The notes beneath the pieces were generated by a model. It worked only from the letters and a program-made list of their open reading frames with translations, was not told the DNA's origin and ran no database searches. This document shows, piece by piece, positions 1 to 64,000 of a DNA stretch of 64,000 nucleotides (positions are counted from its first letter, which is position 1; each line of letters opens with the position of its first letter). The DNA comes from Alphaproteobacteria bacterium (GTDB lineage Bacteria > Pseudomonadota > Alphaproteobacteria > Sphingomonadales > Emcibacteraceae). The position numbers and the translations under genes are program-made. The DNA lies in NCBI GenBank assembly GCA_030428615.1, contig JAUIDN010000001.1:310001-374000 (forward strand), given 5' to 3'.

Positions 1-691
1 TTGCCACTTCTTCGGGCTCAACCCACCGTTTTAGCGCCGCCGGATCGGTGTAATTTTCTTTTTCGATTTCTTCGGCGGTTCTACCTTCGGCTTTTGCGCG
101 CCTTTCCAAGATCCGGTCCATATTTTCACCGGATACCGCACCTGGCAATAGCGCATTGACCCGAACGTTAAAGGGGCCCACTTCCCTTGCTACAGCTTCC
201 GTCATTCCAACAAGAGCAAATTTTGTTGCCGTGTAGGCAGAACGCATGGGATATCCCTGAATACCCATTAATGACGACATATTTACGATTGAACCGAACC
301 CCTGCGCGCACATAATCCGTGCCGCTTCACGCATACAATACATGGCCCCAAACAGATTAATTTCAGCGCACGCCTTCCACTGATCAATATTTACTTCCGC
401 AATCGGGGCAACCGGCCCCGGAACACCAGCGTTGTTGACCAGAATATCTACATGTCCGCTTATTGATTGCACTTTTTGAAACAATCCCTGCACATCATCA
501 AATTTGGATACGTCACAAACAATCGCCGTGCCATTATTGCGGTTTGCAACAGCCGTCAGGGTTTGAAGGCTGCGTCCCGCAACAACGACATGCGCACCAT
601 GATCTGCGAACATATCCGCGATCGCGGCACCAATGCCCGTTCCACCGCCGGTTATCACCGCAACTTTATCCTTTAACGTTTCCATATTCAT
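1..691 (-). CDS. SDR-family NAD(P)-dependent oxidoreductase, C-terminus beyond window
   Basis: Short-chain dehydrogenase/reductase, probably oxidising or reducing a hydroxyl/keto intermediate of the catabolic operon it closes. The translated sequence shows the Rossmann glycine motif TGGGTGIG near residues 14-21, the NNAG motif, the catalytic Ser (NMSSLMG) and the YxxxK signature (YTATK). About 230 residues are visible; the stop lies beyond base 1. The start at 691 gives an ATGA overlap with the stop of the upstream flavoenzyme, which supports translational coupling. An alternative ATG is at 685. Cofactor preference and substrate cannot be read from the sequence. Confidence 0.9.
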   Translation of the reverse strand, partial: MNMETLKDKVAVITGGGTGIGAAIADMFADHGAHVVVAGRSLQTLTAVANRNNGTAIVCDVSKFDDVQGLFQKVQSISGHVDILVNNAGVPGPVAPIAEVNIDQWKACAEINLFGAMYCMREAARIMCAQGFGSIVNMSSLMGIQGYPMRSAYTATKFALVGMTEAVAREVGPFNVRVNALLPGAVSGENMDRILERRAKAEGRTAEEIEKENYTDPAALKRWVEPEEVA

Positions 692-1791
692 ATTAATCTT
701 CCTTCCTCAATTTTTCTTGCGGGATCAAAAAGAGGCATTTCCGGCTCCCTCCCCAAAATATAATCGCCCATCAGTTTTGAAATATAGGGGCCAATGGTAT
801 ATCCCCCCCTGACACATCCGAGAATATAGGCATTATCCTTATTTGGCAGCTTGCCCGCAAGCGGATAAAAGTCCGGTACATTTGCTTCGAAACCTGTCCA
901 GGACCTTACGATCCGTGTATTCGAAAGTTCGGGTAACGCAAATTGCGCCAGTTGCAGGTTCGGCATCAAACTTTCTATGCTTACGTTGCCTCGACCCTGT
1001 TCGGGAAGCCCTTTTCCCTGCCAGCCACCGCCTATGAGAACTGTACCATTTTCTTTTTGTTTCATCGTAAGCAGCCCGGTTGCATGACCAATAACACCGC
1101 TCATTAGTTTTGGGGCCCTTTCCGTAACAGACACCGTATTGACCCGTGCGCGGATCGGCAGTTCAACATCCATCATTTCTGCTATTTTTTTTGTCCAGCC
1201 CCCCGCAGCCAATAGAATTCGATGGGCAACAACACTCCTATCGCCCGAACGAATTTCCCATCCTTCGGACGTGCTGCGAATATATGTGACCGGGAATTTT
1301 TCAATTAAACCAATGCCCTTTTCATCAATTTTGCGTCGGTAATATTGACCGGTAAGTGATGAATTTGCATATCCGTCATCAGGGCAATAGCTGGCGGCAA
1401 CAATTTTTTTACTTAAGTGCGGCTCAGCCGTGGCCACTTTTTCCGATGAGACAAATTTTATATTTGCGCCGGCCTGCTTTTTTTGCGTCATTCTTTCATG
1501 AAGCAATTCCGCTTCCCGGTCATTAAATGCAAGCGTATAGCCACCAGTCTTTTTAAACCCGACCGCATCCCCCATCTCTTCCCACATTTCATGCCCTTTG
1601 ATCGCGTATGGCATTAACTTCACGCGCTTGATCTGCATTGACAAGGTTCCCGCATTGACGCCCGAAGCGCCCTGGCCAATATCCCCTTGCTCCAGGATAA
1701 TCGCGCTCATACCGCCTTCAGCAACCCTTAGGGCTGTGCCGCATCCCATAATGCCCCCGCCGATGATCGCAATATCGAATATGATATTCAT
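688..1791 (-). CDS. FAD-dependent amine/imino-acid oxidase subunit (DAO family, HcnC/OoxB-like)
   Basis: D-amino-acid-oxidase-fold flavoprotein of 367 aa, with the FAD-binding GGGIMG motif at residues 11-16 and the DAO-type C-terminal GGYTIGP region. Its partners are the next two genes upstream: an FAD/NAD protein with a BFD-like iron-sulfur domain and a small [2Fe-2S] protein. That three-part set is known from hydrogen cyanide synthase, octopine/nopaline oxidase and hydroxyproline/proline dehydrogenases, where the DAO-like subunit oxidises the C-N bond. The gene overlaps its upstream neighbour by 4 bp (ATGA) and the downstream SDR by 4 bp, so it lies inside one tightly packed leftward operon. 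The actual amino acid or amine substrate is unknown. Confidence 0.85.
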   Translation of the reverse strand: MNIIFDIAIIGGGIMGCGTALRVAEGGMSAIILEQGDIGQGASGVNAGTLSMQIKRVKLMPYAIKGHEMWEEMGDAVGFKKTGGYTLAFNDREAELLHERMTQKKQAGANIKFVSSEKVATAEPHLSKKIVAASYCPDDGYANSSLTGQYYRRKIDEKGIGLIEKFPVTYIRSTSEGWEIRSGDRSVVAHRILLAAGGWTKKIAEMMDVELPIRARVNTVSVTERAPKLMSGVIGHATGLLTMKQKENGTVLIGGGWQGKGLPEQGRGNVSIESLMPNLQLAQFALPELSNTRIVRSWTGFEANVPDFYPLAGKLPNKDNAYILGCVRGGYTIGPYISKLMGDYILGREPEMPLFDPARKIEEGRLI

Positions 1792-3200
1792 AAGGGCGAT
1801 ACTCCCGGAATTGGCAGATCATCATAATCCAGATCATCAGTAATTTCCCCCATCACAACAGGTCGAAGCGGCGGCCGGGCCGTTGGCAGACCTATTTCTT
1901 CCCTTGTTTTCCCGGTAAAATCGGACGCCATCAGTGCGACCGTTTCTGAACAGTATCGGCCGCCGCAGGGTCCCATCCCGCATCGCGTGTTTGATTTCAC
2001 AGCATTAGGAGAACGCGCACCGAACTTAATTTCCTGATAGATTTCGGCCCTGCTTATGCCTTCACAACGACATATTTCAGTTTCATTCTCAATAAAATCA
2101 AGTAAACCTGCACGCGGTATGCTGAGCGCTGTCATCGCGCGACCAAATATTTCAGCGCGTTTTTTTATTACCTTATTTATTTCTTTTCCCGTATTACCCG
2201 ATAAATCCTCATATGCAGCCTTTGCGGCCATCGCACCCCTTATCGGAGCAGCACCGACACCAAGTATGCCTGCGTTATCACCACAAACGTAAAGACCAGA
2301 CTGGCTGGTGCGGCCATATTGGTCAACTGTCGGCACCCAACCGCCAAGCGTTGGATCAAAGTGATGCGATGCGCCAGCCAGACGTGTTGCTTCAATTGCC
2401 GGTGAAAGCCCGTGGCCGTAGCAGAGGGCTTCACCGTGGATGTATATTTCCGGTCCGGGAACGGGTCGCCAATCCTTATCAACCCTGGTGAGTGAGGTTC
2501 CTTCCACTTTTTCTTTTCCTTCGACAGATTTGACGCCGTGCCGCCAATAAACGGGGATGCGCTTAAGATAAAGTGATAATATCCATTTTATTCCCTGAAG
2601 AAGTAAAATCGGCCTCATGAGCATGGCCGGCAGGGCTTTAACCCAGTCCCACAAGCCATTGAGTGACACAACAGCACTAACCCGCCCCCCCAAACGGATC
2701 ACTTCGCTGGCAACAAAAAACAACAGTGGCCCGTTGCCGGCAACGATTGTGCGCCGTCCCGGTACGATCATGTTCTCTTTAAGCAGCGCCGTTGCACCTG
2801 CAAGCCCGAATACACCCGGCATGGTCCAGCCGGGGACTGGTATCACCCTTTCATAAGCCCCCGTCGCAATGATGAGAGTTTTTGATTTTACGGTATATTC
2901 CTTCTCCGGCCCCACAAGCGCAAGCAGCCAGTTTTCACTTTCATCTGTCTCTATATGCCAGACGCGTGTTTCGAACCTGACCTCTATGGAACTGTTTCTT
3001 ACCTTTTGCCGTAGGGTATCGCCCTGCACAATTGCACCTGTTTTCGGTGCCTTTTTAATTGATGTCGATTTGGGTCGCCAGACCTGCCCGCCGGCGTCCC
3101 TGCCTTCATCGATCAGTAAAACTTTAAGACCGTATCCTGCGGCGTCAAGCGCCGCATTTGCCCCTGCGGGCCCCGCGCCTATAACGATCACATCAATCAT
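1788..3200 (-). CDS. FAD/NAD(P)-binding oxidoreductase with C-terminal BFD-like [2Fe-2S] domain (HcnB/OoxA-like)
   Basis: Protein of 470 aa with an N-terminal dinucleotide-binding motif (GAGPAG, residues 8-13), a second nucleotide-binding region around residues 110-150, and a C-terminal cysteine cluster (CRC, then a CGMGPCGGRYC segment) typical of BFD-like [2Fe-2S] domains. In HcnABC and opine oxidases this subunit passes electrons from the amine-oxidising flavoprotein to the respiratory chain. It overlaps the preceding ferredoxin-like gene by 8 bp and the following DAO-like gene by 4 bp. The family assignment is firm; the claim that the three subunits form one complex is inference from the operon. 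Confidence 0.88.
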   Translation of the reverse strand: MIDVIVIGAGPAGANAALDAAGYGLKVLLIDEGRDAGGQVWRPKSTSIKKAPKTGAIVQGDTLRQKVRNSSIEVRFETRVWHIETDESENWLLALVGPEKEYTVKSKTLIIATGAYERVIPVPGWTMPGVFGLAGATALLKENMIVPGRRTIVAGNGPLLFFVASEVIRLGGRVSAVVSLNGLWDWVKALPAMLMRPILLLQGIKWILSLYLKRIPVYWRHGVKSVEGKEKVEGTSLTRVDKDWRPVPGPEIYIHGEALCYGHGLSPAIEATRLAGASHHFDPTLGGWVPTVDQYGRTSQSGLYVCGDNAGILGVGAAPIRGAMAAKAAYEDLSGNTGKEINKVIKKRAEIFGRAMTALSIPRAGLLDFIENETEICRCEGISRAEIYQEIKFGARSPNAVKSNTRCGMGPCGGRYCSETVALMASDFTGKTREEIGLPTARPPLRPVVMGEITDDLDYDDLPIPGVSPL

Positions 3201-3477
3201 AAATCACGCGTTCCACAATTAATCCATCCGAAACGGTTGTGCGGCATGCTTCGCGGGTTTTACCGTCAATGCTGACCACACATTCCTGACACACCCCCAT
3301 AACGCAGAACATCCCGCGCGGGGTTTTGGTGTTTGGAGCGTTTCGGATCGCGGTGATCCCTGCTCTGAGCAACGCCGCTGCAATGCTTTCCCCTTCGTAC
3401 CCATTTATCATTACCCCATCAAACTGAAAGGATATTTCCTTTGTTCTTTCAATCGGATATGGAGTGTGGCTGGTCAT
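3193..3477 (-). CDS. Small (2Fe-2S)-binding subunit (HcnA/OoxA-N-like ferredoxin)
   Basis: A 94-aa protein with a plant-ferredoxin-like cysteine arrangement: CVMGVCQEC in the middle and a fourth Cys about 12 residues later (EACRTTV). This matches the small iron-sulfur subunit of heterotrimeric amino-acid dehydrogenases such as hydrogen cyanide synthase HcnA. The start at 3477 overlaps the stop of the DapA-like gene as ATGA. The gene completes the alpha/beta/gamma set with the two following flavoproteins, and its likely role is electron transfer in that complex. Confidence 0.87.
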   Translation of the reverse strand: MTSHTPYPIERTKEISFQFDGVMINGYEGESIAAALLRAGITAIRNAPNTKTPRGMFCVMGVCQECVVSIDGKTREACRTTVSDGLIVERVIYD

Positions 3478-4376
3478 GAGCGATAAGAAATTCCCAGATC
3501 ATCAAATGTTCTTTTAATGTTGTCAACCACGTCGTCAGTCGCCGGATGGACAGGATCGCGCGGCACACCGGCAGGTTGACCAATCAGGTTAAGCGCCGCT
3601 TTAAAGGCCGCCGGCCACGTGGAATTTCCCATCAACAGTTCATAAAGAATGGTAAGTTTATAATGAATATCGGCTTGTGTTTTTCCGGGTTTTTCTTTTG
3701 CCAGCGCAGTTATATTTGCTGTGTCCGGCCCAAGAAATTCCGGCCCGGTTGCGATAAACCCATGAGCCCCAAGGGCGATTCCCGGCATAATGTAATGGCA
3801 CGGGCCAACCATGATAGCCATTTTATCAGCAAATCTTTTGATCAAATGAGTGTGATGAAAATAATCACGGTTGCTTTCCTTAATACCGATAATCGGCGCT
3901 ACGTCCATAATCGCCCCGATATCATCAATAGATAAATTAAGGCCCGCGCGCCGCGGAGAATTATAGGCAACAATCGGCATATCTATCGCCGCATTCAATT
4001 TTTCAAAGCGCCCCTGAAGCTCCTCACGGGTGGTTTTCAGAACATAAGTCTGCGGCATGGAGAGCACTGCCGCAGCACCATTTTCCTTCGCCGCAAGGGC
4101 AAAATTAACACTGTTTTTCAGGGTGGTTGCCGAACACCCGGTAATGACAGGTACACGACCCGCAGATGTATCAACGGCGAGACGTGTGAGGCTCCCTTTT
4201 TCAGCGGCTGATAGCGCCCAGCTTTCCCCATTATCGCCCGACACACAAATGGCGGTAGCGCCCTGCCCGATCAACCAGTCGACAAGTGACTGAAAGGCAT
4301 CTTCCATAATTTCACCCGCTTCATTGAAGGGCGTTACCACTGCCGGGACAAAGCCGTGCAAATCTTCTTTTTTCAT
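3474..4376 (-). CDS. Dihydrodipicolinate synthase (DapA) family lyase/aldolase
   Basis: Class I aldolase superfamily protein of 300 aa. Visible landmarks are Tyr138 (VAYNSPRRAG), the Schiff-base Lys166 (IIGIKESNR) and the substrate-carboxylate loop GDNGE at 47-51, where DapA itself has G-T-T-G-E. Members of this family in amino-acid or aromatic operons act as pyruvate- or oxo-acid lyases, deaminating hydratases or aldolases rather than in lysine biosynthesis. Its place between a lactonase and a flavin amine oxidase argues for a catabolic role, comparable to the deaminase of hydroxyproline pathways, but the substrate is not determined. Confidence 0.88.
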   Translation of the reverse strand: MKKEDLHGFVPAVVTPFNEAGEIMEDAFQSLVDWLIGQGATAICVSGDNGESWALSAAEKGSLTRLAVDTSAGRVPVITGCSATTLKNSVNFALAAKENGAAAVLSMPQTYVLKTTREELQGRFEKLNAAIDMPIVAYNSPRRAGLNLSIDDIGAIMDVAPIIGIKESNRDYFHHTHLIKRFADKMAIMVGPCHYIMPGIALGAHGFIATGPEFLGPDTANITALAKEKPGKTQADIHYKLTILYELLMGNSTWPAAFKAALNLIGQPAGVPRDPVHPATDDVVDNIKRTFDDLGISYRS

Positions 4377-4377
4377 T

Positions 4378-5238
4378 TTATTCCTCTAATTCCACCAGAT
4401 AGATCATGCCCATCTGAGCTTCAATAATATAAAGCTTATTTTCATTAAAAATTAAACTGGTGACCCACAGGCCATCGGGCAAATCAATCTGTGCGACCGT
4501 GTCACCGAATATGTTATAGACATAAACGCGTCCCGCCTGTGCATGTGCAACCGCAAGATTACCATTCTTGTGTACGGCCAAACCGTCAGGCCCCAGGCCA
4601 CCGGACATTTGAATATAGGTCCCGACCATCGGCCATTTGGGATCCGGGAAATCAGCCATAAACCGCCACACGGCATTAGCGCGCGTTGCCGCCACATAAA
4701 CCAGGTTACCATCAGGGCTTAACGCAATACCGTTGGGATAGGGCACATTATTTAAAATGTGATGAAGACTGCCGTCCGGTTCCATTCGAAATACATTTCC
4801 TGTGGGGTCGGAAAGACTGGTACGACCACTATCGGTAAACCAGATATCATCGTTTGGGGCAATGGTCAGATCAGATAGTCCCTTGAATTTATCTGCCGCG
4901 GCCAATGTACTGATATTATCTGTGCCATCATATTCGAGCAGGCCGTTTTTATAGTCGGTGAGAATAAAACGCCCATCAGACTTCTGCTTAATGGAATGAG
5001 GCTCGCCATCATATTGATGATGGAGCGACCATTCGCCACCTTCATCCACTTTAAAGATACGACCGTAAGGCACATCAACAAGCCAAAGATTACCGTCCTG
5101 ATCAAATTCCGGCCCTTCAAGGAACGAATGAAGCGATTGACCCGGCCGGGTCATCTTCACCCAGTCATTCGGTTCTCCGTCATAGTGAAATTCCTGTGGC
5201 AGCTTTGACCAGATATTTGCAGTTATATATTGCGTCAT
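4378..5238 (-). CDS. SMP-30/gluconolactonase/LRE-family lactonase
   Basis: Six-bladed beta-propeller hydrolase of 286 aa. The divalent-metal ligands of the SMP-30 family are recognisable: Glu41 (LEGPEFD), Asn169 (PNGIALSPDG) and Asp218 (GPDGLAV). Such enzymes hydrolyse lactones in the cytoplasm when no signal peptide is present, as here. The start overlaps the CoA-transferase stop by 4 bp (ATGA). In this operon a lactone could come from ring-cleavage products (enol-lactones) or from a sugar acid; the intradiol dioxygenases nearby make the former worth testing. Confidence 0.87.
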   Translation of the reverse strand: MTQYITANIWSKLPQEFHYDGEPNDWVKMTRPGQSLHSFLEGPEFDQDGNLWLVDVPYGRIFKVDEGGEWSLHHQYDGEPHSIKQKSDGRFILTDYKNGLLEYDGTDNISTLAAADKFKGLSDLTIAPNDDIWFTDSGRTSLSDPTGNVFRMEPDGSLHHILNNVPYPNGIALSPDGNLVYVAATRANAVWRFMADFPDPKWPMVGTYIQMSGGLGPDGLAVHKNGNLAVAHAQAGRVYVYNIFGDTVAQIDLPDGLWVTSLIFNENKLYIIEAQMGMIYLVELEE

Positions 5239-6407
5239 ACGATTACCCCCTGTTTACGCAGGTCGTCAATTTCGGCATCGGCAAGCCCAAGTTCTGATAA
5301 AATTTCGTTTGTATGTTCGCCAAATCCCGGCGCCGGTGATGTTATTTCCGGCCCATTTTCAAAATGATACGCCGCAACCGGCATAACCGGCAAGTGCGTA
5401 TCACCATCACCACCCGTGCTTTTATGAAAGTAAGCATTCAACTGGGGATCATTTATAGCTTCAGCCAGAGTTCTTTGACGTTCGGCGGGCAGATTATGGG
5501 AATGAAAGATGCTTTGCCATTCGTCGGCAGTTTTGTCTTTCAGGATATGTTTTAACGCTGATCGAATATCGTTTGTTGACGCCCAAAGGCTTTCCCAATC
5601 ATTCGGGGTTTTGAGCTTTGCATCAATATCATAGCCGATGCCGGCGAGCATCACCCACATACGACGATTTTGGTCCGGCGTAAAGGCACCGATCATGAGA
5701 ATACCACCCGCTGTTTCATAGGCGCTGATCCCTGCTTCCTTATCACGTTCTGTTTTGACCGGGTATGCGGCAGCGGCGGCTTCCGGTGCCATAAGTGTCA
5801 TGGCCACTTCAAACATCGATGAACTGATATAGGTTCCTTTACCGGTTGAGGTGCGTTGATGCAGGGCGGATGAAATGGCAAAGGCCGCATTATATCCGGC
5901 AGCATAATCAACAAATGACACGCCCGGCTTATGGCCAGCGGACTGTTCAATGATACCGCTTGTCGCCTGTATCACGTTATCGTAGGCATTGACCCCGGTT
6001 CGCGGCCCATTATCGCCATATCCGGTAAGTGAGCAATAAATAAGGCGTGGATTAACACTTTTCAGATCATCATACCCCAGCCCCAGAGCATCAAGCGCAC
6101 CGGTCCGGTAATTTTCCACCAATATGTCCGCTGATTTGACCAGTTCTTTCAGGATGAATTGTCCCTGTGACGTTTTAAGGTTGAGCGTCATCGCCTTCTT
6201 ATTTGACGCCTGCACCTGATAATTAAGACCGCGAAGCACGGCATTCTGTGCCGGGTCGGGTCCGCGTCCGCGGGCACAATCGGGGCTTGTTGGCGACTCT
6301 ATTTTGATGACCTCCGCCCCCAGCAAGGCGAACTGGTATGTACAGAACGGCCCCGCCAAAACATGGGTCAAATCAAGTAACCGAATATTTTCGTATGGTT
6401 TGGTCAT
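5235..6407 (-). CDS. CaiB/BaiF family (family III) CoA transferase
   Basis: Family III CoA transferase of 390 aa. The N-terminal LTHVLAGPFCTYQFALLGAEVIKIE-type segment and the nucleophilic Asp167 (VSFVDYAAG) that forms the acyl-aspartyl intermediate are present, as is the GYGDNGP loop. It is the first gene of the leftward catabolic operon and presumably activates a carboxylic acid by transfer of CoA from a donor thioester. The 96-bp promoter region upstream is shared with the divergent aminotransferase. The substrate is not identifiable from sequence; carnitine-type, dicarboxylate and aryl acids are all accepted within this family. Confidence 0.88.
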   Translation of the reverse strand: MTKPYENIRLLDLTHVLAGPFCTYQFALLGAEVIKIESPTSPDCARGRGPDPAQNAVLRGLNYQVQASNKKAMTLNLKTSQGQFILKELVKSADILVENYRTGALDALGLGYDDLKSVNPRLIYCSLTGYGDNGPRTGVNAYDNVIQATSGIIEQSAGHKPGVSFVDYAAGYNAAFAISSALHQRTSTGKGTYISSSMFEVAMTLMAPEAAAAAYPVKTERDKEAGISAYETAGGILMIGAFTPDQNRRMWVMLAGIGYDIDAKLKTPNDWESLWASTNDIRSALKHILKDKTADEWQSIFHSHNLPAERQRTLAEAINDPQLNAYFHKSTGGDGDTHLPVMPVAAYHFENGPEITSPAPGFGEHTNEILSELGLADAEIDDLRKQGVIV

Positions 6408-6447
6408 AAATATCTTATATTCGCTATTGAAATTAATATCAATATAT

Positions 6448-6482
6448 GTTTTATAATTAAACTTATGTTTTGCATATAAAAC
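6448..6482. promoter_or_regulatory. Putative IclR-type operator pair in divergent promoter
   Basis: Two palindromes lie in the 96-bp divergent intergenic region: GTTT-N7-AAAC at 6448-6462 and GTTTT-GCATAT-AAAAC at 6467-6482. The second is nearly identical to the palindrome at 9559-9574 between the IclR gene and the intradiol dioxygenase genes. A further dyad (ATTGA-N8-TCAAT) is at 6426-6443. Shared occurrence beside the regulator gene suggests operators for that regulator; this is inference. Confidence 0.5.
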
Positions 6483-6503
6483 TTTAACTTTAAGGGCACC
6501 TAT

Positions 6504-7844
6504 ATGTCACATGTTCTTCACCGCACTATAAAGGGGTCGGTCCCTGTCGTCAAAAGCGCAGACGGCAACTATCTTATTGATGAAACGGGAAAAAAATATC
6601 TGGATGCCAGTGGCGGTGCCGCAGTCAGTTGTCTTGGCCATACCAACGCCCGGGTTATTGAGGCCATAAAGAATCAGCTGGATAAAGTTTCATTTGCCCA
6701 TACTGGTGTATTTTCGAACCAGCCTGCAGAGGAACTCGCGACATATTTAATCGAAAACGCTCCCAAAGGGTTTGGCAACGGCCGGGTAATGTTTCTTGGG
6801 TCAGGATCTGAAGCAATGGAGGCGGCCCTGAAGCTTGCGCGGCAATATCATCTTGAACGCGGCGATGAAAAACGAAGCAAAATCATCGCCCGTGACCGGT
6901 CTTATCATGGCAACACACTTGGAGCACTGGCCACAGGCGGACACAGGCAAAGGCAGAAACCGTTTGACCCGCTTCTGATTGATGTTGCGCACATTCCACC
7001 CTGCTATGCCTATAGATTTAAGCATGACGATGAAACGGCGGAAGAATTCGGGCTTCGTATGGCCAACACGCTTGAAGACGAAATATTAAAGCAAGGCCCG
7101 GGAAATGTCGCTGCATTCGTGGCGGAACCGGTTTCCGGCGCGTCCCTTGGTGCGGAACCTGCCGCACCCGGTTATTTCAAGCGTATTCGTGAGATTTGCG
7201 ACCAGTATGGTGTCCTTTTTATTGCCGATGAAGTCATGTGCGGCATGGGAAGAACCGGTTATTTGTTTGCGATGGAAGCGGAAGGCGCCTGCCCCGATAT
7301 CATCACTATCGCCAAAGGACTTGGTGCCGGATATCAACCGATCGCCGCCGTGCTCGCAAATGAAAAAGTGATTGATGCCATCCAGCAGGGAAGCGGTAAT
7401 CTTTGGAATGGGCACACATATATGAGCCACGCCATCGCCTGTGCAGGGGCATTAGCGGTTCTTAAAGTGATAGAAGAAGATCAGCTACTTGGAGCTGTCC
7501 GGTCGCGGGGGACTAAATTTAAAAAGATGCTTGAAAATACATTTGCCGATCACCCGCATATCGGCGATATTCGCGGTCGCGGACTTTTCTGGGGACTTGA
7601 GATCGTCAAAGACAAGAAAACGAAAGAGCCATTCCCGGCGGAACTTAACCTTGCGGGGAAGATTAAAGCGGATATTCTGGAAAATGGCATGCTAAGCTAC
7701 CCATCGCAGGGATGCGTGGACGGTATCCGGGGTGATCATATCCTGCTTGCACCGCCCTATACTGTGACGGATGAAGAGCTGGATATCATAATTGAAAAAA
7801 CATTAAATTCACTTAATAATCAATTAAGTAAAATGGATACTTAA
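6504..7844 (+). CDS. Class III PLP-dependent aminotransferase
   Basis: Aminotransferase of 446 aa, of the ornithine/GABA/diaminobutyrate fold. PLP contacts are visible: the GSGSEAMEAALKLA phosphate-binding loop (about 99-112), YHG at 134-136, Asp242 (IADEV) and the Schiff-base Lys271 (IAKGLGAGYQP). It likely transfers the amino group of an omega-amino or beta-amino acid to a keto acid, producing an aldehyde or keto acid for the following BKACE. The start at 6504 is preceded by AAGGG at reasonable distance; 8 bp separate it from the next gene. It is divergent from the CoA-transferase operon. The exact amine donor is unknown. Confidence 0.88.
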   Translation: MSHVLHRTIKGSVPVVKSADGNYLIDETGKKYLDASGGAAVSCLGHTNARVIEAIKNQLDKVSFAHTGVFSNQPAEELATYLIENAPKGFGNGRVMFLGSGSEAMEAALKLARQYHLERGDEKRSKIIARDRSYHGNTLGALATGGHRQRQKPFDPLLIDVAHIPPCYAYRFKHDDETAEEFGLRMANTLEDEILKQGPGNVAAFVAEPVSGASLGAEPAAPGYFKRIREICDQYGVLFIADEVMCGMGRTGYLFAMEAEGACPDIITIAKGLGAGYQPIAAVLANEKVIDAIQQGSGNLWNGHTYMSHAIACAGALAVLKVIEEDQLLGAVRSRGTKFKKMLENTFADHPHIGDIRGRGLFWGLEIVKDKKTKEPFPAELNLAGKIKADILENGMLSYPSQGCVDGIRGDHILLAPPYTVTDEELDIIIEKTLNSLNNQLSKMDT

Positions 7845-7852
7845 GGTGATAC

Positions 7853-8722
7853 ATGAATAAAACAATACTCACATGCGCCGTAACGGGCAACCTGACCAGC
7901 CGGGAAATGCATCCTGGTCTTCCTGTTACGCCGAAGGAAATTGCTGAAGCCGGACTTGAGGCTGCATCTGCAGGAGCAGCAATATTGCACCTGCATGTGC
8001 GGGATCCCGAAACCACAAAAGGATCAATGGAATTTGCGCTCTATGACGAAATGGTCAGCCGCATCAGGGAAAAGAACACGGATGTGATATTGAACCTGAC
8101 AACCGGTGAAGGCGGACGGTTCGTCCCGTCAACCGAAAACCCGATGGTCGCCAGTGAAAATTCAACTTTATGCCGCCCGGAGAAGCGTGTTTCACATGTA
8201 GAAAAACTGAAACCGGAAATCTGCACACTTGATCTGAATACAATGTGGTCGGGACAAGCTGCTGTGATCAATTCACCGGAAAATTTGAAAATCATGGCAG
8301 AACGCATTTACGCTGCCGGGGTCAAGCCAGAGATCGAAATATTTAACAGCAGCGATCTCCACCTTCTTAATCATTTCATCAGAGAAGGCGTGATTAAAGA
8401 ACCGGTTATGGTGCAGATGGTTATGGGGGTTCGTTTCGGCGCTCCCGCCAACAGCGAAACACTTTTATATTTAAAATCGCAGCTACCTGAAAATTGCGTG
8501 TGGGCAGCATTTGGTATCGGTCGTATGGAATATCCGATGCTGGCACAGAGCTTTGTAGCGGGTGGTCATGTCCGTGTCGGCATGGAAGATAATCTTTATA
8601 TTAAAAAAGGTGAGCTATGCCGCGGAAATGAGCAACTTGTCGAAAAAGCCGTCAATATCGTCAATGAACTTGGTGGTGAAATCGCCACTCCCGGCGAAGC
8701 ACGAAAAATTCTGGGGCTTTAA
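7853..8722 (+). CDS. BKACE-family beta-keto acid cleavage enzyme (Kce-like)
   Basis: Member of the DUF849/BKACE family (289 aa), which condenses a beta-keto acid with acetyl-CoA to release acetoacetate and a new CoA thioester. The zinc-binding HLHVRD segment places His46 and His48 exactly where the founding 3-keto-5-aminohexanoate cleavage enzyme has them, and Glu226 (GIGRMEYPM) fits the third ligand. Family members accept 3-keto-5-aminohexanoate, dehydrocarnitine, beta-ketoadipate and others. Next to an aminotransferase and intradiol dioxygenases, either an amino-keto acid or a beta-ketoadipate-like compound is plausible. Start chosen at ATG with AAGGTG upstream. Confidence 0.88.
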   Translation: MNKTILTCAVTGNLTSREMHPGLPVTPKEIAEAGLEAASAGAAILHLHVRDPETTKGSMEFALYDEMVSRIREKNTDVILNLTTGEGGRFVPSTENPMVASENSTLCRPEKRVSHVEKLKPEICTLDLNTMWSGQAAVINSPENLKIMAERIYAAGVKPEIEIFNSSDLHLLNHFIREGVIKEPVMVQMVMGVRFGAPANSETLLYLKSQLPENCVWAAFGIGRMEYPMLAQSFVAGGHVRVGMEDNLYIKKGELCRGNEQLVEKAVNIVNELGGEIATPGEARKILGL

Positions 8723-8740
8723 ATGCGAGGAAACAGGGCT

Positions 8741-9532
8741 TTAATTTCGGTATCCCATTATTTGAGAAATTGCCTTCGCTGTTTGCACAACAGCCGGGGC
8801 ATAAAAGCTTTCCATTTTATCAAAATTAAATCCGCTATCTGGTCCCGATATATCAATTACGGCCGATATCTTACCGGTATCGTCAAAGACCGGCGCAGTA
8901 ATGGTCGAGCCGCCACGTTGGACAAATCCGCGGGAAATGACGAACCCCTGCTTTTTAGCCTGTTTAACACGTTCAATAAGACCGTTTACATCTTTGGGCG
9001 TATGTTCGCTCAACATTTTAAAGGTGGCATTTTTAAAAAGTTCGCTGATTTCGCCCTCCCCCATATCCCCCAACAGAACCCAGCCAAGAGGACTGGCATA
9101 AAGCGGCCTTCTTTCGCCCGTGTTAATGTTGCTAACGAAAGAAGATTTGGATATGATGTTGTCCAAATAAAGAACCTCTTTTCCTTCACGGATGGCAAGA
9201 TGACTGGATACTTCTGTTTGATCACGCAATTTTTCAAGATGCGGCTTGGCCAGCTTGATGATATCCTGCCGATTGAGATAGGAAAAACCCAGCCCCAGAA
9301 CCCTGGGGCCCAAATCATAGAGCTTGTCCCCTTTATCGGTCGCGAGAAACCCCAAATGTTTAAGCGTATATGTTATGCGAAAAGCCGAGGACCGGGAAAC
9401 GCCGAGTTCTTTACCGATCTCAGCAATGGTAAGTGGCTTGTCCGCCTCCGCGATTACCTCGAGAACACGAAGCCCTCTGGCTAGTCCTGGCACAAAATAG
9501 CGATCATGATTCTTGTGTAGGTCTTCGGACAT
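8741..9532 (-). CDS. IclR-family transcriptional regulator (PcaR/PobR-like)
   Basis: Regulator of 263 aa with an N-terminal winged helix-turn-helix (about residues 15-75; LTIAEIGKELGVSRSSAFRIT) and a C-terminal IclR effector domain. The segment FVPGLARGLRVLE just before the HTH resembles PcaR/PobR-type aromatic-pathway regulators. It is convergent with the BKACE gene and divergent from the dioxygenase genes, whose 55-bp shared intergenic region carries the palindrome at 9559-9574. A matching palindrome in the 6.4-kb divergent promoter makes it the probable regulator of all three transcription units; the effector is unknown. Confidence 0.9.
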   Translation of the reverse strand: MSEDLHKNHDRYFVPGLARGLRVLEVIAEADKPLTIAEIGKELGVSRSSAFRITYTLKHLGFLATDKGDKLYDLGPRVLGLGFSYLNRQDIIKLAKPHLEKLRDQTEVSSHLAIREGKEVLYLDNIISKSSFVSNINTGERRPLYASPLGWVLLGDMGEGEISELFKNATFKMLSEHTPKDVNGLIERVKQAKKQGFVISRGFVQRGGSTITAPVFDDTGKISAVIDISGPDSGFNFDKMESFYAPAVVQTAKAISQIMGYRN

Positions 9533-9558
9533 TTAACACTCATTTCATTCAGTAAATT

Positions 9559-9574
9559 GTTTTATATACAAAAC
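9559..9574. promoter_or_regulatory. Putative IclR operator GTTTT-N6-AAAAC
   Basis: The 16-bp near-perfect palindrome GTTTTATATACAAAAC sits in the middle of the 55-bp region between the divergent IclR and dioxygenase genes. It differs from the copy at 6467-6482 only in the central bases. Auto- and target regulation by the adjacent IclR protein is the simplest reading. Confidence 0.55.
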
Positions 9575-9587
9575 TTAAGGACTAGGG

Positions 9588-10208
9588 ATGACACATTCCA
9601 ATAAAAAAATCAACCGCTTAACCGCGACGAACGAGGATACATTAGGCCCTTATTACCCGATATCGTTATGCGATAACGACAATATGGATATGACAAAAAT
9701 TCGTAGCGGTGTTGTTAATGAAGCAACGGGAGAAAAAATCATCATCAAGGGCTGCGTGAAGGATAAAAACGGCAATCATGCCCATGGATGCCTTCTGGAA
9801 TTCTGGCAACCAAATGCCAACGGAATTTACCGCATTCCGGAAACGGAGGCCGATGACAAAATTGATCCGTGGTTTACCGGTTATGCCCGCCACCGCACCA
9901 GCGATGGAAATTTCAAATTAATCACTATCAAGCCCGGTGTTGATGATGAACAAAAAACACCAAGAGCCCCCTGTATAACGCTCACTATATTTTCCGATGG
10001 CATCACGCGTGTTGTCACCCAGCTTTTCTTCGATGGTGACCCCCATAATGATACTGACCCGCTTCTTCAATCGATCCCGAAGGAGCTACGCGAACGATTA
10101 ATGCTTAAAGCACTGACAAGAGCAGACGACGGAACTGTTATTTACAATATAGAAATCAAAATGGCTGGCGAAAATGAAACGCCGTTTTTTGATGACATTC
10201 TCAGTTAG
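9588..10208 (+). CDS. Intradiol ring-cleavage dioxygenase, alpha-type subunit (PcaG-like)
   Basis: Protein of 206 aa of the protocatechuate 3,4-dioxygenase fold with the TLGPYYP entry motif (18-24), the GCLLEFWQPNANGIYR strand (Tyr81) and the TIKPG turn. The segment where the catalytic subunit has an iron-binding HxH reads APCIT (Cys129, Thr131), so it lacks the iron ligands, as alpha subunits do. It most likely pairs with the next gene, 8 bp downstream, to form an alpha/beta protomer. The order alpha-beta is the reverse of the usual pcaHG. Ring cleavage of a catechol-type acid is likely; protocatechuate itself is not proven. Confidence 0.85.
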   Translation: MTHSNKKINRLTATNEDTLGPYYPISLCDNDNMDMTKIRSGVVNEATGEKIIIKGCVKDKNGNHAHGCLLEFWQPNANGIYRIPETEADDKIDPWFTGYARHRTSDGNFKLITIKPGVDDEQKTPRAPCITLTIFSDGITRVVTQLFFDGDPHNDTDPLLQSIPKELRERLMLKALTRADDGTVIYNIEIKMAGENETPFFDDILS

Positions 10209-10216
10209 GATAGACC

Positions 10217-10891
10217 ATGAGCAAATATGGACGCACATTACAAATCGGCCCAACCGATTTAACTTCAGAAAAAAGGACACCACGCCAACCGCTTCACCTT
10301 ATTCCCGAAGAAGCGCGGGCGTCATTTGTACCTTTCGCCCCCTATAATTTTAACGCGCTTCCTTCCGAAGCGGATATGACCCGACTTGCCCCCGGACGAC
10401 CACGCGCCGATGGAGAGCCCATAAAAATTACCGGGCGGGTAACCGACCAATATGGACGCCCGATCAGAAAGTCGATGATCGAAGTATGGAACGCCAATAA
10501 ATATGGCCGGTATACACATATTGAGGATTTCTCAGGGCTTCGGCTCGACCCGAATTTTCTTGGTATCGGTCGGATGATCACCGACGATGATGGTAATTAC
10601 GAATTCTGGACCATCAGACCCGGTGAATATCTAGCATTTCCCGATATCAGCCGCTGGCGTCCGAAACATATTCACTTTTCCATTCGTGGTGGTGCTTCGC
10701 GCCTTATCACACAAATGTATTTCAAGGACGACCCCCATAACGACACCGACCCGATGCGAATATTGATGGGGGATAATTTCGATGCCAATATCGGAAAGGA
10801 ATATGAAATTGAAGGGGATGAGTTTGATTGCGGATATCAATTCGATATTGTTATCGGCGGGAAGAACCCTACCTTTTTCGAGGATATCTAA
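10217..10891 (+). CDS. Intradiol ring-cleavage dioxygenase, catalytic beta-type subunit (PcaH-like)
   Basis: Protein of 224 aa with all ferric-iron ligands of intradiol dioxygenases: Tyr99 (KYGRYTH), Tyr138 (RPGEYLAF), His151 and His153 (RPKHIHF), plus the neighbouring Arg148. The length and the DPNFLGIGR and LITQMYFKDDP segments match protocatechuate 3,4-dioxygenase beta chains. It should catalyse O2-dependent ortho cleavage of a dihydroxylated aromatic ring in the cytoplasm. No pcaB, pcaC or pcaD homologue is visible alongside, so the downstream steps must be done by other families or elsewhere in the genome. Confidence 0.88.
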   Translation: MSKYGRTLQIGPTDLTSEKRTPRQPLHLIPEEARASFVPFAPYNFNALPSEADMTRLAPGRPRADGEPIKITGRVTDQYGRPIRKSMIEVWNANKYGRYTHIEDFSGLRLDPNFLGIGRMITDDDGNYEFWTIRPGEYLAFPDISRWRPKHIHFSIRGGASRLITQMYFKDDPHNDTDPMRILMGDNFDANIGKEYEIEGDEFDCGYQFDIVIGGKNPTFFEDI

Positions 10892-10913
10892 ATTGCTTAA
10901 AAATTAACATATT

Positions 10914-10980
10914 GCGCAATAGTAAACTTAAGGTTATACAGAAATCAAATGATTCCTGTATAACCCAAGGCGCAATAGTA
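10914..10980. repeat. 34-bp palindrome framed by 11-bp direct repeats
   Basis: Left arm GGTTATACAGAAATC (10932-10946) and right arm (10951-10965) are inverted copies matching at 14 of 15 positions around a 4-bp centre. The 11-mer GCGCAATAGTA occurs on both sides, at 10914-10924 and 10970-10980, the second copy touching the ATG of the 2OG oxygenase. This could be an operator for the XRE-cupin regulator two genes on, or a tiny mobile-type insertion with target duplication. Confidence 0.6.
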
Positions 10981-11960
10981 TGGCTTATGCCCAAGCAAAG
11001 ACCACCGATCCCCTGACCATTCCGGTGGTCGATATTACACCACTCCGTGATGGAAGTGATAAGGTGGGCGTTGCCAAGAAACTTCATACGGCAAGCAAAA
11101 GCCTTGGATTCATATATATCAAAGGGCACGGCATCGAAGCGTCTGTTTTTACAGATGCGCGAGTGGCCGCATATGATTTTTTCAGAAGTTCGGCAGAGCA
11201 AAAATCAGCTGTGAGAATATCATCAAAGCATCGCGGATGGATCGCGGCAGGCGGTGCCAAAATGGAAGACGATCTTAAACCGGATCTAAAAGAAAGTTTT
11301 TTATGGGCTGTTGAAAACGATAAAGGTGAAATACCGGAAGACCATACGCTTCGTGGCCCTAACCAATGGCCCGATTTTGTTCCGGATTTGCACAAACATG
11401 CGATGACTTATTTCAATAAAGCGCATGAAGTCGCCCATTTGCTCATGCGGGGCTTTGCTCTGGGGCTTGATTTGCCGGAAGACTTTTTTTTGAAAACAAG
11501 TGATAAGCCACTAAGCCGGGGATCATTTGTTTATTATCCCGATCAATCCCCCTACCCAGAAGACGGTCAATTCGGCGTGGGGCCACATACCGATTTTGGT
11601 GTTCTGACAGTATTGGCGCAGGATAATGTCGGCGGACTTGAAGTTCAAACGGCCAATGGCGAATGGATCAAAGCCCCGCCAGTCGAAGATACATTGATCG
11701 TGAATGTCGCGGACCTTCTTCATCGCTGGACCAATGGGGCCTATAAATCAACCCCGCACCGAGTGATAAACAAGTCTGGTCGGGAACGATTATCACTTGT
11801 ACTCGCATATGACCCAAACCCGGAAACGGTTATTGATCCCCGCGATATTTTTGGCCCCGATTATAAGGACGGTGAAGCAGCGATCACTTGTGGTGACTAT
11901 CTGGACTGGCGGTTTAACAAAGCCTTCTCATACCGAAAGGAACAAACAGATGAGCGATAA
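10980..11960 (+). CDS. 2-oxoglutarate/Fe(II)-dependent oxygenase (isopenicillin N synthase family)
   Basis: Protein of 326 aa with an N-terminal DIOX_N domain and a C-terminal double-stranded beta-helix. Iron ligands His203 and Asp205 (GPHTDFG) and His260 (STPHRVIN), and the 2-oxoglutarate-binding Arg270-x-Ser272, are all present. It probably hydroxylates or dealkylates a small substrate. The start has AAGG 9 nt upstream. The 11-bp overlap with the following regulator gene indicates one operon, headed by the 34-bp palindrome. No membrane or signal segment is seen; the substrate is unknown. Confidence 0.9.
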   Translation: MAYAQAKTTDPLTIPVVDITPLRDGSDKVGVAKKLHTASKSLGFIYIKGHGIEASVFTDARVAAYDFFRSSAEQKSAVRISSKHRGWIAAGGAKMEDDLKPDLKESFLWAVENDKGEIPEDHTLRGPNQWPDFVPDLHKHAMTYFNKAHEVAHLLMRGFALGLDLPEDFFLKTSDKPLSRGSFVYYPDQSPYPEDGQFGVGPHTDFGVLTVLAQDNVGGLEVQTANGEWIKAPPVEDTLIVNVADLLHRWTNGAYKSTPHRVINKSGRERLSLVLAYDPNPETVIDPRDIFGPDYKDGEAAITCGDYLDWRFNKAFSYRKEQTDER

Positions 11961-12525
11961 CCAGGTGGATATAGCCATTGGCGCATCCCTTAAAGATATG
12001 CGCGAAAGCAGAGGCCTAAGTGCCAAGGCGCTCGCTGAAAGTGCCGATGTTTCAGCCGCCATGATCAGCAGGATCGAAAACGGTCAGGTTTCCCCTTCTA
12101 TTTCGACGTTGAGCGCGTTGAGTGAGGCACTCGACATGCCGCTGGTCAGTTTTTTCCGAGAGACCGCCACAGATCATGTTGATTTTACCCACGTCAAAGA
12201 CGGCCAGGGCATCCATTCCACCCGAATTATTGATAAGCACAGTCATGATTTCATCAATCTTGCATCCCACATCCGCCGTGATCTGGGGTTTGAAGCCCAT
12301 ATCGTAACAATGACAAAACAGGAAGGACGCGCCCCAACATACGTCGGTCACGGCGTGGTTTTTATGTATGTCAAGGAGGGAGAAGCTAAATTCCAGTACG
12401 GACAGCGTGAAATTCACCTGAAAGAAGGCGATAGCCTGACACTTGATTGTGAGCTGAACCATGGCATTTCAGAAGTTCTTTCCGACACATTCACTTTCCT
12501 TACAATAAAGGCGGAGCGCAGGTAA
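11950..12525 (+). CDS. XRE-family HTH regulator with C-terminal cupin domain
   Basis: Regulator of 191 aa: helix-turn-helix at about residues 8-62 (LSAKALAESADVSAAMISRIE) followed by a cupin sensor at about 110-185 (GHGVVFMYVKEGEA, LKEGDSLTLDC, NHGISE). The ATG at 11950, preceded by AAAGGA, is preferred over upstream in-frame starts because those lie well inside the oxygenase gene and add a non-conserved extension. Proteins of this architecture usually repress or activate an adjacent amino-acid or amine catabolic gene in response to a small ligand. The palindrome at 10932-10965 is the natural operator candidate. Confidence 0.9.
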   Translation: MSDNQVDIAIGASLKDMRESRGLSAKALAESADVSAAMISRIENGQVSPSISTLSALSEALDMPLVSFFRETATDHVDFTHVKDGQGIHSTRIIDKHSHDFINLASHIRRDLGFEAHIVTMTKQEGRAPTYVGHGVVFMYVKEGEAKFQYGQREIHLKEGDSLTLDCELNHGISEVLSDTFTFLTIKAERR

Positions 12526-13589
12526 TGACAGTTAACGACGATCATATTTCGGGGGCGGAAAACCTTCTGATAAACTGCGCGGATCTGAAGACGGGGGACA
12601 CTTTGCTGATTGTTTCCGAAAACCCTGACCTTGGCTGGTATGACGGAAAAACGGCCGATTTTGTCGCTGACCATGCGCGGAAGATGGGGGTAGAACTGTC
12701 AAAAGTTGACGTTGGTTCACCCGAAAATGTTCGCTGCCCGAAACTGCATAACATGATAGAAAATCATGATTGCACTATTTTCTTTTCGCGTATTGGCGAT
12801 CAGGACCGGTTTTCACATCCCAAGCCGGGCACCAGAAGCATCATGTGCTATATCCGCGATATGGATATGCTGGCGTCACCGTTTGGAACGGCACATTATA
12901 GGGCCATTCGTGAGTTCAAGGAAACCATTGATAAAATATTATGCTCTGCCGATAATATTGAAATAAGCTGCCCACTTGGCACGCATTTTTGCGGTTCGGA
13001 TATTTCGGACAAAATAGATGAGCCAGAAGATGTGGGGGTCTTGCGGTTTCCGCTTGGTGTACCGGCACCAACACCGGCGGGCGGTTTTTCGGGGCGCATC
13101 ATTATGGACCGGTATCTGGCGCCGACCGGGTCAAAAGTTTATGATCCGCCATATTTGAAGCTCGAGCAACCGATTTTTGCAGAAGTGGAAATGGGACGAA
13201 TTACGGAATTCAAAGGCCCCGAAAATACCGTGAATAAGGTCAAAGAACATTATAAGCGTGTTTCTGATCAATTCGGTATTGACCCGGCGGTTGTTCATTC
13301 GTGGCATGCCGGTATTCACCCCGGATGTGATTATCGGGTTCCGGAATCCGACAATCCGGACCGATGGTCGAATACCGTTTTCTGCCAACCGGAATACGTT
13401 CATTTTCATACATGTGGTGATTACGCACCGGGTGAAATAAGTTGCACCCTTCCCGATCACTCCATCAAAATCGACGGAGTGTCGTTGTGGCAGAATGGAC
13501 AGTTGTTGCCACATCTTCACAGCCAAACAAAAGCATGTCTGAATAAATGGCCGGTGCTTCAGGAACTCTTTAACTATTCCGCTGGCTGA
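12525..13589 (+). CDS. NicX/M29-aminopeptidase-like protein, function uncertain
   Basis: Protein of 354 aa, translationally coupled to the regulator (TAATG, 1-bp overlap). The overall layout (N-terminal alpha/beta domain; C-terminal HAGIHPG segment, then FHTCGDYAPGEISC and a SIKIDG end) recalls the aminopeptidase T/M29 family and 2,5-dihydroxypyridine dioxygenase NicX. The NicX-type His-x-Asp near the C-terminus is not obvious; the corresponding stretch reads Cys-Thr-Leu-Pro. It may therefore use other metal ligands or catalyse another reaction. The CDS runs into the convergent antiporter gene by 16 bp. I regard the fold assignment as tentative. Confidence 0.5.
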   Translation: MTVNDDHISGAENLLINCADLKTGDTLLIVSENPDLGWYDGKTADFVADHARKMGVELSKVDVGSPENVRCPKLHNMIENHDCTIFFSRIGDQDRFSHPKPGTRSIMCYIRDMDMLASPFGTAHYRAIREFKETIDKILCSADNIEISCPLGTHFCGSDISDKIDEPEDVGVLRFPLGVPAPTPAGGFSGRIIMDRYLAPTGSKVYDPPYLKLEQPIFAEVEMGRITEFKGPENTVNKVKEHYKRVSDQFGIDPAVVHSWHAGIHPGCDYRVPESDNPDRWSNTVFCQPEYVHFHTCGDYAPGEISCTLPDHSIKIDGVSLWQNGQLLPHLHSQTKACLNKWPVLQELFNYSAG

Positions 13590-14980
13590 GGTTTCATTTT
13601 ACCGATCACTTCCCTGAATACGGCAATTCCGAAAAATGTCATTGTGAGTGAGACAATCGGATTTAACAGGTTCAGGAATGTATATGGCAAATAGTCAAGA
13701 ACCGGTATGCCCATTGCGCCGAAGTAAAATGCGCCTGCCGTCGACCATGGAACAAGCGGCGACGACATTGTCGTGCTTTCTTCCACACTACGGGAAAGCA
13801 TATAGGCCTTAAGTTTCATCTCAGCATATTTGTTTTTGAAAAGCTGCGACGTCACGATGATGGAAATGTAACTTTCCCCCATGCTGGCACAGCAGAGAAT
13901 TCCGGTACACATGGTTGCGAACATCAGTGACAGTACCGATTTAATTTTTTCAAGCAGACCACTGAGAAGCGCTTTAAGAAAACCGCCTTTTTCAAGCAGC
14001 CCCCCGAGCGCTAGTGCAAAAAGGGTCATGGATAAAGTCCACATCATGCTTTGAATACCACCACGGTTAACCAATGTATCAAGTCCTGCGTGACCGGTAT
14101 CTGCTGAATATCCGTCCTGCAGGCTACCTAATATATCCAGAATACCCCTGTCCTGCTGAAACATCGCCAGCAACACTGCCGTAAACGCGGCTCCCATCAT
14201 CGCCCCTTCCGCAGGCATCTTTTTAAAACTCAATGCAAAAAGAACTATGATCGGCAGGAAGCTCCAGATACTGACAACAAAATTACTGTCAATTGCTGCC
14301 TGAAATGCCACGATCCCTTCACGGGAAACCGTATCTGCGGAATATTGCAAGCCGATAATGGAATATAATATAAGGCAAATAATATATGTAGGGATTGTCG
14401 TATAAAGCATTGATTTTATGTGTTTATAAAGATCGGTCCCCGCCGCAACCGCCGCCAGATTTGTGGTATCGGACACGGGGGAAAGCTTGTCACCAAAGGT
14501 GGCACCGGATACCACCGCGCCCGCAACAATAGGAAGCGGAATTCCCATCGCAGCCCCAACCCCGATCAATATGACACCGGCGGTACCAACTGTACCCCAG
14601 CTTGTCCCCACAGCGAGCGACATAAAACTACAGATCAGTAGTCCGGCAGGAAGAAATATCGCCGGGCTGATAAGATCAAGACTATAATAGACAATGCTTG
14701 ATATGGTACCACTTTCAATGAAGGCAGCAATCACCACCCCAATCATAATAAAAATATACATGGCGCTGAGGCCACGTTCTATGCCGCCGTTCATGGCGAC
14801 TTTTATATCTTTAAATTTGAAGCCAAGGATGTAAGCATTCCCCGCGGCCCAGATCATTGCGATCAGGATAATGACATGAAGCGGGATGTCGAACACAATA
14901 AGCCCTGTGATTATCATGCTGATGATGCCGCCGAAACAAATCACCGAGTGTATAAAGCTGGGTTTGCTGATGTCGCTCAT
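13574..14980 (-). CDS. NhaC-family Na+/H+ antiporter (MleN-like)
   Basis: Integral membrane protein of 468 aa with about 11-12 hydrophobic segments and the NhaC signature region (AVGTSWGTVGTAG, GATFGDKLSPVSDTTNLAA). Family members exchange Na+ for protons, or malate plus protons for lactate and Na+ in MleN. The gene lies next to a catabolic cluster that has no other obvious transporter. It may move an organic acid substrate or relieve ion stress; the sequence does not decide. Its 3' end overlaps the convergent NicX-like gene by 16 bp, leaving no room for a terminator. Confidence 0.87.
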   Translation of the reverse strand: MSDISKPSFIHSVICFGGIISMIITGLIVFDIPLHVIILIAMIWAAGNAYILGFKFKDIKVAMNGGIERGLSAMYIFIMIGVVIAAFIESGTISSIVYYSLDLISPAIFLPAGLLICSFMSLAVGTSWGTVGTAGVILIGVGAAMGIPLPIVAGAVVSGATFGDKLSPVSDTTNLAAVAAGTDLYKHIKSMLYTTIPTYIICLILYSIIGLQYSADTVSREGIVAFQAAIDSNFVVSIWSFLPIIVLFALSFKKMPAEGAMMGAAFTAVLLAMFQQDRGILDILGSLQDGYSADTGHAGLDTLVNRGGIQSMMWTLSMTLFALALGGLLEKGGFLKALLSGLLEKIKSVLSLMFATMCTGILCCASMGESYISIIVTSQLFKNKYAEMKLKAYMLSRSVEESTTMSSPLVPWSTAGAFYFGAMGIPVLDYLPYTFLNLLNPIVSLTMTFFGIAVFREVIGKMKPQPAE

Positions 14981-15117
14981 ATAAAAAACTACTCCCTGAC
15001 AATATTTTGAACCGGGTCGATATTGCCACTTTTTAATGGTTCTTGTTGTGTGGTTGACGATTAATCATTTATAGAATAGGTGATGAATTATGCAAACCCA
15101 AATTAAAAGAGAATAAT

Positions 15118-15702
15118 ATGACCGCTTGGATAACAATGATCGACGATGAGGACGCAACCGGCGCCGTCAAGGAAATGTATGACAAGGCGCGATCGCCCCA
15201 TGGTACGGTCGATAATGTCATGCGGTGCCAGTCACTTCGCCCGCATACCATCGCTGGTCATATGGCTATTTATAAATCGGTACTCCATAATCCGGATAAT
15301 AAACTTCCTTTCTGGTTTTTGGAGGTTGTGGCGTCTTACACCAGCATTATCAATCAATGTGATTACAGCCTAACCCATCATTTTATGAACGCAAGAAGGC
15401 TGATAAAAGACAAGCAGAAATCAGATGACATTTTCGCCGCGCTTAAAGACCATGCACCGGAAAGATGTTTTGCCGGTAAGATGCTCGCACTTTTAAATTA
15501 CGCTAAAAAGCTAACGACATCAGTCGCCAAAATGGATGCAGCCGATATGGAACCGTTGCGCGCTGCGGGCTGCGACGATGGTGAGATTCTGGAAGTCAAT
15601 CAGGTCGTTGCCTATTTCAATTATTCAAACCGCGTCTTAAACGGGCTTGGTGTAACGACAGAAGGCGACGTTATCGGTTATTACAGCGAAGACGACGACT
15701 AA
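15118..15702 (+). CDS. AhpD-like/carboxymuconolactone-decarboxylase-fold protein (peroxidase-related)
   Basis: Helical protein of 194 aa of the AhpD/CMD superfamily. It keeps the spacing E-x11-C-x2-S-x3-H (Glu69, Cys81, Ser84, His88), so the second Cys of the AhpD CxxC is replaced by Ser. Proteins of this kind are usually annotated as uncharacterised peroxidase-related enzymes. A classical AhpD thiol peroxidase cycle would not be possible without the resolving Cys. AAAAGAGA precedes the ATG. The stop codon interleaves with the stop of the convergent GMC oxidoreductase (4-bp overlap). Confidence 0.8.
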   Translation: MTAWITMIDDEDATGAVKEMYDKARSPHGTVDNVMRCQSLRPHTIAGHMAIYKSVLHNPDNKLPFWFLEVVASYTSIINQCDYSLTHHFMNARRLIKDKQKSDDIFAALKDHAPERCFAGKMLALLNYAKKLTTSVAKMDAADMEPLRAAGCDDGEILEVNQVVAYFNYSNRVLNGLGVTTEGDVIGYYSEDDD

Positions 15703-17414
15703 AGCGTTCCCATTTGCATTTGAGTAACCGCATAATCAACCGCGCGCGCCGTCAGCGCCATATAAGTCAGTGACGGGTTCTGGCATGCTGTTGATGTCAT
15801 ACAAGCGCCGTCCGTGACGAAAAGGTTCGATACTTCATGGGCCTGATTGTGTTTATTCAATACACTTTCGCTTGGATCATCTCCCATGCGCGCGGTTCCC
15901 ATTTCATGGATACAAAGACCCACGGTCGGTTTATTACGCCATGGTGTTACATCTTCCAGACCGGCTGCGGTGAGAATCCTGCCCGCTTCTTCCATCATAT
16001 CCTTTTGAAGATTATGTTCATTTTCACTGAATTCGCATGAAATATGAACCAGCGGGATGCCCCATTGATCGGTTTTATTTTCATCAAGCCGCATGTGATT
16101 TTCAAACCGCGGCAGCATTTCACCAAAACCGGTCATGCTGAACCACCAATCACCGGGTTCTTTCAGACTGTTTTTAAAATCAGCACCGTGGCCGGAGCTC
16201 GCACTAGCGCGGCTCCAGCTTACACGTTCGGTATACCCCTGAAAGCCATATCCCCGCAAAAATTCACCCGATTTATCATTTTCCTCAGACCCCCAGGGAA
16301 GATTTCTAAACCGGGGGATATAAATACCGTTGGGGCGCCGACCTTTATAATAATGGTCATCAAATCCCGGCATTCTGCCGCGGGCCCCCGCCTGATAGAT
16401 ATGATCCATCAGATAATGTCCGAGCACGCCACTTCCGTTGGCGATCCCATTTTGGAATGTTTCCGATTTCGAATTCAGCATGATTTGCGTTGTGCCGACC
16501 GTTGACGCGCACAGAAAAATGACCTTACCGCTATATTCGCGTTTTTCCTTGCTGTTTGTGTCAATTACACGAACGCCCGTTGCCTTCCCGGTTTCGGCAT
16601 CATAAATAACACTGTGACAAATTGCATCGGTCACAGTTGTCAAATTACCGGTTCGGTTTGCCGCTGGAAGGGTCGCCGACTGGCTTGAAAAATAAGCCCC
16701 AAACGAACAACCCCGCATGCACTGATTTCTAAATTGACATTTACCCCGACCAAGGTCGAGTTGTTCTTCGGTCGGTTCGGTGAGATGCGCCGCCCGACCA
16801 ATGATAAAATGGCGGTCGGGATATGCTCTATCAAAATTTTCCTTCATCTTTTCTTCAATGCAGGTAAATTCCATTGGCGGCTGAAAATTCCCGTCGGGTA
16901 AGTTTCTTACCCCGTCCTGATTGCCGCTGATCCCGGCGAACCCTTCTACATAATCATACCAGGGGGCAATGTCGTCATACCCGATAGGCCAGGGTATGCC
17001 GTTCCCGTCATTTTCATTGGAATTAAAATCCATATCGGACCAACGATAGCTCTGTTTACCCCAGATAAGCGATCTTCCACCGACATGATAACCACGAATC
17101 CAATGAAACGGGTCCGTGTCGGGATCATTTTCATAAGGGTGGTCAGAATCCTTGACGAAGAAATGCTTGTTGTCTTCCGCAATGAAGGCGAGTTTCTGTA
17201 TTTCATAATCCCGGTTCAGTTCCTCTTTCGACGTTCGACCATTATTCGGAAGGTCCCATGGGGCCATGCCTTCCGTTGGGTAATCTTCGCGGTGTTTCAC
17301 GTCGCGGCCACGATCAATCAAAAGCGTTTTAAGCCCTTTTTCGGTAAATTCTTTCGCCGCCCAACCACCGGACATGCCAGAGCCAACAACGATTGCGTCA
17401 AATTCCTCTGCCAT
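15699..17414 (-). CDS. GMC-family FAD oxidoreductase (gluconate 2-dehydrogenase flavoprotein-like)
   Basis: Flavoprotein of 571 aa with the Rossmann motif GSGMSG (11-16), a GGRSLIWGKQSYRWSD GMC segment and the C-terminal active-site His (CIHEMGTARMG) and Asn (ACQNPSLTYMA). This matches the large subunit of membrane-associated gluconate/2-keto-gluconate/fructose dehydrogenases. It has no signal peptide; the small subunit encoded just upstream does, so co-export through Tat as a folded pair is likely. The alcohol or sugar substrate is not evident. Confidence 0.88.
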   Translation of the reverse strand: MAEEFDAIVVGSGMSGGWAAKEFTEKGLKTLLIDRGRDVKHREDYPTEGMAPWDLPNNGRTSKEELNRDYEIQKLAFIAEDNKHFFVKDSDHPYENDPDTDPFHWIRGYHVGGRSLIWGKQSYRWSDMDFNSNENDGNGIPWPIGYDDIAPWYDYVEGFAGISGNQDGVRNLPDGNFQPPMEFTCIEEKMKENFDRAYPDRHFIIGRAAHLTEPTEEQLDLGRGKCQFRNQCMRGCSFGAYFSSQSATLPAANRTGNLTTVTDAICHSVIYDAETGKATGVRVIDTNSKEKREYSGKVIFLCASTVGTTQIMLNSKSETFQNGIANGSGVLGHYLMDHIYQAGARGRMPGFDDHYYKGRRPNGIYIPRFRNLPWGSEENDKSGEFLRGYGFQGYTERVSWSRASASSGHGADFKNSLKEPGDWWFSMTGFGEMLPRFENHMRLDENKTDQWGIPLVHISCEFSENEHNLQKDMMEEAGRILTAAGLEDVTPWRNKPTVGLCIHEMGTARMGDDPSESVLNKHNQAHEVSNLFVTDGACMTSTACQNPSLTYMALTARAVDYAVTQMQMGTL

Positions 17415-17427
17415 GCTTTATCCCCCG

Positions 17428-18054
17428 TTATCCAACCGACCAGGCTTTGCCAACGTCGCTAAATGGTATGCAACCTTTAAATTCACCGGGGATCGGATCA
17501 TAAATCAATTCTTCGCTGGCACCGACTTCTGACGTGTAATATCCATAAATCGTAAGTTCACGAAGTTCCTTATAAACATGCTTGCGGTTCGCGCCACCAA
17601 CACCGACATTGGAAAGCCCGGTTTCGTATTCACCGGCACCTTCGGCTGCCAACATTTCGGCGCCCAATTGATCAAGCATCTGACCGCGTTCATTTTCAGA
17701 TAGTTCCGAAAAGCTTTTGCCATGTTCCTGCCTGATACGCTCATCCAGGGCGGTCAGGTCAGCGAGAAACCCTTCCCGTTCTTCGGCCGTCATCCAGTTT
17801 GCCGCCAGCTCATCAATAAGAAAATGTACATTGACCGCTTTTGCACCCGGTGTATCCGTGTCCGGAATAATGGTATCGGCAATGTCCCCAACCAAATCGA
17901 ACTGCGCTTTATTCAGGGCTTTAAGTTCAAGTTCATCTGTATTTTCAGGGACACTGACGTCCGCGTCGCATGCTCCAAGCACAGCAAGCGACACTGCACC
18001 GCCGGTAACGGCCGCCATTCGTTCCAGTATTTCTCGACGATTAAGACGCTTCAT
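17428..18054 (-). CDS. Gluconate 2-dehydrogenase subunit 3 family protein, Tat lipoprotein
   Basis: Small subunit partner of the GMC dehydrogenase (about 208 aa). The N-terminus has a Tat-type LNRREIL motif, a hydrophobic stretch and a lipobox LGAC, pointing to Tat export and lipid anchoring; the mature part starts with an acidic linker. I prefer the ATG at 18054 to the one at 18060 because the Shine-Dalgarno GGGAGG lies 7 nt from the former but only 1 nt from the latter. The family helps export and stabilise the flavoprotein subunit. The flavoprotein gene follows after 13 bp. Confidence 0.85.
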   Translation of the reverse strand: MKRLNRREILERMAAVTGGAVSLAVLGACDADVSVPENTDELELKALNKAQFDLVGDIADTIIPDTDTPGAKAVNVHFLIDELAANWMTAEEREGFLADLTALDERIRQEHGKSFSELSENERGQMLDQLGAEMLAAEGAGEYETGLSNVGVGGANRKHVYKELRELTIYGYYTSEVGASEELIYDPIPGEFKGCIPFSDVGKAWSVG

Positions 18055-18125
18055 TCCCATTCCTCCCTATTCGGTCTGATAACATAAAAATGTAATCGAT
18101 TAGTAAGGATTAGGCAAATCGAACG

Positions 18126-18530
18126 TCACATACTCATAAAATAATTGTAAATGAGCCACACGCTGGCGACCAGAATTACCGGCAACGTACCGAGCATTCC
18201 GAGCATGCGACAAGTCGTTGGCGCTCCGTCAGCTTTTAGTCCTAACGGATGCAGAATACGACTGATTACAAGAAGCGCTCCCATAATCGCAATTGCCATA
18301 TTTCCCGCAGCGCCGCTCATTTCAAGCAGGCCCAGTACAATAAGCGCAAGCGGCACATATTCAGTATAATTGCCCTGTTTTCTGATGCGACAAATAAGTT
18401 CCGGATTTTCACCGTCGCCAATACCAACTTTTGCTTTACCGCGGTATGAACCGACATGTCCCGCAAGGAACACACCTAACACGCCCATAATACCCGCGCA
18501 TAAAGCTGTAATCGCTGGAAATATCATCAT
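18126..18530 (-). CDS. MAPEG-family membrane protein
   Basis: Protein of 134 aa with four predicted transmembrane helices and the MAPEG hallmark RxxxQGNYTEYVPLAL (about residues 48-64). The family (membrane-associated eicosanoid/glutathione metabolism) includes glutathione-dependent membrane enzymes; bacterial members are mostly uncharacterised. A good SD (GGGAGA) precedes the start. The gene is co-oriented with the metallophosphoesterase upstream (15 bp gap) and the dehydrogenase genes downstream (about 70 bp gap), but a functional link is not evident. Confidence 0.85.
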   Translation of the reverse strand: MMIFPAITALCAGIMGVLGVFLAGHVGSYRGKAKVGIGDGENPELICRIRKQGNYTEYVPLALIVLGLLEMSGAAGNMAIAIMGALLVISRILHPLGLKADGAPTTCRMLGMLGTLPVILVASVWLIYNYFMSM

Positions 18531-18545
18531 TTTACTTCTCCCTTT

Positions 18546-19841
18546 TTATTTTGGTTCACCGAACCGGTTCCTAAAATTCCTTAATTCAAGTGTATAGTGA
18601 TCTGCTGATAAAAATTCACTATCCGCCATATCGGGTTGTTCCATATCGCGGTACCAACTCACATAATTCTCAAATTCTTTTGAATATTTCTTATAGTATG
18701 TCGAATATGTCCTCACATCAATCTTCGGCACTTCGCCTGAAGTGTCAAATTTCATCAACCTTATCCATCCGTCGCCAATTCCCGTAATGCGTTCCTGATC
18801 CGCTGGCGGGTTTGCGGCCATCCCCCTTCCCTGATAATCTGATAATATCTGGTAAACACTGTTACCCGCGTCATTTTTATCGATACGCAGAGATTGACCA
18901 ATCTGATGCCCGGACAAGATCATGAATATCTGATCATTTTTTCGTATGAAATCATTCCAGATGTCTTCGGCGCTATTGTGACCAAGCGGATCCACTGATG
19001 CAAAATCATAAGCCGGGCTTGGCAGCCGTTCGCCGCTCGGGTTAAGGTAATCGTGGGTTGACATCATGGTAGGAAGGCCGGGGTTTTTATCGATCACCCT
19101 TTGCGCCCAATCAAGAACATCATCCCCTGCCTGCATTTCAAATGAAAAATGCAGAAATGTATATCCGCCTGCTTTAAAAATCTGCGCGCTGTTCACACCA
19201 CCATGGAAGCTGTCTATGTACCAGCTTTTATTACTGAAATATTCGCTGTCCGGTCCGAACATATCATTAAAGGTCAAATAGCCGCCAACATGGCGGTTTG
19301 GTATCAAGCCCTCTTCACTTATTCTTGCGCGTGGATCGGGATCACCGGGAAACGGGTTATATTGATACCCGGTATCATAATCATGATTACCGGGGGCCAC
19401 CCCAAACGGAACACCCGTGGCCGCGAGGATGTTGTATCCGCGGCGGGTGAGCGGAAGTTCAAATTCCTTTAGCCCGGTGAGGATATTTTCAATCCCCAAA
19501 CGCGGGTCAGACAGGATCGCCGGAAAACCACGCGCTTCATGTTCGGGATCGAGATATACGTCCGTGTGCTGCCATACATCGCCTACCGACGTCACAAATT
19601 CTATTTCACCCCCATTTGGCTTTGTATTTGCGGCTATAAATTCCATTTGTTCGATAAAAAGGTTGGCACTGTCAATTGCGAACCCTTCCGCTTTCTGATG
19701 CCTGTAATCGACCATATTTTGTGTGTCGGGAATGACCGCAATTGTGAAATGATGATCGATTTCACTTTGCGTGCCACGTTCATCAGAACACCCGGCAAGA
19801 AATATTGTCAGGAGTAAAATAATTTTCGTCAAATCTTTCAT
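18546..19841 (-). CDS. Lipoprotein metallophosphoesterase (calcineurin-like)
   Basis: Exported hydrolase of about 431 aa. The start at 19841 is chosen because it gives a standard lipoprotein signal (MKDLTK, hydrophobic core, lipobox LAGC) and has GGGGCGGGAG just upstream; an upstream in-frame start at 19883 lies inside the previous gene. Metal-binding motifs follow the DTQ variant of the superfamily: PDTQN, SVGDVWQHTD, APGNHDYD, STHDY and SGHQIG. The substrate is unknown; the likely site is the outer periplasm or membrane surface. It is expressed with the M24 peptidase gene 17 bp upstream. Confidence 0.88.
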   Translation of the reverse strand: MKDLTKIILLLTIFLAGCSDERGTQSEIDHHFTIAVIPDTQNMVDYRHQKAEGFAIDSANLFIEQMEFIAANTKPNGGEIEFVTSVGDVWQHTDVYLDPEHEARGFPAILSDPRLGIENILTGLKEFELPLTRRGYNILAATGVPFGVAPGNHDYDTGYQYNPFPGDPDPRARISEEGLIPNRHVGGYLTFNDMFGPDSEYFSNKSWYIDSFHGGVNSAQIFKAGGYTFLHFSFEMQAGDDVLDWAQRVIDKNPGLPTMMSTHDYLNPSGERLPSPAYDFASVDPLGHNSAEDIWNDFIRKNDQIFMILSGHQIGQSLRIDKNDAGNSVYQILSDYQGRGMAANPPADQERITGIGDGWIRLMKFDTSGEVPKIDVRTYSTYYKKYSKEFENYVSWYRDMEQPDMADSEFLSADHYTLELRNFRNRFGEPK

Positions 19842-19857
19842 ACTCCCGCCCCTCGCT

Positions 19858-21150
19858 CTAATTATTGCCAAACGGGTCGTCAATGGCGACGCTGGGCTGG
19901 CTGAACCAGTTCGGCCCCGTTTCGCTCATATAACAGCAATCTTCGAGCCGCACGCCGAATTTACCGGGAATGGCCACTGTGGGTTCGATGCTGAAACACA
20001 TTCCCGGTTCAAGCGGCCTTTTATTCCCCAGAACCGCATTGCCCCATTCATGCATATCCAGCCCGATACCATGACCCGTGCGATGCGGAAGTCCCGGTGT
20101 TTTATAGCCGGGGCCATATCCGGCATCGGTGATTACTTTCCGCGCCGCTATATCAACATTCTCCTGCGGTGCGCCAAGCTGGGCGGCTTCAAAACCGGCT
20201 GCCTGCGCCCGTTTTTCAAGGTTCCAGACTTCTTCCTGCTCGGCGGTATGATCCCCGAACACAAAAGTCCGGCTGATGTCGGACGCGTAATTATGAACGT
20301 TACATCCACCGTCCATCAAAACAATCATACCTTCCTCGAGAACAGGTTCAACAATCGATCCATGCGGTGATGATGACACAACCCCAATCATGGTTCCCAG
20401 ATATCCGGTCACACCGAGCGCGGCGTGTGCCTGTCGTGACAGCGCACTGATATCTGAACCACGCATGCCAAGCTCAATATGTTTCACGGTTTCCTTATAG
20501 GCGGCGATGGTAATGTCACTTGCGTGCTGCATAAGTTCCAATTCACGCGGCGATTTAATGATACGGCATTCCGCTGTAAACGGATCTGCACTCACAAGTT
20601 CGAGATGCGGTGCTTCCTTGCGGATACCATCCATCAGAAAAAACCGGGTCATTTCACCAATACCCAGCTTGCCGGATTCTATGCCCATATCCTTAAGCAT
20701 GGAAACCACCAGTTTATAGGGACTTTCATGTTCTTCCCAGCCGCGAACCTGATCGCCAAGAATGATACGTTCCTTGAGCCGCTCCACTTCAAACATCGGG
20801 CAGATATAGGCGACCTCACCTTCCCGCGGGATAATAGCGGCGGCCATACGTTCACTTTGCCCCCAGCGCATCCCTGTGAAATACCAGAGGTTGGTTGTCG
20901 CTTCCAGATAGATGGCATCAAACCCGTTCTCAGCCATTAATGTCTGTGCCTTCTCAACGCGGGCTTTGTGTTCGTCAACAGAAATCGGCGCGATCCCGTC
21001 CATCATATTGGAAAGATGATCAAATTTACCTGCTGGGGTTGCTGATTGTGCTTCTGCCTGATTGCCACCGGAGCCTTGCCCGCAGGCCGATACAACCCCC
21101 GCTGCCCCCGCAAGCCCTGATATTCTTAAAAAATTTCTTCTGCTGTTCAT
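19858..21150 (-). CDS. Exported M24-family metallopeptidase (Xaa-Pro aminopeptidase-like)
   Basis: Pita-bread-fold peptidase of 430 aa. All five metal ligands can be placed: Asp in VLMDGG, Asp in YASDISRT, His in HRTGHGIGLDMHE, Glu in SIEPT and Glu in RLEDCC. The N-terminus carries a Tat motif (SRRNFLR) and a lipobox VSAC at Cys23, so it is probably a Tat-exported lipoprotein, whereas classical aminopeptidase P is cytoplasmic. It should act on proline-containing peptides or related amides (creatinase-type activity is also within the family). Confidence 0.9.
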   Translation of the reverse strand: MNSRRNFLRISGLAGAAGVVSACGQGSGGNQAEAQSATPAGKFDHLSNMMDGIAPISVDEHKARVEKAQTLMAENGFDAIYLEATTNLWYFTGMRWGQSERMAAAIIPREGEVAYICPMFEVERLKERIILGDQVRGWEEHESPYKLVVSMLKDMGIESGKLGIGEMTRFFLMDGIRKEAPHLELVSADPFTAECRIIKSPRELELMQHASDITIAAYKETVKHIELGMRGSDISALSRQAHAALGVTGYLGTMIGVVSSSPHGSIVEPVLEEGMIVLMDGGCNVHNYASDISRTFVFGDHTAEQEEVWNLEKRAQAAGFEAAQLGAPQENVDIAARKVITDAGYGPGYKTPGLPHRTGHGIGLDMHEWGNAVLGNKRPLEPGMCFSIEPTVAIPGKFGVRLEDCCYMSETGPNWFSQPSVAIDDPFGNN

Positions 21151-21222
21151 AACGCATCCTCCCGCAATCCTATTTTTAGCTGACTAAATTTGTATTGGGA
21201 TTCTGATGATTTGGCAAGAACG

Positions 21223-21250
21223 TTGACATTAAACTGACGTGAATTATAGT
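21223..21250 (+). promoter_or_regulatory. Sigma-70-type promoter for the 34-aa ORF
   Basis: TTGACA at 21223-21228 and TATAGT at 21245-21250 with 16-bp spacing. This would give a short leader of about 20 nt that carries AAAAGGA before the ATG at 21277. Confidence 0.55.
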
Positions 21251-21276
21251 CAGCGAAAATTAAAAGGACGTTGGAA

Positions 21277-21381
21277 ATGATGTTAGGTGTTATTCAGGTT
21301 TTGATCGTGATCATCATTTTAGGTGTGATCTTTACGCCAATTGCCATCGCCCGATACAAAAGACGAAACAGAAAAAAATAA
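21277..21381 (+). CDS. Small single-span membrane protein, 34 aa
   Basis: Short ORF not matched to any family I recognise: MMLGVIQVLIVIII, then LGVIFTPIAIA and a basic tail RYKRRNRKK. It has one hydrophobic helix (about residues 3-24) with positive residues after it, an N-out/C-in topology by the positive-inside rule. A near-consensus promoter and an AAAAGGA ribosome site directly precede it, and it fills the otherwise empty space between two leftward genes. The combination of promoter, SD and TM-plus-basic design argues for a real microprotein; conservation is untested. Confidence 0.6.
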   Translation: MMLGVIQVLIVIIILGVIFTPIAIARYKRRNRKK

Positions 21382-21386
21382 CTCCC

Positions 21387-21890
21387 TCAACCAAGCATCT
21401 TTTGCATTAAAACAACATCCACCCAAAGACCGAATTTAAACCCGACCTCGCGAAGGGTACCAACTTTCCTGAAACCCAGTTTTTTATGAAGGTTGATTGA
21501 AGCCAGATTTTCACTGTCCCCGATGACGGCAATGATATTTTTGAGCTTTAATTTCTCACATTCATTAATAACCGCCTGCATCAACGCCGTACCGACGCCG
21601 GAAATTCGCTTATCCGGTGATACATAGATCGCATTTTCAACCGTTTTCGAATATGCCGAACGCTGCCGGTACGGTGACACATAGGAATAAGCGATAACCC
21701 GGCCATCCGCCTCCGCGACAAGATGGGGAAAACCATTCGCCAGAATATCGGCGCGTTTCTTAAGCAGGTCTTCCTTTGACGGCGGGATTTCATCAAATGT
21801 CGACGTGCCCTGTAGTACTTCATGTTCATAAATTTCGTGAATGGCTGAAATATCACTTTCTTTAGACTGGCGAATGGTTAAATCAGTCAT
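21387..21890 (-). CDS. GNAT-family N-acetyltransferase (phosphinothricin acetyltransferase-like)
   Basis: Acetyltransferase of about 167 aa with the acetyl-CoA-binding segment VSPDKRISGVGTALMQAVI and the PAT-type start IRQSKESDISAIHEIYEHEVLQGTSTFDE. Family members acetylate phosphinothricin, methionine derivatives or other amino-acid analogues in the cytosol. The ATG at 21890 is used; the longer frame begins at a TTG codon. It overlaps the end of the nitrilase gene by 8 bp, so the two are cotranscribed. Confidence 0.88.
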   Translation of the reverse strand: MTDLTIRQSKESDISAIHEIYEHEVLQGTSTFDEIPPSKEDLLKKRADILANGFPHLVAEADGRVIAYSYVSPYRQRSAYSKTVENAIYVSPDKRISGVGTALMQAVINECEKLKLKNIIAVIGDSENLASINLHKKLGFRKVGTLREVGFKFGLWVDVVLMQKMLG

Positions 21891-22848
21891 CAATTATGTC
21901 CACCGTCGATTGCCTGCGTCTATCAATAACAAGCTTGGTGACATCGGGGCGTGAATAATGGCCGGCGGGGTCAAAATTCTGTCTTTCTTCACGTATTTTT
22001 GCGTGATCGATCGTCGCAACATAAAGTCCTTCTTCGCCAACCTGTGGTTCGATTATCCAGTCACCGTCCGGCGCACAAAGACACGACCCGCCATTGGCAA
22101 AATATTCTTTATTTTCAGATCCCTCTAATATTTTTTTAAGGTGATGTGTTAATTTTGGAAAATCGTCACGCCGCATAAAGCCGGAGACCGACATCACATA
22201 TGAGCGCCCTTCTTTTGCCATATGCCGGGTAATATCACGTGTGTTGTGTTCACCGCCCGGCCAGATCGCCACATGAAGATCTTCGCCCATACCGTAAAGA
22301 GCCGCGCGAGGAAGCGGCATCCAGTTTTCCCAGCAGTTTAAGCCACCCACCGTAAACGCGCCGAGCTCATGCACACGAAGACCGTGTCCGTCCCCGGGTG
22401 ACCAGGTCAGCCGTTCTTCATAGGTCGGCTGAAGTTTGCGATGTGTGGAACAGATTTTACCCTGTTTATTGATATAAACCATTGTGCAATAAAGGCTGTG
22501 TCCGCCGCGGTCTTTTGCACGTTCAATAATGCCCAGATAAACCGCAATGTTACCATCCTTCGCTGCCCGGCAGACCCCGTCCAGATGCCCTGCTTCAATC
22601 TGAACGGCCTGATCAGTATATATTGCGTGCATTTCTTTCTGGTCTGGATCATTAAAACGCGCCCCCCCCATCGGTTCAATCCAGAACGGGTAACCGGGTA
22701 CCAGTGCCTCACCAAATGCGATCAGGTCAACCCCCTGCTTTGCGCCATCGTTTATGTAGTTGATTACTTTTTCAAGGGTTGCTTCACGGTTCAACCAGAC
22801 AGGCGCAATTTGCGCGAGGCCCACTTTTAACTGATCTTTTTCTTCCAT
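21883..22848 (-). CDS. Nitrilase-superfamily carbon-nitrogen hydrolase
   Basis: Hydrolase of 321 aa with the full catalytic triad of nitrilases: Glu47 (AFGEALVPGYP), Lys138 (HRKLQPTYEER) and Cys172 (GLNCWENWMP). The CWENWMP and ALYGMGEDLHVAIWPG motifs are typical of branch 1 nitrilases, which convert nitriles directly to acids and ammonia, including aliphatic nitrilases and cyanide-degrading relatives. A GTG immediately precedes the ATG and could also serve as start. It is coupled to a GNAT acetyltransferase. The natural nitrile is not known. Confidence 0.88.
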   Translation of the reverse strand: MEEKDQLKVGLAQIAPVWLNREATLEKVINYINDGAKQGVDLIAFGEALVPGYPFWIEPMGGARFNDPDQKEMHAIYTDQAVQIEAGHLDGVCRAAKDGNIAVYLGIIERAKDRGGHSLYCTMVYINKQGKICSTHRKLQPTYEERLTWSPGDGHGLRVHELGAFTVGGLNCWENWMPLPRAALYGMGEDLHVAIWPGGEHNTRDITRHMAKEGRSYVMSVSGFMRRDDFPKLTHHLKKILEGSENKEYFANGGSCLCAPDGDWIIEPQVGEEGLYVATIDHAKIREERQNFDPAGHYSRPDVTKLVIDRRRQSTVDIIDD

Positions 22849-22991
22849 CACATAAATCCGCTATAGATTCTTTCTCGTATTTGTAGGGCTATTCCACAAA
22901 TTTCGCAAGCACCACTATTTGGAGAATATGTTAGCATTCTGTTAAACTTTTTTTACTAGAATTATTTTAGATACATAATTAGGAATATTAC

Positions 22992-24569
22992 ATGGCCAAA
23001 ATACCTGATCGCTTTTTAGGGTTTTCATTTTCGGTTGGTGACATTTTAATTGAAACGGACACCGATTTTAATATTTTAAACGCTGACGGGGCGGTCAGCG
23101 AAATTGGCCTGACACCGACCGACTTAAAAAACCATTCCTTTCTTGATCTGGTATCCGAAGATGAACGTGACCTGTTCAATCAGCTATCTTCATCAATTAA
23201 AACATCAAACCGTATTGGGCCGGTTAATTTCTGGCTGGGCCCGCAAGGGAAGCATAAAAAGAAATATGCTGCGTTCATCGGTAAATTACCGCATGACCGT
23301 AAGCGGCTTTTTATCGTTCTGATGGCGACTTACCGTCTTGGCAGCGGCAGATCAGGTAAGAAGGCTGAAAATTTTGAGGAAGAAACAGAAAATTTCCTTG
23401 AAAAAGTTGAAGGTATTCTGACCGATTACAAGGGGCAGGAAAAAAACCTGAACATTACCCTTATGGAAGCCCCCGAGGGCATTGAGAAGGATGATGAACG
23501 GCTTGTTGAACTTGGTGAACTTCTCAATAAATATTCCACTGGCGGCAACACGGCGGGTCGATTAAATGACAACAGTTATGCTGTTGTCCACGCGCGGGAG
23601 CCGGACGGTCTTGAAACCAAGGATCTTATTCGTGAGCTGACCAAATCAACGGGCCTGGAGCTTAACTCCACAACTATTGATGCTGATCAGAGCTTCCTGA
23701 GCGAGGAAGACGGCGTTCGCGCGCTTATCTTCAGCCTTCAGCAATTCGCGGAAAAAACTGAAGGGTTTGATGTCGATAGCCTTGCCAGCGGATTTGACGA
23801 AATGGTCGAAGACACGGCGGAAAAAGTTCAGCATTTACGCACCATTTTAAAAAACGGGGAATTTTTGCTTGTTTACCAGCCGATCGTTTCCCTCAGAACC
23901 AGAGAGATGCACCACTCGGAAGCGCTTATCCGTTTTAATGACCCGGAGCTACATAACCTTCAGTTTGAGACCATATGTTTCGCCGAAAAGGTAGGCCTTA
24001 TCCAGGATTTTGACGAAGCCACCTTCAAACGGGCCGTTGAAAAAATCAATCAGGTAAAAGAGCATGGTGAGCCCCCAATACTGGCGGTAAACATGTCAGG
24101 AAAATCGCTTTCCAACAATGGATTCCTTGAAAGGCTCAAGAAACGATTGCGAGATCATTTGCATCTGAAAGATTATATATCACTGGAAATTACCGAATCC
24201 GCTGAAATTACCAATCTCGAAAATTTAGCGAACGTCATCACTGAAGTGCGTGAAATGGGGTATCGCATTTATCTTGATGATTTCGGTGCCGGTGCGGCGG
24301 GATTCAGATATCTTCGCGAACTGACGGTTGACGGTGTCAAAATTGATGGCGAATATGTCCGCGACGCGCTGGTGGATAAAAAAATCCGCGCCTTTCTGCG
24401 GTCAATCGTCATGCTCTGCAACGATCTTGAGATCGAAACCATTGCCGAATGGGTCGAAACCGAAGAACAGGCGGAACTGTTAAGATCACTGGGAGTAACC
24501 TATGCTCAGGGGTATCTTTATGGTCGCCCCAATGCCGGAATCAAAGCCGCGAGGGCAATGGCGGGTTAA
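22992..24569 (+). CDS. EAL-domain cyclic-di-GMP phosphodiesterase with PAS-like and degenerate GGDEF regions
   Basis: Protein of 525 aa. An N-terminal PAS-like sensor (about 1-115) is followed by an acidic region and a decayed GGDEF domain, whose signature reads GRLNDNSYAVV at 189-199. The C-terminal EAL domain (about 285-520) retains Glu310 (SEALIRF), Asn367, Glu402, Asp429-Asp430, Lys450, Glu486 and Gln506, so it is probably an active c-di-GMP phosphodiesterase. No membrane segment is visible; it should be cytosolic. It stands alone, with 140 bp of AT-rich upstream sequence. Confidence 0.9.
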   Translation: MAKIPDRFLGFSFSVGDILIETDTDFNILNADGAVSEIGLTPTDLKNHSFLDLVSEDERDLFNQLSSSIKTSNRIGPVNFWLGPQGKHKKKYAAFIGKLPHDRKRLFIVLMATYRLGSGRSGKKAENFEEETENFLEKVEGILTDYKGQEKNLNITLMEAPEGIEKDDERLVELGELLNKYSTGGNTAGRLNDNSYAVVHAREPDGLETKDLIRELTKSTGLELNSTTIDADQSFLSEEDGVRALIFSLQQFAEKTEGFDVDSLASGFDEMVEDTAEKVQHLRTILKNGEFLLVYQPIVSLRTREMHHSEALIRFNDPELHNLQFETICFAEKVGLIQDFDEATFKRAVEKINQVKEHGEPPILAVNMSGKSLSNNGFLERLKKRLRDHLHLKDYISLEITESAEITNLENLANVITEVREMGYRIYLDDFGAGAAGFRYLRELTVDGVKIDGEYVRDALVDKKIRAFLRSIVMLCNDLEIETIAEWVETEEQAELLRSLGVTYAQGYLYGRPNAGIKAARAMAG

Positions 24570-24576
24570 GTCCGAA

Positions 24577-25179
24577 TTAAGTCAGAGATCGGCCCGTAAC
24601 AATGCTGTTTACCACAACACCGTCAATGCGTTCACTTTTATAAAGATGCAGGGCAGAAACCGGATTTTCAAGCCACCCTTCGGGTTGGTCAATCATGTCA
24701 TCCGGGATAATATTTTTTTTAAGCCGAGCAATAGTGACATGGGGTCGGTACGGGCGGTGTTGAAGTTTATAGCTCGCTTCCTTTAATGCCCGCTCAAGGG
24801 TAGATTGCAATGTCATCAGCGGTTCATCCGGTTTTACCGCCGCGACAAAAATACCGTTTCGTTCAAATTCCGGGAAAAGGCCCATTTTTCCGATCTGCAC
24901 AGTAAAGGGTTTAAAGTCACGACCCGCCGTTTCCATGATATCTTCAAGCTTTTTAACATCAGCGATTGGAATATTGCCAAGGAAACTGAGCGTGATGTGA
25001 TAATTCGATGGCGGCACCCAGTTTATGTTTTTATCGGCATATTTTTCCCGCAGGGGCGTAACCACCCGGCCAAGCGCCACCACCACGTCTTCGGTGAGCG
25101 AAAGCGCTATAAAGGCACGGATTTGGTTTACTTTATTTTTATCTGTTAAGTGCAAAATATTAAATCGTTTATTAATCAA
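24577..25179 (-). CDS. thpR: RNA 2',3'-cyclic phosphodiesterase (2H family, ThpR-like)
   Basis: 2H phosphoesterase of up to 200 aa. Both catalytic motifs are present, HITLSFLGN (His61) and HVTIARLK (His147). The family opens 2',3'-cyclic phosphates on RNA or ligates tRNA halves in vitro. The start is unclear: homologues usually begin at RAFIALSL, but no ATG or GTG precedes that point in frame. Only TTG codons at 25179 and 25155, or a non-standard ATC at 25122, are available, and none has a convincing ribosome site. The coordinates give the longest version. Confidence 0.85.
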   Translation of the reverse strand: MINKRFNILHLTDKNKVNQIRAFIALSLTEDVVVALGRVVTPLREKYADKNINWVPPSNYHITLSFLGNIPIADVKKLEDIMETAGRDFKPFTVQIGKMGLFPEFERNGIFVAAVKPDEPLMTLQSTLERALKEASYKLQHRPYRPHVTIARLKKNIIPDDMIDQPEGWLENPVSALHLYKSERIDGVVVNSIVTGRSLT

Positions 25180-25228
25180 AATAAAACTATATAATATATT
25201 ACCATCATCATTTTCATTTTGGGGGATT

Positions 25229-25906
25229 ATGATTCAAAATAATTCATATAAGTACTCACAGAAAAGATATAATCACCTGTTACGCGTGTTAGGATGCATA
25301 AGAGTTGGAACTCTCCACGATTTCCGAAAATCCGAACATCCATTAGGTATATTCGATTCTAACGAAGGTAAAAAACAAGTTTCACATCATGTAGAAAATT
25401 TATTTATCGAAAACTCAAACGACCCTAAAAACTTAAATAATTTAGACTACAAATCTCTTTCTGAGTTTAATGCAATCAAAATCGAAAACTCTCGAGATAT
25501 AACAATTGAAAATGTAACCCTCACCAAACGGTTTAATCACACAAATTTATTTATCTTATGCACTTCAAAAATTAAATCTCTAGAAACTATGAAACAATTT
25601 GATGGAGCAGACAGTTGTTTAGAAATAGTGAACCCCCTACTTTTTTATCAGGAACTAACAAGAGCAATTAACTATATAATCCCATCGCGCTTTCTTGGGA
25701 GTTATGAAGTTACATATCAAGATCGTCATGAACCCTGGAACGGCATGGATTGGGGTAAGCATCCCGCCCTGATTAAAGAACCAAAATATCAAAAACAATT
25801 TGAAATAAGGGCACTATGGCAACCACTAAACCAAAATGCCCAAATTGAACCGATAATAATTGGAAATTTCAAATTAGGACAGTATGTTAAGGACATAGTT
25901 ATATAG
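25229..25906 (+). CDS. AT-rich hypothetical protein
   Basis: Protein of 225 aa with no family I can name with confidence. The ATG at 25229, after GGGGGA, is preferred to earlier in-frame starts that lie inside the convergent-facing ThpR region. Base composition is clearly more AT-rich than both neighbours, and Asn, Ile and Lys codons dominate. The segment CIRVGTLHDFRKSEH ... IFDSNEGKK faintly recalls the start of DUF2971-like proteins (xNDPxEG). There is no signal peptide or membrane span. Acquisition by transfer is likely; possible roles include defence or cargo functions, without direct evidence. Confidence 0.65.
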   Translation: MIQNNSYKYSQKRYNHLLRVLGCIRVGTLHDFRKSEHPLGIFDSNEGKKQVSHHVENLFIENSNDPKNLNNLDYKSLSEFNAIKIENSRDITIENVTLTKRFNHTNLFILCTSKIKSLETMKQFDGADSCLEIVNPLLFYQELTRAINYIIPSRFLGSYEVTYQDRHEPWNGMDWGKHPALIKEPKYQKQFEIRALWQPLNQNAQIEPIIIGNFKLGQYVKDIVI

Positions 25907-25932
25907 AATAAAACTCATAAATTTCGCATACT

Positions 25933-27684
25933 TTAACCCCGCGGAACCCTGATCCGTTCGATCATGTCCTGTACGTCCTGTGGTGGGGGGCTGGTGACGC
26001 GGCTTACCGCATAAGCGACAACAAAATTAAGCACCATGCCGATGGTCCCCGCCCCTTCGGGGGAAACACCAAGCCACCAGTTTTCCGCCGTATTGGCCGC
26101 GGGATCAATGAATTTGAAATAAATGATATAGGCGGCCGTGAAAATAAGCCCCGTGACCATTCCGGCAATGGCGCCTTCCTTATTCATGCGTTTATAAAAT
26201 ATTCCCATCAGGATTACCGGGAAAAAGGTACTTGCCGCAAGGCCGAAGGCAAATGCCACCACCTGCGCAACAAAACCGGGCGGATTGATACCAAAATATC
26301 CGGCAATCAGCACGGCGATCGCCACTGCCATACGGGCGAACATAAGTTCCTGCCTGTCGGTAATATCGGGAAGCAGCATTTTTTTAAATAAATCATGGGC
26401 CACCGATGTGGATATTACCAGCAAAAGCCCCGCCGCCGTGGAAAGCGCCGCCGCAAGGCCCCCGGCCACCACCAGCGCCACCACCCAGTTGGGCAGGTCG
26501 GCAATTTCCGGATTTGCCAGCACCATGATGTCCTGATCAATATATAATTCGTTGGCGCTGCCGCCATCGGCATTTGCAAGCAGGCGTTCACCGCTTGGCC
26601 CGCGCCCGTCTGTAAACTGCGGGCTGCCGACAAAGGCATTCCCGGCGACATACTGAATTTTTCCGTCATTATTTTTATCGCGCCAGGCAATCAGGTCAAT
26701 CGCTTCCCAGTTTTTAAACCAATCGGGTGTCGACTGATATTCAGCGTTGGATACGGTATCAATCAAATTAAGGCGCGCGAATGATGCCACAGCAGGGGCG
26801 GTCGTATAAAGAATAGCAATCAATATAAGTGCATATCCGGCGCTCAGACGCGCATCACGCACTTTCGGTACCGTAAAGAAACGCACAATCACGTGCGGCA
26901 GTCCGGCCGTGCCCACCATCAGGGCAGCGACAATACAGAACATATCAATGGTTGATTTGCGCCCGTCAGTGTACTGACCAAAGCCAAGTTCGGTTGAAAG
27001 ACCGTTTAATTTATCAAGCAGATAGGTGCCGGACCCGTCGGCCAAGGTGCTGCCGAAGCCAAGCTGCGGCACCGGGTTTCCCGTCATCAGGATGGAGATA
27101 AAAATTGCCGGGACCATAAAGGCGAAAATCAGCACGCAATATTGCGCCACCTGGGTGTAGGTGATCCCCTTCATTCCCCCAAGCACCGCATAGAAGAAAA
27201 CAATCGACATGCCGATCAGCACACCCATGGTTATGTCCACTTCGAGAAAGCGTGAAAACACAATCCCGACACCGCGCATTTGCCCGGCAACGTAAGTAAA
27301 CGACACGAAAAGCGCGCAAATTACCGCAACGGTCCGCGCGGCATTTGAATAATAACGATCACCGACAAAATCCGGCACCGTGAATTGACCGAATTTTCGA
27401 AGATATGGTGCCAAAAGCAGCGCAAGCAGCACATATCCCCCGGTCCATCCCATAAGATACTGTGCGCCGTCCCGCCCCATAAATGAAATTAGTCCGGCCA
27501 TGGAAATAAAGCTTGCCGCGCTCATCCAGTCGGCGGCAGTTGCCATGCCGTTGGCAAGTGGCGGCACATGGTGGCCCGCCACATAAAAATCATCGGTTGT
27601 ACCCGCCTTGGCCCAGATGGCGATACCGATATAAAGCGCGAAGGTAATCCCGACGATGATGTAGGTAAGGGTTTGAATATCCAT
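25933..27684 (-). CDS. Sodium:solute symporter, ActP/VC_2705 type
   Basis: Membrane transporter of 583 aa with about 13 hydrophobic segments. Signatures of the solute:sodium symporter family are present, including ATAADWMSAASFISMAG near residue 50, the GGMKGITYTQ loop and the AAALSTAAGLLLVISTSVAHD segment. A long hydrophilic insertion (about 340-400) with a DKNNDGKIQ stretch is seen in the acetate-permease-like VC_2705 branch. It is encoded 3 bp after its small DUF4212 partner. Likely substrates are short-chain monocarboxylates such as acetate or pyruvate. Confidence 0.9.
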   Translation of the reverse strand: MDIQTLTYIIVGITFALYIGIAIWAKAGTTDDFYVAGHHVPPLANGMATAADWMSAASFISMAGLISFMGRDGAQYLMGWTGGYVLLALLLAPYLRKFGQFTVPDFVGDRYYSNAARTVAVICALFVSFTYVAGQMRGVGIVFSRFLEVDITMGVLIGMSIVFFYAVLGGMKGITYTQVAQYCVLIFAFMVPAIFISILMTGNPVPQLGFGSTLADGSGTYLLDKLNGLSTELGFGQYTDGRKSTIDMFCIVAALMVGTAGLPHVIVRFFTVPKVRDARLSAGYALILIAILYTTAPAVASFARLNLIDTVSNAEYQSTPDWFKNWEAIDLIAWRDKNNDGKIQYVAGNAFVGSPQFTDGRGPSGERLLANADGGSANELYIDQDIMVLANPEIADLPNWVVALVVAGGLAAALSTAAGLLLVISTSVAHDLFKKMLLPDITDRQELMFARMAVAIAVLIAGYFGINPPGFVAQVVAFAFGLAASTFFPVILMGIFYKRMNKEGAIAGMVTGLIFTAAYIIYFKFIDPAANTAENWWLGVSPEGAGTIGMVLNFVVAYAVSRVTSPPPQDVQDMIERIRVPRG

Positions 27685-27687
27685 TTT

Positions 27688-27999
27688 TTACGCACCCCCA
27701 CTTTTATTTATGTCTTCTCTATTCATATCTTCGATAGGAATGTGACTTTCATCTTCTTCAACATCATATTTTTTATCGATCCGGTTCATTTTGACGACAT
27801 AAATGAATATCAACGCGACAAATATATATATTGATCCCTGCTGCGCCATCCAAAATCCGAAAGGAAACCCGAATAAGCGAAACTCATTCAAAAAGTCAAC
27901 CAGCAAAATCCCCATACCGTAGGACGCAATGAACCAGACAAGCAAAAGTTTAAGCACAAGGTTCACATTTTCTTTCCAGTATCCCCGTCTATCGTTCAT
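27688..27999 (-). CDS. DUF4212 small symporter subunit
   Basis: Protein of 103 aa with two transmembrane helices (about 15-35 and 52-70) and the family pattern YWKENVNLVLKLLLVWF ... GFPFGFWMAQQGSIYIFVALIF. DUF4212 proteins are almost always encoded next to VC_2705-type sodium symporters, as here, and are thought to be accessory subunits. The C-terminal tail is acidic and cytoplasmic. Its start overlaps the stop of the amidohydrolase gene by 4 bp. Confidence 0.92.
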   Translation of the reverse strand: MNDRRGYWKENVNLVLKLLLVWFIASYGMGILLVDFLNEFRLFGFPFGFWMAQQGSIYIFVALIFIYVVKMNRIDKKYDVEEDESHIPIEDMNREDINKSGGA

Positions 28000-30900
28000 T
28001 TTTCACCCCTGTTCGTGGTGAGTTCACGGATGGTATAAACATGCCCGCCTTTTATGGTTGCCTCCACGTTCAGGATATCGCGAATGTCATCAAGCGGGTC
28101 ACCGTCAATAATCACCATATCGGCGAGCTTGCCGACCTCGATTGTGCCCAGATCATTTTCGACACCGATATTTTCCGCCACCTTTATTGATGCGGCGCGA
28201 AGCGCGTCTGCGGAGCTTATCCCCGCATCGACAAACTGGATAATTTCCATATGCTGCGCGACACCATAAGGCAGAAACGGGCTATCGGTTCCCGCCGCGA
28301 CATTGGCACCGGCATCATGCAGGTTTTTCAGATTTTCAAGCATCGCCGGATTTTTTCGGATTTCATTAATCGTATATTGAGCGGTCAATGACGCGCTTAA
28401 AAGGTCACGTTGGTATTGATCAAGAAAGGTGCGGTATTTTACATCACTGATATATTCCGGGTATTCCTGAATATAATTGAAATAACCGCTATCAAGGGTC
28501 GCCGTTGGGGTGATAAACAGTCCCGACTGGCTTATGATATTAATCACGTCACCGTAACTTTTGCCGAGATAGGATATTTTCGGGGAATAACCACGCCGGC
28601 TTGTCGCGGCGATATGTTCGACGCTGTCCATGCCGTTCTGAACCGCCGGAGCGATTTCATGTGACGACAGCGGAATGCCCATTTTATGGGCTTCTTCGAT
28701 CAAAATTTGTTGAAATTCATCAGGAAGGCGGACATATGATTTGACCATATCGTAATCAAGGTCTCTTGCACGAAAAATTTCGTGACGGAGCGCCTTTTCA
28801 TTGATCGCGTTATAGGATTGCCCGTAATAAACACGCGCACCACCAGTCAGCCACCCCGCATAAAATATCCGTGGTCCCTTCTGATTACCGGATTCCCATG
28901 TTTCCTTACGCATCAAAGATTTATAAGGGTTGGTGCCCGGATCACGGATACTTGTAATCCCGTAAGCTAGCCAGTTTCGACCCAGTTTTTCACCATATAG
29001 TTCGCTCTGATGGGTGTGCCCGGCCATAATGCCGGGGATCATGGTGTCGCGGGAGTAATCAACATATTCACCCATTACCGGATTCTGCCCGTGCGGGGCG
29101 ATTTTTGTGATACGTCCGCCGCTGACAAACACATCAACATTCTCACGATAACCATCCGAAACACCATCAAACAATTTTTCAACATGGATGGTTTTATCCC
29201 CTGCCTGTGCCCGTCCCCAGCTCAGATTAAAGCCGTGTGTGTTTGTTTCGCCGGTCAGGAAATTGCATGATTTAAGGGTTCTACCGGACAAGTAATAAAC
29301 AGTTTCGTTATCCCGCGCCCAACGGGGCATATGGGCGGTATCCAGGCAGCGATTTGGGGCAATACCGGTTATTTCACCAGCCGGGCTGACATATCCGACC
29401 CGTACCTCCCCTTCGGAAATATAGGCAATTTTTCCGCCATCACGCGATATGACCGGGCCGCTGCCGTCGCGGGTTGAAAGACCAATATCATTTAGCATTT
29501 CGAGCAGCTTTGATCGCCCGCTTTCAACATGATACTGGCGAATTGCATGCATTCCTTCGCGGAAGCGCGACGTTGCAGGGTCCGCTACCGCCATGATGAC
29601 ATGTTCGCTGTCTGTTGCCCACGCAGGCTTGCCGGGCGTATGGACGCCTTCGTCAATCATCTGAACGGTTCCGTATTCAACGTCAATGACCTTAAGATCA
29701 GCCCGGCCCCATGTGTTTGAAATACCCCGTGTAGAAAGAAACGCAATGAAATCACCATTGCGTGACCACGCCAAGCGGTATTCACGATTTTTATCGTTCG
29801 TGAGACGCCGTTCAGCGCCACTTTCCATATCGCGGATCCAGATATCCATCTGACCGTCCCGTTCGGCGACAAAAGCGATTTTCCCACCGTCCCGTGTCCA
29901 TGTGGGATCATTTATCTGCCCGGGGCCGTCATCAAGATTTTCCGGGATACCATTGCCGTCCTGTATCCACATATCACCAAGAGCCGTGAATAAAATTCTG
30001 TCATCATCGAATGAAACATCCATACTGCCGATCCCGCGCACACCTTGGCTTACGGTGCTGTCCAAATCGCGGGCTTTATGAGCATAATTTGGTGGATTGG
30101 CGGTAATCGTCGCCTCGAAAGATACGGGCTTCACATCCCCCAGCGATATCAGCACATCGTTCCGGCGCTTGCGTTGACGGATATCGCGGTATTTGATCTG
30201 ACCGTCGGCGGTATAATAGATACCCTTTTCGCTCCAGGCGGATTTAAACGGGAACACATCACCATCATCAATCAGCGTCGCATCATGCTGTGCCTCAAGG
30301 CTATAAACATCGGTTACATAATTCAGCCTGATATCGTTATTAAGGTGTGAAATATAGCTGAATCCTTCGCTGTCCCGGGCCCAGGTCGGACGGTAGAATT
30401 TTGTGGTTTCTGATTTCATTACCGAGATTTCGGATTTTTCATCATCGTCATATTCTTCCATAACGATTTCCGAATAGCGGTTCTTGATTTCACGGGTATA
30501 AAGAAGGCGTTCGCCATCGGGGCTTTTGTTCGGGTGCCCTTCGTCATCAGGGTGGTTTGTGATTTTCCTTTCGTGGCCATTTTCGAGATTTATTTCCCAG
30601 ATATCATAACTTCCGTCGCGGTCCGATGAGAAGATGATTGTTTCCCCGTCAGCGTTCCAAGAGGGTTCCCGGTCATCATATTGACCTGATGTTATCTGTT
30701 TTAAATCGGAACCATCGGTATTGATGGTCCAGATATGAAAATATCCCTGATAAAAACCCTGAAAGGCAATTTTTGTCCCGTCAGCGGAAAAACTCGGCTC
30801 CCGCGCTTCCGGTTGCTGTCCTTCGGTCAGCGCGCGGGCAATACCACCACCTGCCGGAACCGTCCAGAGAACACCCTGAAGGTCCATGGTGATAATATCC

Positions 30901-31016
30901 CCTTCCGGCGACAGCGATATACCGAAGTTGGTTCCTTCATTAAATGAGATTTCTTTTGCCTGTGCCGAAAAAATAATGGCGAGGCCCGCCAAAAATACGC
31001 CTATTTTCGTTTTCAC
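27996..31016 (-). CDS. Secreted TolB-like PD40 propeller plus amidohydrolase
   Basis: Exported protein of 1006 aa. A Sec signal peptide (cleavage after about residue 20, SAQAKE) is followed by many WD40-like/PD40 repeats (for example PSFSADGTKIAF, PSWNADGETIIF, PTWTRDGGKIAF) forming one or two beta propellers. A C-terminal metal-dependent amidohydrolase domain starts near residue 640, with HTH in MAGHTHQSE, His in SHEIAP, His in VEHIAA and Asp in AGTDSPF. Enzymes of this architecture hydrolyse peptides, amides or related bonds in the periplasm. It leads the operon with the DUF4212/symporter pair, so the products may be imported by that system. Confidence 0.9.
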   Translation of the reverse strand: MKTKIGVFLAGLAIIFSAQAKEISFNEGTNFGISLSPEGDIITMDLQGVLWTVPAGGGIARALTEGQQPEAREPSFSADGTKIAFQGFYQGYFHIWTINTDGSDLKQITSGQYDDREPSWNADGETIIFSSDRDGSYDIWEINLENGHERKITNHPDDEGHPNKSPDGERLLYTREIKNRYSEIVMEEYDDDEKSEISVMKSETTKFYRPTWARDSEGFSYISHLNNDIRLNYVTDVYSLEAQHDATLIDDGDVFPFKSAWSEKGIYYTADGQIKYRDIRQRKRRNDVLISLGDVKPVSFEATITANPPNYAHKARDLDSTVSQGVRGIGSMDVSFDDDRILFTALGDMWIQDGNGIPENLDDGPGQINDPTWTRDGGKIAFVAERDGQMDIWIRDMESGAERRLTNDKNREYRLAWSRNGDFIAFLSTRGISNTWGRADLKVIDVEYGTVQMIDEGVHTPGKPAWATDSEHVIMAVADPATSRFREGMHAIRQYHVESGRSKLLEMLNDIGLSTRDGSGPVISRDGGKIAYISEGEVRVGYVSPAGEITGIAPNRCLDTAHMPRWARDNETVYYLSGRTLKSCNFLTGETNTHGFNLSWGRAQAGDKTIHVEKLFDGVSDGYRENVDVFVSGGRITKIAPHGQNPVMGEYVDYSRDTMIPGIMAGHTHQSELYGEKLGRNWLAYGITSIRDPGTNPYKSLMRKETWESGNQKGPRIFYAGWLTGGARVYYGQSYNAINEKALRHEIFRARDLDYDMVKSYVRLPDEFQQILIEEAHKMGIPLSSHEIAPAVQNGMDSVEHIAATSRRGYSPKISYLGKSYGDVINIISQSGLFITPTATLDSGYFNYIQEYPEYISDVKYRTFLDQYQRDLLSASLTAQYTINEIRKNPAMLENLKNLHDAGANVAAGTDSPFLPYGVAQHMEIIQFVDAGISSADALRAASIKVAENIGVENDLGTIEVGKLADMVIIDGDPLDDIRDILNVEATIKGGHVYTIRELTTNRGEK

Positions 31017-31153
31017 GATCTTCCCTACTCTTTGTTACTGATTGTTGTTTTTCCCGGTTACACTTTTTCAGAAAAATTAATCACTGTAAATAGTTTAGTT
31101 CCGCTTGAAAAATTCTCTGCGCACTGTAAATTCGCCTTTTTAGGGATAAATTT

Positions 31154-31723
31154 ATGTATAGTCTGGAAACAAACCGTCTTTTGATGCGCCCGTTTACCAT
31201 GGATGATGTACCTTTTCTTGATTACCTTCATAGTGATCTTGAGGTTTTAAAATACACCCTTGGCCGGACACGCAGCCATAATGAAAATATCGCCTATTGC
31301 AAAACCATGATGGATTTGCACGAACAGAGGCTGGGGCATTTGATGATCATTCGAAAATCGGACAATACACCCATTGGGCGATGCGGATTTTCTTACTTTT
31401 ATGGCGTCAATGACGGTAATATGGATTGGTTTTACTGGGGGTCGCCGGAAAAGGTCACCCGCGAAGGCGAGATATTTAAATTGCTTGAATTGGGTTATAC
31501 ATATGCCCGAAGCGCCTGGGGACTGGGATATGCGACCGAAGCGGCGCTCGCGTTTAAGGAATTCGGGTATGACACACTTGGCTATAACGGGTTTTCATCA
31601 CTGGTGATTAAGGAAAACACACCATCAATAAATGTCGCAAAAAAACTTGGGGCGACGCAAACAGTTGATTGTATGATGCACGACACACCGAGCTATGATT
31701 TAAGAAATGTGAAAAATGGATAA
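31154..31723 (+). CDS. GNAT N-acetyltransferase (RimJ/RimL type)
   Basis: Acetyltransferase of 189 aa. The N-terminal ETNRLLMRPFTMDDVPFL and the acetyl-CoA region YARSAWGLGYATEAALAFKEFGYDTLG are typical of the RimJ/RimL branch that acetylates ribosomal protein N-termini or small molecules. Its 3' end overlaps the mazG start by 8 bp. It is divergent from the amidohydrolase operon across a 137-bp region. The specific acceptor cannot be predicted. Confidence 0.88.
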   Translation: MYSLETNRLLMRPFTMDDVPFLDYLHSDLEVLKYTLGRTRSHNENIAYCKTMMDLHEQRLGHLMIIRKSDNTPIGRCGFSYFYGVNDGNMDWFYWGSPEKVTREGEIFKLLELGYTYARSAWGLGYATEAALAFKEFGYDTLGYNGFSSLVIKENTPSINVAKKLGATQTVDCMMHDTPSYDLRNVKNG

Positions 31724-32507
31724 TATTAAAAAAATACTGGAAATTACGGCAAAGCTGCGCGATCCGAAGGATGGTTGCGCGTGGGACGTGGAACAAACCT
31801 TTGAAACCATTGCCCCCTACACCATCGAAGAAGCCTACGAAGTGGCGGAAGCAATTGCACAGGAAGACATGGATGCGCTTAAGGATGAACTTGGCGATTT
31901 ATTATTCCAGGCCGTTTTTCACGCCCGAATTGCCGAAGAAGCGGGACATTTTAAATTTGCCGATGTGGTGGACGCCATATCCGATAAAATGATCCGCCGC
32001 CACCCGCATGTTTTTGGCGATGAAAACTACCGCGACGCCGAAGAACAGACCATCGCATGGGAAAAACAGAAAGCGCAGGAACGAGCGGAAAAGAAACAAA
32101 AAAGTATTCTCGACGGGGTTACCGTCGGCCTTCCCGCGCTTACCCGCGCCGTGAAGCTGCAAAAGCGCGCCGCAAGGGTCGGGTTTGACTGGCCGGAAAC
32201 GGCACAGGTGATTGATAAGCTGAACGAAGAAATGGCGGAACTTTCCGAAGAACTGATCAAAAACAAACAGGACCATGACAAAATCGAAGAAGAATTCGGC
32301 GATATGATGTTTGTTTACGCGAACCTTGCACGGCATTTAAAAATTGATCCGGAAAAGGCGTTAAGGCGTGCTAATTCAAAATTCACAAGTCGCTTTAATA
32401 AAATTGAACAACATATTGAAAATAATGATAAATCATTTGATCAATATTCACTTGATGAGCTTGAAGAACTGTGGGTTAAGGCAAAAGAGGAAGAACGCGG
32501 AGCATAA
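31716..32507 (+). CDS. mazG: Nucleoside triphosphate pyrophosphohydrolase MazG
   Basis: Cytosolic house-cleaning NTP pyrophosphatase of 263 aa. The N-terminal MazG domain has the Mg-binding EExxE...ExxD pattern (IEEAYEVAEAI, then DELGDLLFQAVFHARIAEE), and a second MazG repeat (LNEEMAELSEELI, EEFGDMMFVYANLARHL) follows. Length and order match E. coli MazG. In many alphaproteobacteria mazG neighbours hflX and hfq; here the two are separated by the BNR-protein gene and IMPase gene. Confidence 0.94.
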   Translation: MDNIKKILEITAKLRDPKDGCAWDVEQTFETIAPYTIEEAYEVAEAIAQEDMDALKDELGDLLFQAVFHARIAEEAGHFKFADVVDAISDKMIRRHPHVFGDENYRDAEEQTIAWEKQKAQERAEKKQKSILDGVTVGLPALTRAVKLQKRAARVGFDWPETAQVIDKLNEEMAELSEELIKNKQDHDKIEEEFGDMMFVYANLARHLKIDPEKALRRANSKFTSRFNKIEQHIENNDKSFDQYSLDELEELWVKAKEEERGA

Positions 32508-32516
32508 AGCCCCGCG
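32496..32516. terminator. Possible hairpin terminator at the mazG stop
   Basis: CGCGG at 32496-32500 pairs with CCGCG at 32512-32516, with an inner GC...GC pair, followed by ATTATATATTT on the plus strand. It spans the mazG stop codon in the 21-bp gap between convergent genes. The T-run is poor, so confidence is low. Confidence 0.3.
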
Positions 32517-32528
32517 CCCATTATATAT

Positions 32529-35500
32529 TTACGGCAGATCACTGCCCCGCACCCATGGGGCGCCGGCTTGATCCATCGCCGCCTCAAACGCCGGAATGGT
32601 GTTATCCACCAGTGTACCGAGCCGCGTTTTCACATCCGCAAAGGCATCCATCGCATAGCCAAGTTGCTCACGCGACTGCGGTGTAGGGCCGTATGTCCCC
32701 GACCCGCTTCTTGCGGCGAAATTCACCCGGCTCAAGATGGTCGCGGGTCTTGCGCCCGTGCCCGCCTGTGACCGCTTACCATTTATGGCTTCGTCGATGG
32801 CGTAAAGCTCATCACGGATGGATTCAAATTGCCCCTCAAGCGCGGCACCACCGGATGCACGGTCAAGCGCCATGCGGTAGAGGTCGAGTTTTTCCATCAG
32901 ATCGGAAACCGTGACGTTAGCGGCGGCAACAGCGGCCTGCGCATCCGCGACTTCACGCTGGAAGGCGGTTGCATCAACCCGGCTTGCGCCCGGAAGGGCT
33001 GATTGTGTGATATCCACCACATCAAAGCTGACAGGACCCGCAAGTTCGGTTGTCACACCATCAACACGCGCATACAGCGTACCGGTATAGGTACCCGGCA
33101 CCGCGAAAGCCCCGACGGGACGATCCGGGTTGCTGCCGCTGCTTTCGCTGGTGATCGCCACCTGCGGCGAATGACGAAGGTTCCATGTGGTCCTGTTCAC
33201 GCCCTTTTTATTTTCAGCATCCACGTTATTCACCACATTGCCGGATGCGTCCCGGATGGTAACAAATAATGCGGGTTTTGCTTCGCGGCGTTCCGCTTCA
33301 AGGGTGTCAAAGTCCGGATAAATTGTTCCCTGCCCGTCTTCCACAAGGGCTTTATCCGCTTCAACCCGTCTGTCTTTTGCGGTTTTAAGCGGTTCCTTGA
33401 GATAATATGTGAAGGTCGTGCCAAACGGCGGGTTATCAGCCACAAACTGCTCATCACCCTGACTGTCGCTATGGAGTGTATCCTGACGGTACCATGGGGT
33501 TTTGGCATTTACGAACAGGTGCGCCTGTGCCTCAAGCGTATCGGCATTAAGGCTGCGAAGCGGCGTATAATCATCAAGAATGAAAATACCGCGACCGAAA
33601 CTTCCGGCCACAAGGTCATTTTCGCGGCGCTGAATACGCACATCGCGGAAAGATATTGTTGGCACGCCACCGGTCAGTTCGACCCATTGATCACCGCCAT
33701 CAACGGTGAAGTAAAGACCGAATTCGGTCCCCAGAAACATCAGCTCGCGGTTTACATGATCCTGCGTAATCCGCCAGACAAGCGTTTTTTCAGGAAGGCC
33801 GTTTGTGATCAGTTCCCACGACCGGCCCAGGTCCGTACTTTTAATTAGATAAGGGGCATAGTCCCCTTCCTTATGATTATCAAGAGCGGCATAAACCGTA
33901 TCGGAATCAAACCGGTCAGCACGAATATCATTAACGTAAGCATTGGCAGGTACACCCCGGATACTCCCAATTTCATATCGGATCCAGTTTGCACCGCCAT
34001 CCGATGTCACCTGGATAAGTCCGTCATCCGTCCCGACATAAAGAATATTTTCATCCACTGGGCTTTCCGCCACGTTGGCAATGGTGTGGAAATTTGACAT
34101 AGCACCTAAATCCCAACCTGCTTCGCGGCTCCAGGTGCGGTCCATCATCGGCATGTGAAGTCGGTTACCGTTTCGGGTCAGGTCGCCGGAAATCGGTGTC
34201 CAGCTGTCGCCGCGGTCATCAGACCGCCAAAGGCGTTGTGACGCGTGATAAAGCCGTTTTGGGTCATGATGGGATACATTGATCGGCGCATCCCAGTTAA
34301 AGCGCTCTGCCGGGTCACCGGGCCTTGGTTGCGGTTGAATAGAGGTGTTTTCACGCAGCAGTTTATCGTGGCGCATAAGGCCACCCTGCTGCCACTGAGA
34401 ATACATGATATTCGGGTTCCCCGGTTCAGTGGCCGGTTGATGGCCGTCCGCACCCATGGTCAGGTACCAGTCGGAATTCTTTATTCCATCCGCGCGCATG
34501 GTGCGGCTGGGTCCGCCCTGGGTTGAATTATCCTGCGTACCGCCATAGACATGGTAAAACGGTTCAAGATCATCCATCGCGACCTTGTAAAACTGCGCGA
34601 CGGATATTCCCTGCATAAACCGCCAGCTCGCCATGTCATCACGGCTTTCGTACACACCGCCGTCGGACCCAACCAGTATAAAATCCGGGTCGGTCGGATG
34701 AAATGCAAACGCATGATCATCCACATGACGATTTACAAGGTTCATGTCCGTCCATGTTTTACCGCCGTCATCGCTGAAGGCGCTTGTGTTGTTAGCCATA
34801 TAAACTCTGTCGAATGTATGGGGGTCAACAAAAATTTCCTGATAGTAATGTGGGCCAGTACCGCCAGACACACGGTCCGACATTTTGGTCCAGCTTGCGC
34901 CTTTGTCTTCTGATCGCCAGAAACCGCCCTTTCTTTCGTCAAGCTCAATCAACGCATAAACAACGTTGGGATCAATTGGCGATACAGCAACGCTCGATTT
35001 ACCCATATTACCTTTGGGCAGGCCTTCGGTCATTTTTTCCCATGTTTCGCCGCCATCATCGGACGTATAAAGCGCGGAGCCCGGCCCGGTATCAACAAGG
35101 GCCGCGATGGTGCGTTGGCGTTGCCATGCCGCAGCATAAAGCTTATCAGGATCGCTTGGGTCGATTGCCAGCGAACCAACCCCCGTCCATTCATCAATTT
35201 CAAGGGTATTACGCCACGTTTTGCCGCCGTCGGTGGTTTTATATACACCGCGTTCGCCGCCCTTTGACCATAATGGTCCCTGCGCCGACACCCAAACGGT
35301 ATCTGAATCCTCCGGATGGATTACAATATCACCGATATGCTCCGAAGCACCCAGGCCCATATTTGTCCATGACTTTCCGCCATTTTCTGATTTGTACACA
35401 CCATCCCCAAAGGCAATATGGCGACCGGCGTTATTTTCACCGGTACCGACCCAGATAATATTGGGATTGCCCGGATCAATTGTCACGTCACCAATGGAAT

Positions 35501-35774
35501 AAACGGCTTCATCGTCAAAAATCGGTTGCCATGTGGTGCCGGCATTCACCGTTTTCCAGACCCCGCCGGATGCAATACCCACATACCAGGTTCCCGGATC
35601 CGTCTGATCAACCGCAATATCAGCGACACGGCCGGACATATAGGCCGGGCCAATATTGCGTATTTTCAACCCGTCAAAGGTTTCCGCGGACATAAGTTCG
35701 CCCGTTTCCTGTGCGTTCAGCAACGCCGGTAACAATGTAAATAATGCCATGAGTGACAGTGAAATTCGTTTCAT
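32529..35774 (-). CDS. Large secreted BNR/sortilin-type beta-propeller protein
   Basis: Protein of 1081 aa with a Sec signal peptide (LMALFTLLPALLNAQE). Repeated Asp-box/BNR motifs such as SENGGKSWTNM, TTDGGKTWR, SDDGGETWEKM and SDDGGKTWTDM build VPS10/sortilin-like propellers through about residue 720. A beta-sandwich-like region (about 800-910) and a C-terminal helical segment with a conserved-looking NGKR stretch follow. This class is common in marine Gram-negatives and is annotated as glycosyl hydrolase or YVTN/BNR protein; no catalytic residues are evident. Periplasmic or outer-surface binding is the likely role. Confidence 0.88.
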   Translation of the reverse strand: MKRISLSLMALFTLLPALLNAQETGELMSAETFDGLKIRNIGPAYMSGRVADIAVDQTDPGTWYVGIASGGVWKTVNAGTTWQPIFDDEAVYSIGDVTIDPGNPNIIWVGTGENNAGRHIAFGDGVYKSENGGKSWTNMGLGASEHIGDIVIHPEDSDTVWVSAQGPLWSKGGERGVYKTTDGGKTWRNTLEIDEWTGVGSLAIDPSDPDKLYAAAWQRQRTIAALVDTGPGSALYTSDDGGETWEKMTEGLPKGNMGKSSVAVSPIDPNVVYALIELDERKGGFWRSEDKGASWTKMSDRVSGGTGPHYYQEIFVDPHTFDRVYMANNTSAFSDDGGKTWTDMNLVNRHVDDHAFAFHPTDPDFILVGSDGGVYESRDDMASWRFMQGISVAQFYKVAMDDLEPFYHVYGGTQDNSTQGGPSRTMRADGIKNSDWYLTMGADGHQPATEPGNPNIMYSQWQQGGLMRHDKLLRENTSIQPQPRPGDPAERFNWDAPINVSHHDPKRLYHASQRLWRSDDRGDSWTPISGDLTRNGNRLHMPMMDRTWSREAGWDLGAMSNFHTIANVAESPVDENILYVGTDDGLIQVTSDGGANWIRYEIGSIRGVPANAYVNDIRADRFDSDTVYAALDNHKEGDYAPYLIKSTDLGRSWELITNGLPEKTLVWRITQDHVNRELMFLGTEFGLYFTVDGGDQWVELTGGVPTISFRDVRIQRRENDLVAGSFGRGIFILDDYTPLRSLNADTLEAQAHLFVNAKTPWYRQDTLHSDSQGDEQFVADNPPFGTTFTYYLKEPLKTAKDRRVEADKALVEDGQGTIYPDFDTLEAERREAKPALFVTIRDASGNVVNNVDAENKKGVNRTTWNLRHSPQVAITSESSGSNPDRPVGAFAVPGTYTGTLYARVDGVTTELAGPVSFDVVDITQSALPGASRVDATAFQREVADAQAAVAAANVTVSDLMEKLDLYRMALDRASGGAALEGQFESIRDELYAIDEAINGKRSQAGTGARPATILSRVNFAARSGSGTYGPTPQSREQLGYAMDAFADVKTRLGTLVDNTIPAFEAAMDQAGAPWVRGSDLP

Positions 35775-35778
35775 GAGT

Positions 35779-35800
35779 ATCTCCCCTTTATTCAGGAGAT
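35779..35800 (-). promoter_or_regulatory. Hairpin that covers the BNR gene ribosome site
   Basis: On the minus strand ATCTCC and GGAGAT (6-bp perfect arms, 10-nt loop) lie just before the start codon at 35774. The second arm includes the Shine-Dalgarno GGGGAG, so folding would sequester it. Confidence 0.4.
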
Positions 35801-35861
35801 AACGTTAGCACCATTTCATAATAAAAGACAAGATGAAGGGTAGACCCAAGTGATGGAGACT

Positions 35862-36656
35862 TTATTCAAATATCGTTTCTTTGATTTTATGCCATGTATC
35901 TTCATCCGGTGCCGATAGAATTCCATTACCACCGCTGCTTGTTGTATAGGGTTGCTCATCCATCCCCATGGCAAATCCGCCCGCCTCGGTATAAAGAAGT
36001 GTGCCGGGCAAGTGATCCCAGAGTAGCGTGCGGTGATAGGCGGAAAAGTGCTTCTCGCTTTTGGTCAGCGCGACATAATCATAACCGGCGCAAAATGCAG
36101 GGTTATTTTTTTTAATTTTTTTGAGATTCTCCCGCGCCGCCGTTCTTATTTTTTCCGGCATGCGGTTTGTGTGCGCCGCACCGATTATTTCACTTAGATT
36201 GTCAGGTGCAGGACATACTGTAACAGGCGCTTCATTCATAAATGCGCCTGCGCCCTTCTCTGCAACTGCAAGAGTATCCATCGACGGCAGGTATATCCAA
36301 CTCGCCACCGCTTCACCCGACTGTAAAGCGACCGCCATGACAGCAAACCTTTCATCTCCCTTGATGAAATTGTTTGTACCATCAATGGGATCGATCAGAA
36401 ACCCGCATTCCGCTGACAGCAGCTCAACAAGACGCGTCGGTTGTTTCGCTATATCTTCCTCGCCCGTAACAACCGCCTGAGGATAGAGCGCACGAAGACC
36501 ATCAGAAAGCGCATATTCTGCTGCGAGATCAGCCGCAGTCACAAATTCCCCTGGCTCCTTGTACAGCACCTCATCTTCACGCAGGTTTCTAAAACGCGGG
36601 GTGATTTCATCATCGGCTATACGCTTTATCAATTGGCTTATTTCATCAATTTTCAT
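35862..36656 (-). CDS. Inositol-monophosphatase-family phosphatase (possibly histidinol-phosphatase HisN)
   Basis: Mg-dependent phosphatase of 264 aa with the metal sites Glu66-Glu67 (TGEEDIA), the DPIDGT motif at 89-94 and the second motif WDHLPGTLLYTEAGG. The family includes inositol monophosphatase, HisN and CysQ; the sequence does not separate them. It starts 4 bp after the hflX stop, which indicates an hfq-hflX-phosphatase operon. Confidence 0.87.
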   Translation of the reverse strand: MKIDEISQLIKRIADDEITPRFRNLREDEVLYKEPGEFVTAADLAAEYALSDGLRALYPQAVVTGEEDIAKQPTRLVELLSAECGFLIDPIDGTNNFIKGDERFAVMAVALQSGEAVASWIYLPSMDTLAVAEKGAGAFMNEAPVTVCPAPDNLSEIIGAAHTNRMPEKIRTAARENLKKIKKNNPAFCAGYDYVALTKSEKHFSAYHRTLLWDHLPGTLLYTEAGGFAMGMDEQPYTTSSGGNGILSAPDEDTWHKIKETIFE

Positions 36657-36660
36657 TCAA

Positions 36661-38043
36661 TCAGCCCAGAATTTGTCCATGCTTTTGAAGTTGCCCTATC
36701 GCCGCCTGATCCAACCGAACCTTGATTTTCGTACTATCCTCGGTATCGACACGGTCCAGCACCTCCCCATATTGATAATAAAGGGAAATGTCGGCCCCGT
36801 CGGCGTGTGAAAATTCCAGTTCGAATATTTTCTTCCCGCGGGCCAGTTCCTTGTCAAGTGCTTGCAGAAGTGCGTCACATCCTTCCCCGGATATGGCGGA
36901 AACAAGCGCTACATTTTCAAGCCTTTCTGCCGTGTTCACAATGACTTCACGTTGTTCATCGGATAGAAGGTCAATTTTATTCCACACTTCAAAAATGGGT
37001 TTATTTTCGTCTTCCGTCACCCCTAGTGATTTAAGGATGTCAATAACATCCTGCTTTTGTGCTTCCGTCTCCGGGTGCGAAATATCACGGATATGAAGGA
37101 TAATATCCGCTTCAGTCACTTCTTCGAGCGTCGCGCGGAAAGCCGCAATCAAATGGGTCGGCAGATCAGAAATAAACCCAACTGTGTCAGAAAAAATAGC
37201 CTTTTTCCCGTTAGGCATATCCACATTGCGCATTGTCGGGTCGAGGGTCGCAAATAATAAATCCTCAGCCATTACGCTTGCGTTTGTAAGCTTATTGAAT
37301 AAAGTCGATTTTCCGGCGTTGGTATAGCCCACCATGGCAATAATCGGAAAAGGAACCTTACGGCGGCTGCTACGATGAAGTTCACGTGTTTTGATTACTG
37401 ATGCGAGTTGCTTTTTAATTTTACTTATGCGCTCATCAATCATTCGCCGATCGCTTTCAATCTGGCTTTCACCGGGACCACCCATAAAACCGAAACCACC
37501 ACGTTGGCGCTCAAGATGGGTCCAGGAGCGTACCAGACGACTTTTCTGATAACTCAGATGCGCGAGTTCAACCTGCATAACACCTTCTTTTGTTTGCGCG
37601 CGTTCCCCAAATATCTCAAGAATGAGACCAGTACGATCAATGACTTTTACTTTAAGTTCCCGCTCAAGATTTCTTTGCTGACCGGGACTGAGTTCACAAT
37701 CCGCCACAACCAGTTCGACGTCATGTGCGTGAATATAAGCCGAGAGCTCATCAAGCTTTCCCTTCCCCAGATAGGTCGCCGGACGAATTTTATTAAGTGG
37801 GATGACTTGGGAAAAAATTATATCAAGGTCAAGTGCCGCCGAAAGCGAGACCGCTTCCGCCAGCCTGTCTTCCGCGCTTCGATTATGGCTTTGCGAGCCC
37901 GACGCGACATTTGGATGAAACACGAGCGCGCGTGCGCCAGAAGCATGTTCCACCTGCTCCCCGGCGTCACTCTGGTCATCCCAAACGCTACTGAATGTCT
38001 TTTTACGAAACTCAAGAAAATTTTTTACTTCATGATTAGTCAT
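36661..38043 (-). CDS. hflX: Ribosome-associated GTPase HflX
   Basis: GTPase of 460 aa with an N-terminal HflX domain containing the glycine-rich YLGKGKLDEL stretch, a connecting helix region (RGGFGFMGGPGESQIESDRR) and the G domain: G1 GYTNAGKS at 239-246, G3 DTVGF at 286-290 and G4 NKID. HflX splits stalled 70S ribosomes under stress. It follows hfq by 12 bp, the conserved order in proteobacteria. Confidence 0.95.
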   Translation of the reverse strand: MTNHEVKNFLEFRKKTFSSVWDDQSDAGEQVEHASGARALVFHPNVASGSQSHNRSAEDRLAEAVSLSAALDLDIIFSQVIPLNKIRPATYLGKGKLDELSAYIHAHDVELVVADCELSPGQQRNLERELKVKVIDRTGLILEIFGERAQTKEGVMQVELAHLSYQKSRLVRSWTHLERQRGGFGFMGGPGESQIESDRRMIDERISKIKKQLASVIKTRELHRSSRRKVPFPIIAMVGYTNAGKSTLFNKLTNASVMAEDLLFATLDPTMRNVDMPNGKKAIFSDTVGFISDLPTHLIAAFRATLEEVTEADIILHIRDISHPETEAQKQDVIDILKSLGVTEDENKPIFEVWNKIDLLSDEQREVIVNTAERLENVALVSAISGEGCDALLQALDKELARGKKIFELEFSHADGADISLYYQYGEVLDRVDTEDSTKIKVRLDQAAIGQLQKHGQILG

Positions 38044-38055
38044 GAGTGAGGATTA

Positions 38056-38310
38056 TTACTCCTCTTCAATGTTCTCATCTTCATCAGCATCAAACAGATT
38101 TATAGTGCCACCGGGCATGATTGTTGAAATGGCGTGCTTATAAACAAGCTGAACGTTCGCATCACGACGCAGTAAAATACAAAAATTATCGAACCAGGTA
38201 ATGATTCCCTGAAGTTTTACGCCGTTTACAAGAAATACAGTGATCGGTGTTTTATTTTTACGCACATGGTTTAGAAAGGCATCTTGTAAGTTGTGCATTT
38301 TTTCAGACAT
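38056..38310 (-). CDS. hfq: RNA chaperone Hfq
   Basis: Sm-like protein of 84 aa: Sm1 segment [23 protein letters not shown]-type and Sm2 [10 protein letters not shown], followed by a short acidic tail ([11 protein letters not shown]). The [12 protein letters not shown]-terminus matches alphaproteobacterial Hfq, where the C-terminal tail is short. It forms hexamers that pair small RNAs with mRNAs. The 158-bp upstream region contains a TTAA-N7-TTAAC sequence. Confidence 0.96.
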
Positions 38311-38341
38311 TTTATTATTCCACTTTTATTATTATTTAGCC

Positions 38342-38357
38342 TTAAAACAGTATTAAC
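38342..38357. promoter_or_regulatory. CtrA-like box upstream of hfq
   Basis: TTAA-AACAGTA-TTAA followed by C fits the full CtrA consensus TTAA-N7-TTAAC, 32 bp upstream of the hfq ATG. A single match in AT-rich DNA can be chance. Confidence 0.3.
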
Positions 38358-38468
38358 CTGATAACTGCCGCAAATAATTGCTTGTAACATTGTATCACAT
38401 CAATACGTAATATTAAACAAAGAAGATCACATCATGAAGAGCGAATATTAATTTTTTATTAACTAATT

Positions 38469-39929
38469 CTAATTCTTACGAAAAGACGGTGATATAAAAA
38501 TCAGCAGCGCAATAATTTCGAGCCGGCCAAGAATCATAATAGCGGATGTAAGCCATTTTGCAGCATAAGGCATACCGGAATAGCCGAGAAAATCCTGAGC
38601 AATTAACCCGGTCATTGCTCCGGCGCTGAACAAATTGGTGATGGTGATCCCGATGCTTACTTCCATGTCGTAACCAAAGGCGCCGTAAGCGACCGAAAAA
38701 AAAGCGATTGATGATAAATAAAGAAATAACAATGTCCAGATACTCATTAACATTGAACTTGTGACATTCATATCATTCACCCGCATCGGGACAATTCCGT
38801 GCGGATGAGCAAGTCGGCTGATTTCGCTATCGGCCTGACGGAATAGCACCTTAAAACGCGTTAATTTAAACCCGCCGGCGCTCGAACCCATACTGCCACC
38901 GACAAATATAAGGATGACACAAACCACCACGACACCGAGTGGCATTGATGTCGCACCATCCGGAAGAAAACCGGTCGTGCTCATCGCAGAAACCGATGTG
39001 AATATAGCAGTGCCCATTTTTTTGAGCAGCGAAGAATTAACGTAATTTTCGGCATTTAACAGTGTCATAAATATAATAATCGACGCAATGAGCACGACCG
39101 CAAAAAAATACTTTGTTTCACGATCATAATAATAGGCACGCAATTTACCCGTTGTCACAAATGACCAATGATACGTCAGGTTCGCCGCTGCAATTGCCAT
39201 AAAAGGGATAAGGATAAATTCAGCCAGATTACTAAAGCTGTTAACGCCGAAATTAGCATGATTGGTGAAGCCGCCGCTTGAAAGCGTTGCCATCGCCGTT
39301 GACATCGCATCAAACAGGGTCATACCACTAAAACTCAACAGGATCATACATAAGAATGAAAGCCCAACATATATTATGGCCAATGGCATTAAGGTTGCTT
39401 TGATACGGGAAACGAATCCTTCACCCTCACCATGGGGAAGAGCGCTTCTGAATAACTCCGATCCGCCAATGGAACTAAGCGGTACAATCGCCGTTGCCAG
39501 AACAAAAATAAATATTCCACCCTGCCATTGCAGTAAAGAACGCCAGAATAAAAGGGCTTTGGGCACGAGGGATGAATTGGCAAGCATGGTTGACCCCGTC
39601 GTGGTCAGCGCCGATGTTGCTTCAAAATATGCGTCGGAAAACTTGGTCAGTTCTCCGGATACCATAAAAGGAATTGACGCAAATACGGGTAAAAATATCC
39701 AGACAAGGACCAGAAAGGAAATAACGTCATATCGGCTTGGTTTTTCAGGTTCATCGCGAAAGGCAAAATAAAGCCCTGCACCAATAAATATCGTTAACAT
39801 GGAACAGATAAAAAAAGGCAGGATCAGATATTCTTCACCATAATTCATCGCAACCAATATTGGCAGAAGCTCACTAACGCCAAGAAAGATCAAGATGTGT
39901 CCAATTACGTGACCGACTTTGGTAATCAT
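38469..39929 (-). CDS. trkH: TrkH-family potassium uptake protein
   Basis: Membrane protein of 486 aa with four M1-P-M2-like repeats. Pore-loop segments such as TSALTTTGSTML, TLSSGGFTNH, AMSTTGFLPDG and LFSAGAMTGLI are visible. It is the K+-translocating subunit of the Trk system, driven by the proton gradient and gated by TrkA, whose gene lies 41 bp upstream in the same orientation. Confidence 0.94.
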   Translation of the reverse strand: MITKVGHVIGHILIFLGVSELLPILVAMNYGEEYLILPFFICSMLTIFIGAGLYFAFRDEPEKPSRYDVISFLVLVWIFLPVFASIPFMVSGELTKFSDAYFEATSALTTTGSTMLANSSLVPKALLFWRSLLQWQGGIFIFVLATAIVPLSSIGGSELFRSALPHGEGEGFVSRIKATLMPLAIIYVGLSFLCMILLSFSGMTLFDAMSTAMATLSSGGFTNHANFGVNSFSNLAEFILIPFMAIAAANLTYHWSFVTTGKLRAYYYDRETKYFFAVVLIASIIIFMTLLNAENYVNSSLLKKMGTAIFTSVSAMSTTGFLPDGATSMPLGVVVVCVILIFVGGSMGSSAGGFKLTRFKVLFRQADSEISRLAHPHGIVPMRVNDMNVTSSMLMSIWTLLFLYLSSIAFFSVAYGAFGYDMEVSIGITITNLFSAGAMTGLIAQDFLGYSGMPYAAKWLTSAIMILGRLEIIALLIFISPSFRKN

Positions 39930-39970
39930 ATTTTGCTCAAACTGTTATCATCTAATCAGCGATGTTACTG

Positions 39971-41347
39971 CTAGAAATATTCAAGTTGAACAGAAAACAG
40001 CTCTTCAACCTTTTTAATCATATCCGCACAGGTAAATACAATGACAGTATCGCCTGATTTAATGATGGTTCCACCTTTTGGAACAATAATTTTATCATCC
40101 TGGATTACAGAGCCAATAATAATGCCGGGCGGCAATTTCACCTCCCGTAACGGCTTTCCTACAAGTGGTGATGATTCAACTGCCACAGCTTCTATCACTT
40201 CAGCTTCCCCACCAGCCAGACTTTGCAGTGAACTGATACGACCACGTCTCATATGCTGCAAAATACTGGATACCGTGGTTTGGCGCGGATCTACGAACGC
40301 CTCAATCCCGACGGAGCCGGTCAAATCACCGAAAGAATGATCATTAATCAATGTTATCGCACTTTTACATCCCATCTGCTTGGCAAGTAGGGCGGAGAGA
40401 ATATTTACCTTGTCATCATTCGTCACAGAAATAATTGAATGTGTACCCTGAATATTTGCTTCCTTGAGAAGCTCCATATCCAGTGCATCTCCATGAAGAA
40501 CGACAGCCTTGGAGATTTTTTCCGCTACTTTTATAGCCCGTTTCTCATCACGTTCGATAATCTTGACTTTAAATTTGTGATCCGCCTCAACCAGTTGCTC
40601 ACTCAGGAACTGTCCAACATTGCCACCACCAACGATCACAACATTTCTTGCTTCTTCTTCCTCGTGCCCGAACACGTTAAGCGCCCTTGTTACATGGGTT
40701 TTTTCAGATGCAATATAGATGTTATCTCCGACCAGCAATTGATCGTCTCCGCCGGGAACAATAAGTTTTCCGTTTCTGAGTATTCCGCACACAACAATAT
40801 TAAGATCCGGGAATAGCTCCGTTAATTGGCGAAGCGGGGTATCCACAACCGGACAATTTTCATCCAGCTTGGTTCCAACGACCCATATTTTATCGTTGGC
40901 AAATCGGATCATATCCGTTGCACCAGGAACCTCAAGACGGTTTATAGCTGCTTTGGCGACCTCAATTTCAGGAGAGATAATCACATCAATCGGCATATGA
41001 TCTCTGCTGAAAAGCGCACGCCATTCCGGATTGAGGTAATTTTGCGCCCTGATACGGGCTATTTTCGTCGGCACATTAAAAAGTGAATGTGCAACCTGAC
41101 AGGCAACAATGTTTACTTCATCGAACAGGGTCACAGCGATGATCATATCGGCATCTTCCGCACCTGCGCTTTCAAGCAAGTCAGGATAAGATGCGTAGCC
41201 CACAAGGGCATGTACATCAAGCGAGTTTCTTACCTTGTTGATAAGCTCTTCAGAACGGTCAATAACCGTAACATCATTCTGTTCCTGGGCCAGATGGCGA
41301 GCAATATTGAAGCCTACCTGTCCGGCACCGCAGACTATTACTTTCAT
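39971..41347 (-). CDS. trkA: Trk system potassium uptake regulator TrkA
   Basis: Cytosolic gating subunit of 458 aa with two RCK_N/RCK_C units. The NAD-binding glycine motifs are CGAGQVGFNIARHL at the N-terminus and VGGGNVGQFLSEQL near residue 235, and RCK_C modules end in KGGTIIKSGDTVIVF. It controls TrkH by NAD(H)/ATP binding. It is placed between ntrX and trkH in the conserved alphaproteobacterial order. Confidence 0.95.
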   Translation of the reverse strand: MKVIVCGAGQVGFNIARHLAQEQNDVTVIDRSEELINKVRNSLDVHALVGYASYPDLLESAGAEDADMIIAVTLFDEVNIVACQVAHSLFNVPTKIARIRAQNYLNPEWRALFSRDHMPIDVIISPEIEVAKAAINRLEVPGATDMIRFANDKIWVVGTKLDENCPVVDTPLRQLTELFPDLNIVVCGILRNGKLIVPGGDDQLLVGDNIYIASEKTHVTRALNVFGHEEEEARNVVIVGGGNVGQFLSEQLVEADHKFKVKIIERDEKRAIKVAEKISKAVVLHGDALDMELLKEANIQGTHSIISVTNDDKVNILSALLAKQMGCKSAITLINDHSFGDLTGSVGIEAFVDPRQTTVSSILQHMRRGRISSLQSLAGGEAEVIEAVAVESSPLVGKPLREVKLPPGIIIGSVIQDDKIIVPKGGTIIKSGDTVIVFTCADMIKKVEELFSVQLEYF

Positions 41348-41370
41348 CTATTTATCCCCTCACCTTATAT

Positions 41371-42741
41371 TTATTTTTTATCAAGGCTATTTATCCCAAG
41401 ACCTTTAAGCTTTCGATGAAGCGCAGATCGTTCCATACCGACAAATTCCGCAGTTCTGGAAATATTACCCTGAAACCTTTGAATTTGTACATTGAGATAT
41501 TCCCGTTCAAAAGTCTCCCGCGCTTCGCGAAGCGGTAAAGTCATAATTTCCGTGTTCGAATTCGGCCTTATGATTTCACTGTTGGCCATCACATCTACTG
41601 GGAGCATATCGATCGTAATTTTTTCCTCGTCACCAGACAATATCAGCATCCGCTCAACCGTATTTTTTAACTGTCTCACGTTTCCCGGCCAATCATACGC
41701 CTGCAATGCCGAAAGGGATTCTTCATCTATATCCCGTGATGGCCGACCAGTTGCACTGGTAAAGCTAACCATCATCTGTTTTATGAGTAGTGGTATATCC
41801 TCCCGACGTTGCGTAAGGGATGGTACCTGAACCGGCACCACATTAAGCCGATGGTAAAGGTCCTCCCTGAAACGCCCCGCTTCAATTTCATGACGGAGAT
41901 TTCGGCTCGTCGCGCTGACCACCCGAACATTAACCTGAACACGTTGATTACCGCCGACGCGTTCAAACGTCTGATCTGTCAGAATGCGCAGTATTTTGGC
42001 CTGTGTCGTTTGCGGCATATCTGCCACTTCATCAAAGAATAGTGTTCCGCCATGGGCCTTTTCAAAGACACCTGTTTTAACGACCACTCCATCTTCTTCG
42101 ACTCCAAAAAGTTCGCGTTCCATATTTTCCGGCGACATGCTCGCCGCATTAACGACGATAAATGCGCCGTTCGCCCTTTTTGAATGGCGATGAATAAGCC
42201 TTGCCACGAGTTCCTTACCCGTACCTGAAGCTCCGGAAATGAGCACTCTGCTGCCGCTCGGCGCCACTTTGTTAATTGTATTTCTTACCAGAGTGATAGC
42301 GGAAGATGTCCCGGTGAGTTCTGAATCGTACCCTACCTTTTCCTTCAGTTCTATATTTTCACGTCTTAACCGATCGACTTCGGTCGCTCTTTCCACAAGA
42401 ATAAGAAGTTTTTCTGTCTCAAAGGGCTTGCTGATAAAATCGTATGCACCTCTTTTAATCGCTGTGACTGCTGTCTCAATATTGCCATGACCACTTATAA
42501 TAATAACTGGCAAGTCCTTATGTTTGCTTTTTACCTCCTCAAGAATTTCAAGCCCATCCAGCTTGCTGCCCTGAAGCCATATGTCCAGAATAAGCAATGA
42601 TGGTCTGCGCGCATCAATTTCTCGAAGTGCGCTGTCACTGTCACCTGCAACCCGCGTATCAAACCCTTCGTCACTTAAAATTCCGGAAATTAATTCTCTG
42701 ATATCTTCTTCGTCATCAACAATTAATATGTCAAGCGCCAT
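41371..42741 (-). CDS. ntrX: Nitrogen-related response regulator NtrX
   Basis: Response regulator of 456 aa: receiver domain with phospho-acceptor Asp53 (LILDIWLQG), AAA+ domain with Walker A GASGTGKE at 170-177, and a Fis-type HTH at the C-terminus (NISRTAEFVGMERSALHRKL). The sigma-54-contacting GAFTGA loop is missing; the corresponding stretch reads GVEEDGVVVKTGVF, as in many alphaproteobacterial NtrX proteins, so it may not activate sigma-54 in the standard way. The start overlaps the ntrY stop by 11 bp. Confidence 0.94.
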   Translation of the reverse strand: MALDILIVDDEEDIRELISGILSDEGFDTRVAGDSDSALREIDARRPSLLILDIWLQGSKLDGLEILEEVKSKHKDLPVIIISGHGNIETAVTAIKRGAYDFISKPFETEKLLILVERATEVDRLRRENIELKEKVGYDSELTGTSSAITLVRNTINKVAPSGSRVLISGASGTGKELVARLIHRHSKRANGAFIVVNAASMSPENMERELFGVEEDGVVVKTGVFEKAHGGTLFFDEVADMPQTTQAKILRILTDQTFERVGGNQRVQVNVRVVSATSRNLRHEIEAGRFREDLYHRLNVVPVQVPSLTQRREDIPLLIKQMMVSFTSATGRPSRDIDEESLSALQAYDWPGNVRQLKNTVERMLILSGDEEKITIDMLPVDVMANSEIIRPNSNTEIMTLPLREARETFEREYLNVQIQRFQGNISRTAEFVGMERSALHRKLKGLGINSLDKK

Positions 42742-44986
42742 GAACTATCCTCAACTTACTTTTGACTTCTTTTTCTTCTTCTTTGTCATCATCAGAAACT
42801 GCATCGGTTTTTTTATAAAAAACAAGGGTTGCCCGCGCGCCCTGCCCTTCATTATTTTCAAGAATGAGATCGCCACCATGATCTCTCATTATTTTTTTAA
42901 CAATCGCCAAACCAAGCCCTGTACCCTTTGATCGGGTTGTCACATATGGTTCTGTCAATCTGTCAATCATGTCTTCCGGCATTCCCTTACCGTTATCGGT
43001 AACAACAATTGCGGTCTTGCTTTCATCATCAATGATCGTAACTTCAATTTGGGCGTCAGGCTGCCCCTCTAGCGCCTCAGTCGCATTTTTAATGACATTG
43101 GTCAGGGCCTGCCCTACTTGGCTGGCATCGCAATCAAACTCCACCGAGTGAGTGGGAAAATTGGTTGAAATATTTATTTTCTTGCTCCCAACATTCATCA
43201 AAAAGGTCGCCTGCTTCGTGATTTCAACAAGATCTTCCCTCTGAATTACTGGGCTTGGCATCCTCGCAAAAGATGAGAATTCATCAACCATTTGACGTAG
43301 ATCGCGCACTTGCCGAACGATCGTATCGGTACATTGTGTGAAGATTTCCGGCTCGCTTTTTATTTCTTTCAAATATTTACGTTTAAGCCGTTCGGCAGAC
43401 AATTGAATCGGGGTCAGCGGGTTCTTTATCTCGTGGGCGATCCGTCTGGCCACATCGGCCCATGCCGCTGTTCTTTCAGCCGCGACCTGCTCCGTTATAT
43501 CATCAAAACTGATCACAAACCCTTCGACACGACGCCCTTTAAGTTCTGCTGTAATTCGAACCAACAGGTTTGACGTTATACCATTTCGTGTCAGGACGAT
43601 TTGCGCCTCCACACCCTGGTTTTTCACATTTAATATTTTTTCAAAAAGCGCCCCCGCCTCCGGCATTACATCTTTTATGTTACGCCCTTTAAGGTCATCT
43701 TCACCTATAGCCAGCATTATTGACGCAGATCTGTTTGGAAGCGTGATGTTTCCTTTCGGGTCAAGCCCCATAATCCCCGGTGAAACACCGGAAAGAACCG
43801 TTTCCGTGAACCGGCGACGCTCATCAAGTTTTTTATTTGCAGACAACAAATCTTTCTGCTGTTTTTGTAACTGCCACGTCATGGTGTTAAAGGATTTGGT
43901 CAGTCCGCCAAGATCATCATAACCTTGTTTTATTGGCGCACGCGCAGAAAAATCTCCCTTACCCACACGGTCTGTCGCGTTAACAAGTGCGTTAATGGGT
44001 TTCATCAGCCGGTTTGCAAGACCAAATCCCATCCAAGCCGCCATGAACAGAACAATAAGCGCGATTACAAGAAACGAAATATTAAAGAGCAGACGATATT
44101 CGGAAAGCTCAGACTGGGACTTCTCGAAATCATTTTTTGCATCAACCGTTCTGCGCACAAGCGCAAGTGCCTGCGCGTCGATCAAACGACTGATATAAAG
44201 ATATTGATCAAGAAAACCATCAAGACGCAAGATAACCCTTATCTGTCCGTCACTTTCACGGGGCGGGAAATACTTGACGCCACCTTCCGCAGCTGCATCG
44301 ATTATCTGCTTACTTAGACGCCCGTCAAATGTGCTGAATGTTGTGTCTGCACGGGCCGTGACTACCCCTTCCCGGTTTAATATTATCGCTTCGGAAAGCT
44401 TCAGGGCATTTGCCTGGATATTCAGAGCCTGATCAAGCAGTTCCGGTTGCTGCGCAAAGACAAACGACTGACCATTTAGAACGTTAGCCATGCCAAGAAC
44501 ATCCGCGCCAATAATCTTGTAATGTTCTTCAATATAAGTGGTGGCAACGCTTTCCGAGCTATCAAGAACCGTTTGGACTTTTTCACTGAACCACGCTTGC
44601 AGGCCAAATTCGAAGAACATTACCGAGAAGATCGCGACAATGATCGTAGGTGTTATAGCAATAACACTAAATAGCGTCACAATTCTTCTGTGCAGCCGTG
44701 TCGCTGATCCGCTTTGCCCCATGCTCCATAGTTTAATAACCTGCCGAACGACAAGCACCACAATAAACAGCAATAATATTGTGATAAATAATACAAATAT
44801 ATAAAGGTTATTTGGTGTCGGCGAAAGCGGATCCGCACTGGTTAAAAGGGCGTAAGCAACCATCCCGGAAATAATAAGTCCAGTGAAAAGAAGGTATACC
44901 GCCTTGTTTTCGATATCTACTTTTCGCGCCCAAAGTTTAACCTTACTCCATAGGCGGGATTTTTTTCTTAACGCGTGTTCACTCAT
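42731..44986 (-). CDS. ntrY: Sensor histidine kinase NtrY
   Basis: Membrane kinase of about 751 aa. Three N-terminal transmembrane helices (about 31-49, 61-81, 102-125), a periplasmic domain, a fourth helix (301-320), HAMP, PAS (about 390-500), HisKA with His518 ([14 protein letters not shown]) and an HATPase domain (NVIKNATEAL, DNGKGMPEDM, GTGLGLAIVKKI) are visible. The start MSEHALRKK at 44986 with upstream GGAATC is favoured over an ATTG-rich 10-codon extension. It phosphorylates NtrX; the pair is linked to nitrogen, redox and envelope control. Confidence 0.94.
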   Translation of the reverse strand: MSEHALRKKSRLWSKVKLWARKVDIENKAVYLLFTGLIISGMVAYALLTSADPLSPTPNNLYIFVLFITILLLFIVVLVVRQVIKLWSMGQSGSATRLHRRIVTLFSVIAITPTIIVAIFSVMFFEFGLQAWFSEKVQTVLDSSESVATTYIEEHYKIIGADVLGMANVLNGQSFVFAQQPELLDQALNIQANALKLSEAIILNREGVVTARADTTFSTFDGRLSKQIIDAAAEGGVKYFPPRESDGQIRVILRLDGFLDQYLYISRLIDAQALALVRRTVDAKNDFEKSQSELSEYRLLFNISFLVIALIVLFMAAWMGFGLANRLMKPINALVNATDRVGKGDFSARAPIKQGYDDLGGLTKSFNTMTWQLQKQQKDLLSANKKLDERRRFTETVLSGVSPGIMGLDPKGNITLPNRSASIMLAIGEDDLKGRNIKDVMPEAGALFEKILNVKNQGVEAQIVLTRNGITSNLLVRITAELKGRRVEGFVISFDDITEQVAAERTAAWADVARRIAHEIKNPLTPIQLSAERLKRKYLKEIKSEPEIFTQCTDTIVRQVRDLRQMVDEFSSFARMPSPVIQREDLVEITKQATFLMNVGSKKINISTNFPTHSVEFDCDASQVGQALTNVIKNATEALEGQPDAQIEVTIIDDESKTAIVVTDNGKGMPEDMIDRLTEPYVTTRSKGTGLGLAIVKKIMRDHGGDLILENNEGQGARATLVFYKKTDAVSDDDKEEEKEVKSKLRIVHGA

Positions 44987-45064
44987 AATGATTCCGAGAT
45001 TACCATATTGTTGCATTAATGCAACATATTAGCACGCTTTCGATCAAACACTTAACAAAAATAT

Positions 45065-46528
45065 TCAGAATCTGTCCTTAATGATCGGTATTTTGAGTTC
45101 CTTAATCTTTTTTCGCAGTGTATTGCGGTTTAAACCCAGCAATTCTGCGGCTTTAATCTGGTTTCCTCTGGTTGCGTGCAGGGACAGTTCAATCAGTGGA
45201 ATTTCGAGTTCACTGAGTATTCTCGAATAAAGACCATTTGGTGGAAGTTCATCACCGTGATGCGCATCAAAATATTTCTTTAGATGACGGTGAATTGATT
45301 GCTGTAGTGTTTCATCCAAAAACCCACCGTGCGCAGACAATTCACCTTCTGAATTTTTTACTTCAGGGGCTGATGAAAGTTCCGCTGTTACATTATCAAA
45401 GCTGATCACTTCTTCAACATAAAGCGCAGCGAGCCTTTGTACCATATTTTCAAGCTCACGAATATTACCGGGCCAATTATGTTCACGCAGGGCGTCAAGT
45501 GCTTTTCGGTCCATTAACTTTGGTGTCTGTTTATTTTCTTCGGCATATTTATTAAAGAAATGCCGTGCCAGATCAGGAATGTCATCTTTACGGTCCCTGA
45601 GCGGCGGTAAATTTATCGGCACAACATTAAGCCGGTAAAACAAATCTTCCCTGAATAATCCTTGTTCAACAAGCAGTTTCAGGTTTCTATGGGTTGCCGC
45701 AATGATGCGCACATCGACTTTTACCGGTCTTGTCCCGCCGACGGCGGTATATTCGCCTTCCTGTAAGACACGAAGCAGCCTAGTTTGTGCTTCCATTGGC
45801 ATATCACCAATTTCATCCAAAAAAAGTGTGCCGCCCTTTGCCTGTTCAAACCGACCTATATTTTTTGAAACAGCCCCCGTAAACGCCCCTTTTTCATGGC
45901 CAAATAATTCACTTTCAATAAGCTCCTTCGGTATCGCGGCCATATTAATTGCGACGAAAGGCGCATTTCGGCGCTTGCCAAAATCGTGCAGGGCTTTTGC
46001 AACCAGTTCCTTACCCGTTCCTGTTTCACCGGTAATCATGACGGTGAGGTCCGTATTCATTAACCTTGCCATAACCCGGTATACATCCTGCATGGCAGGA
46101 GAGCGGCCAATTAGTGGCATTTCTTCCTCATTTTCCACTTCCGCCAAGACACCCAATTTGTTTTTCGGGCTCAGTCCTTTTTTAACGACAACTTTTAGTT
46201 CATCAAGATCAAATGGTTTTGGAAGATATTCATATGCCCCACGGTCCGCCGCCTTTACTGCAGTCATCAAAGTGTTTTGCGCGCTCATCACAATCACAGG
46301 TAATTCCGGCCTGATTTTCTTGATACGAATAAGCATATCCAGACCGTTTTCATCGGGCATCATGACATCAGAAATAACCAAATCACCTTCACCATTTGCC
46401 ACCCAGCGCCAAAGGGTTGACGCATTGCTAGCCAGACGGACATCATATCCTTCGCGCGCTAGCGCCCTAGAGAGGACGGTTCTAATGGCCTTGTCATCAT
46501 CCGCGACCAAGATGGTTTTATCGTTCAT
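45065..46528 (-). CDS. ntrC: Nitrogen regulation response regulator NtrC
   Basis: Sigma-54 activator of 487 aa: receiver with Asp54 (LVISDVMMP), AAA+ domain with Walker A GETGTGKE (167-174), the intact GAFTGA loop (214-219) and a Fis-type HTH near the C-terminus ([20 protein letters not shown]). It activates nitrogen-assimilation promoters when phosphorylated by NtrB, encoded 3 bp upstream. About 80 bp separate it from ntrY. Confidence 0.96.
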
Positions 46529-46531
46529 ACT

Positions 46532-47656
46532 CTATTCCACCCTTCTAGTATTTGCAGCGGGTAGTAATATTCTGAAAATGGTCTTGCCCGCTCCACTTTC
46601 ACATTCAAGAATCCCCCCATGATCACTTATCGTTTTTGCAACCAGCGCCAACCCCAACCCGGTGCCACCATTTTTAGTTGTCACGAAAGGATCAAAAATA
46701 TTTGCCTTTATTTCTTCCGGTATTCCGGGGCCGTTATCAATTACGCAGATTTCCAGCGGAAGATTAAGCATTTCATTCGTGCCTTCGGAAGCAATCCGCA
46801 CCCCTTGTCTATAGGCTGTTGTTAAAATCACCTGCGCATTTTCACGTGGTGCCGCCTCACAGGCATTTTTTACAAGATTAAGAAACACCTGTATAAGCGC
46901 CCCCTTATCGCCAATAGTTTCGGGCAATGACGGATCATAAAGTTCGACAAAATGAACTTGTTTTCCAAAACCATTTTCCGCCAGTTTCCTGACATGTTCC
47001 AGAATACTGTGAATATTAAGTTCCCGTTTTTCAATATACCGATGATCGGTGAACACTTCCATCCGGTCGACAAGTGTGCATATCCGGTCCACTTCTTCGC
47101 AAATAAGATCCGTAAGAGGTCGATCTTCTTCACTAACCTCCTGAGAGAGGATTTGAGCGGACCCCTTAATACCCGACAAAGGGTTTTTAATTTCATGTGC
47201 AAGTAATGCTGCCATGCCGGATACGGAACGGGTAGCATTCCTGTGTGTTTGTTGTTGATTGATTTTATAAGCGATGCTTCTTTTCTGCATCTGAATAAGA
47301 AGGGCTGATCCTCTTTCATCGTCGAGTTCATCCAAAAGCGGTGAAACATGAATGTCGATATTAAGCGCGCCTATTTTTGGATTGCCGACGTTGACATCAT
47401 ATTCTGTAACAACCGCTTTTTTGCTTCTGGCATTTGCGGCCAGAGCCATCAGAGGACTATCCTGCGGCACGATGTCTTTCAGATTTTTACGACGAAGAAT
47501 GGGTAAGCTGCTTCCGAGCAACTGTTCCGCAGCAACGTTGGCGTAGGTGATATTATCAAGACCATCAATTGTGAGTATGCCATCAGAAATACTGTTCAGT
47601 ATGGCGTCCATTTGACCTTCGGGTGAAATCTCAACAATTTCTTTTTCTGCGACCAT
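46532..47656 (-). CDS. ntrB: Nitrogen regulation histidine kinase NtrB
   Basis: Soluble kinase of 374 aa with an N-terminal PAS domain (about 15-120), HisKA with phospho-acceptor His154 ([12 protein letters not shown]) and an HATPase domain ([33 protein letters not shown]). It responds to PII and phosphorylates or dephosphorylates NtrC. It follows dusB by 3 bp, the common alphaproteobacterial arrangement. Confidence 0.95.
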
Positions 47657-47659
47657 TGC

Positions 47660-48661
47660 TCAGGCCGCGCGCTCATCAAGCAGCGGGTCAAAAAATGAAT
47701 GGATCGTTTCCAGCACTTCCCGGGTATCCGTCATCTTGTTGACCTTCTGGCGAAATGCCGCGCTATCGTGCAAGCCCTTTGTATACCAGCTAATATGTTT
47801 ACGGGCGATTTTTTTACCAGCCTCTTCGCCGTAATGGTCAAGCATCGCCAAGTAATGTTCAATCATGATATTTTTGATCGTCGAAAGATCCGGATCCGGC
47901 AATTTTTCATCAGTTTTCAGATAATGGATAACCTGTGACAAGAACCATGGTTTGCCATAAGCACCACGACCGATCATCACACCGTCTGCGCCTGATTGTT
48001 CAAGAGCGTCACGGGCATTTTCAAAAGTCACAATGTCACCATTTGCAATAACCGGAATTGATACCGCTTCTTTCACCTGACGAATAAATTTCCAGTCCGA
48101 TACCCCCTTATACATCTGATTACGTGTCCGGCCATGAACTGTAACCATTTTTATGCCTTCACCTTCCGCTATTTTGGCAAGTTCCGGTGCGTTCCTGTTG
48201 GAAATGTCCCATCCGGTCCTCATTTTCAATGTCACCGGTATATCGACCGCCTTTACGGTGGCTGTAAGAATTTTTCCGGCTTCATCCAGATCCTGCATCA
48301 ATGCGGAACCTGCGTAACCATTGACAATTTTTTTTGCCGGACAGCCCATATTAATATCAATGATCGGTGCGCCCATATCTTCGTTCATTTTTGCCGCCTG
48401 CGCCATCATTTCCGGATCACATCCAGCCAGCTGCACTGACATCAGATATTCGTCACTTTCCGCCCTTGCCATTTTATGTGTTCGTTTATGATCGCGAATC
48501 ATCGCCTGACTGGCAATCATTTCCGATGTCACCAATCCGGCGCCAAACCGCTTTACCAGCCGTCTGAACGGCAGATCGGTTACACCAGCCATGGGGCATA
48601 GCAGAACAGGGTCCCCGATGGTGATCGGACCAATATTTATCGGTTGCAGCGATTTAGCCAT
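47660..48661 (-). CDS. dusB: tRNA-dihydrouridine synthase DusB
   Basis: FMN-dependent TIM-barrel enzyme of 333 aa that reduces uridines in the tRNA D-loop. [15 protein letters not shown] at the N-terminus, the catalytic Cys107 in [18 protein letters not shown], and the [11 protein letters not shown] and GDIVTF segments are family hallmarks. It is also known as NifR3 for its place ahead of ntrBC, exactly as here. The 143-bp gap to divergent ispDF should contain both promoters. Confidence 0.95.
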
Positions 48662-48804
48662 GATTAAAAAATAAGCAGTCGTTAAAAGTGTCTAAAAAAT
48701 AATCAATTCGAGCGGCAATATAGCTGAAAAGCCGGTTCAGGTCAAAGTAGAAAATTCCACAGATAAATGACGACTTTTTTTTTGAATAATGATAGCGTTA
48801 CACC

Positions 48805-49962
48805 ATGACAGTAAAGAATGCAGCTATCATTGTTGCCGCGGGACGCGGCCAACGTGTAGGCGGGGAAATACCAAAACAATATTTAAATATTGACGGCGTT
48901 CCAATATTACGCCGCACAGTGGATGTTTTTCTCCAAAATCCAGATATTAATCATACTCGTGTTATCATCCATCCGGATGATCGGGAATTATATGACGCCG
49001 CAGTTGGAGATATGGACCTGCCCGAACCGGTCATTGGCGGAGATACAAGGCAGCAATCCGTCTTAAACGGCTTGGAGGCACTTGGGAAAATTATGCCTGA
49101 GTATGTCTTTATCCACGATGCGGCCCGTCCCTTCCTTACGCAGGATACCCTTAACGCTTTGATTAACGAGGTGGAGATATCGGGTGCCGTAATTCCGGCA
49201 TTAAAGGTAACAGATACTATAAAATATATGACGGAAGATCATATTAACAATACGATCGACCGTGATTTTCTCTACCGTGCACAAACACCGCAGGCTTTCA
49301 GATACAAGCCAATATTTATGGCTCACCGCCGGTTTGAAAATAACAATTTGACGGACGATAGCGCGATTGCAGAAAAAGGCGGTTTGAAGGTTCGTATCAT
49401 TGAGGGGGACGAAAACAATTTAAAAATAACAACGACAGATGACATAAGAAAAGCGGAAATGATGACAGGTGAAACTTATACAGATGTCCGGGTCGGTTTT
49501 GGTGTTGACGTCCATGCGTTTGAAGATGGCGATCACGTTATTCTTGGCGGCGTTAAAATTGCCCATACAAAAAAATTAAAGGGTCATTCAGATGCAGATG
49601 TTGCGCTTCATGCAATTACCGATGCCATTCTTGGTGCCATTGCAAAAGGGGATATCGGCGAACATTTTCCACCAAGCGATGACCAATGGAAAAATGCCGG
49701 TTCGGATCTTTTTTTAAAACACGCAGCAAAGCTGGTTGATGATGCAGATGGCGTCATCGCGAACATTGACCTTACAATCATTTGTGAGGAGCCAAAAATA
49801 GGTCCTCACCGTGATTTGATCCGCGACAGAATATCCGAAATACTAGATCTTGATATCGAGCGCGTGAGTGTAAAGGCGACAACCACCGAAAAGCTTGGCT
49901 TTGCTGGTGAAAAAAAAGGTATTATGGCGCAATCGGTTGCAACGATCAGGCTTCCAGAATAA
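48805..49962 (+). CDS. ispDF: Bifunctional IspD/IspF (MEP isoprenoid pathway)
   Basis: Fusion of 385 aa. The N-terminal IspD cytidylyltransferase (about 1-222) has the glycine-rich AAGRGQRVGGEIPKQY loop (11-25) and HDAARPF (104-110). The C-terminal IspF MECDP synthase (about 228-385) has metal ligands Asp235-x-His237 (GVDVHAF) and His269, HSDADVALHAITD, and the KATTTEKLGFAGEKKG tail. It makes CDP-ME from MEP and cyclises CDP-MEP. The fusion is typical of alphaproteobacteria. Confidence 0.96.
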   Translation: MTVKNAAIIVAAGRGQRVGGEIPKQYLNIDGVPILRRTVDVFLQNPDINHTRVIIHPDDRELYDAAVGDMDLPEPVIGGDTRQQSVLNGLEALGKIMPEYVFIHDAARPFLTQDTLNALINEVEISGAVIPALKVTDTIKYMTEDHINNTIDRDFLYRAQTPQAFRYKPIFMAHRRFENNNLTDDSAIAEKGGLKVRIIEGDENNLKITTTDDIRKAEMMTGETYTDVRVGFGVDVHAFEDGDHVILGGVKIAHTKKLKGHSDADVALHAITDAILGAIAKGDIGEHFPPSDDQWKNAGSDLFLKHAAKLVDDADGVIANIDLTIICEEPKIGPHRDLIRDRISEILDLDIERVSVKATTTEKLGFAGEKKGIMAQSVATIRLPE

Positions 49963-50060
49963 TTATTTAAAACGGATGAAAACGATCGCAAATTTCTGAA
50001 TATACTCATCAGCTAATCAGTATTAACATAATAAGAATATAACATAGGCACTGAAACATA

Positions 50061-50546
50061 ATGACAACAACCAAATGGAATAAATCTTTTTTTCATCCGG
50101 GTCTGATGATTTCCACCTGGTTCTATTCGGGTCTTATTCCGTTGGCGCCAGGTACATTTGGCAGCATCGCCGCTCTGCCTTTCGCGTGGTTGATTGTGGA
50201 ACACGCGGGCAAATTTGGTCTTGCAAATGCCACCCTCATTGTTTTTGTCATCGGCCTTTGGAGTTCACGACTTTATATGCAGGTCACAAACAAAACCGAT
50301 CCCGGAGAAGTGGTCGTTGACGAAGTGGTCGGACAATGGCTGGTCTGTCTCGTTATCATCGATCATAATCACGTGGGTCAGTATCTTCTGGCGCTTGTTG
50401 CCTTTCGTTTATTTGACATCATGAAGCCCTGGCCCATTACCATATTCGACAACCGGCATGATGCCTTCGGCGTTATGATGGATGATGTTGTTGCCGGAGC
50501 GATGGGCGCGGCGGTCTTGTTTGCGGTGAATTATTATGTTTTCTGA
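50061..50546 (+). CDS. pgpA: Phosphatidylglycerophosphatase A
   Basis: Membrane phosphatase of 161 aa that dephosphorylates phosphatidylglycerophosphate to phosphatidylglycerol. The family motifs PLAPGTFGSIAALPFAW, GEVVVDEVVGQWL and FRLFDIMKPWPI are present with three to four hydrophobic segments. Its end overlaps the start of pncC by 11 bp, so the two are cotranscribed downstream of ispDF. Confidence 0.93.
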   Translation: MTTTKWNKSFFHPGLMISTWFYSGLIPLAPGTFGSIAALPFAWLIVEHAGKFGLANATLIVFVIGLWSSRLYMQVTNKTDPGEVVVDEVVGQWLVCLVIIDHNHVGQYLLALVAFRLFDIMKPWPITIFDNRHDAFGVMMDDVVAGAMGAAVLFAVNYYVF

Positions 50547-51024
50547 AGAAATCAGATCGCTTGCTGCGGAAATTCTTGATCTTTGCCGGGTTAAAAATAT
50601 TCACATTGCCACAGCAGAATCATGTACCGGCGGCCTGATTATCGGGGCGCTCACAGAAGTCGCCGGCTCATCAGATGTGGTTGATCGTGGTTTTATCACC
50701 TATACCAATCGAGCGAAAATGGAAATGCTTGATGTGAGCACGGATGTTTTAAAAATAGATGGTGCCGTAAGTCCGCAAACAGCAATCGCCATGGTGAACG
50801 GCGCAATTAAAAATTCGTCCGCGACAATCGCCGTGTCGGTAACCGGGATCGCCGGGCCCGATGGCGGCACAGATATCAAGCCCGTGGGCCTTGTTCATAT
50901 GGCCGCAATGAAGCGTGGTAATAAGGCGTTACACCGCGAACATAGATTTGGTGATCTTGGTCGCGATGGCATTCGTCAGGCAACGGTTATCGCCGCACTG
51001 ACGCTGCTGAAAGAAGTCATTTAA
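50536..51024 (+). CDS. pncC: CinA-family nicotinamide-nucleotide amidohydrolase (stand-alone PncC domain)
   Basis: Protein of 162 aa corresponding to the C-terminal CinA domain only. The signature AESCTGGLI (about 27-35), the TYTNRAK stretch and SVTGIAGPDGGT are intact. PncC converts NMN to nicotinate mononucleotide and recycles pyridine nucleotides. Its stop overlaps that of the convergent ABC permease by 4 bp. Confidence 0.93.
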   Translation: MFSEEIRSLAAEILDLCRVKNIHIATAESCTGGLIIGALTEVAGSSDVVDRGFITYTNRAKMEMLDVSTDVLKIDGAVSPQTAIAMVNGAIKNSSATIAVSVTGIAGPDGGTDIKPVGLVHMAAMKRGNKALHREHRFGDLGRDGIRQATVIAALTLLKEVI

Positions 51025-53537
51025 AACCCGCGAAGCACCTGTGCAGGCCTCACCGACATAGCCTTGTAGATGCTGAACATACCAATGGACATGGTAATGA
51101 AAATAGCTGCGATGACGGTCAGAAGCGGTATATCAAGCGAGAATGTCCATTGCATTTCCATAATACCTACCACGATACCATAAGCGGCAACGGAGCCAAG
51201 AATAATGGCGACTATCCCTGTAGCCACGCCGAGGATGATAAATTCGAAAACGTAGGCTTTTAAAATATCTTTTCGGGTGGCCCCAACAACTTTCAAAACG
51301 GCACTGTCATAAATTCTGCCTTTATGTCCGGCTGCGATCGCACCACTAAGCACCAATACACCTGCGACAATTGTAATAGACGCCATGACGTCAATTGCGC
51401 CTCTTATTTGCTCAAGTAGCACCTGCACGTTTTCAAGAACCTCTTTAAGTCTGACGGTTGTAACATTCGGGTAAGTTCTTGTTATTGCCTGATAGTTCGC
51501 CGCTTCCTGATCATCTGTCGATTTTATGGTCCCAACATAGGTAAATGGCGCGCCACTTAATACATTTGGATCAAACATAAGAACGTAATTAATGCCAAAA
51601 CCACCCCAATCCACTTCGCGGATCGAACGAACCGTTACTTCGATGCTGCGACCAAGAACGTTGACGGTGATTTTATCCCCCGGCCCGAGGTCCATCCCTT
51701 CGGCCATGTCATTGCTGATCGACACTTCCGGTTCGCCCTGATATCCGTTTGGCCACCAGTCACCGGCAAGCAGTTTGTTATCTTCGGGCACTTCGTCCGC
51801 AAAGGTCATGCCGCGGTCACCACGAAGCATCCATCTTACTCCCTGATCCACTTCAACCTCAGTTGACGGGATTCCCTTGATATGTGTGATCCGCCCACGA
51901 AGGTTCGGAACGGTGCGGTATAAGCTCACCCCTTCCCTTGCTTCCGTGAATTCCTTAAATTCATCATGTTCGGCTTTCTGAATATCAAGGAAAAAGTAAC
52001 TCGGCGCGTCCGTATCGACCCGTCGTTCGATTTCAGATTCAAGTCCGTAATCAACCAATGCGATGGCGGTCAGAAGAATAAGCCCAAGCCCCAGAGATAA
52101 AATGATTGAAAGTGTCGAATTTCCGGGCCTTGTTATGTTCGACAACGCAATTCGCAGAGCGGGGCTGAAGCTTCGTGGCAGATGCTCAACACCAGCCCGT
52201 ACAAGATACCCGGTTCCAAGAAGGAGCACAAAAGAGCCAAGCATACCGCCGATAAAATAACCGGTAAGTTCCCGATAGTCGGCGGTGTAAAAAACCACGG
52301 CCAACATAAGCACGGCCATCCCGGCGATTGTGGCGAGATAAATTTTCGGTAGTTTTTCGCCAGTTGGTTCTGAAATGGTAAGCCGGAAAAGCTGCCTTGC
52401 TGAAACATTTTTTGCCTTGGCAAGCGGCCAGAGTGTAAAAATCAGGCTGATCAGAATGCTGTAAAAGGCTGCAACCGTCAGCGGGCCAATAAAAAATTCT
52501 TTTGACAGAGCAATAGGCATCTTACTTTCAAGATAGTCTGCGAATAAAAATGGCAGACTGCCGCCAGCGAGAAGCCCTAGAACGATTGAAATAACCGACA
52601 TGATCAGGATCTGATAAAGATATATTTTAAAAATCGTCTCCGACTGCGCCCCAAGAATTTTGAATGTTGCGATGGTATTGGTTTTCGAATTTAAATATCC
52701 ATGAACCGCGTTGCTGACACCAACACCGCCGACCAGAAGCGCCGTGAGGCCAACTAGTGTCATAAATTGCCCCATCCGGTCGATAAAGCGCTGGGTCTGA
52801 CCGCCGCCGCTGCTTTTGTCACGGACCCGCCATTCGCTATCGGGGAATGCGGCTTCAATTTCATCTTCGAACGCCTGACTGTCCGCACCGTCAGGCAACC
52901 GCAGGCGATAATTATATTCAACCAGACTGCCGAATGTGATTAGCCCAGTTTCTTCCATGCTGTCCTGTGACACGATAACCGTCGGCGCGAATTGAAACCC
53001 GGCATTTGCGCTGTCAGGCTCCCGTACGGTGATGCCTCGGATTTCATAGGCAACATTACCGATATTGACGGTATCCCCCTCTTTTAAGCCCAGGCGCGTT
53101 GCGATGGCATCTGCCGGGACGGCACCCCAACGGCCATTTTTTTTATCAAGTAGCTCACGTGGTGAAAGCCCGCTTGATGTTTCAAGCACCCCGAACATCG
53201 GGTAAAGGGTATCGACCGCCTTTATTTCAATCAGGCTGCTGTCTGTAAACCCCTCGGTGTGGGCCATGGCGCGAAGTTCACTGACCAGAGATATTTCTTC
53301 TGCCCGTTCAACAACATAGCCCATTTCTTCGTCCGAAAGGACACGCTGATTTGTTTCAATTTCAACATCCCCACCAAGAAACATTCGTGCGTCACGGGCG
53401 AGGCTTGCCGCAATATTCGCTGTCACGGAACCGACGGATGCAATGATCGCCGTACCGAGGAACAGACAGGCGATAAAAATCCTGAACTGCCTGAACGCAA
53501 ATCTGATCTCTCTTAAGGCAAATTTGAACGCAACCAT
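51021..53537 (-). CDS. ABC transporter permease, YbbP/FtsX type
   Basis: Membrane protein of 838 aa with two FtsX-type units: an N-terminal helix, a large periplasmic domain (about 45-245), a cluster of helices around 260-500, a second periplasmic domain and three C-terminal helices. It belongs to the lipoprotein-release/MacB-like exporter group resembling E. coli YbbP. It follows its ATPase gene with a 1-bp overlap, and the pair is divergent from a tesA-like gene, the same layout as E. coli tesA/ybbAP. Its cargo is unknown. Confidence 0.88.
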   Translation of the reverse strand: MVAFKFALREIRFAFRQFRIFIACLFLGTAIIASVGSVTANIAASLARDARMFLGGDVEIETNQRVLSDEEMGYVVERAEEISLVSELRAMAHTEGFTDSSLIEIKAVDTLYPMFGVLETSSGLSPRELLDKKNGRWGAVPADAIATRLGLKEGDTVNIGNVAYEIRGITVREPDSANAGFQFAPTVIVSQDSMEETGLITFGSLVEYNYRLRLPDGADSQAFEDEIEAAFPDSEWRVRDKSSGGGQTQRFIDRMGQFMTLVGLTALLVGGVGVSNAVHGYLNSKTNTIATFKILGAQSETIFKIYLYQILIMSVISIVLGLLAGGSLPFLFADYLESKMPIALSKEFFIGPLTVAAFYSILISLIFTLWPLAKAKNVSARQLFRLTISEPTGEKLPKIYLATIAGMAVLMLAVVFYTADYRELTGYFIGGMLGSFVLLLGTGYLVRAGVEHLPRSFSPALRIALSNITRPGNSTLSIILSLGLGLILLTAIALVDYGLESEIERRVDTDAPSYFFLDIQKAEHDEFKEFTEAREGVSLYRTVPNLRGRITHIKGIPSTEVEVDQGVRWMLRGDRGMTFADEVPEDNKLLAGDWWPNGYQGEPEVSISNDMAEGMDLGPGDKITVNVLGRSIEVTVRSIREVDWGGFGINYVLMFDPNVLSGAPFTYVGTIKSTDDQEAANYQAITRTYPNVTTVRLKEVLENVQVLLEQIRGAIDVMASITIVAGVLVLSGAIAAGHKGRIYDSAVLKVVGATRKDILKAYVFEFIILGVATGIVAIILGSVAAYGIVVGIMEMQWTFSLDIPLLTVIAAIFITMSIGMFSIYKAMSVRPAQVLRGF

Positions 53538-54253
53538 TATTCGGCCACCTTTTTGGCTTCGTTGTCATGGACATTTTTATTGTCCGTGATCAGACCATCT
53601 TCGATATGGATAATTTCATCACATTTTTCGGCCAGCTCCTGATCATGGGTGATCAGAATAAGCGTCGCATCATTCTTTTTTTTCAGTTTGAAAATAAGCT
53701 CAATGATGTTGTGCCCGGTTTTACCGTCCAGATTACCGGTTGGTTCATCGGCAAAAAGAATTTTTGGCTCGGGTGCCATTGCACGGGCGATCGCGACACG
53801 CTGCTGTTCACCGCCGGATAACTGTGTTGGAAAGTGATCCATACGATGGTCAAGTCCGACATCGACCAACATTTTTTTCGCGATTTCTTCCGCGCCGGGC
53901 ACGCCCGCAAGTTCCAGTGGCACGGCCACATTTTCAAGCGCCGTCATTGTCGGAATAAGGTGAAATGCCTGTAATATAATACCGATATTGTCGCGGCGGA
54001 ACATTGCAAGCTCGTCTTCGTTCATTTTATCGAGAACCTTGCCCGCCACCATAACACTGCCTTCGGTTTGCCGCTCAAGGCCGTTCATAACCGACATCAT
54101 ACTTGATTTTCCCGAACCTGACGCCCCTAGTATCGCCACCGCCTTACCTTTAACAACTTTTAAATCTATACCATTTAAAATGTTGACTTCAAAATCGTTG
54201 CTTTTCAGCCGGAGATGAATATTCTTTAACTCGAGAATTATGTTATTGGTCAT
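53537..54253 (-). CDS. ABC transporter ATP-binding protein, YbbA/LolD type
   Basis: ATPase of 238 aa with Walker [10 protein letters not shown]-loop [25 protein letters not shown], signature [15 protein letters not shown], Walker [13 protein letters not shown] and the H-loop ITHD. The LELAGV spacing and DEPTGNLD motif place it with LolD/MacB/YbbA exporters. It energises the adjacent YbbP-like permease. Confidence 0.92.
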
Positions 54254-54296
54254 TTTGAAACTCGTTTTACCGCGTAAATTGGATGGGAATTGATAA

Positions 54297-55652
54297 GTGT
54301 TTTACAGTAGAAATCTAAATCGTCAAAGTTCTTTGGGCAAATCAATTGCGCTCAAATGCGTTTTTTTTACGATATTGTGCCTTTCCTGGATCACTGCAAA
54401 TGCTCAGGAGCCAAAAACGGTCCTCGCTTTCGGTGACAGTCTGTTTACGGCACAGGGGCTTGATGATGGTGAGAGCTTCCCGGAGCAGCTTGAAAAAAAG
54501 TTAAATGAAATCGGGCCTCCAAGCCGCGTCATTCCGGCCGGATTTGACGGCTATACGACCGAAGATGCGGTTGAAATTATTGAAGAATTACTGGATGATA
54601 ATCCGGATATTGACCTTGTTATCTTTATTTTCGGCGGCAACGATTATTTCCAGAACGTTCCCACCGATGTCACACGCCAAAATATGGATAAAATGCTGGA
54701 AATCATTACCGATCGCAATATACCAACGCTTATGGCAGGGCTTATTATTCCCTATAACGGGTATCTTGGATTTTCAGACCGTCTTAATGATGTTTATAGT
54801 GATCTTGCTGAAAAATATGATGTGAACCTTGATCCGTTTTTTCTCGAAGGGGTAGCTGGCGTAGGCGCACTTAATCAGCCTGATGGCCTTCACCCAAACG
54901 AATTTGGCAACATGATAATCGCTGGCCGCGTTTCAACGATTGTCGCGGAAATGCTGCAGAGTGCAGATCAATATGAACGTGTACAGTCGTTATTGGCGAA
55001 TATGGATAATACCCTTAGTAGAGTAAGTGCCTCAAATAATGAACCAGAGCCGCCGATTACCACACCGCGCGCAGCAGCCGAGCCGGACGCGGAAAAAAAT
55101 ATCCTTATTTTTGGCGATAGCCTTGTCGCGGGGCTTGGCCTTGATCCCTCCGACGCTTTTCCTGCACAGCTTGACGCCAAGCTCAAGGAAATGAACCCCA
55201 ATATTAACGTGCTTAACGCCGGCGTTTCGGGCGACACCTCATCCGGCGGCATGGCACGTCTTGAATGGGTGCTGGGTAGCTATCCGGACCTCGATCTTGT
55301 TGTGATCCTGTTTGGCGGAAATGATGCGCTCCGCGGCATCCATCCGGACCTCACCCGCCGAAATATAAATAAGATGGTCGAGTTGTTGAAAAGCAGGAAT
55401 ATCCCGACGTTGGTTGCGGGAATGGTAGCACCACCAAATTTAGGTGCCGTTTATGGCGATAACTTCAATAGTATTTTTCCTGAAGCCGCCAAAAAGCATG
55501 GTGCTTATCTTTACCCGTTTTTCCTTGATGGTGTTGCAGGCGTTCTTGAGCTGAACCAGCAGGATCGGATTCATCCAAATAAAGACGGTGTTGCTTATAT
55601 TGTTGATCGCATCTCACCACAAATTTATGACATTGTGAACTCCGCAGAGTAA
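54297..55652 (+). CDS. Exported tandem SGNH-hydrolase (TesA-like esterase, duplicated)
   Basis: Protein of 451 aa with a signal peptide (CVFFTILCLSWITANAQ) and two SGNH hydrolase domains joined by a Pro/Ala linker (about 248-265). The second copy is classical: GDSL 272-275, SGDT 311-314, GGND 340-343, Asp423/His426. The first has GDSL 46-49, GGND 113-116 and Asp196/His199, but its block II reads FDGYT instead of SGDT. TesA is a periplasmic lysophospholipase/thioesterase. The GTG start at 54297 has GGATGGGA upstream. The gene diverges from the YbbAP-like exporter. Confidence 0.9.
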   Translation: MFYSRNLNRQSSLGKSIALKCVFFTILCLSWITANAQEPKTVLAFGDSLFTAQGLDDGESFPEQLEKKLNEIGPPSRVIPAGFDGYTTEDAVEIIEELLDDNPDIDLVIFIFGGNDYFQNVPTDVTRQNMDKMLEIITDRNIPTLMAGLIIPYNGYLGFSDRLNDVYSDLAEKYDVNLDPFFLEGVAGVGALNQPDGLHPNEFGNMIIAGRVSTIVAEMLQSADQYERVQSLLANMDNTLSRVSASNNEPEPPITTPRAAAEPDAEKNILIFGDSLVAGLGLDPSDAFPAQLDAKLKEMNPNINVLNAGVSGDTSSGGMARLEWVLGSYPDLDLVVILFGGNDALRGIHPDLTRRNINKMVELLKSRNIPTLVAGMVAPPNLGAVYGDNFNSIFPEAAKKHGAYLYPFFLDGVAGVLELNQQDRIHPNKDGVAYIVDRISPQIYDIVNSAE

Positions 55653-55768
55653 ACCTGCCATCGCTGAACAAAACACAAAAATGTGAGCTCAATTTGTTTT
55701 CAATATCATCCGGTGCATGTTATGCAACGGTCAGCTGGATAATGGGTATCATGTGGTGAAAATGAATA

Positions 55769-56788
55769 ATGGCAAAATTTATTAATGAATGGGACACTAA
55801 TCAATTTGAGGCCCATATTCACAAATTCGTGGGTCGCGCTGTCAAAGTAGAGAACATTGAGATTGCCGGCTACGGCAACATGAATTTTACGTACCGACTG
55901 ACGCTCGGTGACCAAAGCACATTAATCGTAAAACAGTCCCCGCCATATTGTGCACGTTTTGCAGATATCCCGGCGCCTGAAGACCGTATTTTATCCGAAT
56001 TCAAATATTATGAACTGGCCGCGTCCGATAGGTTTCTCGCACGTCATTCACCAGAGCTTCTTGGGCTGGACGCGGAAAATAAAATTGCCTACATATCCGA
56101 CTTAGGTGTCGCAACCGATTTTTCCTATCTTTATGAACAGAAAATCAAGCTGCCCCCTGAGACATGCAAAAAGCTTGTACAGTATCTGGCAAGCCTGCAT
56201 AAGCTGGAGATCACACCCGATGTGTCATTTGAAAACCTTGCCATGCGCAAACTTAATCACGAATATATTTTTCATTTACCTTACCTGACTGACAATGAGG
56301 CAATCAATCTTGACGACATAACACCGGGATTAAGTGACGTTGCATCAGCCATTATGGAAGATACAGCGTTAAGAGCCGCTGCCAAGCAGCTCGGCAAGCT
56401 GTATTTTAAAAACACACGGACATTACTGCATGGTGATTATTACCCCATGAGCTGGATTGAAACACCCAGTGGATTATTTGTAATTGATCCGGAATTTGGT
56501 TTTTTGGGACTTCCCGAAATTGATCTGGGGGTTTTTCTCGCGCATATGGTAATGTCGGATAATTTTGAGCTGGCCTATAAGACGATTAATAAAATATACG
56601 GCCCTTATGACAGTGAACTTGCCGCCAGGTTTTGTGCCGCGGAAGTGATCAGAAGAGTTACCTATGTGTCGCAATTGCCACTGATAAATTCGTTATCCTT
56701 TAAAGAAAAGCTTTTGACAGTTTCAGCAGATGTCATGAAAACCGGAGATATGGAAATCTATGAGAATAATTTTTATAACGTTATTTAG
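55769..56788 (+). CDS. APH-fold small-molecule kinase, methylthioribose-kinase-like
   Basis: Kinase of 339 aa of the aminoglycoside-phosphotransferase superfamily. GNMNFTYRL, the ATP-binding Lys55 (LIVKQSPPY), the catalytic HGD at 221-223 and the metal motif DPEF at 240-243 followed by GFLGLPEIDLG closely follow the methylthioribose kinase pattern (HGDLxTGS, DPEFAFYG). Thiamine kinase and other APH-fold kinases remain possible. It is the first gene of an operon and overlaps the substrate-binding protein gene by 29 bp, suggesting that it phosphorylates what the transporter imports. Confidence 0.78.
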   Translation: MAKFINEWDTNQFEAHIHKFVGRAVKVENIEIAGYGNMNFTYRLTLGDQSTLIVKQSPPYCARFADIPAPEDRILSEFKYYELAASDRFLARHSPELLGLDAENKIAYISDLGVATDFSYLYEQKIKLPPETCKKLVQYLASLHKLEITPDVSFENLAMRKLNHEYIFHLPYLTDNEAINLDDITPGLSDVASAIMEDTALRAAAKQLGKLYFKNTRTLLHGDYYPMSWIETPSGLFVIDPEFGFLGLPEIDLGVFLAHMVMSDNFELAYKTINKIYGPYDSELAARFCAAEVIRRVTYVSQLPLINSLSFKEKLLTVSADVMKTGDMEIYENNFYNVI

Positions 56789-57926
56789 CCTACTGATTAC
56801 CACCGCTTCGATGGCGCAGGAAAAAACGGTTCGGTTTGCCCTATGGGGCGGCAACGAAAACATTAATAACTGGATCGATACATACGTCAGCGACGAACTG
56901 CAAAACCGTTTCGACATTTTGCTCGAGCGCGTTCCCCTTTCAGATACGCAGGACGCGGTACAGAAGCTTATTCGCGACAAAAAGCTTGGCCGGGAAAACG
57001 GATCAATCGACATGCTTTGGCTTAATGGTGAAAATTTTAAAGCCATGAAAGATAACGGCCTGACATGGAAATCATTTTTAGGTGAACTTGAAAATTCCCA
57101 ATATCTTGATGTGGAGGACCAAACCATTGCCAATGATTTTGGCGTTAAACATGAAGGACATGAAGTGCCGTGGGGCAGTGCACAAATGGTTTTCATATAT
57201 GATAGCGCCAAAGTGCCAGCGCCGCCAAAAACGTTTGCAGCGTTCACCGAGTGGATAAAGGAAAATCCCGGAAAATTCACCTATTCATCACCACCGGATT
57301 TTACCGGCAGCGCATTTATCAGGCAAAGTTTCATGAATTTGATCGGAAAAAGCGCTTACGACAATTTGATCAACACCGTTTCAGAAAGCACCCTGAATGC
57401 ACAACTGCCTAAACTGTGGTCATGGTTAAAGGAAATTGAGCCTTATTTATTCAGACAGGGTGAATTTTACCCGGAATCGGTCAGTAAACTTCATCAACAT
57501 TTTTCCGATGGTACGTTATGGATTACGATGGATTATTACCCGTCCACCGCACAGCGGATGATTGACAAAGGAATCTTTCCAGAGACAACAAAGACATTTG
57601 TTCTGGATGATGGGGCGCTTGCAAATACCCATTTTGTTACAATCCCATTCAACGCAAAAAACAAGGAAAGTGCAAAAATAGCTGCCAATTTCCTGCTTGG
57701 AATTGAGGCGCAGGCATCAAAATTAACACCTGCTAACTGGGGTGATTTTAGCGTTCTTGACTTATCAAGGATGAGTGCACAAAATGCAGATATCATCAAG
57801 TCCGTTGATTTAGGCGCGGCAACATTAGAACTGGATGTTTTAAACCGGGTGAAAGTACAGGAACTGCCCGCACAATATATTCCAATGATTGAGGAAGAAT
57901 GGAAAAAGAATATTATTCAAAGATAG
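56760..57926 (+). CDS. ABC transporter substrate-binding protein, YnjB-like
   Basis: Periplasmic binding protein of 388 aa with a signal peptide (MRIIFITLFSLLITTASMAQ). FALWGGNENINNWIDTYVSDEL and the VPWGSAQMVFIYDS segment are typical of the YnjB branch of thiamine/spermidine/iron-type binding proteins. It overlaps the kinase gene and the next permease gene (28 bp). The ligand is unknown; E. coli YnjBCD has only been predicted to carry thiamine-like compounds. Confidence 0.85.
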   Translation: MRIIFITLFSLLITTASMAQEKTVRFALWGGNENINNWIDTYVSDELQNRFDILLERVPLSDTQDAVQKLIRDKKLGRENGSIDMLWLNGENFKAMKDNGLTWKSFLGELENSQYLDVEDQTIANDFGVKHEGHEVPWGSAQMVFIYDSAKVPAPPKTFAAFTEWIKENPGKFTYSSPPDFTGSAFIRQSFMNLIGKSAYDNLINTVSESTLNAQLPKLWSWLKEIEPYLFRQGEFYPESVSKLHQHFSDGTLWITMDYYPSTAQRMIDKGIFPETTKTFVLDDGALANTHFVTIPFNAKNKESAKIAANFLLGIEAQASKLTPANWGDFSVLDLSRMSAQNADIIKSVDLGAATLELDVLNRVKVQELPAQYIPMIEEEWKKNIIQR

Positions 57927-58708
57927 CTCTGGCCTTCCTTTTATTTTTGACAATCATTAGCCCATTTGGCATTTTTCTATACGCATTTGTAAAAGTGACC
58001 GGCGAAAGCATCATGAATGCATCTTTTGCGTCACTCGGGTATCTATCATCGATAGACCTTCTTTTTTCAATCAGTGTCGGGTTATTTTCAACACTGGTAT
58101 CCGTGCTGATTGGTGCACTTATCTGTTTTTACCTGATCATTTCCGGAAAAACCAAACTCAAATATGGCATCCTGAACATTGTGCTGGTCCTACCACATAT
58201 CGGGTTTGCCTATATCATTTACCTGTTTTTTTCACAGACCGGGTTTTTATTCCGATTTCTGGACCTGTTCGGCATCGCTGCGGATATAAACCTGGTCAAT
58301 GATGGTTGGGGTGTCGGAATTTTTTTGAATTATGTCCTCAAAGAAATACCATTCGTTATTCTGTACCTGCTGGCAACGCACAAACCACAAAACAAGGATC
58401 ATATTTTCGCAGCAACTGATTTAGGGGCAGGTTATTTTGAAACATTCCGCAAGATATATTTACCGTTAAATTCTGTACAGGTCGTTTCCATTTCCATTGT
58501 TATCTTTGCCTTCATTATCGGGAATTACGAAGTGCCAAATTTGCTTGGGGCAAATACACCGCAGTTTTTTTCCGTGTCCGCGCTGAATAATTTTCAAAGC
58601 ATTGATCCGGACCAGAATATAGCCGCTTATCTTAAAGTGACGATTATATTTTTCACGGCATTCCTTATGTCTATATTTCTGCGGCTTTTGGTGCGGAGGA
58701 TGAGATGA
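57899..58708 (+). CDS. ABC transporter permease (YnjC N-half-like)
   Basis: Inner-membrane permease of 269 aa with six predicted helices. The cytoplasmic coupling (EAA-type) loop is seen as AATDLGAGYFETFRKIYLPL. It corresponds to the first half of E. coli YnjC. The start lies within the end of the binding-protein gene, and the stop overlaps the next permease as ATGA. Confidence 0.88.
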   Translation: MEKEYYSKIALAFLLFLTIISPFGIFLYAFVKVTGESIMNASFASLGYLSSIDLLFSISVGLFSTLVSVLIGALICFYLIISGKTKLKYGILNIVLVLPHIGFAYIIYLFFSQTGFLFRFLDLFGIAADINLVNDGWGVGIFLNYVLKEIPFVILYLLATHKPQNKDHIFAATDLGAGYFETFRKIYLPLNSVQVVSISIVIFAFIIGNYEVPNLLGANTPQFFSVSALNNFQSIDPDQNIAAYLKVTIIFFTAFLMSIFLRLLVRRMR

Positions 58709-59496
58709 AAAACAAGTCGTTCGTCTTTCGTCTGTTGAATATTTTTTATGTTATTCTTTTCGTACAATTGGGGTTCTGGCTTCTGGCGCCGCGAATCCCC
58801 TACCCACAGATAATCCCCGATCGATTTGATTTTGAAGGCCTGTTGGCGCTTCAGAATTTTGACTTGTTTTTTAGCGCCTTATTCAGTTCGCTTCTTGTCG
58901 CGATGCTAGTGATTATCATAACAATGATGTTTGCAATGCCGCTTGCATTGCTGCTTACACGGCATCAAAGCACGACAACAAGGATCCTTTCAAGCCTGTT
59001 ATATCTGCCGTTGCTTGCGCCCGTATTGCTGCCAGCTTTCGGATTATATGAAATGTTCATTAGGGCGAATATTATTGGCACACATTTATCCATCGCCATC
59101 GCGCAGTCAACAATACTGTTTCCCTATATGTTAAAACCGATTGAAAATTTCCTTAAATTTCGCGGTTATCATCTGGAACTTGTCGCTGCGGATCTGGGTG
59201 AGAGCGGATTAAACAGTTTCATGAAAATAACACTTCCCGCGTTGATTTCACCGGTTATATTTGGAAGTTTTCTGGTCTTTATCGGCAGTTTCAATGATTA
59301 TCTGATTGCATTTTTAATTGGTGATCTGCAGGTATCGACACTTTCCGTTGTTCTTTATCCGCTGATCCAGTCGGACAACAGAATTACAAGCATCATTACA
59401 ATTTTATTTTATGTCGCGCCGCTAATCTTACTGGTGGTTTATTCATCACGGCTTAAAATCATCAAAAAAGCGGGAAATTCATATGCTCGAACTTAA
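58705..59496 (+). CDS. ABC transporter permease (YnjC C-half-like)
   Basis: Second permease, 263 aa, six helices, with the coupling loop VAADLGESGLNSFMKITLPALISP. It corresponds to the second half of YnjC, so the fused E. coli permease is split into two genes here. It overlaps both neighbours (4 and 14 bp). Confidence 0.88.
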   Translation: MKNKSFVFRLLNIFYVILFVQLGFWLLAPRIPYPQIIPDRFDFEGLLALQNFDLFFSALFSSLLVAMLVIIITMMFAMPLALLLTRHQSTTTRILSSLLYLPLLAPVLLPAFGLYEMFIRANIIGTHLSIAIAQSTILFPYMLKPIENFLKFRGYHLELVAADLGESGLNSFMKITLPALISPVIFGSFLVFIGSFNDYLIAFLIGDLQVSTLSVVLYPLIQSDNRITSIITILFYVAPLILLVVYSSRLKIIKKAGNSYART

Positions 59497-60430
59497 ATCC
59501 GTTTCTTTCGCTTATAAAAAAGAAATAATATTTGATGATCTGAGCCACTCATTTAACAAGGGTGAAATAACATCTGTTGTCGGGGCGTCGGGTGTCGGCA
59601 AATCAACATTATTTGCGCTCCTTTCCGGTCAAAGACATCCGGGGAGCGGACATATCTACCTGGACGGCATGGACCTCACCAATCTTCCGCCAAACAGACG
59701 GCCAGTGATCACAATGTTTCAAACGGAAAGCCTGTTTCCACATATGACCATATATGAAAATATCAGGTTCCCACTTGTTTCCAAATTTAACCGTGAGCGA
59801 TTTAAAGCCGTTGATCATGAGCGCTATATCAATGAAAAACTGCAAGAGGTTAATTTGCAGGGCTTTGGTGACCGCCTTCCCGAAACACTAAGCGGCGGGC
59901 AGAACCAGCGGGCGACACTTGCCAGGTCGCTGGCGGCAAAGCCGGAAATACTGCTTCTTGATGAACCGTTCAGTGCGCTTAACGAAGAACTGAAATATAA
60001 TTTAAATCGGGAACTCGCGGAAATTATAAAAGCAAACGATATCATCGCCCTGAAGATTACACATGACCTTTACGAAGCGACCAATTTTTCGGATAAAATT
60101 CTTTACATTGATGACGGTAAGAGCTTTTTATTTAAGACTTCAAATCTTGAGACACTATCGGCACCGGCAATGGTCATTGAATATTTTATGCTTGGTATTT
60201 TAGCGGCGGACAAAAAGGCCTATGTCCCGATCGGGGCCCTGAATGAAGATGACGGTGAACTTTCGTTTGACTGTCAAATTCTATCGGCGCTTAAACAAGG
60301 GGGGATTTACGAATATACGCTTTTACATAACGAACAGAGGTTTAAATATTTCAGCCACAGAGCACATGAAAACAAAATTACCCTGCATTCAAATCACCAA
60401 AATAAGATAAGTACGTTACGCCAAAAATAA
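59483..60430 (+). CDS. ABC transporter ATP-binding protein (YnjD-like)
   Basis: ATPase of 315 aa: Walker A GASGVGKS, Q-loop MFQTESLFPHMT, signature LSGGQNQRATLARSLA, Walker B ILLLDEPFSALNE and H-loop ITHD. A C-terminal extension of about 100 aa (after residue 215) resembles the regulatory/OB-like tail of importer ATPases. Its stop codon coincides with the first base of the inverted repeat at 60430. Confidence 0.9.
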   Translation: MLELKSVSFAYKKEIIFDDLSHSFNKGEITSVVGASGVGKSTLFALLSGQRHPGSGHIYLDGMDLTNLPPNRRPVITMFQTESLFPHMTIYENIRFPLVSKFNRERFKAVDHERYINEKLQEVNLQGFGDRLPETLSGGQNQRATLARSLAAKPEILLLDEPFSALNEELKYNLNRELAEIIKANDIIALKITHDLYEATNFSDKILYIDDGKSFLFKTSNLETLSAPAMVIEYFMLGILAADKKAYVPIGALNEDDGELSFDCQILSALKQGGIYEYTLLHNEQRFKYFSHRAHENKITLHSNHQNKISTLRQK

Positions 60431-60457
60431 TGGCCGCTCTGAATTCAAAGCGGCCAT
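60424..60457 (-). terminator. Palindromic terminator (also copy A of a 28-bp repeat)
   Basis: ATGGCCGCT (60430-60438) and AGCGGCCAT (60449-60457) form a 28-bp near-perfect palindrome. On the minus strand it is followed by TATTTTTGG, so it can end transcription of the cytochrome gene at 60496. It may act on both strands between the convergent genes. Confidence 0.6.
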
Positions 60458-60495
60458 CCATAAAATCCGGCTAATATAGTCTTGTAATTTGCGCT

Positions 60496-60942
60496 CTAAT
60501 AATTTGCTCTGTGGCAACTGACACAGGCACCGGAAACGCGACCAGCCATGTAATAACGGTTTCTTGAAGCATCCCATTGGGCCCTGCTGACATCAGCAAG
60601 GAACCGGTCCATATCGTCAACAAGAAACGGATGCCTTGTGCTAAGGTCACCATCCTGAAGGGACTTACCAATGCGTTCTATACTGCGAAGGCTTTCGACA
60701 ACAGCATTTTGGGAGGGCGGGTTTTGCTCATAATCAACGGCAAGTGAATTATCAAGTCTTTGTAATTCAAAGGCAAGCTGATGCATGCGCGAGCGTAGTT
60801 CTTCCCCGTCTACATAATCAAAGGGCGGTGCATCCGCCATCTGCGGAAAGGAATCCCCGTTACCGTTACAAGCCACTAATGTCAGTGTGGCACCCAATAG
60901 GGTAAGAAATTGGAAGAATGTTTTATAGATACTGCTGCTCAT
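60496..60942 (-). CDS. Lipoprotein c-type cytochrome, C-terminal heme
   Basis: Protein of 148 aa. The N-terminal signal ends in a lipobox (LVAC, Cys25). A helical middle part is followed by a heme c motif at the very C-terminus, Cys140-x-x-Cys143-His144 (GACVSCHRANY). The C-terminal CxxCH after a helix bundle recalls cytochrome c'/c-556, here membrane-anchored. It would sit in the periplasm and may bind small gases or carry electrons. A perfect FNR box (60999-61012) lies 57 bp upstream of the ATG, so microaerobic/anaerobic control is likely. Confidence 0.82.
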   Translation of the reverse strand: MSSSIYKTFFQFLTLLGATLTLVACNGNGDSFPQMADAPPFDYVDGEELRSRMHQLAFELQRLDNSLAVDYEQNPPSQNAVVESLRSIERIGKSLQDGDLSTRHPFLVDDMDRFLADVSRAQWDASRNRYYMAGRVSGACVSCHRANY

Positions 60943-60998
60943 TATTATTTAACTCCTGATTTTCAGCGCGATAGTGCTTCACTCTCTATCATTGGTAA

Positions 60999-61012
60999 TT
61001 GATCTTAATCAA
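60999..61012. promoter_or_regulatory. FNR/FnrL-type binding site
   Basis: TTGAT-CTTA-ATCAA matches the FNR consensus TTGAT-N4-ATCAA perfectly. It is centred about 63 bp upstream of the cytochrome start codon on the minus strand. Confidence 0.7.
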
Positions 61013-61073
61013 TTAAAATATAAATAGGAAACAAAATTAATTTATTCATGCGGAAATTTGCAACACCCTGTTG

Positions 61074-61101
61074 ATGTCCGTTTTCGACCCAAAGCGGTCA
61101 T
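61074..61101 (-). repeat. 28-bp inverted-repeat element, copy B
   Basis: Read on the minus strand it starts ATGACCGCTTTGGGTC and ends CGGACAT. It matches copy C (63018-63045) at 21 of 28 positions and shares the framework ATGxCCGCT...CGGxxAT with copy A (60430-60457). Confidence 0.5.
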
Positions 61102-61276
61102 TAGTGCTTTGGCAGGAGGAATGTGATAATTTTGTCTGAATGTAAATTTAATTGTCTATATTAAGTGTAAAAATTCATCAGTAAATAATATCTATTTCCA
61201 ATCCACATTATTTTTCAATCTAATAATAGGCATGGTCTCGGCATTCCGAAAGTAATCATTTTTTAACTTATTCTAG

Positions 61277-61315
61277 TATATGGTGTGATATTCACTTTTT
61301 ACTATTATATGGTGT
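61277..61315 (+). repeat. Direct repeat TATATGGTGT upstream of 42-aa ORF
   Basis: Two exact 10-bp copies (61277-61286 and 61306-61315) with a 29-bp period end 25 bp before the GTG start at 61341. This placement suits an activator or repressor site. Confidence 0.4.
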
Positions 61316-61340
61316 AACAGTATAAAGTTAGGAGAACATT

Positions 61341-61469
61341 GTGGAATTAGGTCAGCAGACAAATGTCCTTACCAAACGAAAACAGAATGCAGTTCTCATT
61401 CACTTGAAGGCTATGCGTTATATTAAAACGTATGTTGAAGCCGGGAAGAAAGTAGCAGATTTATTGTGA
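61341..61469 (+). CDS. Hypothetical 42-aa basic protein
   Basis: Short ORF starting at GTG with a strong Shine-Dalgarno AGGAGA 5-6 nt upstream. The product (MELGQQTNVLTKRKQNAVL ... AGKKVADLL) is mostly helical, basic in the first half and without a membrane segment or a family I recognise. It lies 57 bp before the EAL gene and probably shares its transcript. The excellent ribosome site and the upstream direct repeats support expression, but conservation is untested; it could also be a leader peptide. Confidence 0.5.
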   Translation: MELGQQTNVLTKRKQNAVLIHLKAMRYIKTYVEAGKKVADLL

Positions 61470-61526
61470 AAAGAAGCTTTTGGGGTTTTATAAGTTTATT
61501 TTTAGCTTCCACGCGAGGTTGTTTTT

Positions 61527-62855
61527 ATGCTTAAAAACAGAACCTTAAAAGAAGAACCTCTAAACATACAGACAAAAACCATTTCTGCGCAAATGTTATA
61601 CGAAGAAGCGAATGAACTTTGTATGGCAGATAATATAAAGGATTTAGTAACATTCGTGGTAGATGCGCCTAACGCGATAAACATAAGTCAAGATTACGGT
61701 AGTAAAGTAGTGCGTGAGTTTCGTGCTGAACTTATTCGCAGAACCCGTTTAGGTCTTGGAAAAAGACAGTTTTTACTGGGAGACGATGAGAATAGTCTTT
61801 TAGCTGGGGTAATAGTTACTGACCTAACATTGGGGTCTATTAAAGAGATAGCTGAAACCATTCGATATGCTGTAGGAAATAGCTTCCATTTGACTAACGT
61901 GACTGTATCTACTCCTGTTAAAATTGGCTTTGCCACTGTTGATCCAGAAGATAAAGACTTTTTGACAGCTATTTATAATGCGCACATTGCTATTAATGCA
62001 ACAAAGACACCTTCATCAGGTACGGTTTTCAATATTTATGATGAAGGAATGTCAATAAGAGTTGAGCGTCAGCAAGCAATAATTTCAAAGCTAAGCGCCG
62101 CACTCCTTGCGGAGGATGTAAAGCTTTATTACCAGCCAAAAATTTGTTTGTTAGATAATTCTATTATGAGTGCAGAAGCGCTTATCAGGTGGAATGACGA
62201 GGAGTTGGGGTATGTTTCACCGCTAGAAATTCTAAATGCTGCGGAACAAATGGATGAGTTAGATCTTTTAGATAATTGGGTGTTTGAGAGAGTATGTCAA
62301 CATATGGTTGAATGGAAAAAAGAAACTTGTTCGTGCAAGTCGATTTCGATCAATCTTTGTGAAGAGACAATATCAAAGCCTGATTTTGAATTTTGGGCTA
62401 GAAGCATTGTAAATAAATATGGAGTGCCGCCACATTTTATTGATTTTGAAATTCTTGAGAGTGCTATTTTAACTGATGTTGAGGCGACAATAGAAAAAAT
62501 ATTAGCCTGCCAAGCAAATGGTTTTACCTTTTCTCTTGATGATTTTGGAACGGGCTACTCTTCTCTTGCCTGCTTAGGAAAACTGCCAATTAATAATCTA
62601 AAAATTGATAAATCTTTCATTGATAATATAGAACACGATAAACAAAGCAGAATTATGGTTGGCCAAATTATTGATATTGGCCACGGGCTAGGAAAAACTG
62701 TTATAGCTGAAGGCGTTGAAAATAAGGCCCAATATCTCATAGTTAAATCTTTTGGATGTGATGTTGTTCAAGGATATTATTTTTCAAAACCTCTACCAGA
62801 AAAAGAATTCTTTGATTTGCTTATGAACGGCGATGATAAATCTATGAAATTGTAG
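61527..62855 (+). CDS. EAL-domain cyclic-di-GMP phosphodiesterase with degenerate GGDEF region
   Basis: Protein of 442 aa. The N-terminal half (about 25-175) looks like a decayed GGDEF domain (LLGDDENSLL at 83-92). The C-terminal EAL domain keeps Glu217 (SAEALIRW), Asn276, the FEILES region, Asp338-Asp339 (LDDFGTGYSS), Lys359, Glu395 (IAEGVEN) and Gln415, so it should hydrolyse c-di-GMP. Codon use is markedly AT-rich compared with the EAL gene at 23 kb, consistent with transfer. GCGAGG precedes the ATG. No membrane helix is seen. Confidence 0.88.
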   Translation: MLKNRTLKEEPLNIQTKTISAQMLYEEANELCMADNIKDLVTFVVDAPNAINISQDYGSKVVREFRAELIRRTRLGLGKRQFLLGDDENSLLAGVIVTDLTLGSIKEIAETIRYAVGNSFHLTNVTVSTPVKIGFATVDPEDKDFLTAIYNAHIAINATKTPSSGTVFNIYDEGMSIRVERQQAIISKLSAALLAEDVKLYYQPKICLLDNSIMSAEALIRWNDEELGYVSPLEILNAAEQMDELDLLDNWVFERVCQHMVEWKKETCSCKSISINLCEETISKPDFEFWARSIVNKYGVPPHFIDFEILESAILTDVEATIEKILACQANGFTFSLDDFGTGYSSLACLGKLPINNLKIDKSFIDNIEHDKQSRIMVGQIIDIGHGLGKTVIAEGVENKAQYLIVKSFGCDVVQGYYFSKPLPEKEFFDLLMNGDDKSMKL

Positions 62856-63017
62856 TTTCTAAAAAATGTTTTGAAACAAACGGGAAAACAGCTCTCAAAA
62901 ATGAGCGGTCATTTTATTTCGTCCAAACCATATCTATCTAGAGATAGATTGTACGTTCTCTAATGATTTGAAATTTCTGTAGTAAGCGAGTGAAAACAAA
63001 AAAAGTTTAGTAATTTA

Positions 63018-63045
63018 ATGGCCGCTATGGGTCAGAAGCGGTGAT
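63018..63045 (+). repeat. 28-bp inverted-repeat element, copy C
   Basis: Starts ATGGCCGCTATGGGTC and ends GCGGTGAT. The ends pair imperfectly (CCGCT/AGCGG). It is in opposite orientation to copy B on the other side of the EAL locus. Confidence 0.5.
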
Positions 63046-63368
63046 AAAAAACACCAGTAAACCCGGAAGTTTACTCTCAAAGAAAATGGTTAAAGCAAGA
63101 CAGCCTGAAGAATCATTTTTGCCAGCTTCCTTTTTCTGCTTAACACAACGTTTTGATATAATCCGTTACAGTTTTTTTTAAATAAAAATATTGTAAATAA
63201 TCACTTTTGCCTGTCCGGAACGGAAATACACTTTCCGCAAAATTGCATCTCAATATAACAACCAGTCAATTGATTTATATAGAAACTTCACACGATTTTT
63301 ATGTCGTTTTTTACCCTTTGTCAGCAAGCAACGGAGTGCAATGTAATAATGTTCGCCTAATTTGCGAC

Positions 63369-63394
63369 TTAATGTCTCCTTAAATGCGACTTAA
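63369..63394. promoter_or_regulatory. Two overlapping CtrA boxes
   Basis: TTAA-TGTCTCC-TTAA (63369-63383) and TTAA-ATGCGAC-TTAA (63380-63394) share the middle TTAA. Both fit the CtrA consensus TTAA-N7-TTAA. The 13-mer TGCGACTTAATGT is also repeated directly here (63363 and 63385). Confidence 0.6.
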
Positions 63395-63425
63395 TGTTTT
63401 CATACACCTGAAAAACGCAAAAATT

Positions 63426-64000
63426 ATGGTTAAAAAATGGTTAATTAAAATGAATTTTTCAGAAAAAACATTACAAGTGAGAAATAAGTCAGATAAATCC
63501 CATGATGACGACATTGATCAGTCCATGCGCCGTGGCGCGGATCGGTTTTATTTCCCGTTGTTGTTTGTTTTGGCCATTATGGTCGGTATTTTGGTGTATA
63601 GGCAGGTTACCGCCCCTGTTTTACCCTCTGCAAGTTCGTTGTTTGAGCTGTGGCTCTGGTACGATATTTTCGGATTGATATTGCTTGGCTTCGGTTTGCT
63701 GTTACTTGTTTGGCAAGTGAGCTTTGCGTTACGTTATAAACAATTTGCCCCGGTGCCTTCTGGACAATTGCCGTCGCTTAGTGTTGTTATTCCGGCGTTT
63801 AACGAAGGGTCGCAGATCCTTGACACAGTGCGCAGTATAATGGCAAGCGATTATCCGAAAGAACGGCTTCAGGTAATATGTGTTGATGACGGCTCAAAAG
63901 ATGACACATGGATGTGGATTAAGAGGGCGCATGACGAGTTTGCCGATGGTATCACCATTATCAAACAACCTTTCAACCAAGGTAAACGTACTGCTTTGAT
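63426..64000 (+). CDS. Family-2 glycosyltransferase, membrane-anchored, C-terminus beyond window
   Basis: The visible 191 residues show a charged N-terminus, two transmembrane helices (about 42-58 and 79-102) and the start of a GT2 catalytic domain: SVVIPAFNEGSQI, the nucleotide-binding VDDGS (153-157) and FNQGKRTAL, typical of processive beta-glycosyltransferases such as hyaluronan/chitin/PNAG synthases. It probably makes an exopolysaccharide. The start is uncertain: ATG codons at 63426 and 63450 both lack a clear ribosome site, and a CtrA box (63430-63444) overlaps the first, which favours 63450 or later. Confidence 0.85.
   Translation, partial: MVKKWLIKMNFSEKTLQVRNKSDKSHDDDIDQSMRRGADRFYFPLLFVLAIMVGILVYRQVTAPVLPSASSLFELWLWYDIFGLILLGFGLLLLVWQVSFALRYKQFAPVPSGQLPSLSVVIPAFNEGSQILDTVRSIMASDYPKERLQVICVDDGSKDDTWMWIKRAHDEFADGITIIKQPFNQGKRTAL
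63430..63444. promoter_or_regulatory. Third CtrA-like box at the glycosyltransferase start
   Basis: TTAA-AAAATGG-TTAA fits TTAA-N7-TTAA and lies 36 bp after the double box at 63369-63394. Confidence 0.5.

Follow-up and report, generated by a model that had tools for sequence, protein, structure and literature searches.

The 88-nt gap between the stop codon of a pcaB-like gene and the start (10980) of a 2OG-Fe(II) oxygenase gene holds an element that is real, conserved within its genus and functional-looking, and the palindrome at its core makes most sense as an RNA element, one arm of which would hold a promoter, rather than as an operator for the XRE-cupin regulator. The reading that we favour, and consider fairly probable, is that the gap is a self-insulating promoter lying within a hairpin that blocks the ribosome-binding site, silencing read-through from upstream. 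A candidate promoter, which we call promoter B (-35 element in the second of two operator-like sites, 17 nt, then TATACA), would start RNA at about 10947, halfway through the palindrome, and this RNA, having no left arm, would present an accessible start region and could be translated. Any RNA reading through from the pcaAB-like genes would carry both arms and have its Shine-Dalgarno sequence buried, so we propose that the 2OG gene would go untranslated from it; through overlapping starts, the XRE-cupin gene and the gene for a 354-aa protein would probably be shut along with it. The tandem pair of operator-like sites is the predicted binding place of the XRE-cupin protein that the operon itself encodes. 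The features are listed here by their positions in the window, by which we mean the whole 64,000-nucleotide stretch of DNA that was analysed.

9588 to 10208, plus strand: pcaA-like gene (intradiol dioxygenase, protocatechuate 3,4-dioxygenase alpha-like; Pfam Dioxygenase_C, NCBIfam TIGR02423 above its cut-off)
10217 to 10891, plus strand: pcaB-like gene (intradiol dioxygenase, beta-like; Pfam Dioxygenase_C, TIGR02422 below its cut-off)
10893 to 10907, plus strand: operator-like site 1, TTGC-N7-TTAA, a degenerate TTGC-N7-GCAA (aligned in nine congeners and matched to TTGC-N7-GCAA pairs of other taxa)
10910 to 10917, plus strand: 5' strand of the outer stem, holding the start of repeat copy 1 (pairs with 10970-10977)
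10912 to 10926, plus strand: operator-like site 2, TTGC-N7-TAAA, 19 bp after site 1 (congener alignment and pairs of other taxa)
10912 to 10917, plus strand: candidate -35 element of promoter B, TTGCGC (TTG[CT]NN 17 nt from TATA in all nine congeners; 3 of 6 positions match the sigma-70 consensus)
10927 to 10929, plus strand: CTT pairing with AAG (10967-10969) of the Shine-Dalgarno sequence (fold of the read-through RNA)
10932 to 10965, plus strand: palindrome, the core hairpin (sequence, fold, shuffles and covariation)
10935 to 10940, plus strand: candidate -10 element TATACA in the left arm of the palindrome (TATA, 10935-10938, invariant in all nine congeners)
10946 to 10948, plus strand: predicted transcription start at the palindrome centre, about 6-7 nt after the -10 element
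10967 to 10970, plus strand: Shine-Dalgarno-like AAGG (all four bases paired in the minimum-energy fold of the read-through RNA)
10970 to 10977, plus strand: 3' strand of the outer stem, at the start of repeat copy 2 (fold of the read-through RNA)
10980 to 11960, plus strand: 2OG-Fe(II) oxygenase gene (Pfam DIOX_N and 2OG-FeII_Oxy above cut-off)
11950 to 12525, plus strand: XRE-cupin regulator gene (HTH_3 above the Pfam cut-off, Cupin_2 slightly below it)
12525 to 13589, plus strand: gene for a 354-aa protein, 3' of the XRE-cupin gene (start overlaps the XRE stop by 1 nt)

The pcaB-like gene is the last one ahead of the gap, and its stop codon (10889-10891) lies 1 nt before the operator-like sites. 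The likely start codon of the XRE-cupin gene, as judged from the translation, overlaps the end of the 2OG gene; the product has an N-terminal XRE helix-turn-helix (HTH_3, 56.4 bits for a cut-off of 23) and a C-terminal region that scores slightly below the cut-off for Cupin_2 (26.5 bits, E 5e-6, cut-off 27.2). The 354-aa protein (12525-13589) matches neither Pfam nor NCBIfam at E<=0.001, nor any PDB sequence at E<=1, and it is conserved alongside the 2OG gene in many proteobacteria. On the far side of the pcaA-like gene, a divergent gap of 55 bp (9533-9587) presumably holds the pcaAB promoter; the IclR-type gene across that gap is PcaR/PcaU-like, with a score below the cut-off of that model.

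Of 13 genomes in the genus, 9 (counting that of the window) have a close homolog of the 2OG protein (E<=1e-60), and a search at E<=1e-80 through 32 genomes of the family and 396 of the order gave no further matches. Scanning the GTDB collection for 2OG loci gave at least 79, of which those of the same genus are filed under Kordiimonadaceae or Emcibacteraceae or as unplaced Alphaproteobacteria MAGs. The nine genomes of the genus have the same layout, namely an intradiol-dioxygenase pair, a gap, the 2OG oxygenase, the XRE-cupin regulator and the gene for the 354-aa protein, and in all nine the gap consists of two layers, the operator-like block followed by an inverted repeat.

The sequence-only reading of this DNA had described a 34-bp palindrome between 11-bp direct repeats, and both are there. 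The arms (10932-10947 and 10950-10965, 16 nt each) are complementary at 15 of 16 positions around 2 nt, which is the same palindrome that had been put as half-sites matching at 14 of 15 positions around 4 bp, and the repeats, GCGCAATAGTA at 10914-10924 and 10970-10980, are exact. As RNA, the leader (10927-10982) folds more strongly than all 1000 of its dinucleotide shuffles (z -4.6). An Rfam search gave three matches, all under the gathering scores, and the better one over the leader was to a miRNA model on the minus strand (15.4 bits, with 110 required).

In the other genomes of the genus, the inverted repeat has drifted in sequence, with a mean identity over the nine congeners of 57% for the left arm and 54% for the right (about 50-57% over the arms), and yet pairing has largely been kept. 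The hairpin folds in all nine leaders (mean z -3.1; p<0.05 in 8 of the 9, with 1000 shuffles each), the leader of L066 being the one without significance (p 0.215). In the aligned helix, 79.6% of the cells pair, a value reached by 4 of 500 shuffles, against at most 52.8% when the partner is slid, and all five covariation measures fall when it is slid by 1-3 columns, a comparison that favours the tested helix in that it came from RNAalifold on the same alignment. Nine cells are altered on both sides and still pair (0 of 500 shuffles), and the covariation score is matched by 6 of 500; the two weak measures of the five are the pairs changed on both sides (22 of 500) and the further pair types (125 of 500), and nine related sequences are a small sample. 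Since the energy that RNAalifold gave for the MAFFT alignment is near zero (-0.76, with a covariation term of +0.32), we rely on single folds, pair counts and opening costs.

The fold of the read-through RNA reaches beyond the palindrome to the start region of the 2OG gene, with pairs at 10910-10917/10970-10977, 10927-10929/10967-10969, 10932-10941/10956-10965 and 10943-10946/10951-10954. Opening the region from -18 to +3 costs 17.4 kcal/mol in the read-through RNA of the window against 6.2 in RNA from 10947, a measure that we chose after seeing both it and the unpairedness of the Shine-Dalgarno sequence. The latter, as a mean over six bases, is lower in the long RNA in only 6 of the 9 congeners; for CAAGGC in the window, the mean unpaired probability is 0.35 in the long RNA and 0.36 in the short one, while in L044 and L068 the order is reversed, with the Shine-Dalgarno sequence less accessible in the short RNA. 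The start region is open in all RNA starts tested from 10935 to 10951 (5.4-6.7 kcal/mol), and the block persists in RNAs starting at 10929 and 10932 (11.0 and 10.6 kcal/mol, respectively). Ribosomes finishing the pcaB-like gene should not melt the outer stem, because the stop codon ends 18 nt before it.

Computed occlusion recurs in most of the nine congeners. Over all nine, opening costs 5.7-21.5 kcal/mol in the read-through RNA against 3.4-7.4 in a short RNA assumed to start 33 nt before the start codon, and in comparison with 150 shuffles of the upstream part the mean z is +5.94, with p<0.01 in seven of the nine; occlusion is weak in L102 (5.7 kcal/mol, p 0.073) and L066 (8.1 kcal/mol, p 0.100). 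As a control, a mean z of +0.15 came from 16 XRE-bearing orthologs picked by hand from the 22 of other taxa among the listed loci; L046, L047, L071, L073, L074 and L085 were omitted, most for distance or an unclear start and L074 for no stated reason. One of the 16, L077, is also occluded (14.0 against 6.6 kcal/mol, p 0.033). Other starts in the same genomes gave mean z values of -0.73 for pcaA (8 starts), -0.22 for pcaB (8), 0.04 for the XRE gene (9) and 0.26 for the 354-aa gene (9), with 40 shuffles each. Among 51 ORF starts of the window, with start codons uncurated, the 2OG start ranks second by opening cost (17.4, where the mean is 7.3 and the standard deviation 4.0). The one start above it, also with an uncurated start codon, is that of the ORF at 58705-59496 (20.2 kcal/mol).

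A promoter inside the left arm is suggested by what the arm has kept. TATA lies exactly 17 nt past the second TTG[CT]NN in all nine congeners; of the XRE-linked orthologs in other taxa, 21 of the listed loci were compared (the 22 XRE-bearing ones from outside the genus minus L046), and none has it there. In the congeners it is the sole run of two or more invariant columns within 10927-10979. The right-arm columns facing it (10959-10962) are less conserved (7, 5, 7 and 8 of 9), and thus the left arm is under a constraint beyond pairing. The mean match of this new -10 element is 4.44 in the congeners and 1.57 in other taxa, while that of an older -10 position, inside site 2, is 4.10 of 6 over the 21 loci of other taxa against 3.22 of 6 in the congeners, where it reads, for example, CAATAG in the window and TATAAG in L043. 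By consensus, promoter B would be weak (3 of 6 for the -35 element and 4-5 of 6 for the -10 element, the last position of which is never T), and a promoter scan of the gap listed none, not even promoter B. We tentatively picture, as something possible rather than probable, a chromosomal translational insulator in which the promoter moved 18 bp downstream with respect to the operators and the hairpin grew around the new -10 element, leaving upstream RNA translationally silent and taking the place of a terminator.

The older position offers another way to read the same gap. An ancestral promoter, with its -35 element in the first TTGC site and its -10 element in the second, would start RNA at about 10929, and the hairpin would then form the 5' end of the operon mRNA, serving in protection from decay or in the tuning of translation, for instance by temperature or a ligand. 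This promoter is better in other taxa (TATAAT in L045, L047, L051, L077 and L081, which in the tandem pair of L051 sits inside the second repeat), and the hairpin would begin only a few nucleotides after its start. We nevertheless regard this as unlikely: the ancestral -10 element has decayed in the nine congeners, whereas the TATA in the arm is invariant, and an RNA beginning at 10929 would keep its start region hidden (11.0 against the 6.2 kcal/mol of the shorter RNA), which would amount to a constant self-block.

The self-insulating promoter that we prefer resembles known arrangements in mobile elements and phages. In IS10/Tn10 and IS50/Tn5, read-through RNA folds over the start region and RNA from the element's own promoter does not. 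Here too, a fold over the start region is predicted only for the read-through RNA; unlike in those elements, we found no sign of a mobile element and no further copies. The part of a Tn5 paper available to us holds no description of protection from outside transcription (PMC4265352). In phage T4, as described in a review, the leaders of gene e (lysozyme), soc, 49 and I-TevI bury the start region in a helix in long RNAs; in the case of gene e, the DNA that encodes the 5' strand of the hairpin contains late promoters, and the short RNAs made from them escape (PMC3014915). As in gene e, the start region in the window is, by computation, costly to open in the long RNA and open in the short one. 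In contrast to gene e, the window's element sits in a bacterial chromosome between two catabolic operons and combines a sigma-70-like candidate promoter with tandem sites for a regulator, and its predicted block would serve to insulate co-oriented operons rather than as a time switch. A search of the open-access literature with few terms found no chromosomal case of a translation-blocking hairpin that bears a promoter, and it is the chromosomal, operon-separating use that would be new.

How tightly packed, co-oriented operons without terminators are kept under separate control is seldom explained. If our reading is true, a promoter built into one arm of a hairpin lets only its own transcripts be translated, and such an insulator would prevent untimely synthesis of the XRE-cupin regulator. 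Embedding a -10 element in a hairpin may then be a general and overlooked means of separating tight co-oriented operons, one with a searchable signature, namely a start codon covered by a covarying stem in which one arm contains an invariant -10 element.

The sequence-only reading had placed a regulatory element in front of the 2OG/XRE-cupin operon, which seems right in that a likely XRE-cupin operator is present in the gap; it had suggested the palindrome, though unusually long for one, as that operator, and here the likely operator is instead the tandem pair just upstream (10893-10926), which tracks the XRE-cupin gene across taxa. This block consists of two degenerate 15-bp inverted repeats of the TTGC-N7-GCAA type, set in tandem 19 bp apart, and the congeners have an ATTGCN6ATTAANNNATTGCN6GTAAA-like sequence at 10892-10926, with a mean pairwise identity over 10893-10926 of 76% among the nine. 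In the host genome, the congener pattern occurs once without mismatch, and the sole other match has 3 mismatches. In other taxa the 2OG gene often follows a clearer version of the pair, with two TTGC-N7-GCAA repeats at the same 19-bp distance. Among the 78 listed loci with upstream DNA (L098, having none, was excluded), a tandem score of at least 12 of 16 was reached by 27 of the 30 XRE-bearing loci (8 of the genus and 22 others) against 2 of the 48 XRE-less ones (Fisher p 2e-15), scores that are partly circular in that the pattern was drawn from the same loci; the presence of XRE was tabulated after the motif had been noticed and was not used for drawing it. With a score of at least 11, the counts among the listed loci are 28 of 30 and 7 of 48.

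The sites of the window are themselves degenerate, scoring 12 of 16. The XRE-bearing loci under the threshold are L057 (11), L060 (10, at the usual distance) and L046 (10), in the last of which the 2OG gene lies 8 nt after a CMD gene, and the XRE-less loci with high scores are L067 (12, at -66) and L082 (13, at -169, by eye inside an upstream reading frame). A further group of loci from SAR116 and other marine bacteria (L079, L080, L082-L084, L086, L087, L089-L097, L099, L104 and L119) have the 2OG gene and the 354-aa gene together with no XRE ortholog detected, and their tandem scores are 11 or less, except for that of L082.

The XRE helices are near-identical among the orthologs, and, by eye, 31 ortholog rows have nearly the same S[AP][AS]M[IV]SRIE segment. 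XRE proteins are often autoregulatory dimers on palindromes, according to the available part of one paper (PMC12565409), and the XRE-cupin proteins of Pseudomonas are described in the accessible sections of another as local repressors that bind beside their own genes (PMC7901475). Given that the tandem pair tracks XRE, that the recognition segment is near-constant and that autoregulation has precedents, the pair at 10893-10926 is likely to be the XRE-cupin operator, a prediction from sequence that would extend to a set of such regulators from proteobacteria, marine ones among them. The Pseudomonas repressors share with our locus the setting in small-molecule catabolism, sites beside the regulator's own gene and palindromic motifs; in contrast to the binding predicted here, the sections of that account available to us mention no "tandem" pair spaced by 19 bp (PMC7901475).

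That the palindrome is itself a DNA operator centred on the start site, for the XRE-cupin protein, an IclR protein or some other, seems to us quite improbable. Repressor sites typically lie over the -10 element and the +1 position, which speaks for this alternative, and the left-arm sequence GGTTATACAG[AG]AATCA is common to the window and L088. On the other hand, unlike an operator, the arms largely keep pairing and not sequence between congeners, drifting to about 50-57% identity where the tandem block stands at 76% and the XRE helices are near-identical, and the tandem pair already accounts for XRE. Nor is there a further copy in the genome: a search for the 10-bp half-site found 4 places, 2 of them the palindrome itself, with no second palindrome copy, and the 94-bp region gave, besides itself, only four matches in the host genome, of 14-19 bases (E 0.5-3.4).

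We give still less weight to a hairpin acting as a weak terminator, or as a stabiliser of the mRNA end, for the pcaAB-like RNA. One of the congeners, L057, has a stem of ACTCCCC and GGGGAGT followed by TTTTT that would fit this role, but the window has no T-run, and a terminator scan of the gap listed none. The G+C-rich hairpin of L057 (3904-4006) also has the Shine-Dalgarno sequence in its stem, and it could terminate as well.

The sequence-only reading had also offered a miniature insertion with an 11-bp target-site duplication, for which an inverted repeat flanked by direct repeats does speak, but which is very hard to maintain, since the inverted repeat stands at the same position in all nine congeners with a drifted sequence and has no other copy in the genome. 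The searches with the half-site and the 94-bp region, which would have shown the several copies of a MITE, gave none, and comparison with close relatives, as had been suggested, found the inverted repeat in place in 9 of 9, with no pattern of presence and absence and no empty sites. The first repeat copy falls within the ancestral block, which all nine congeners conserve, though not as the exact 11-mer, and the second copy is, by eye, absent from the other eight leaders. The direct repeats take part in the computed RNA fold as well: because ATTGCGCAAT is self-complementary, they form the outer stem of the hairpin, with AUUGCGC (10911-10917) pairing with GCGCAAU (10970-10976).
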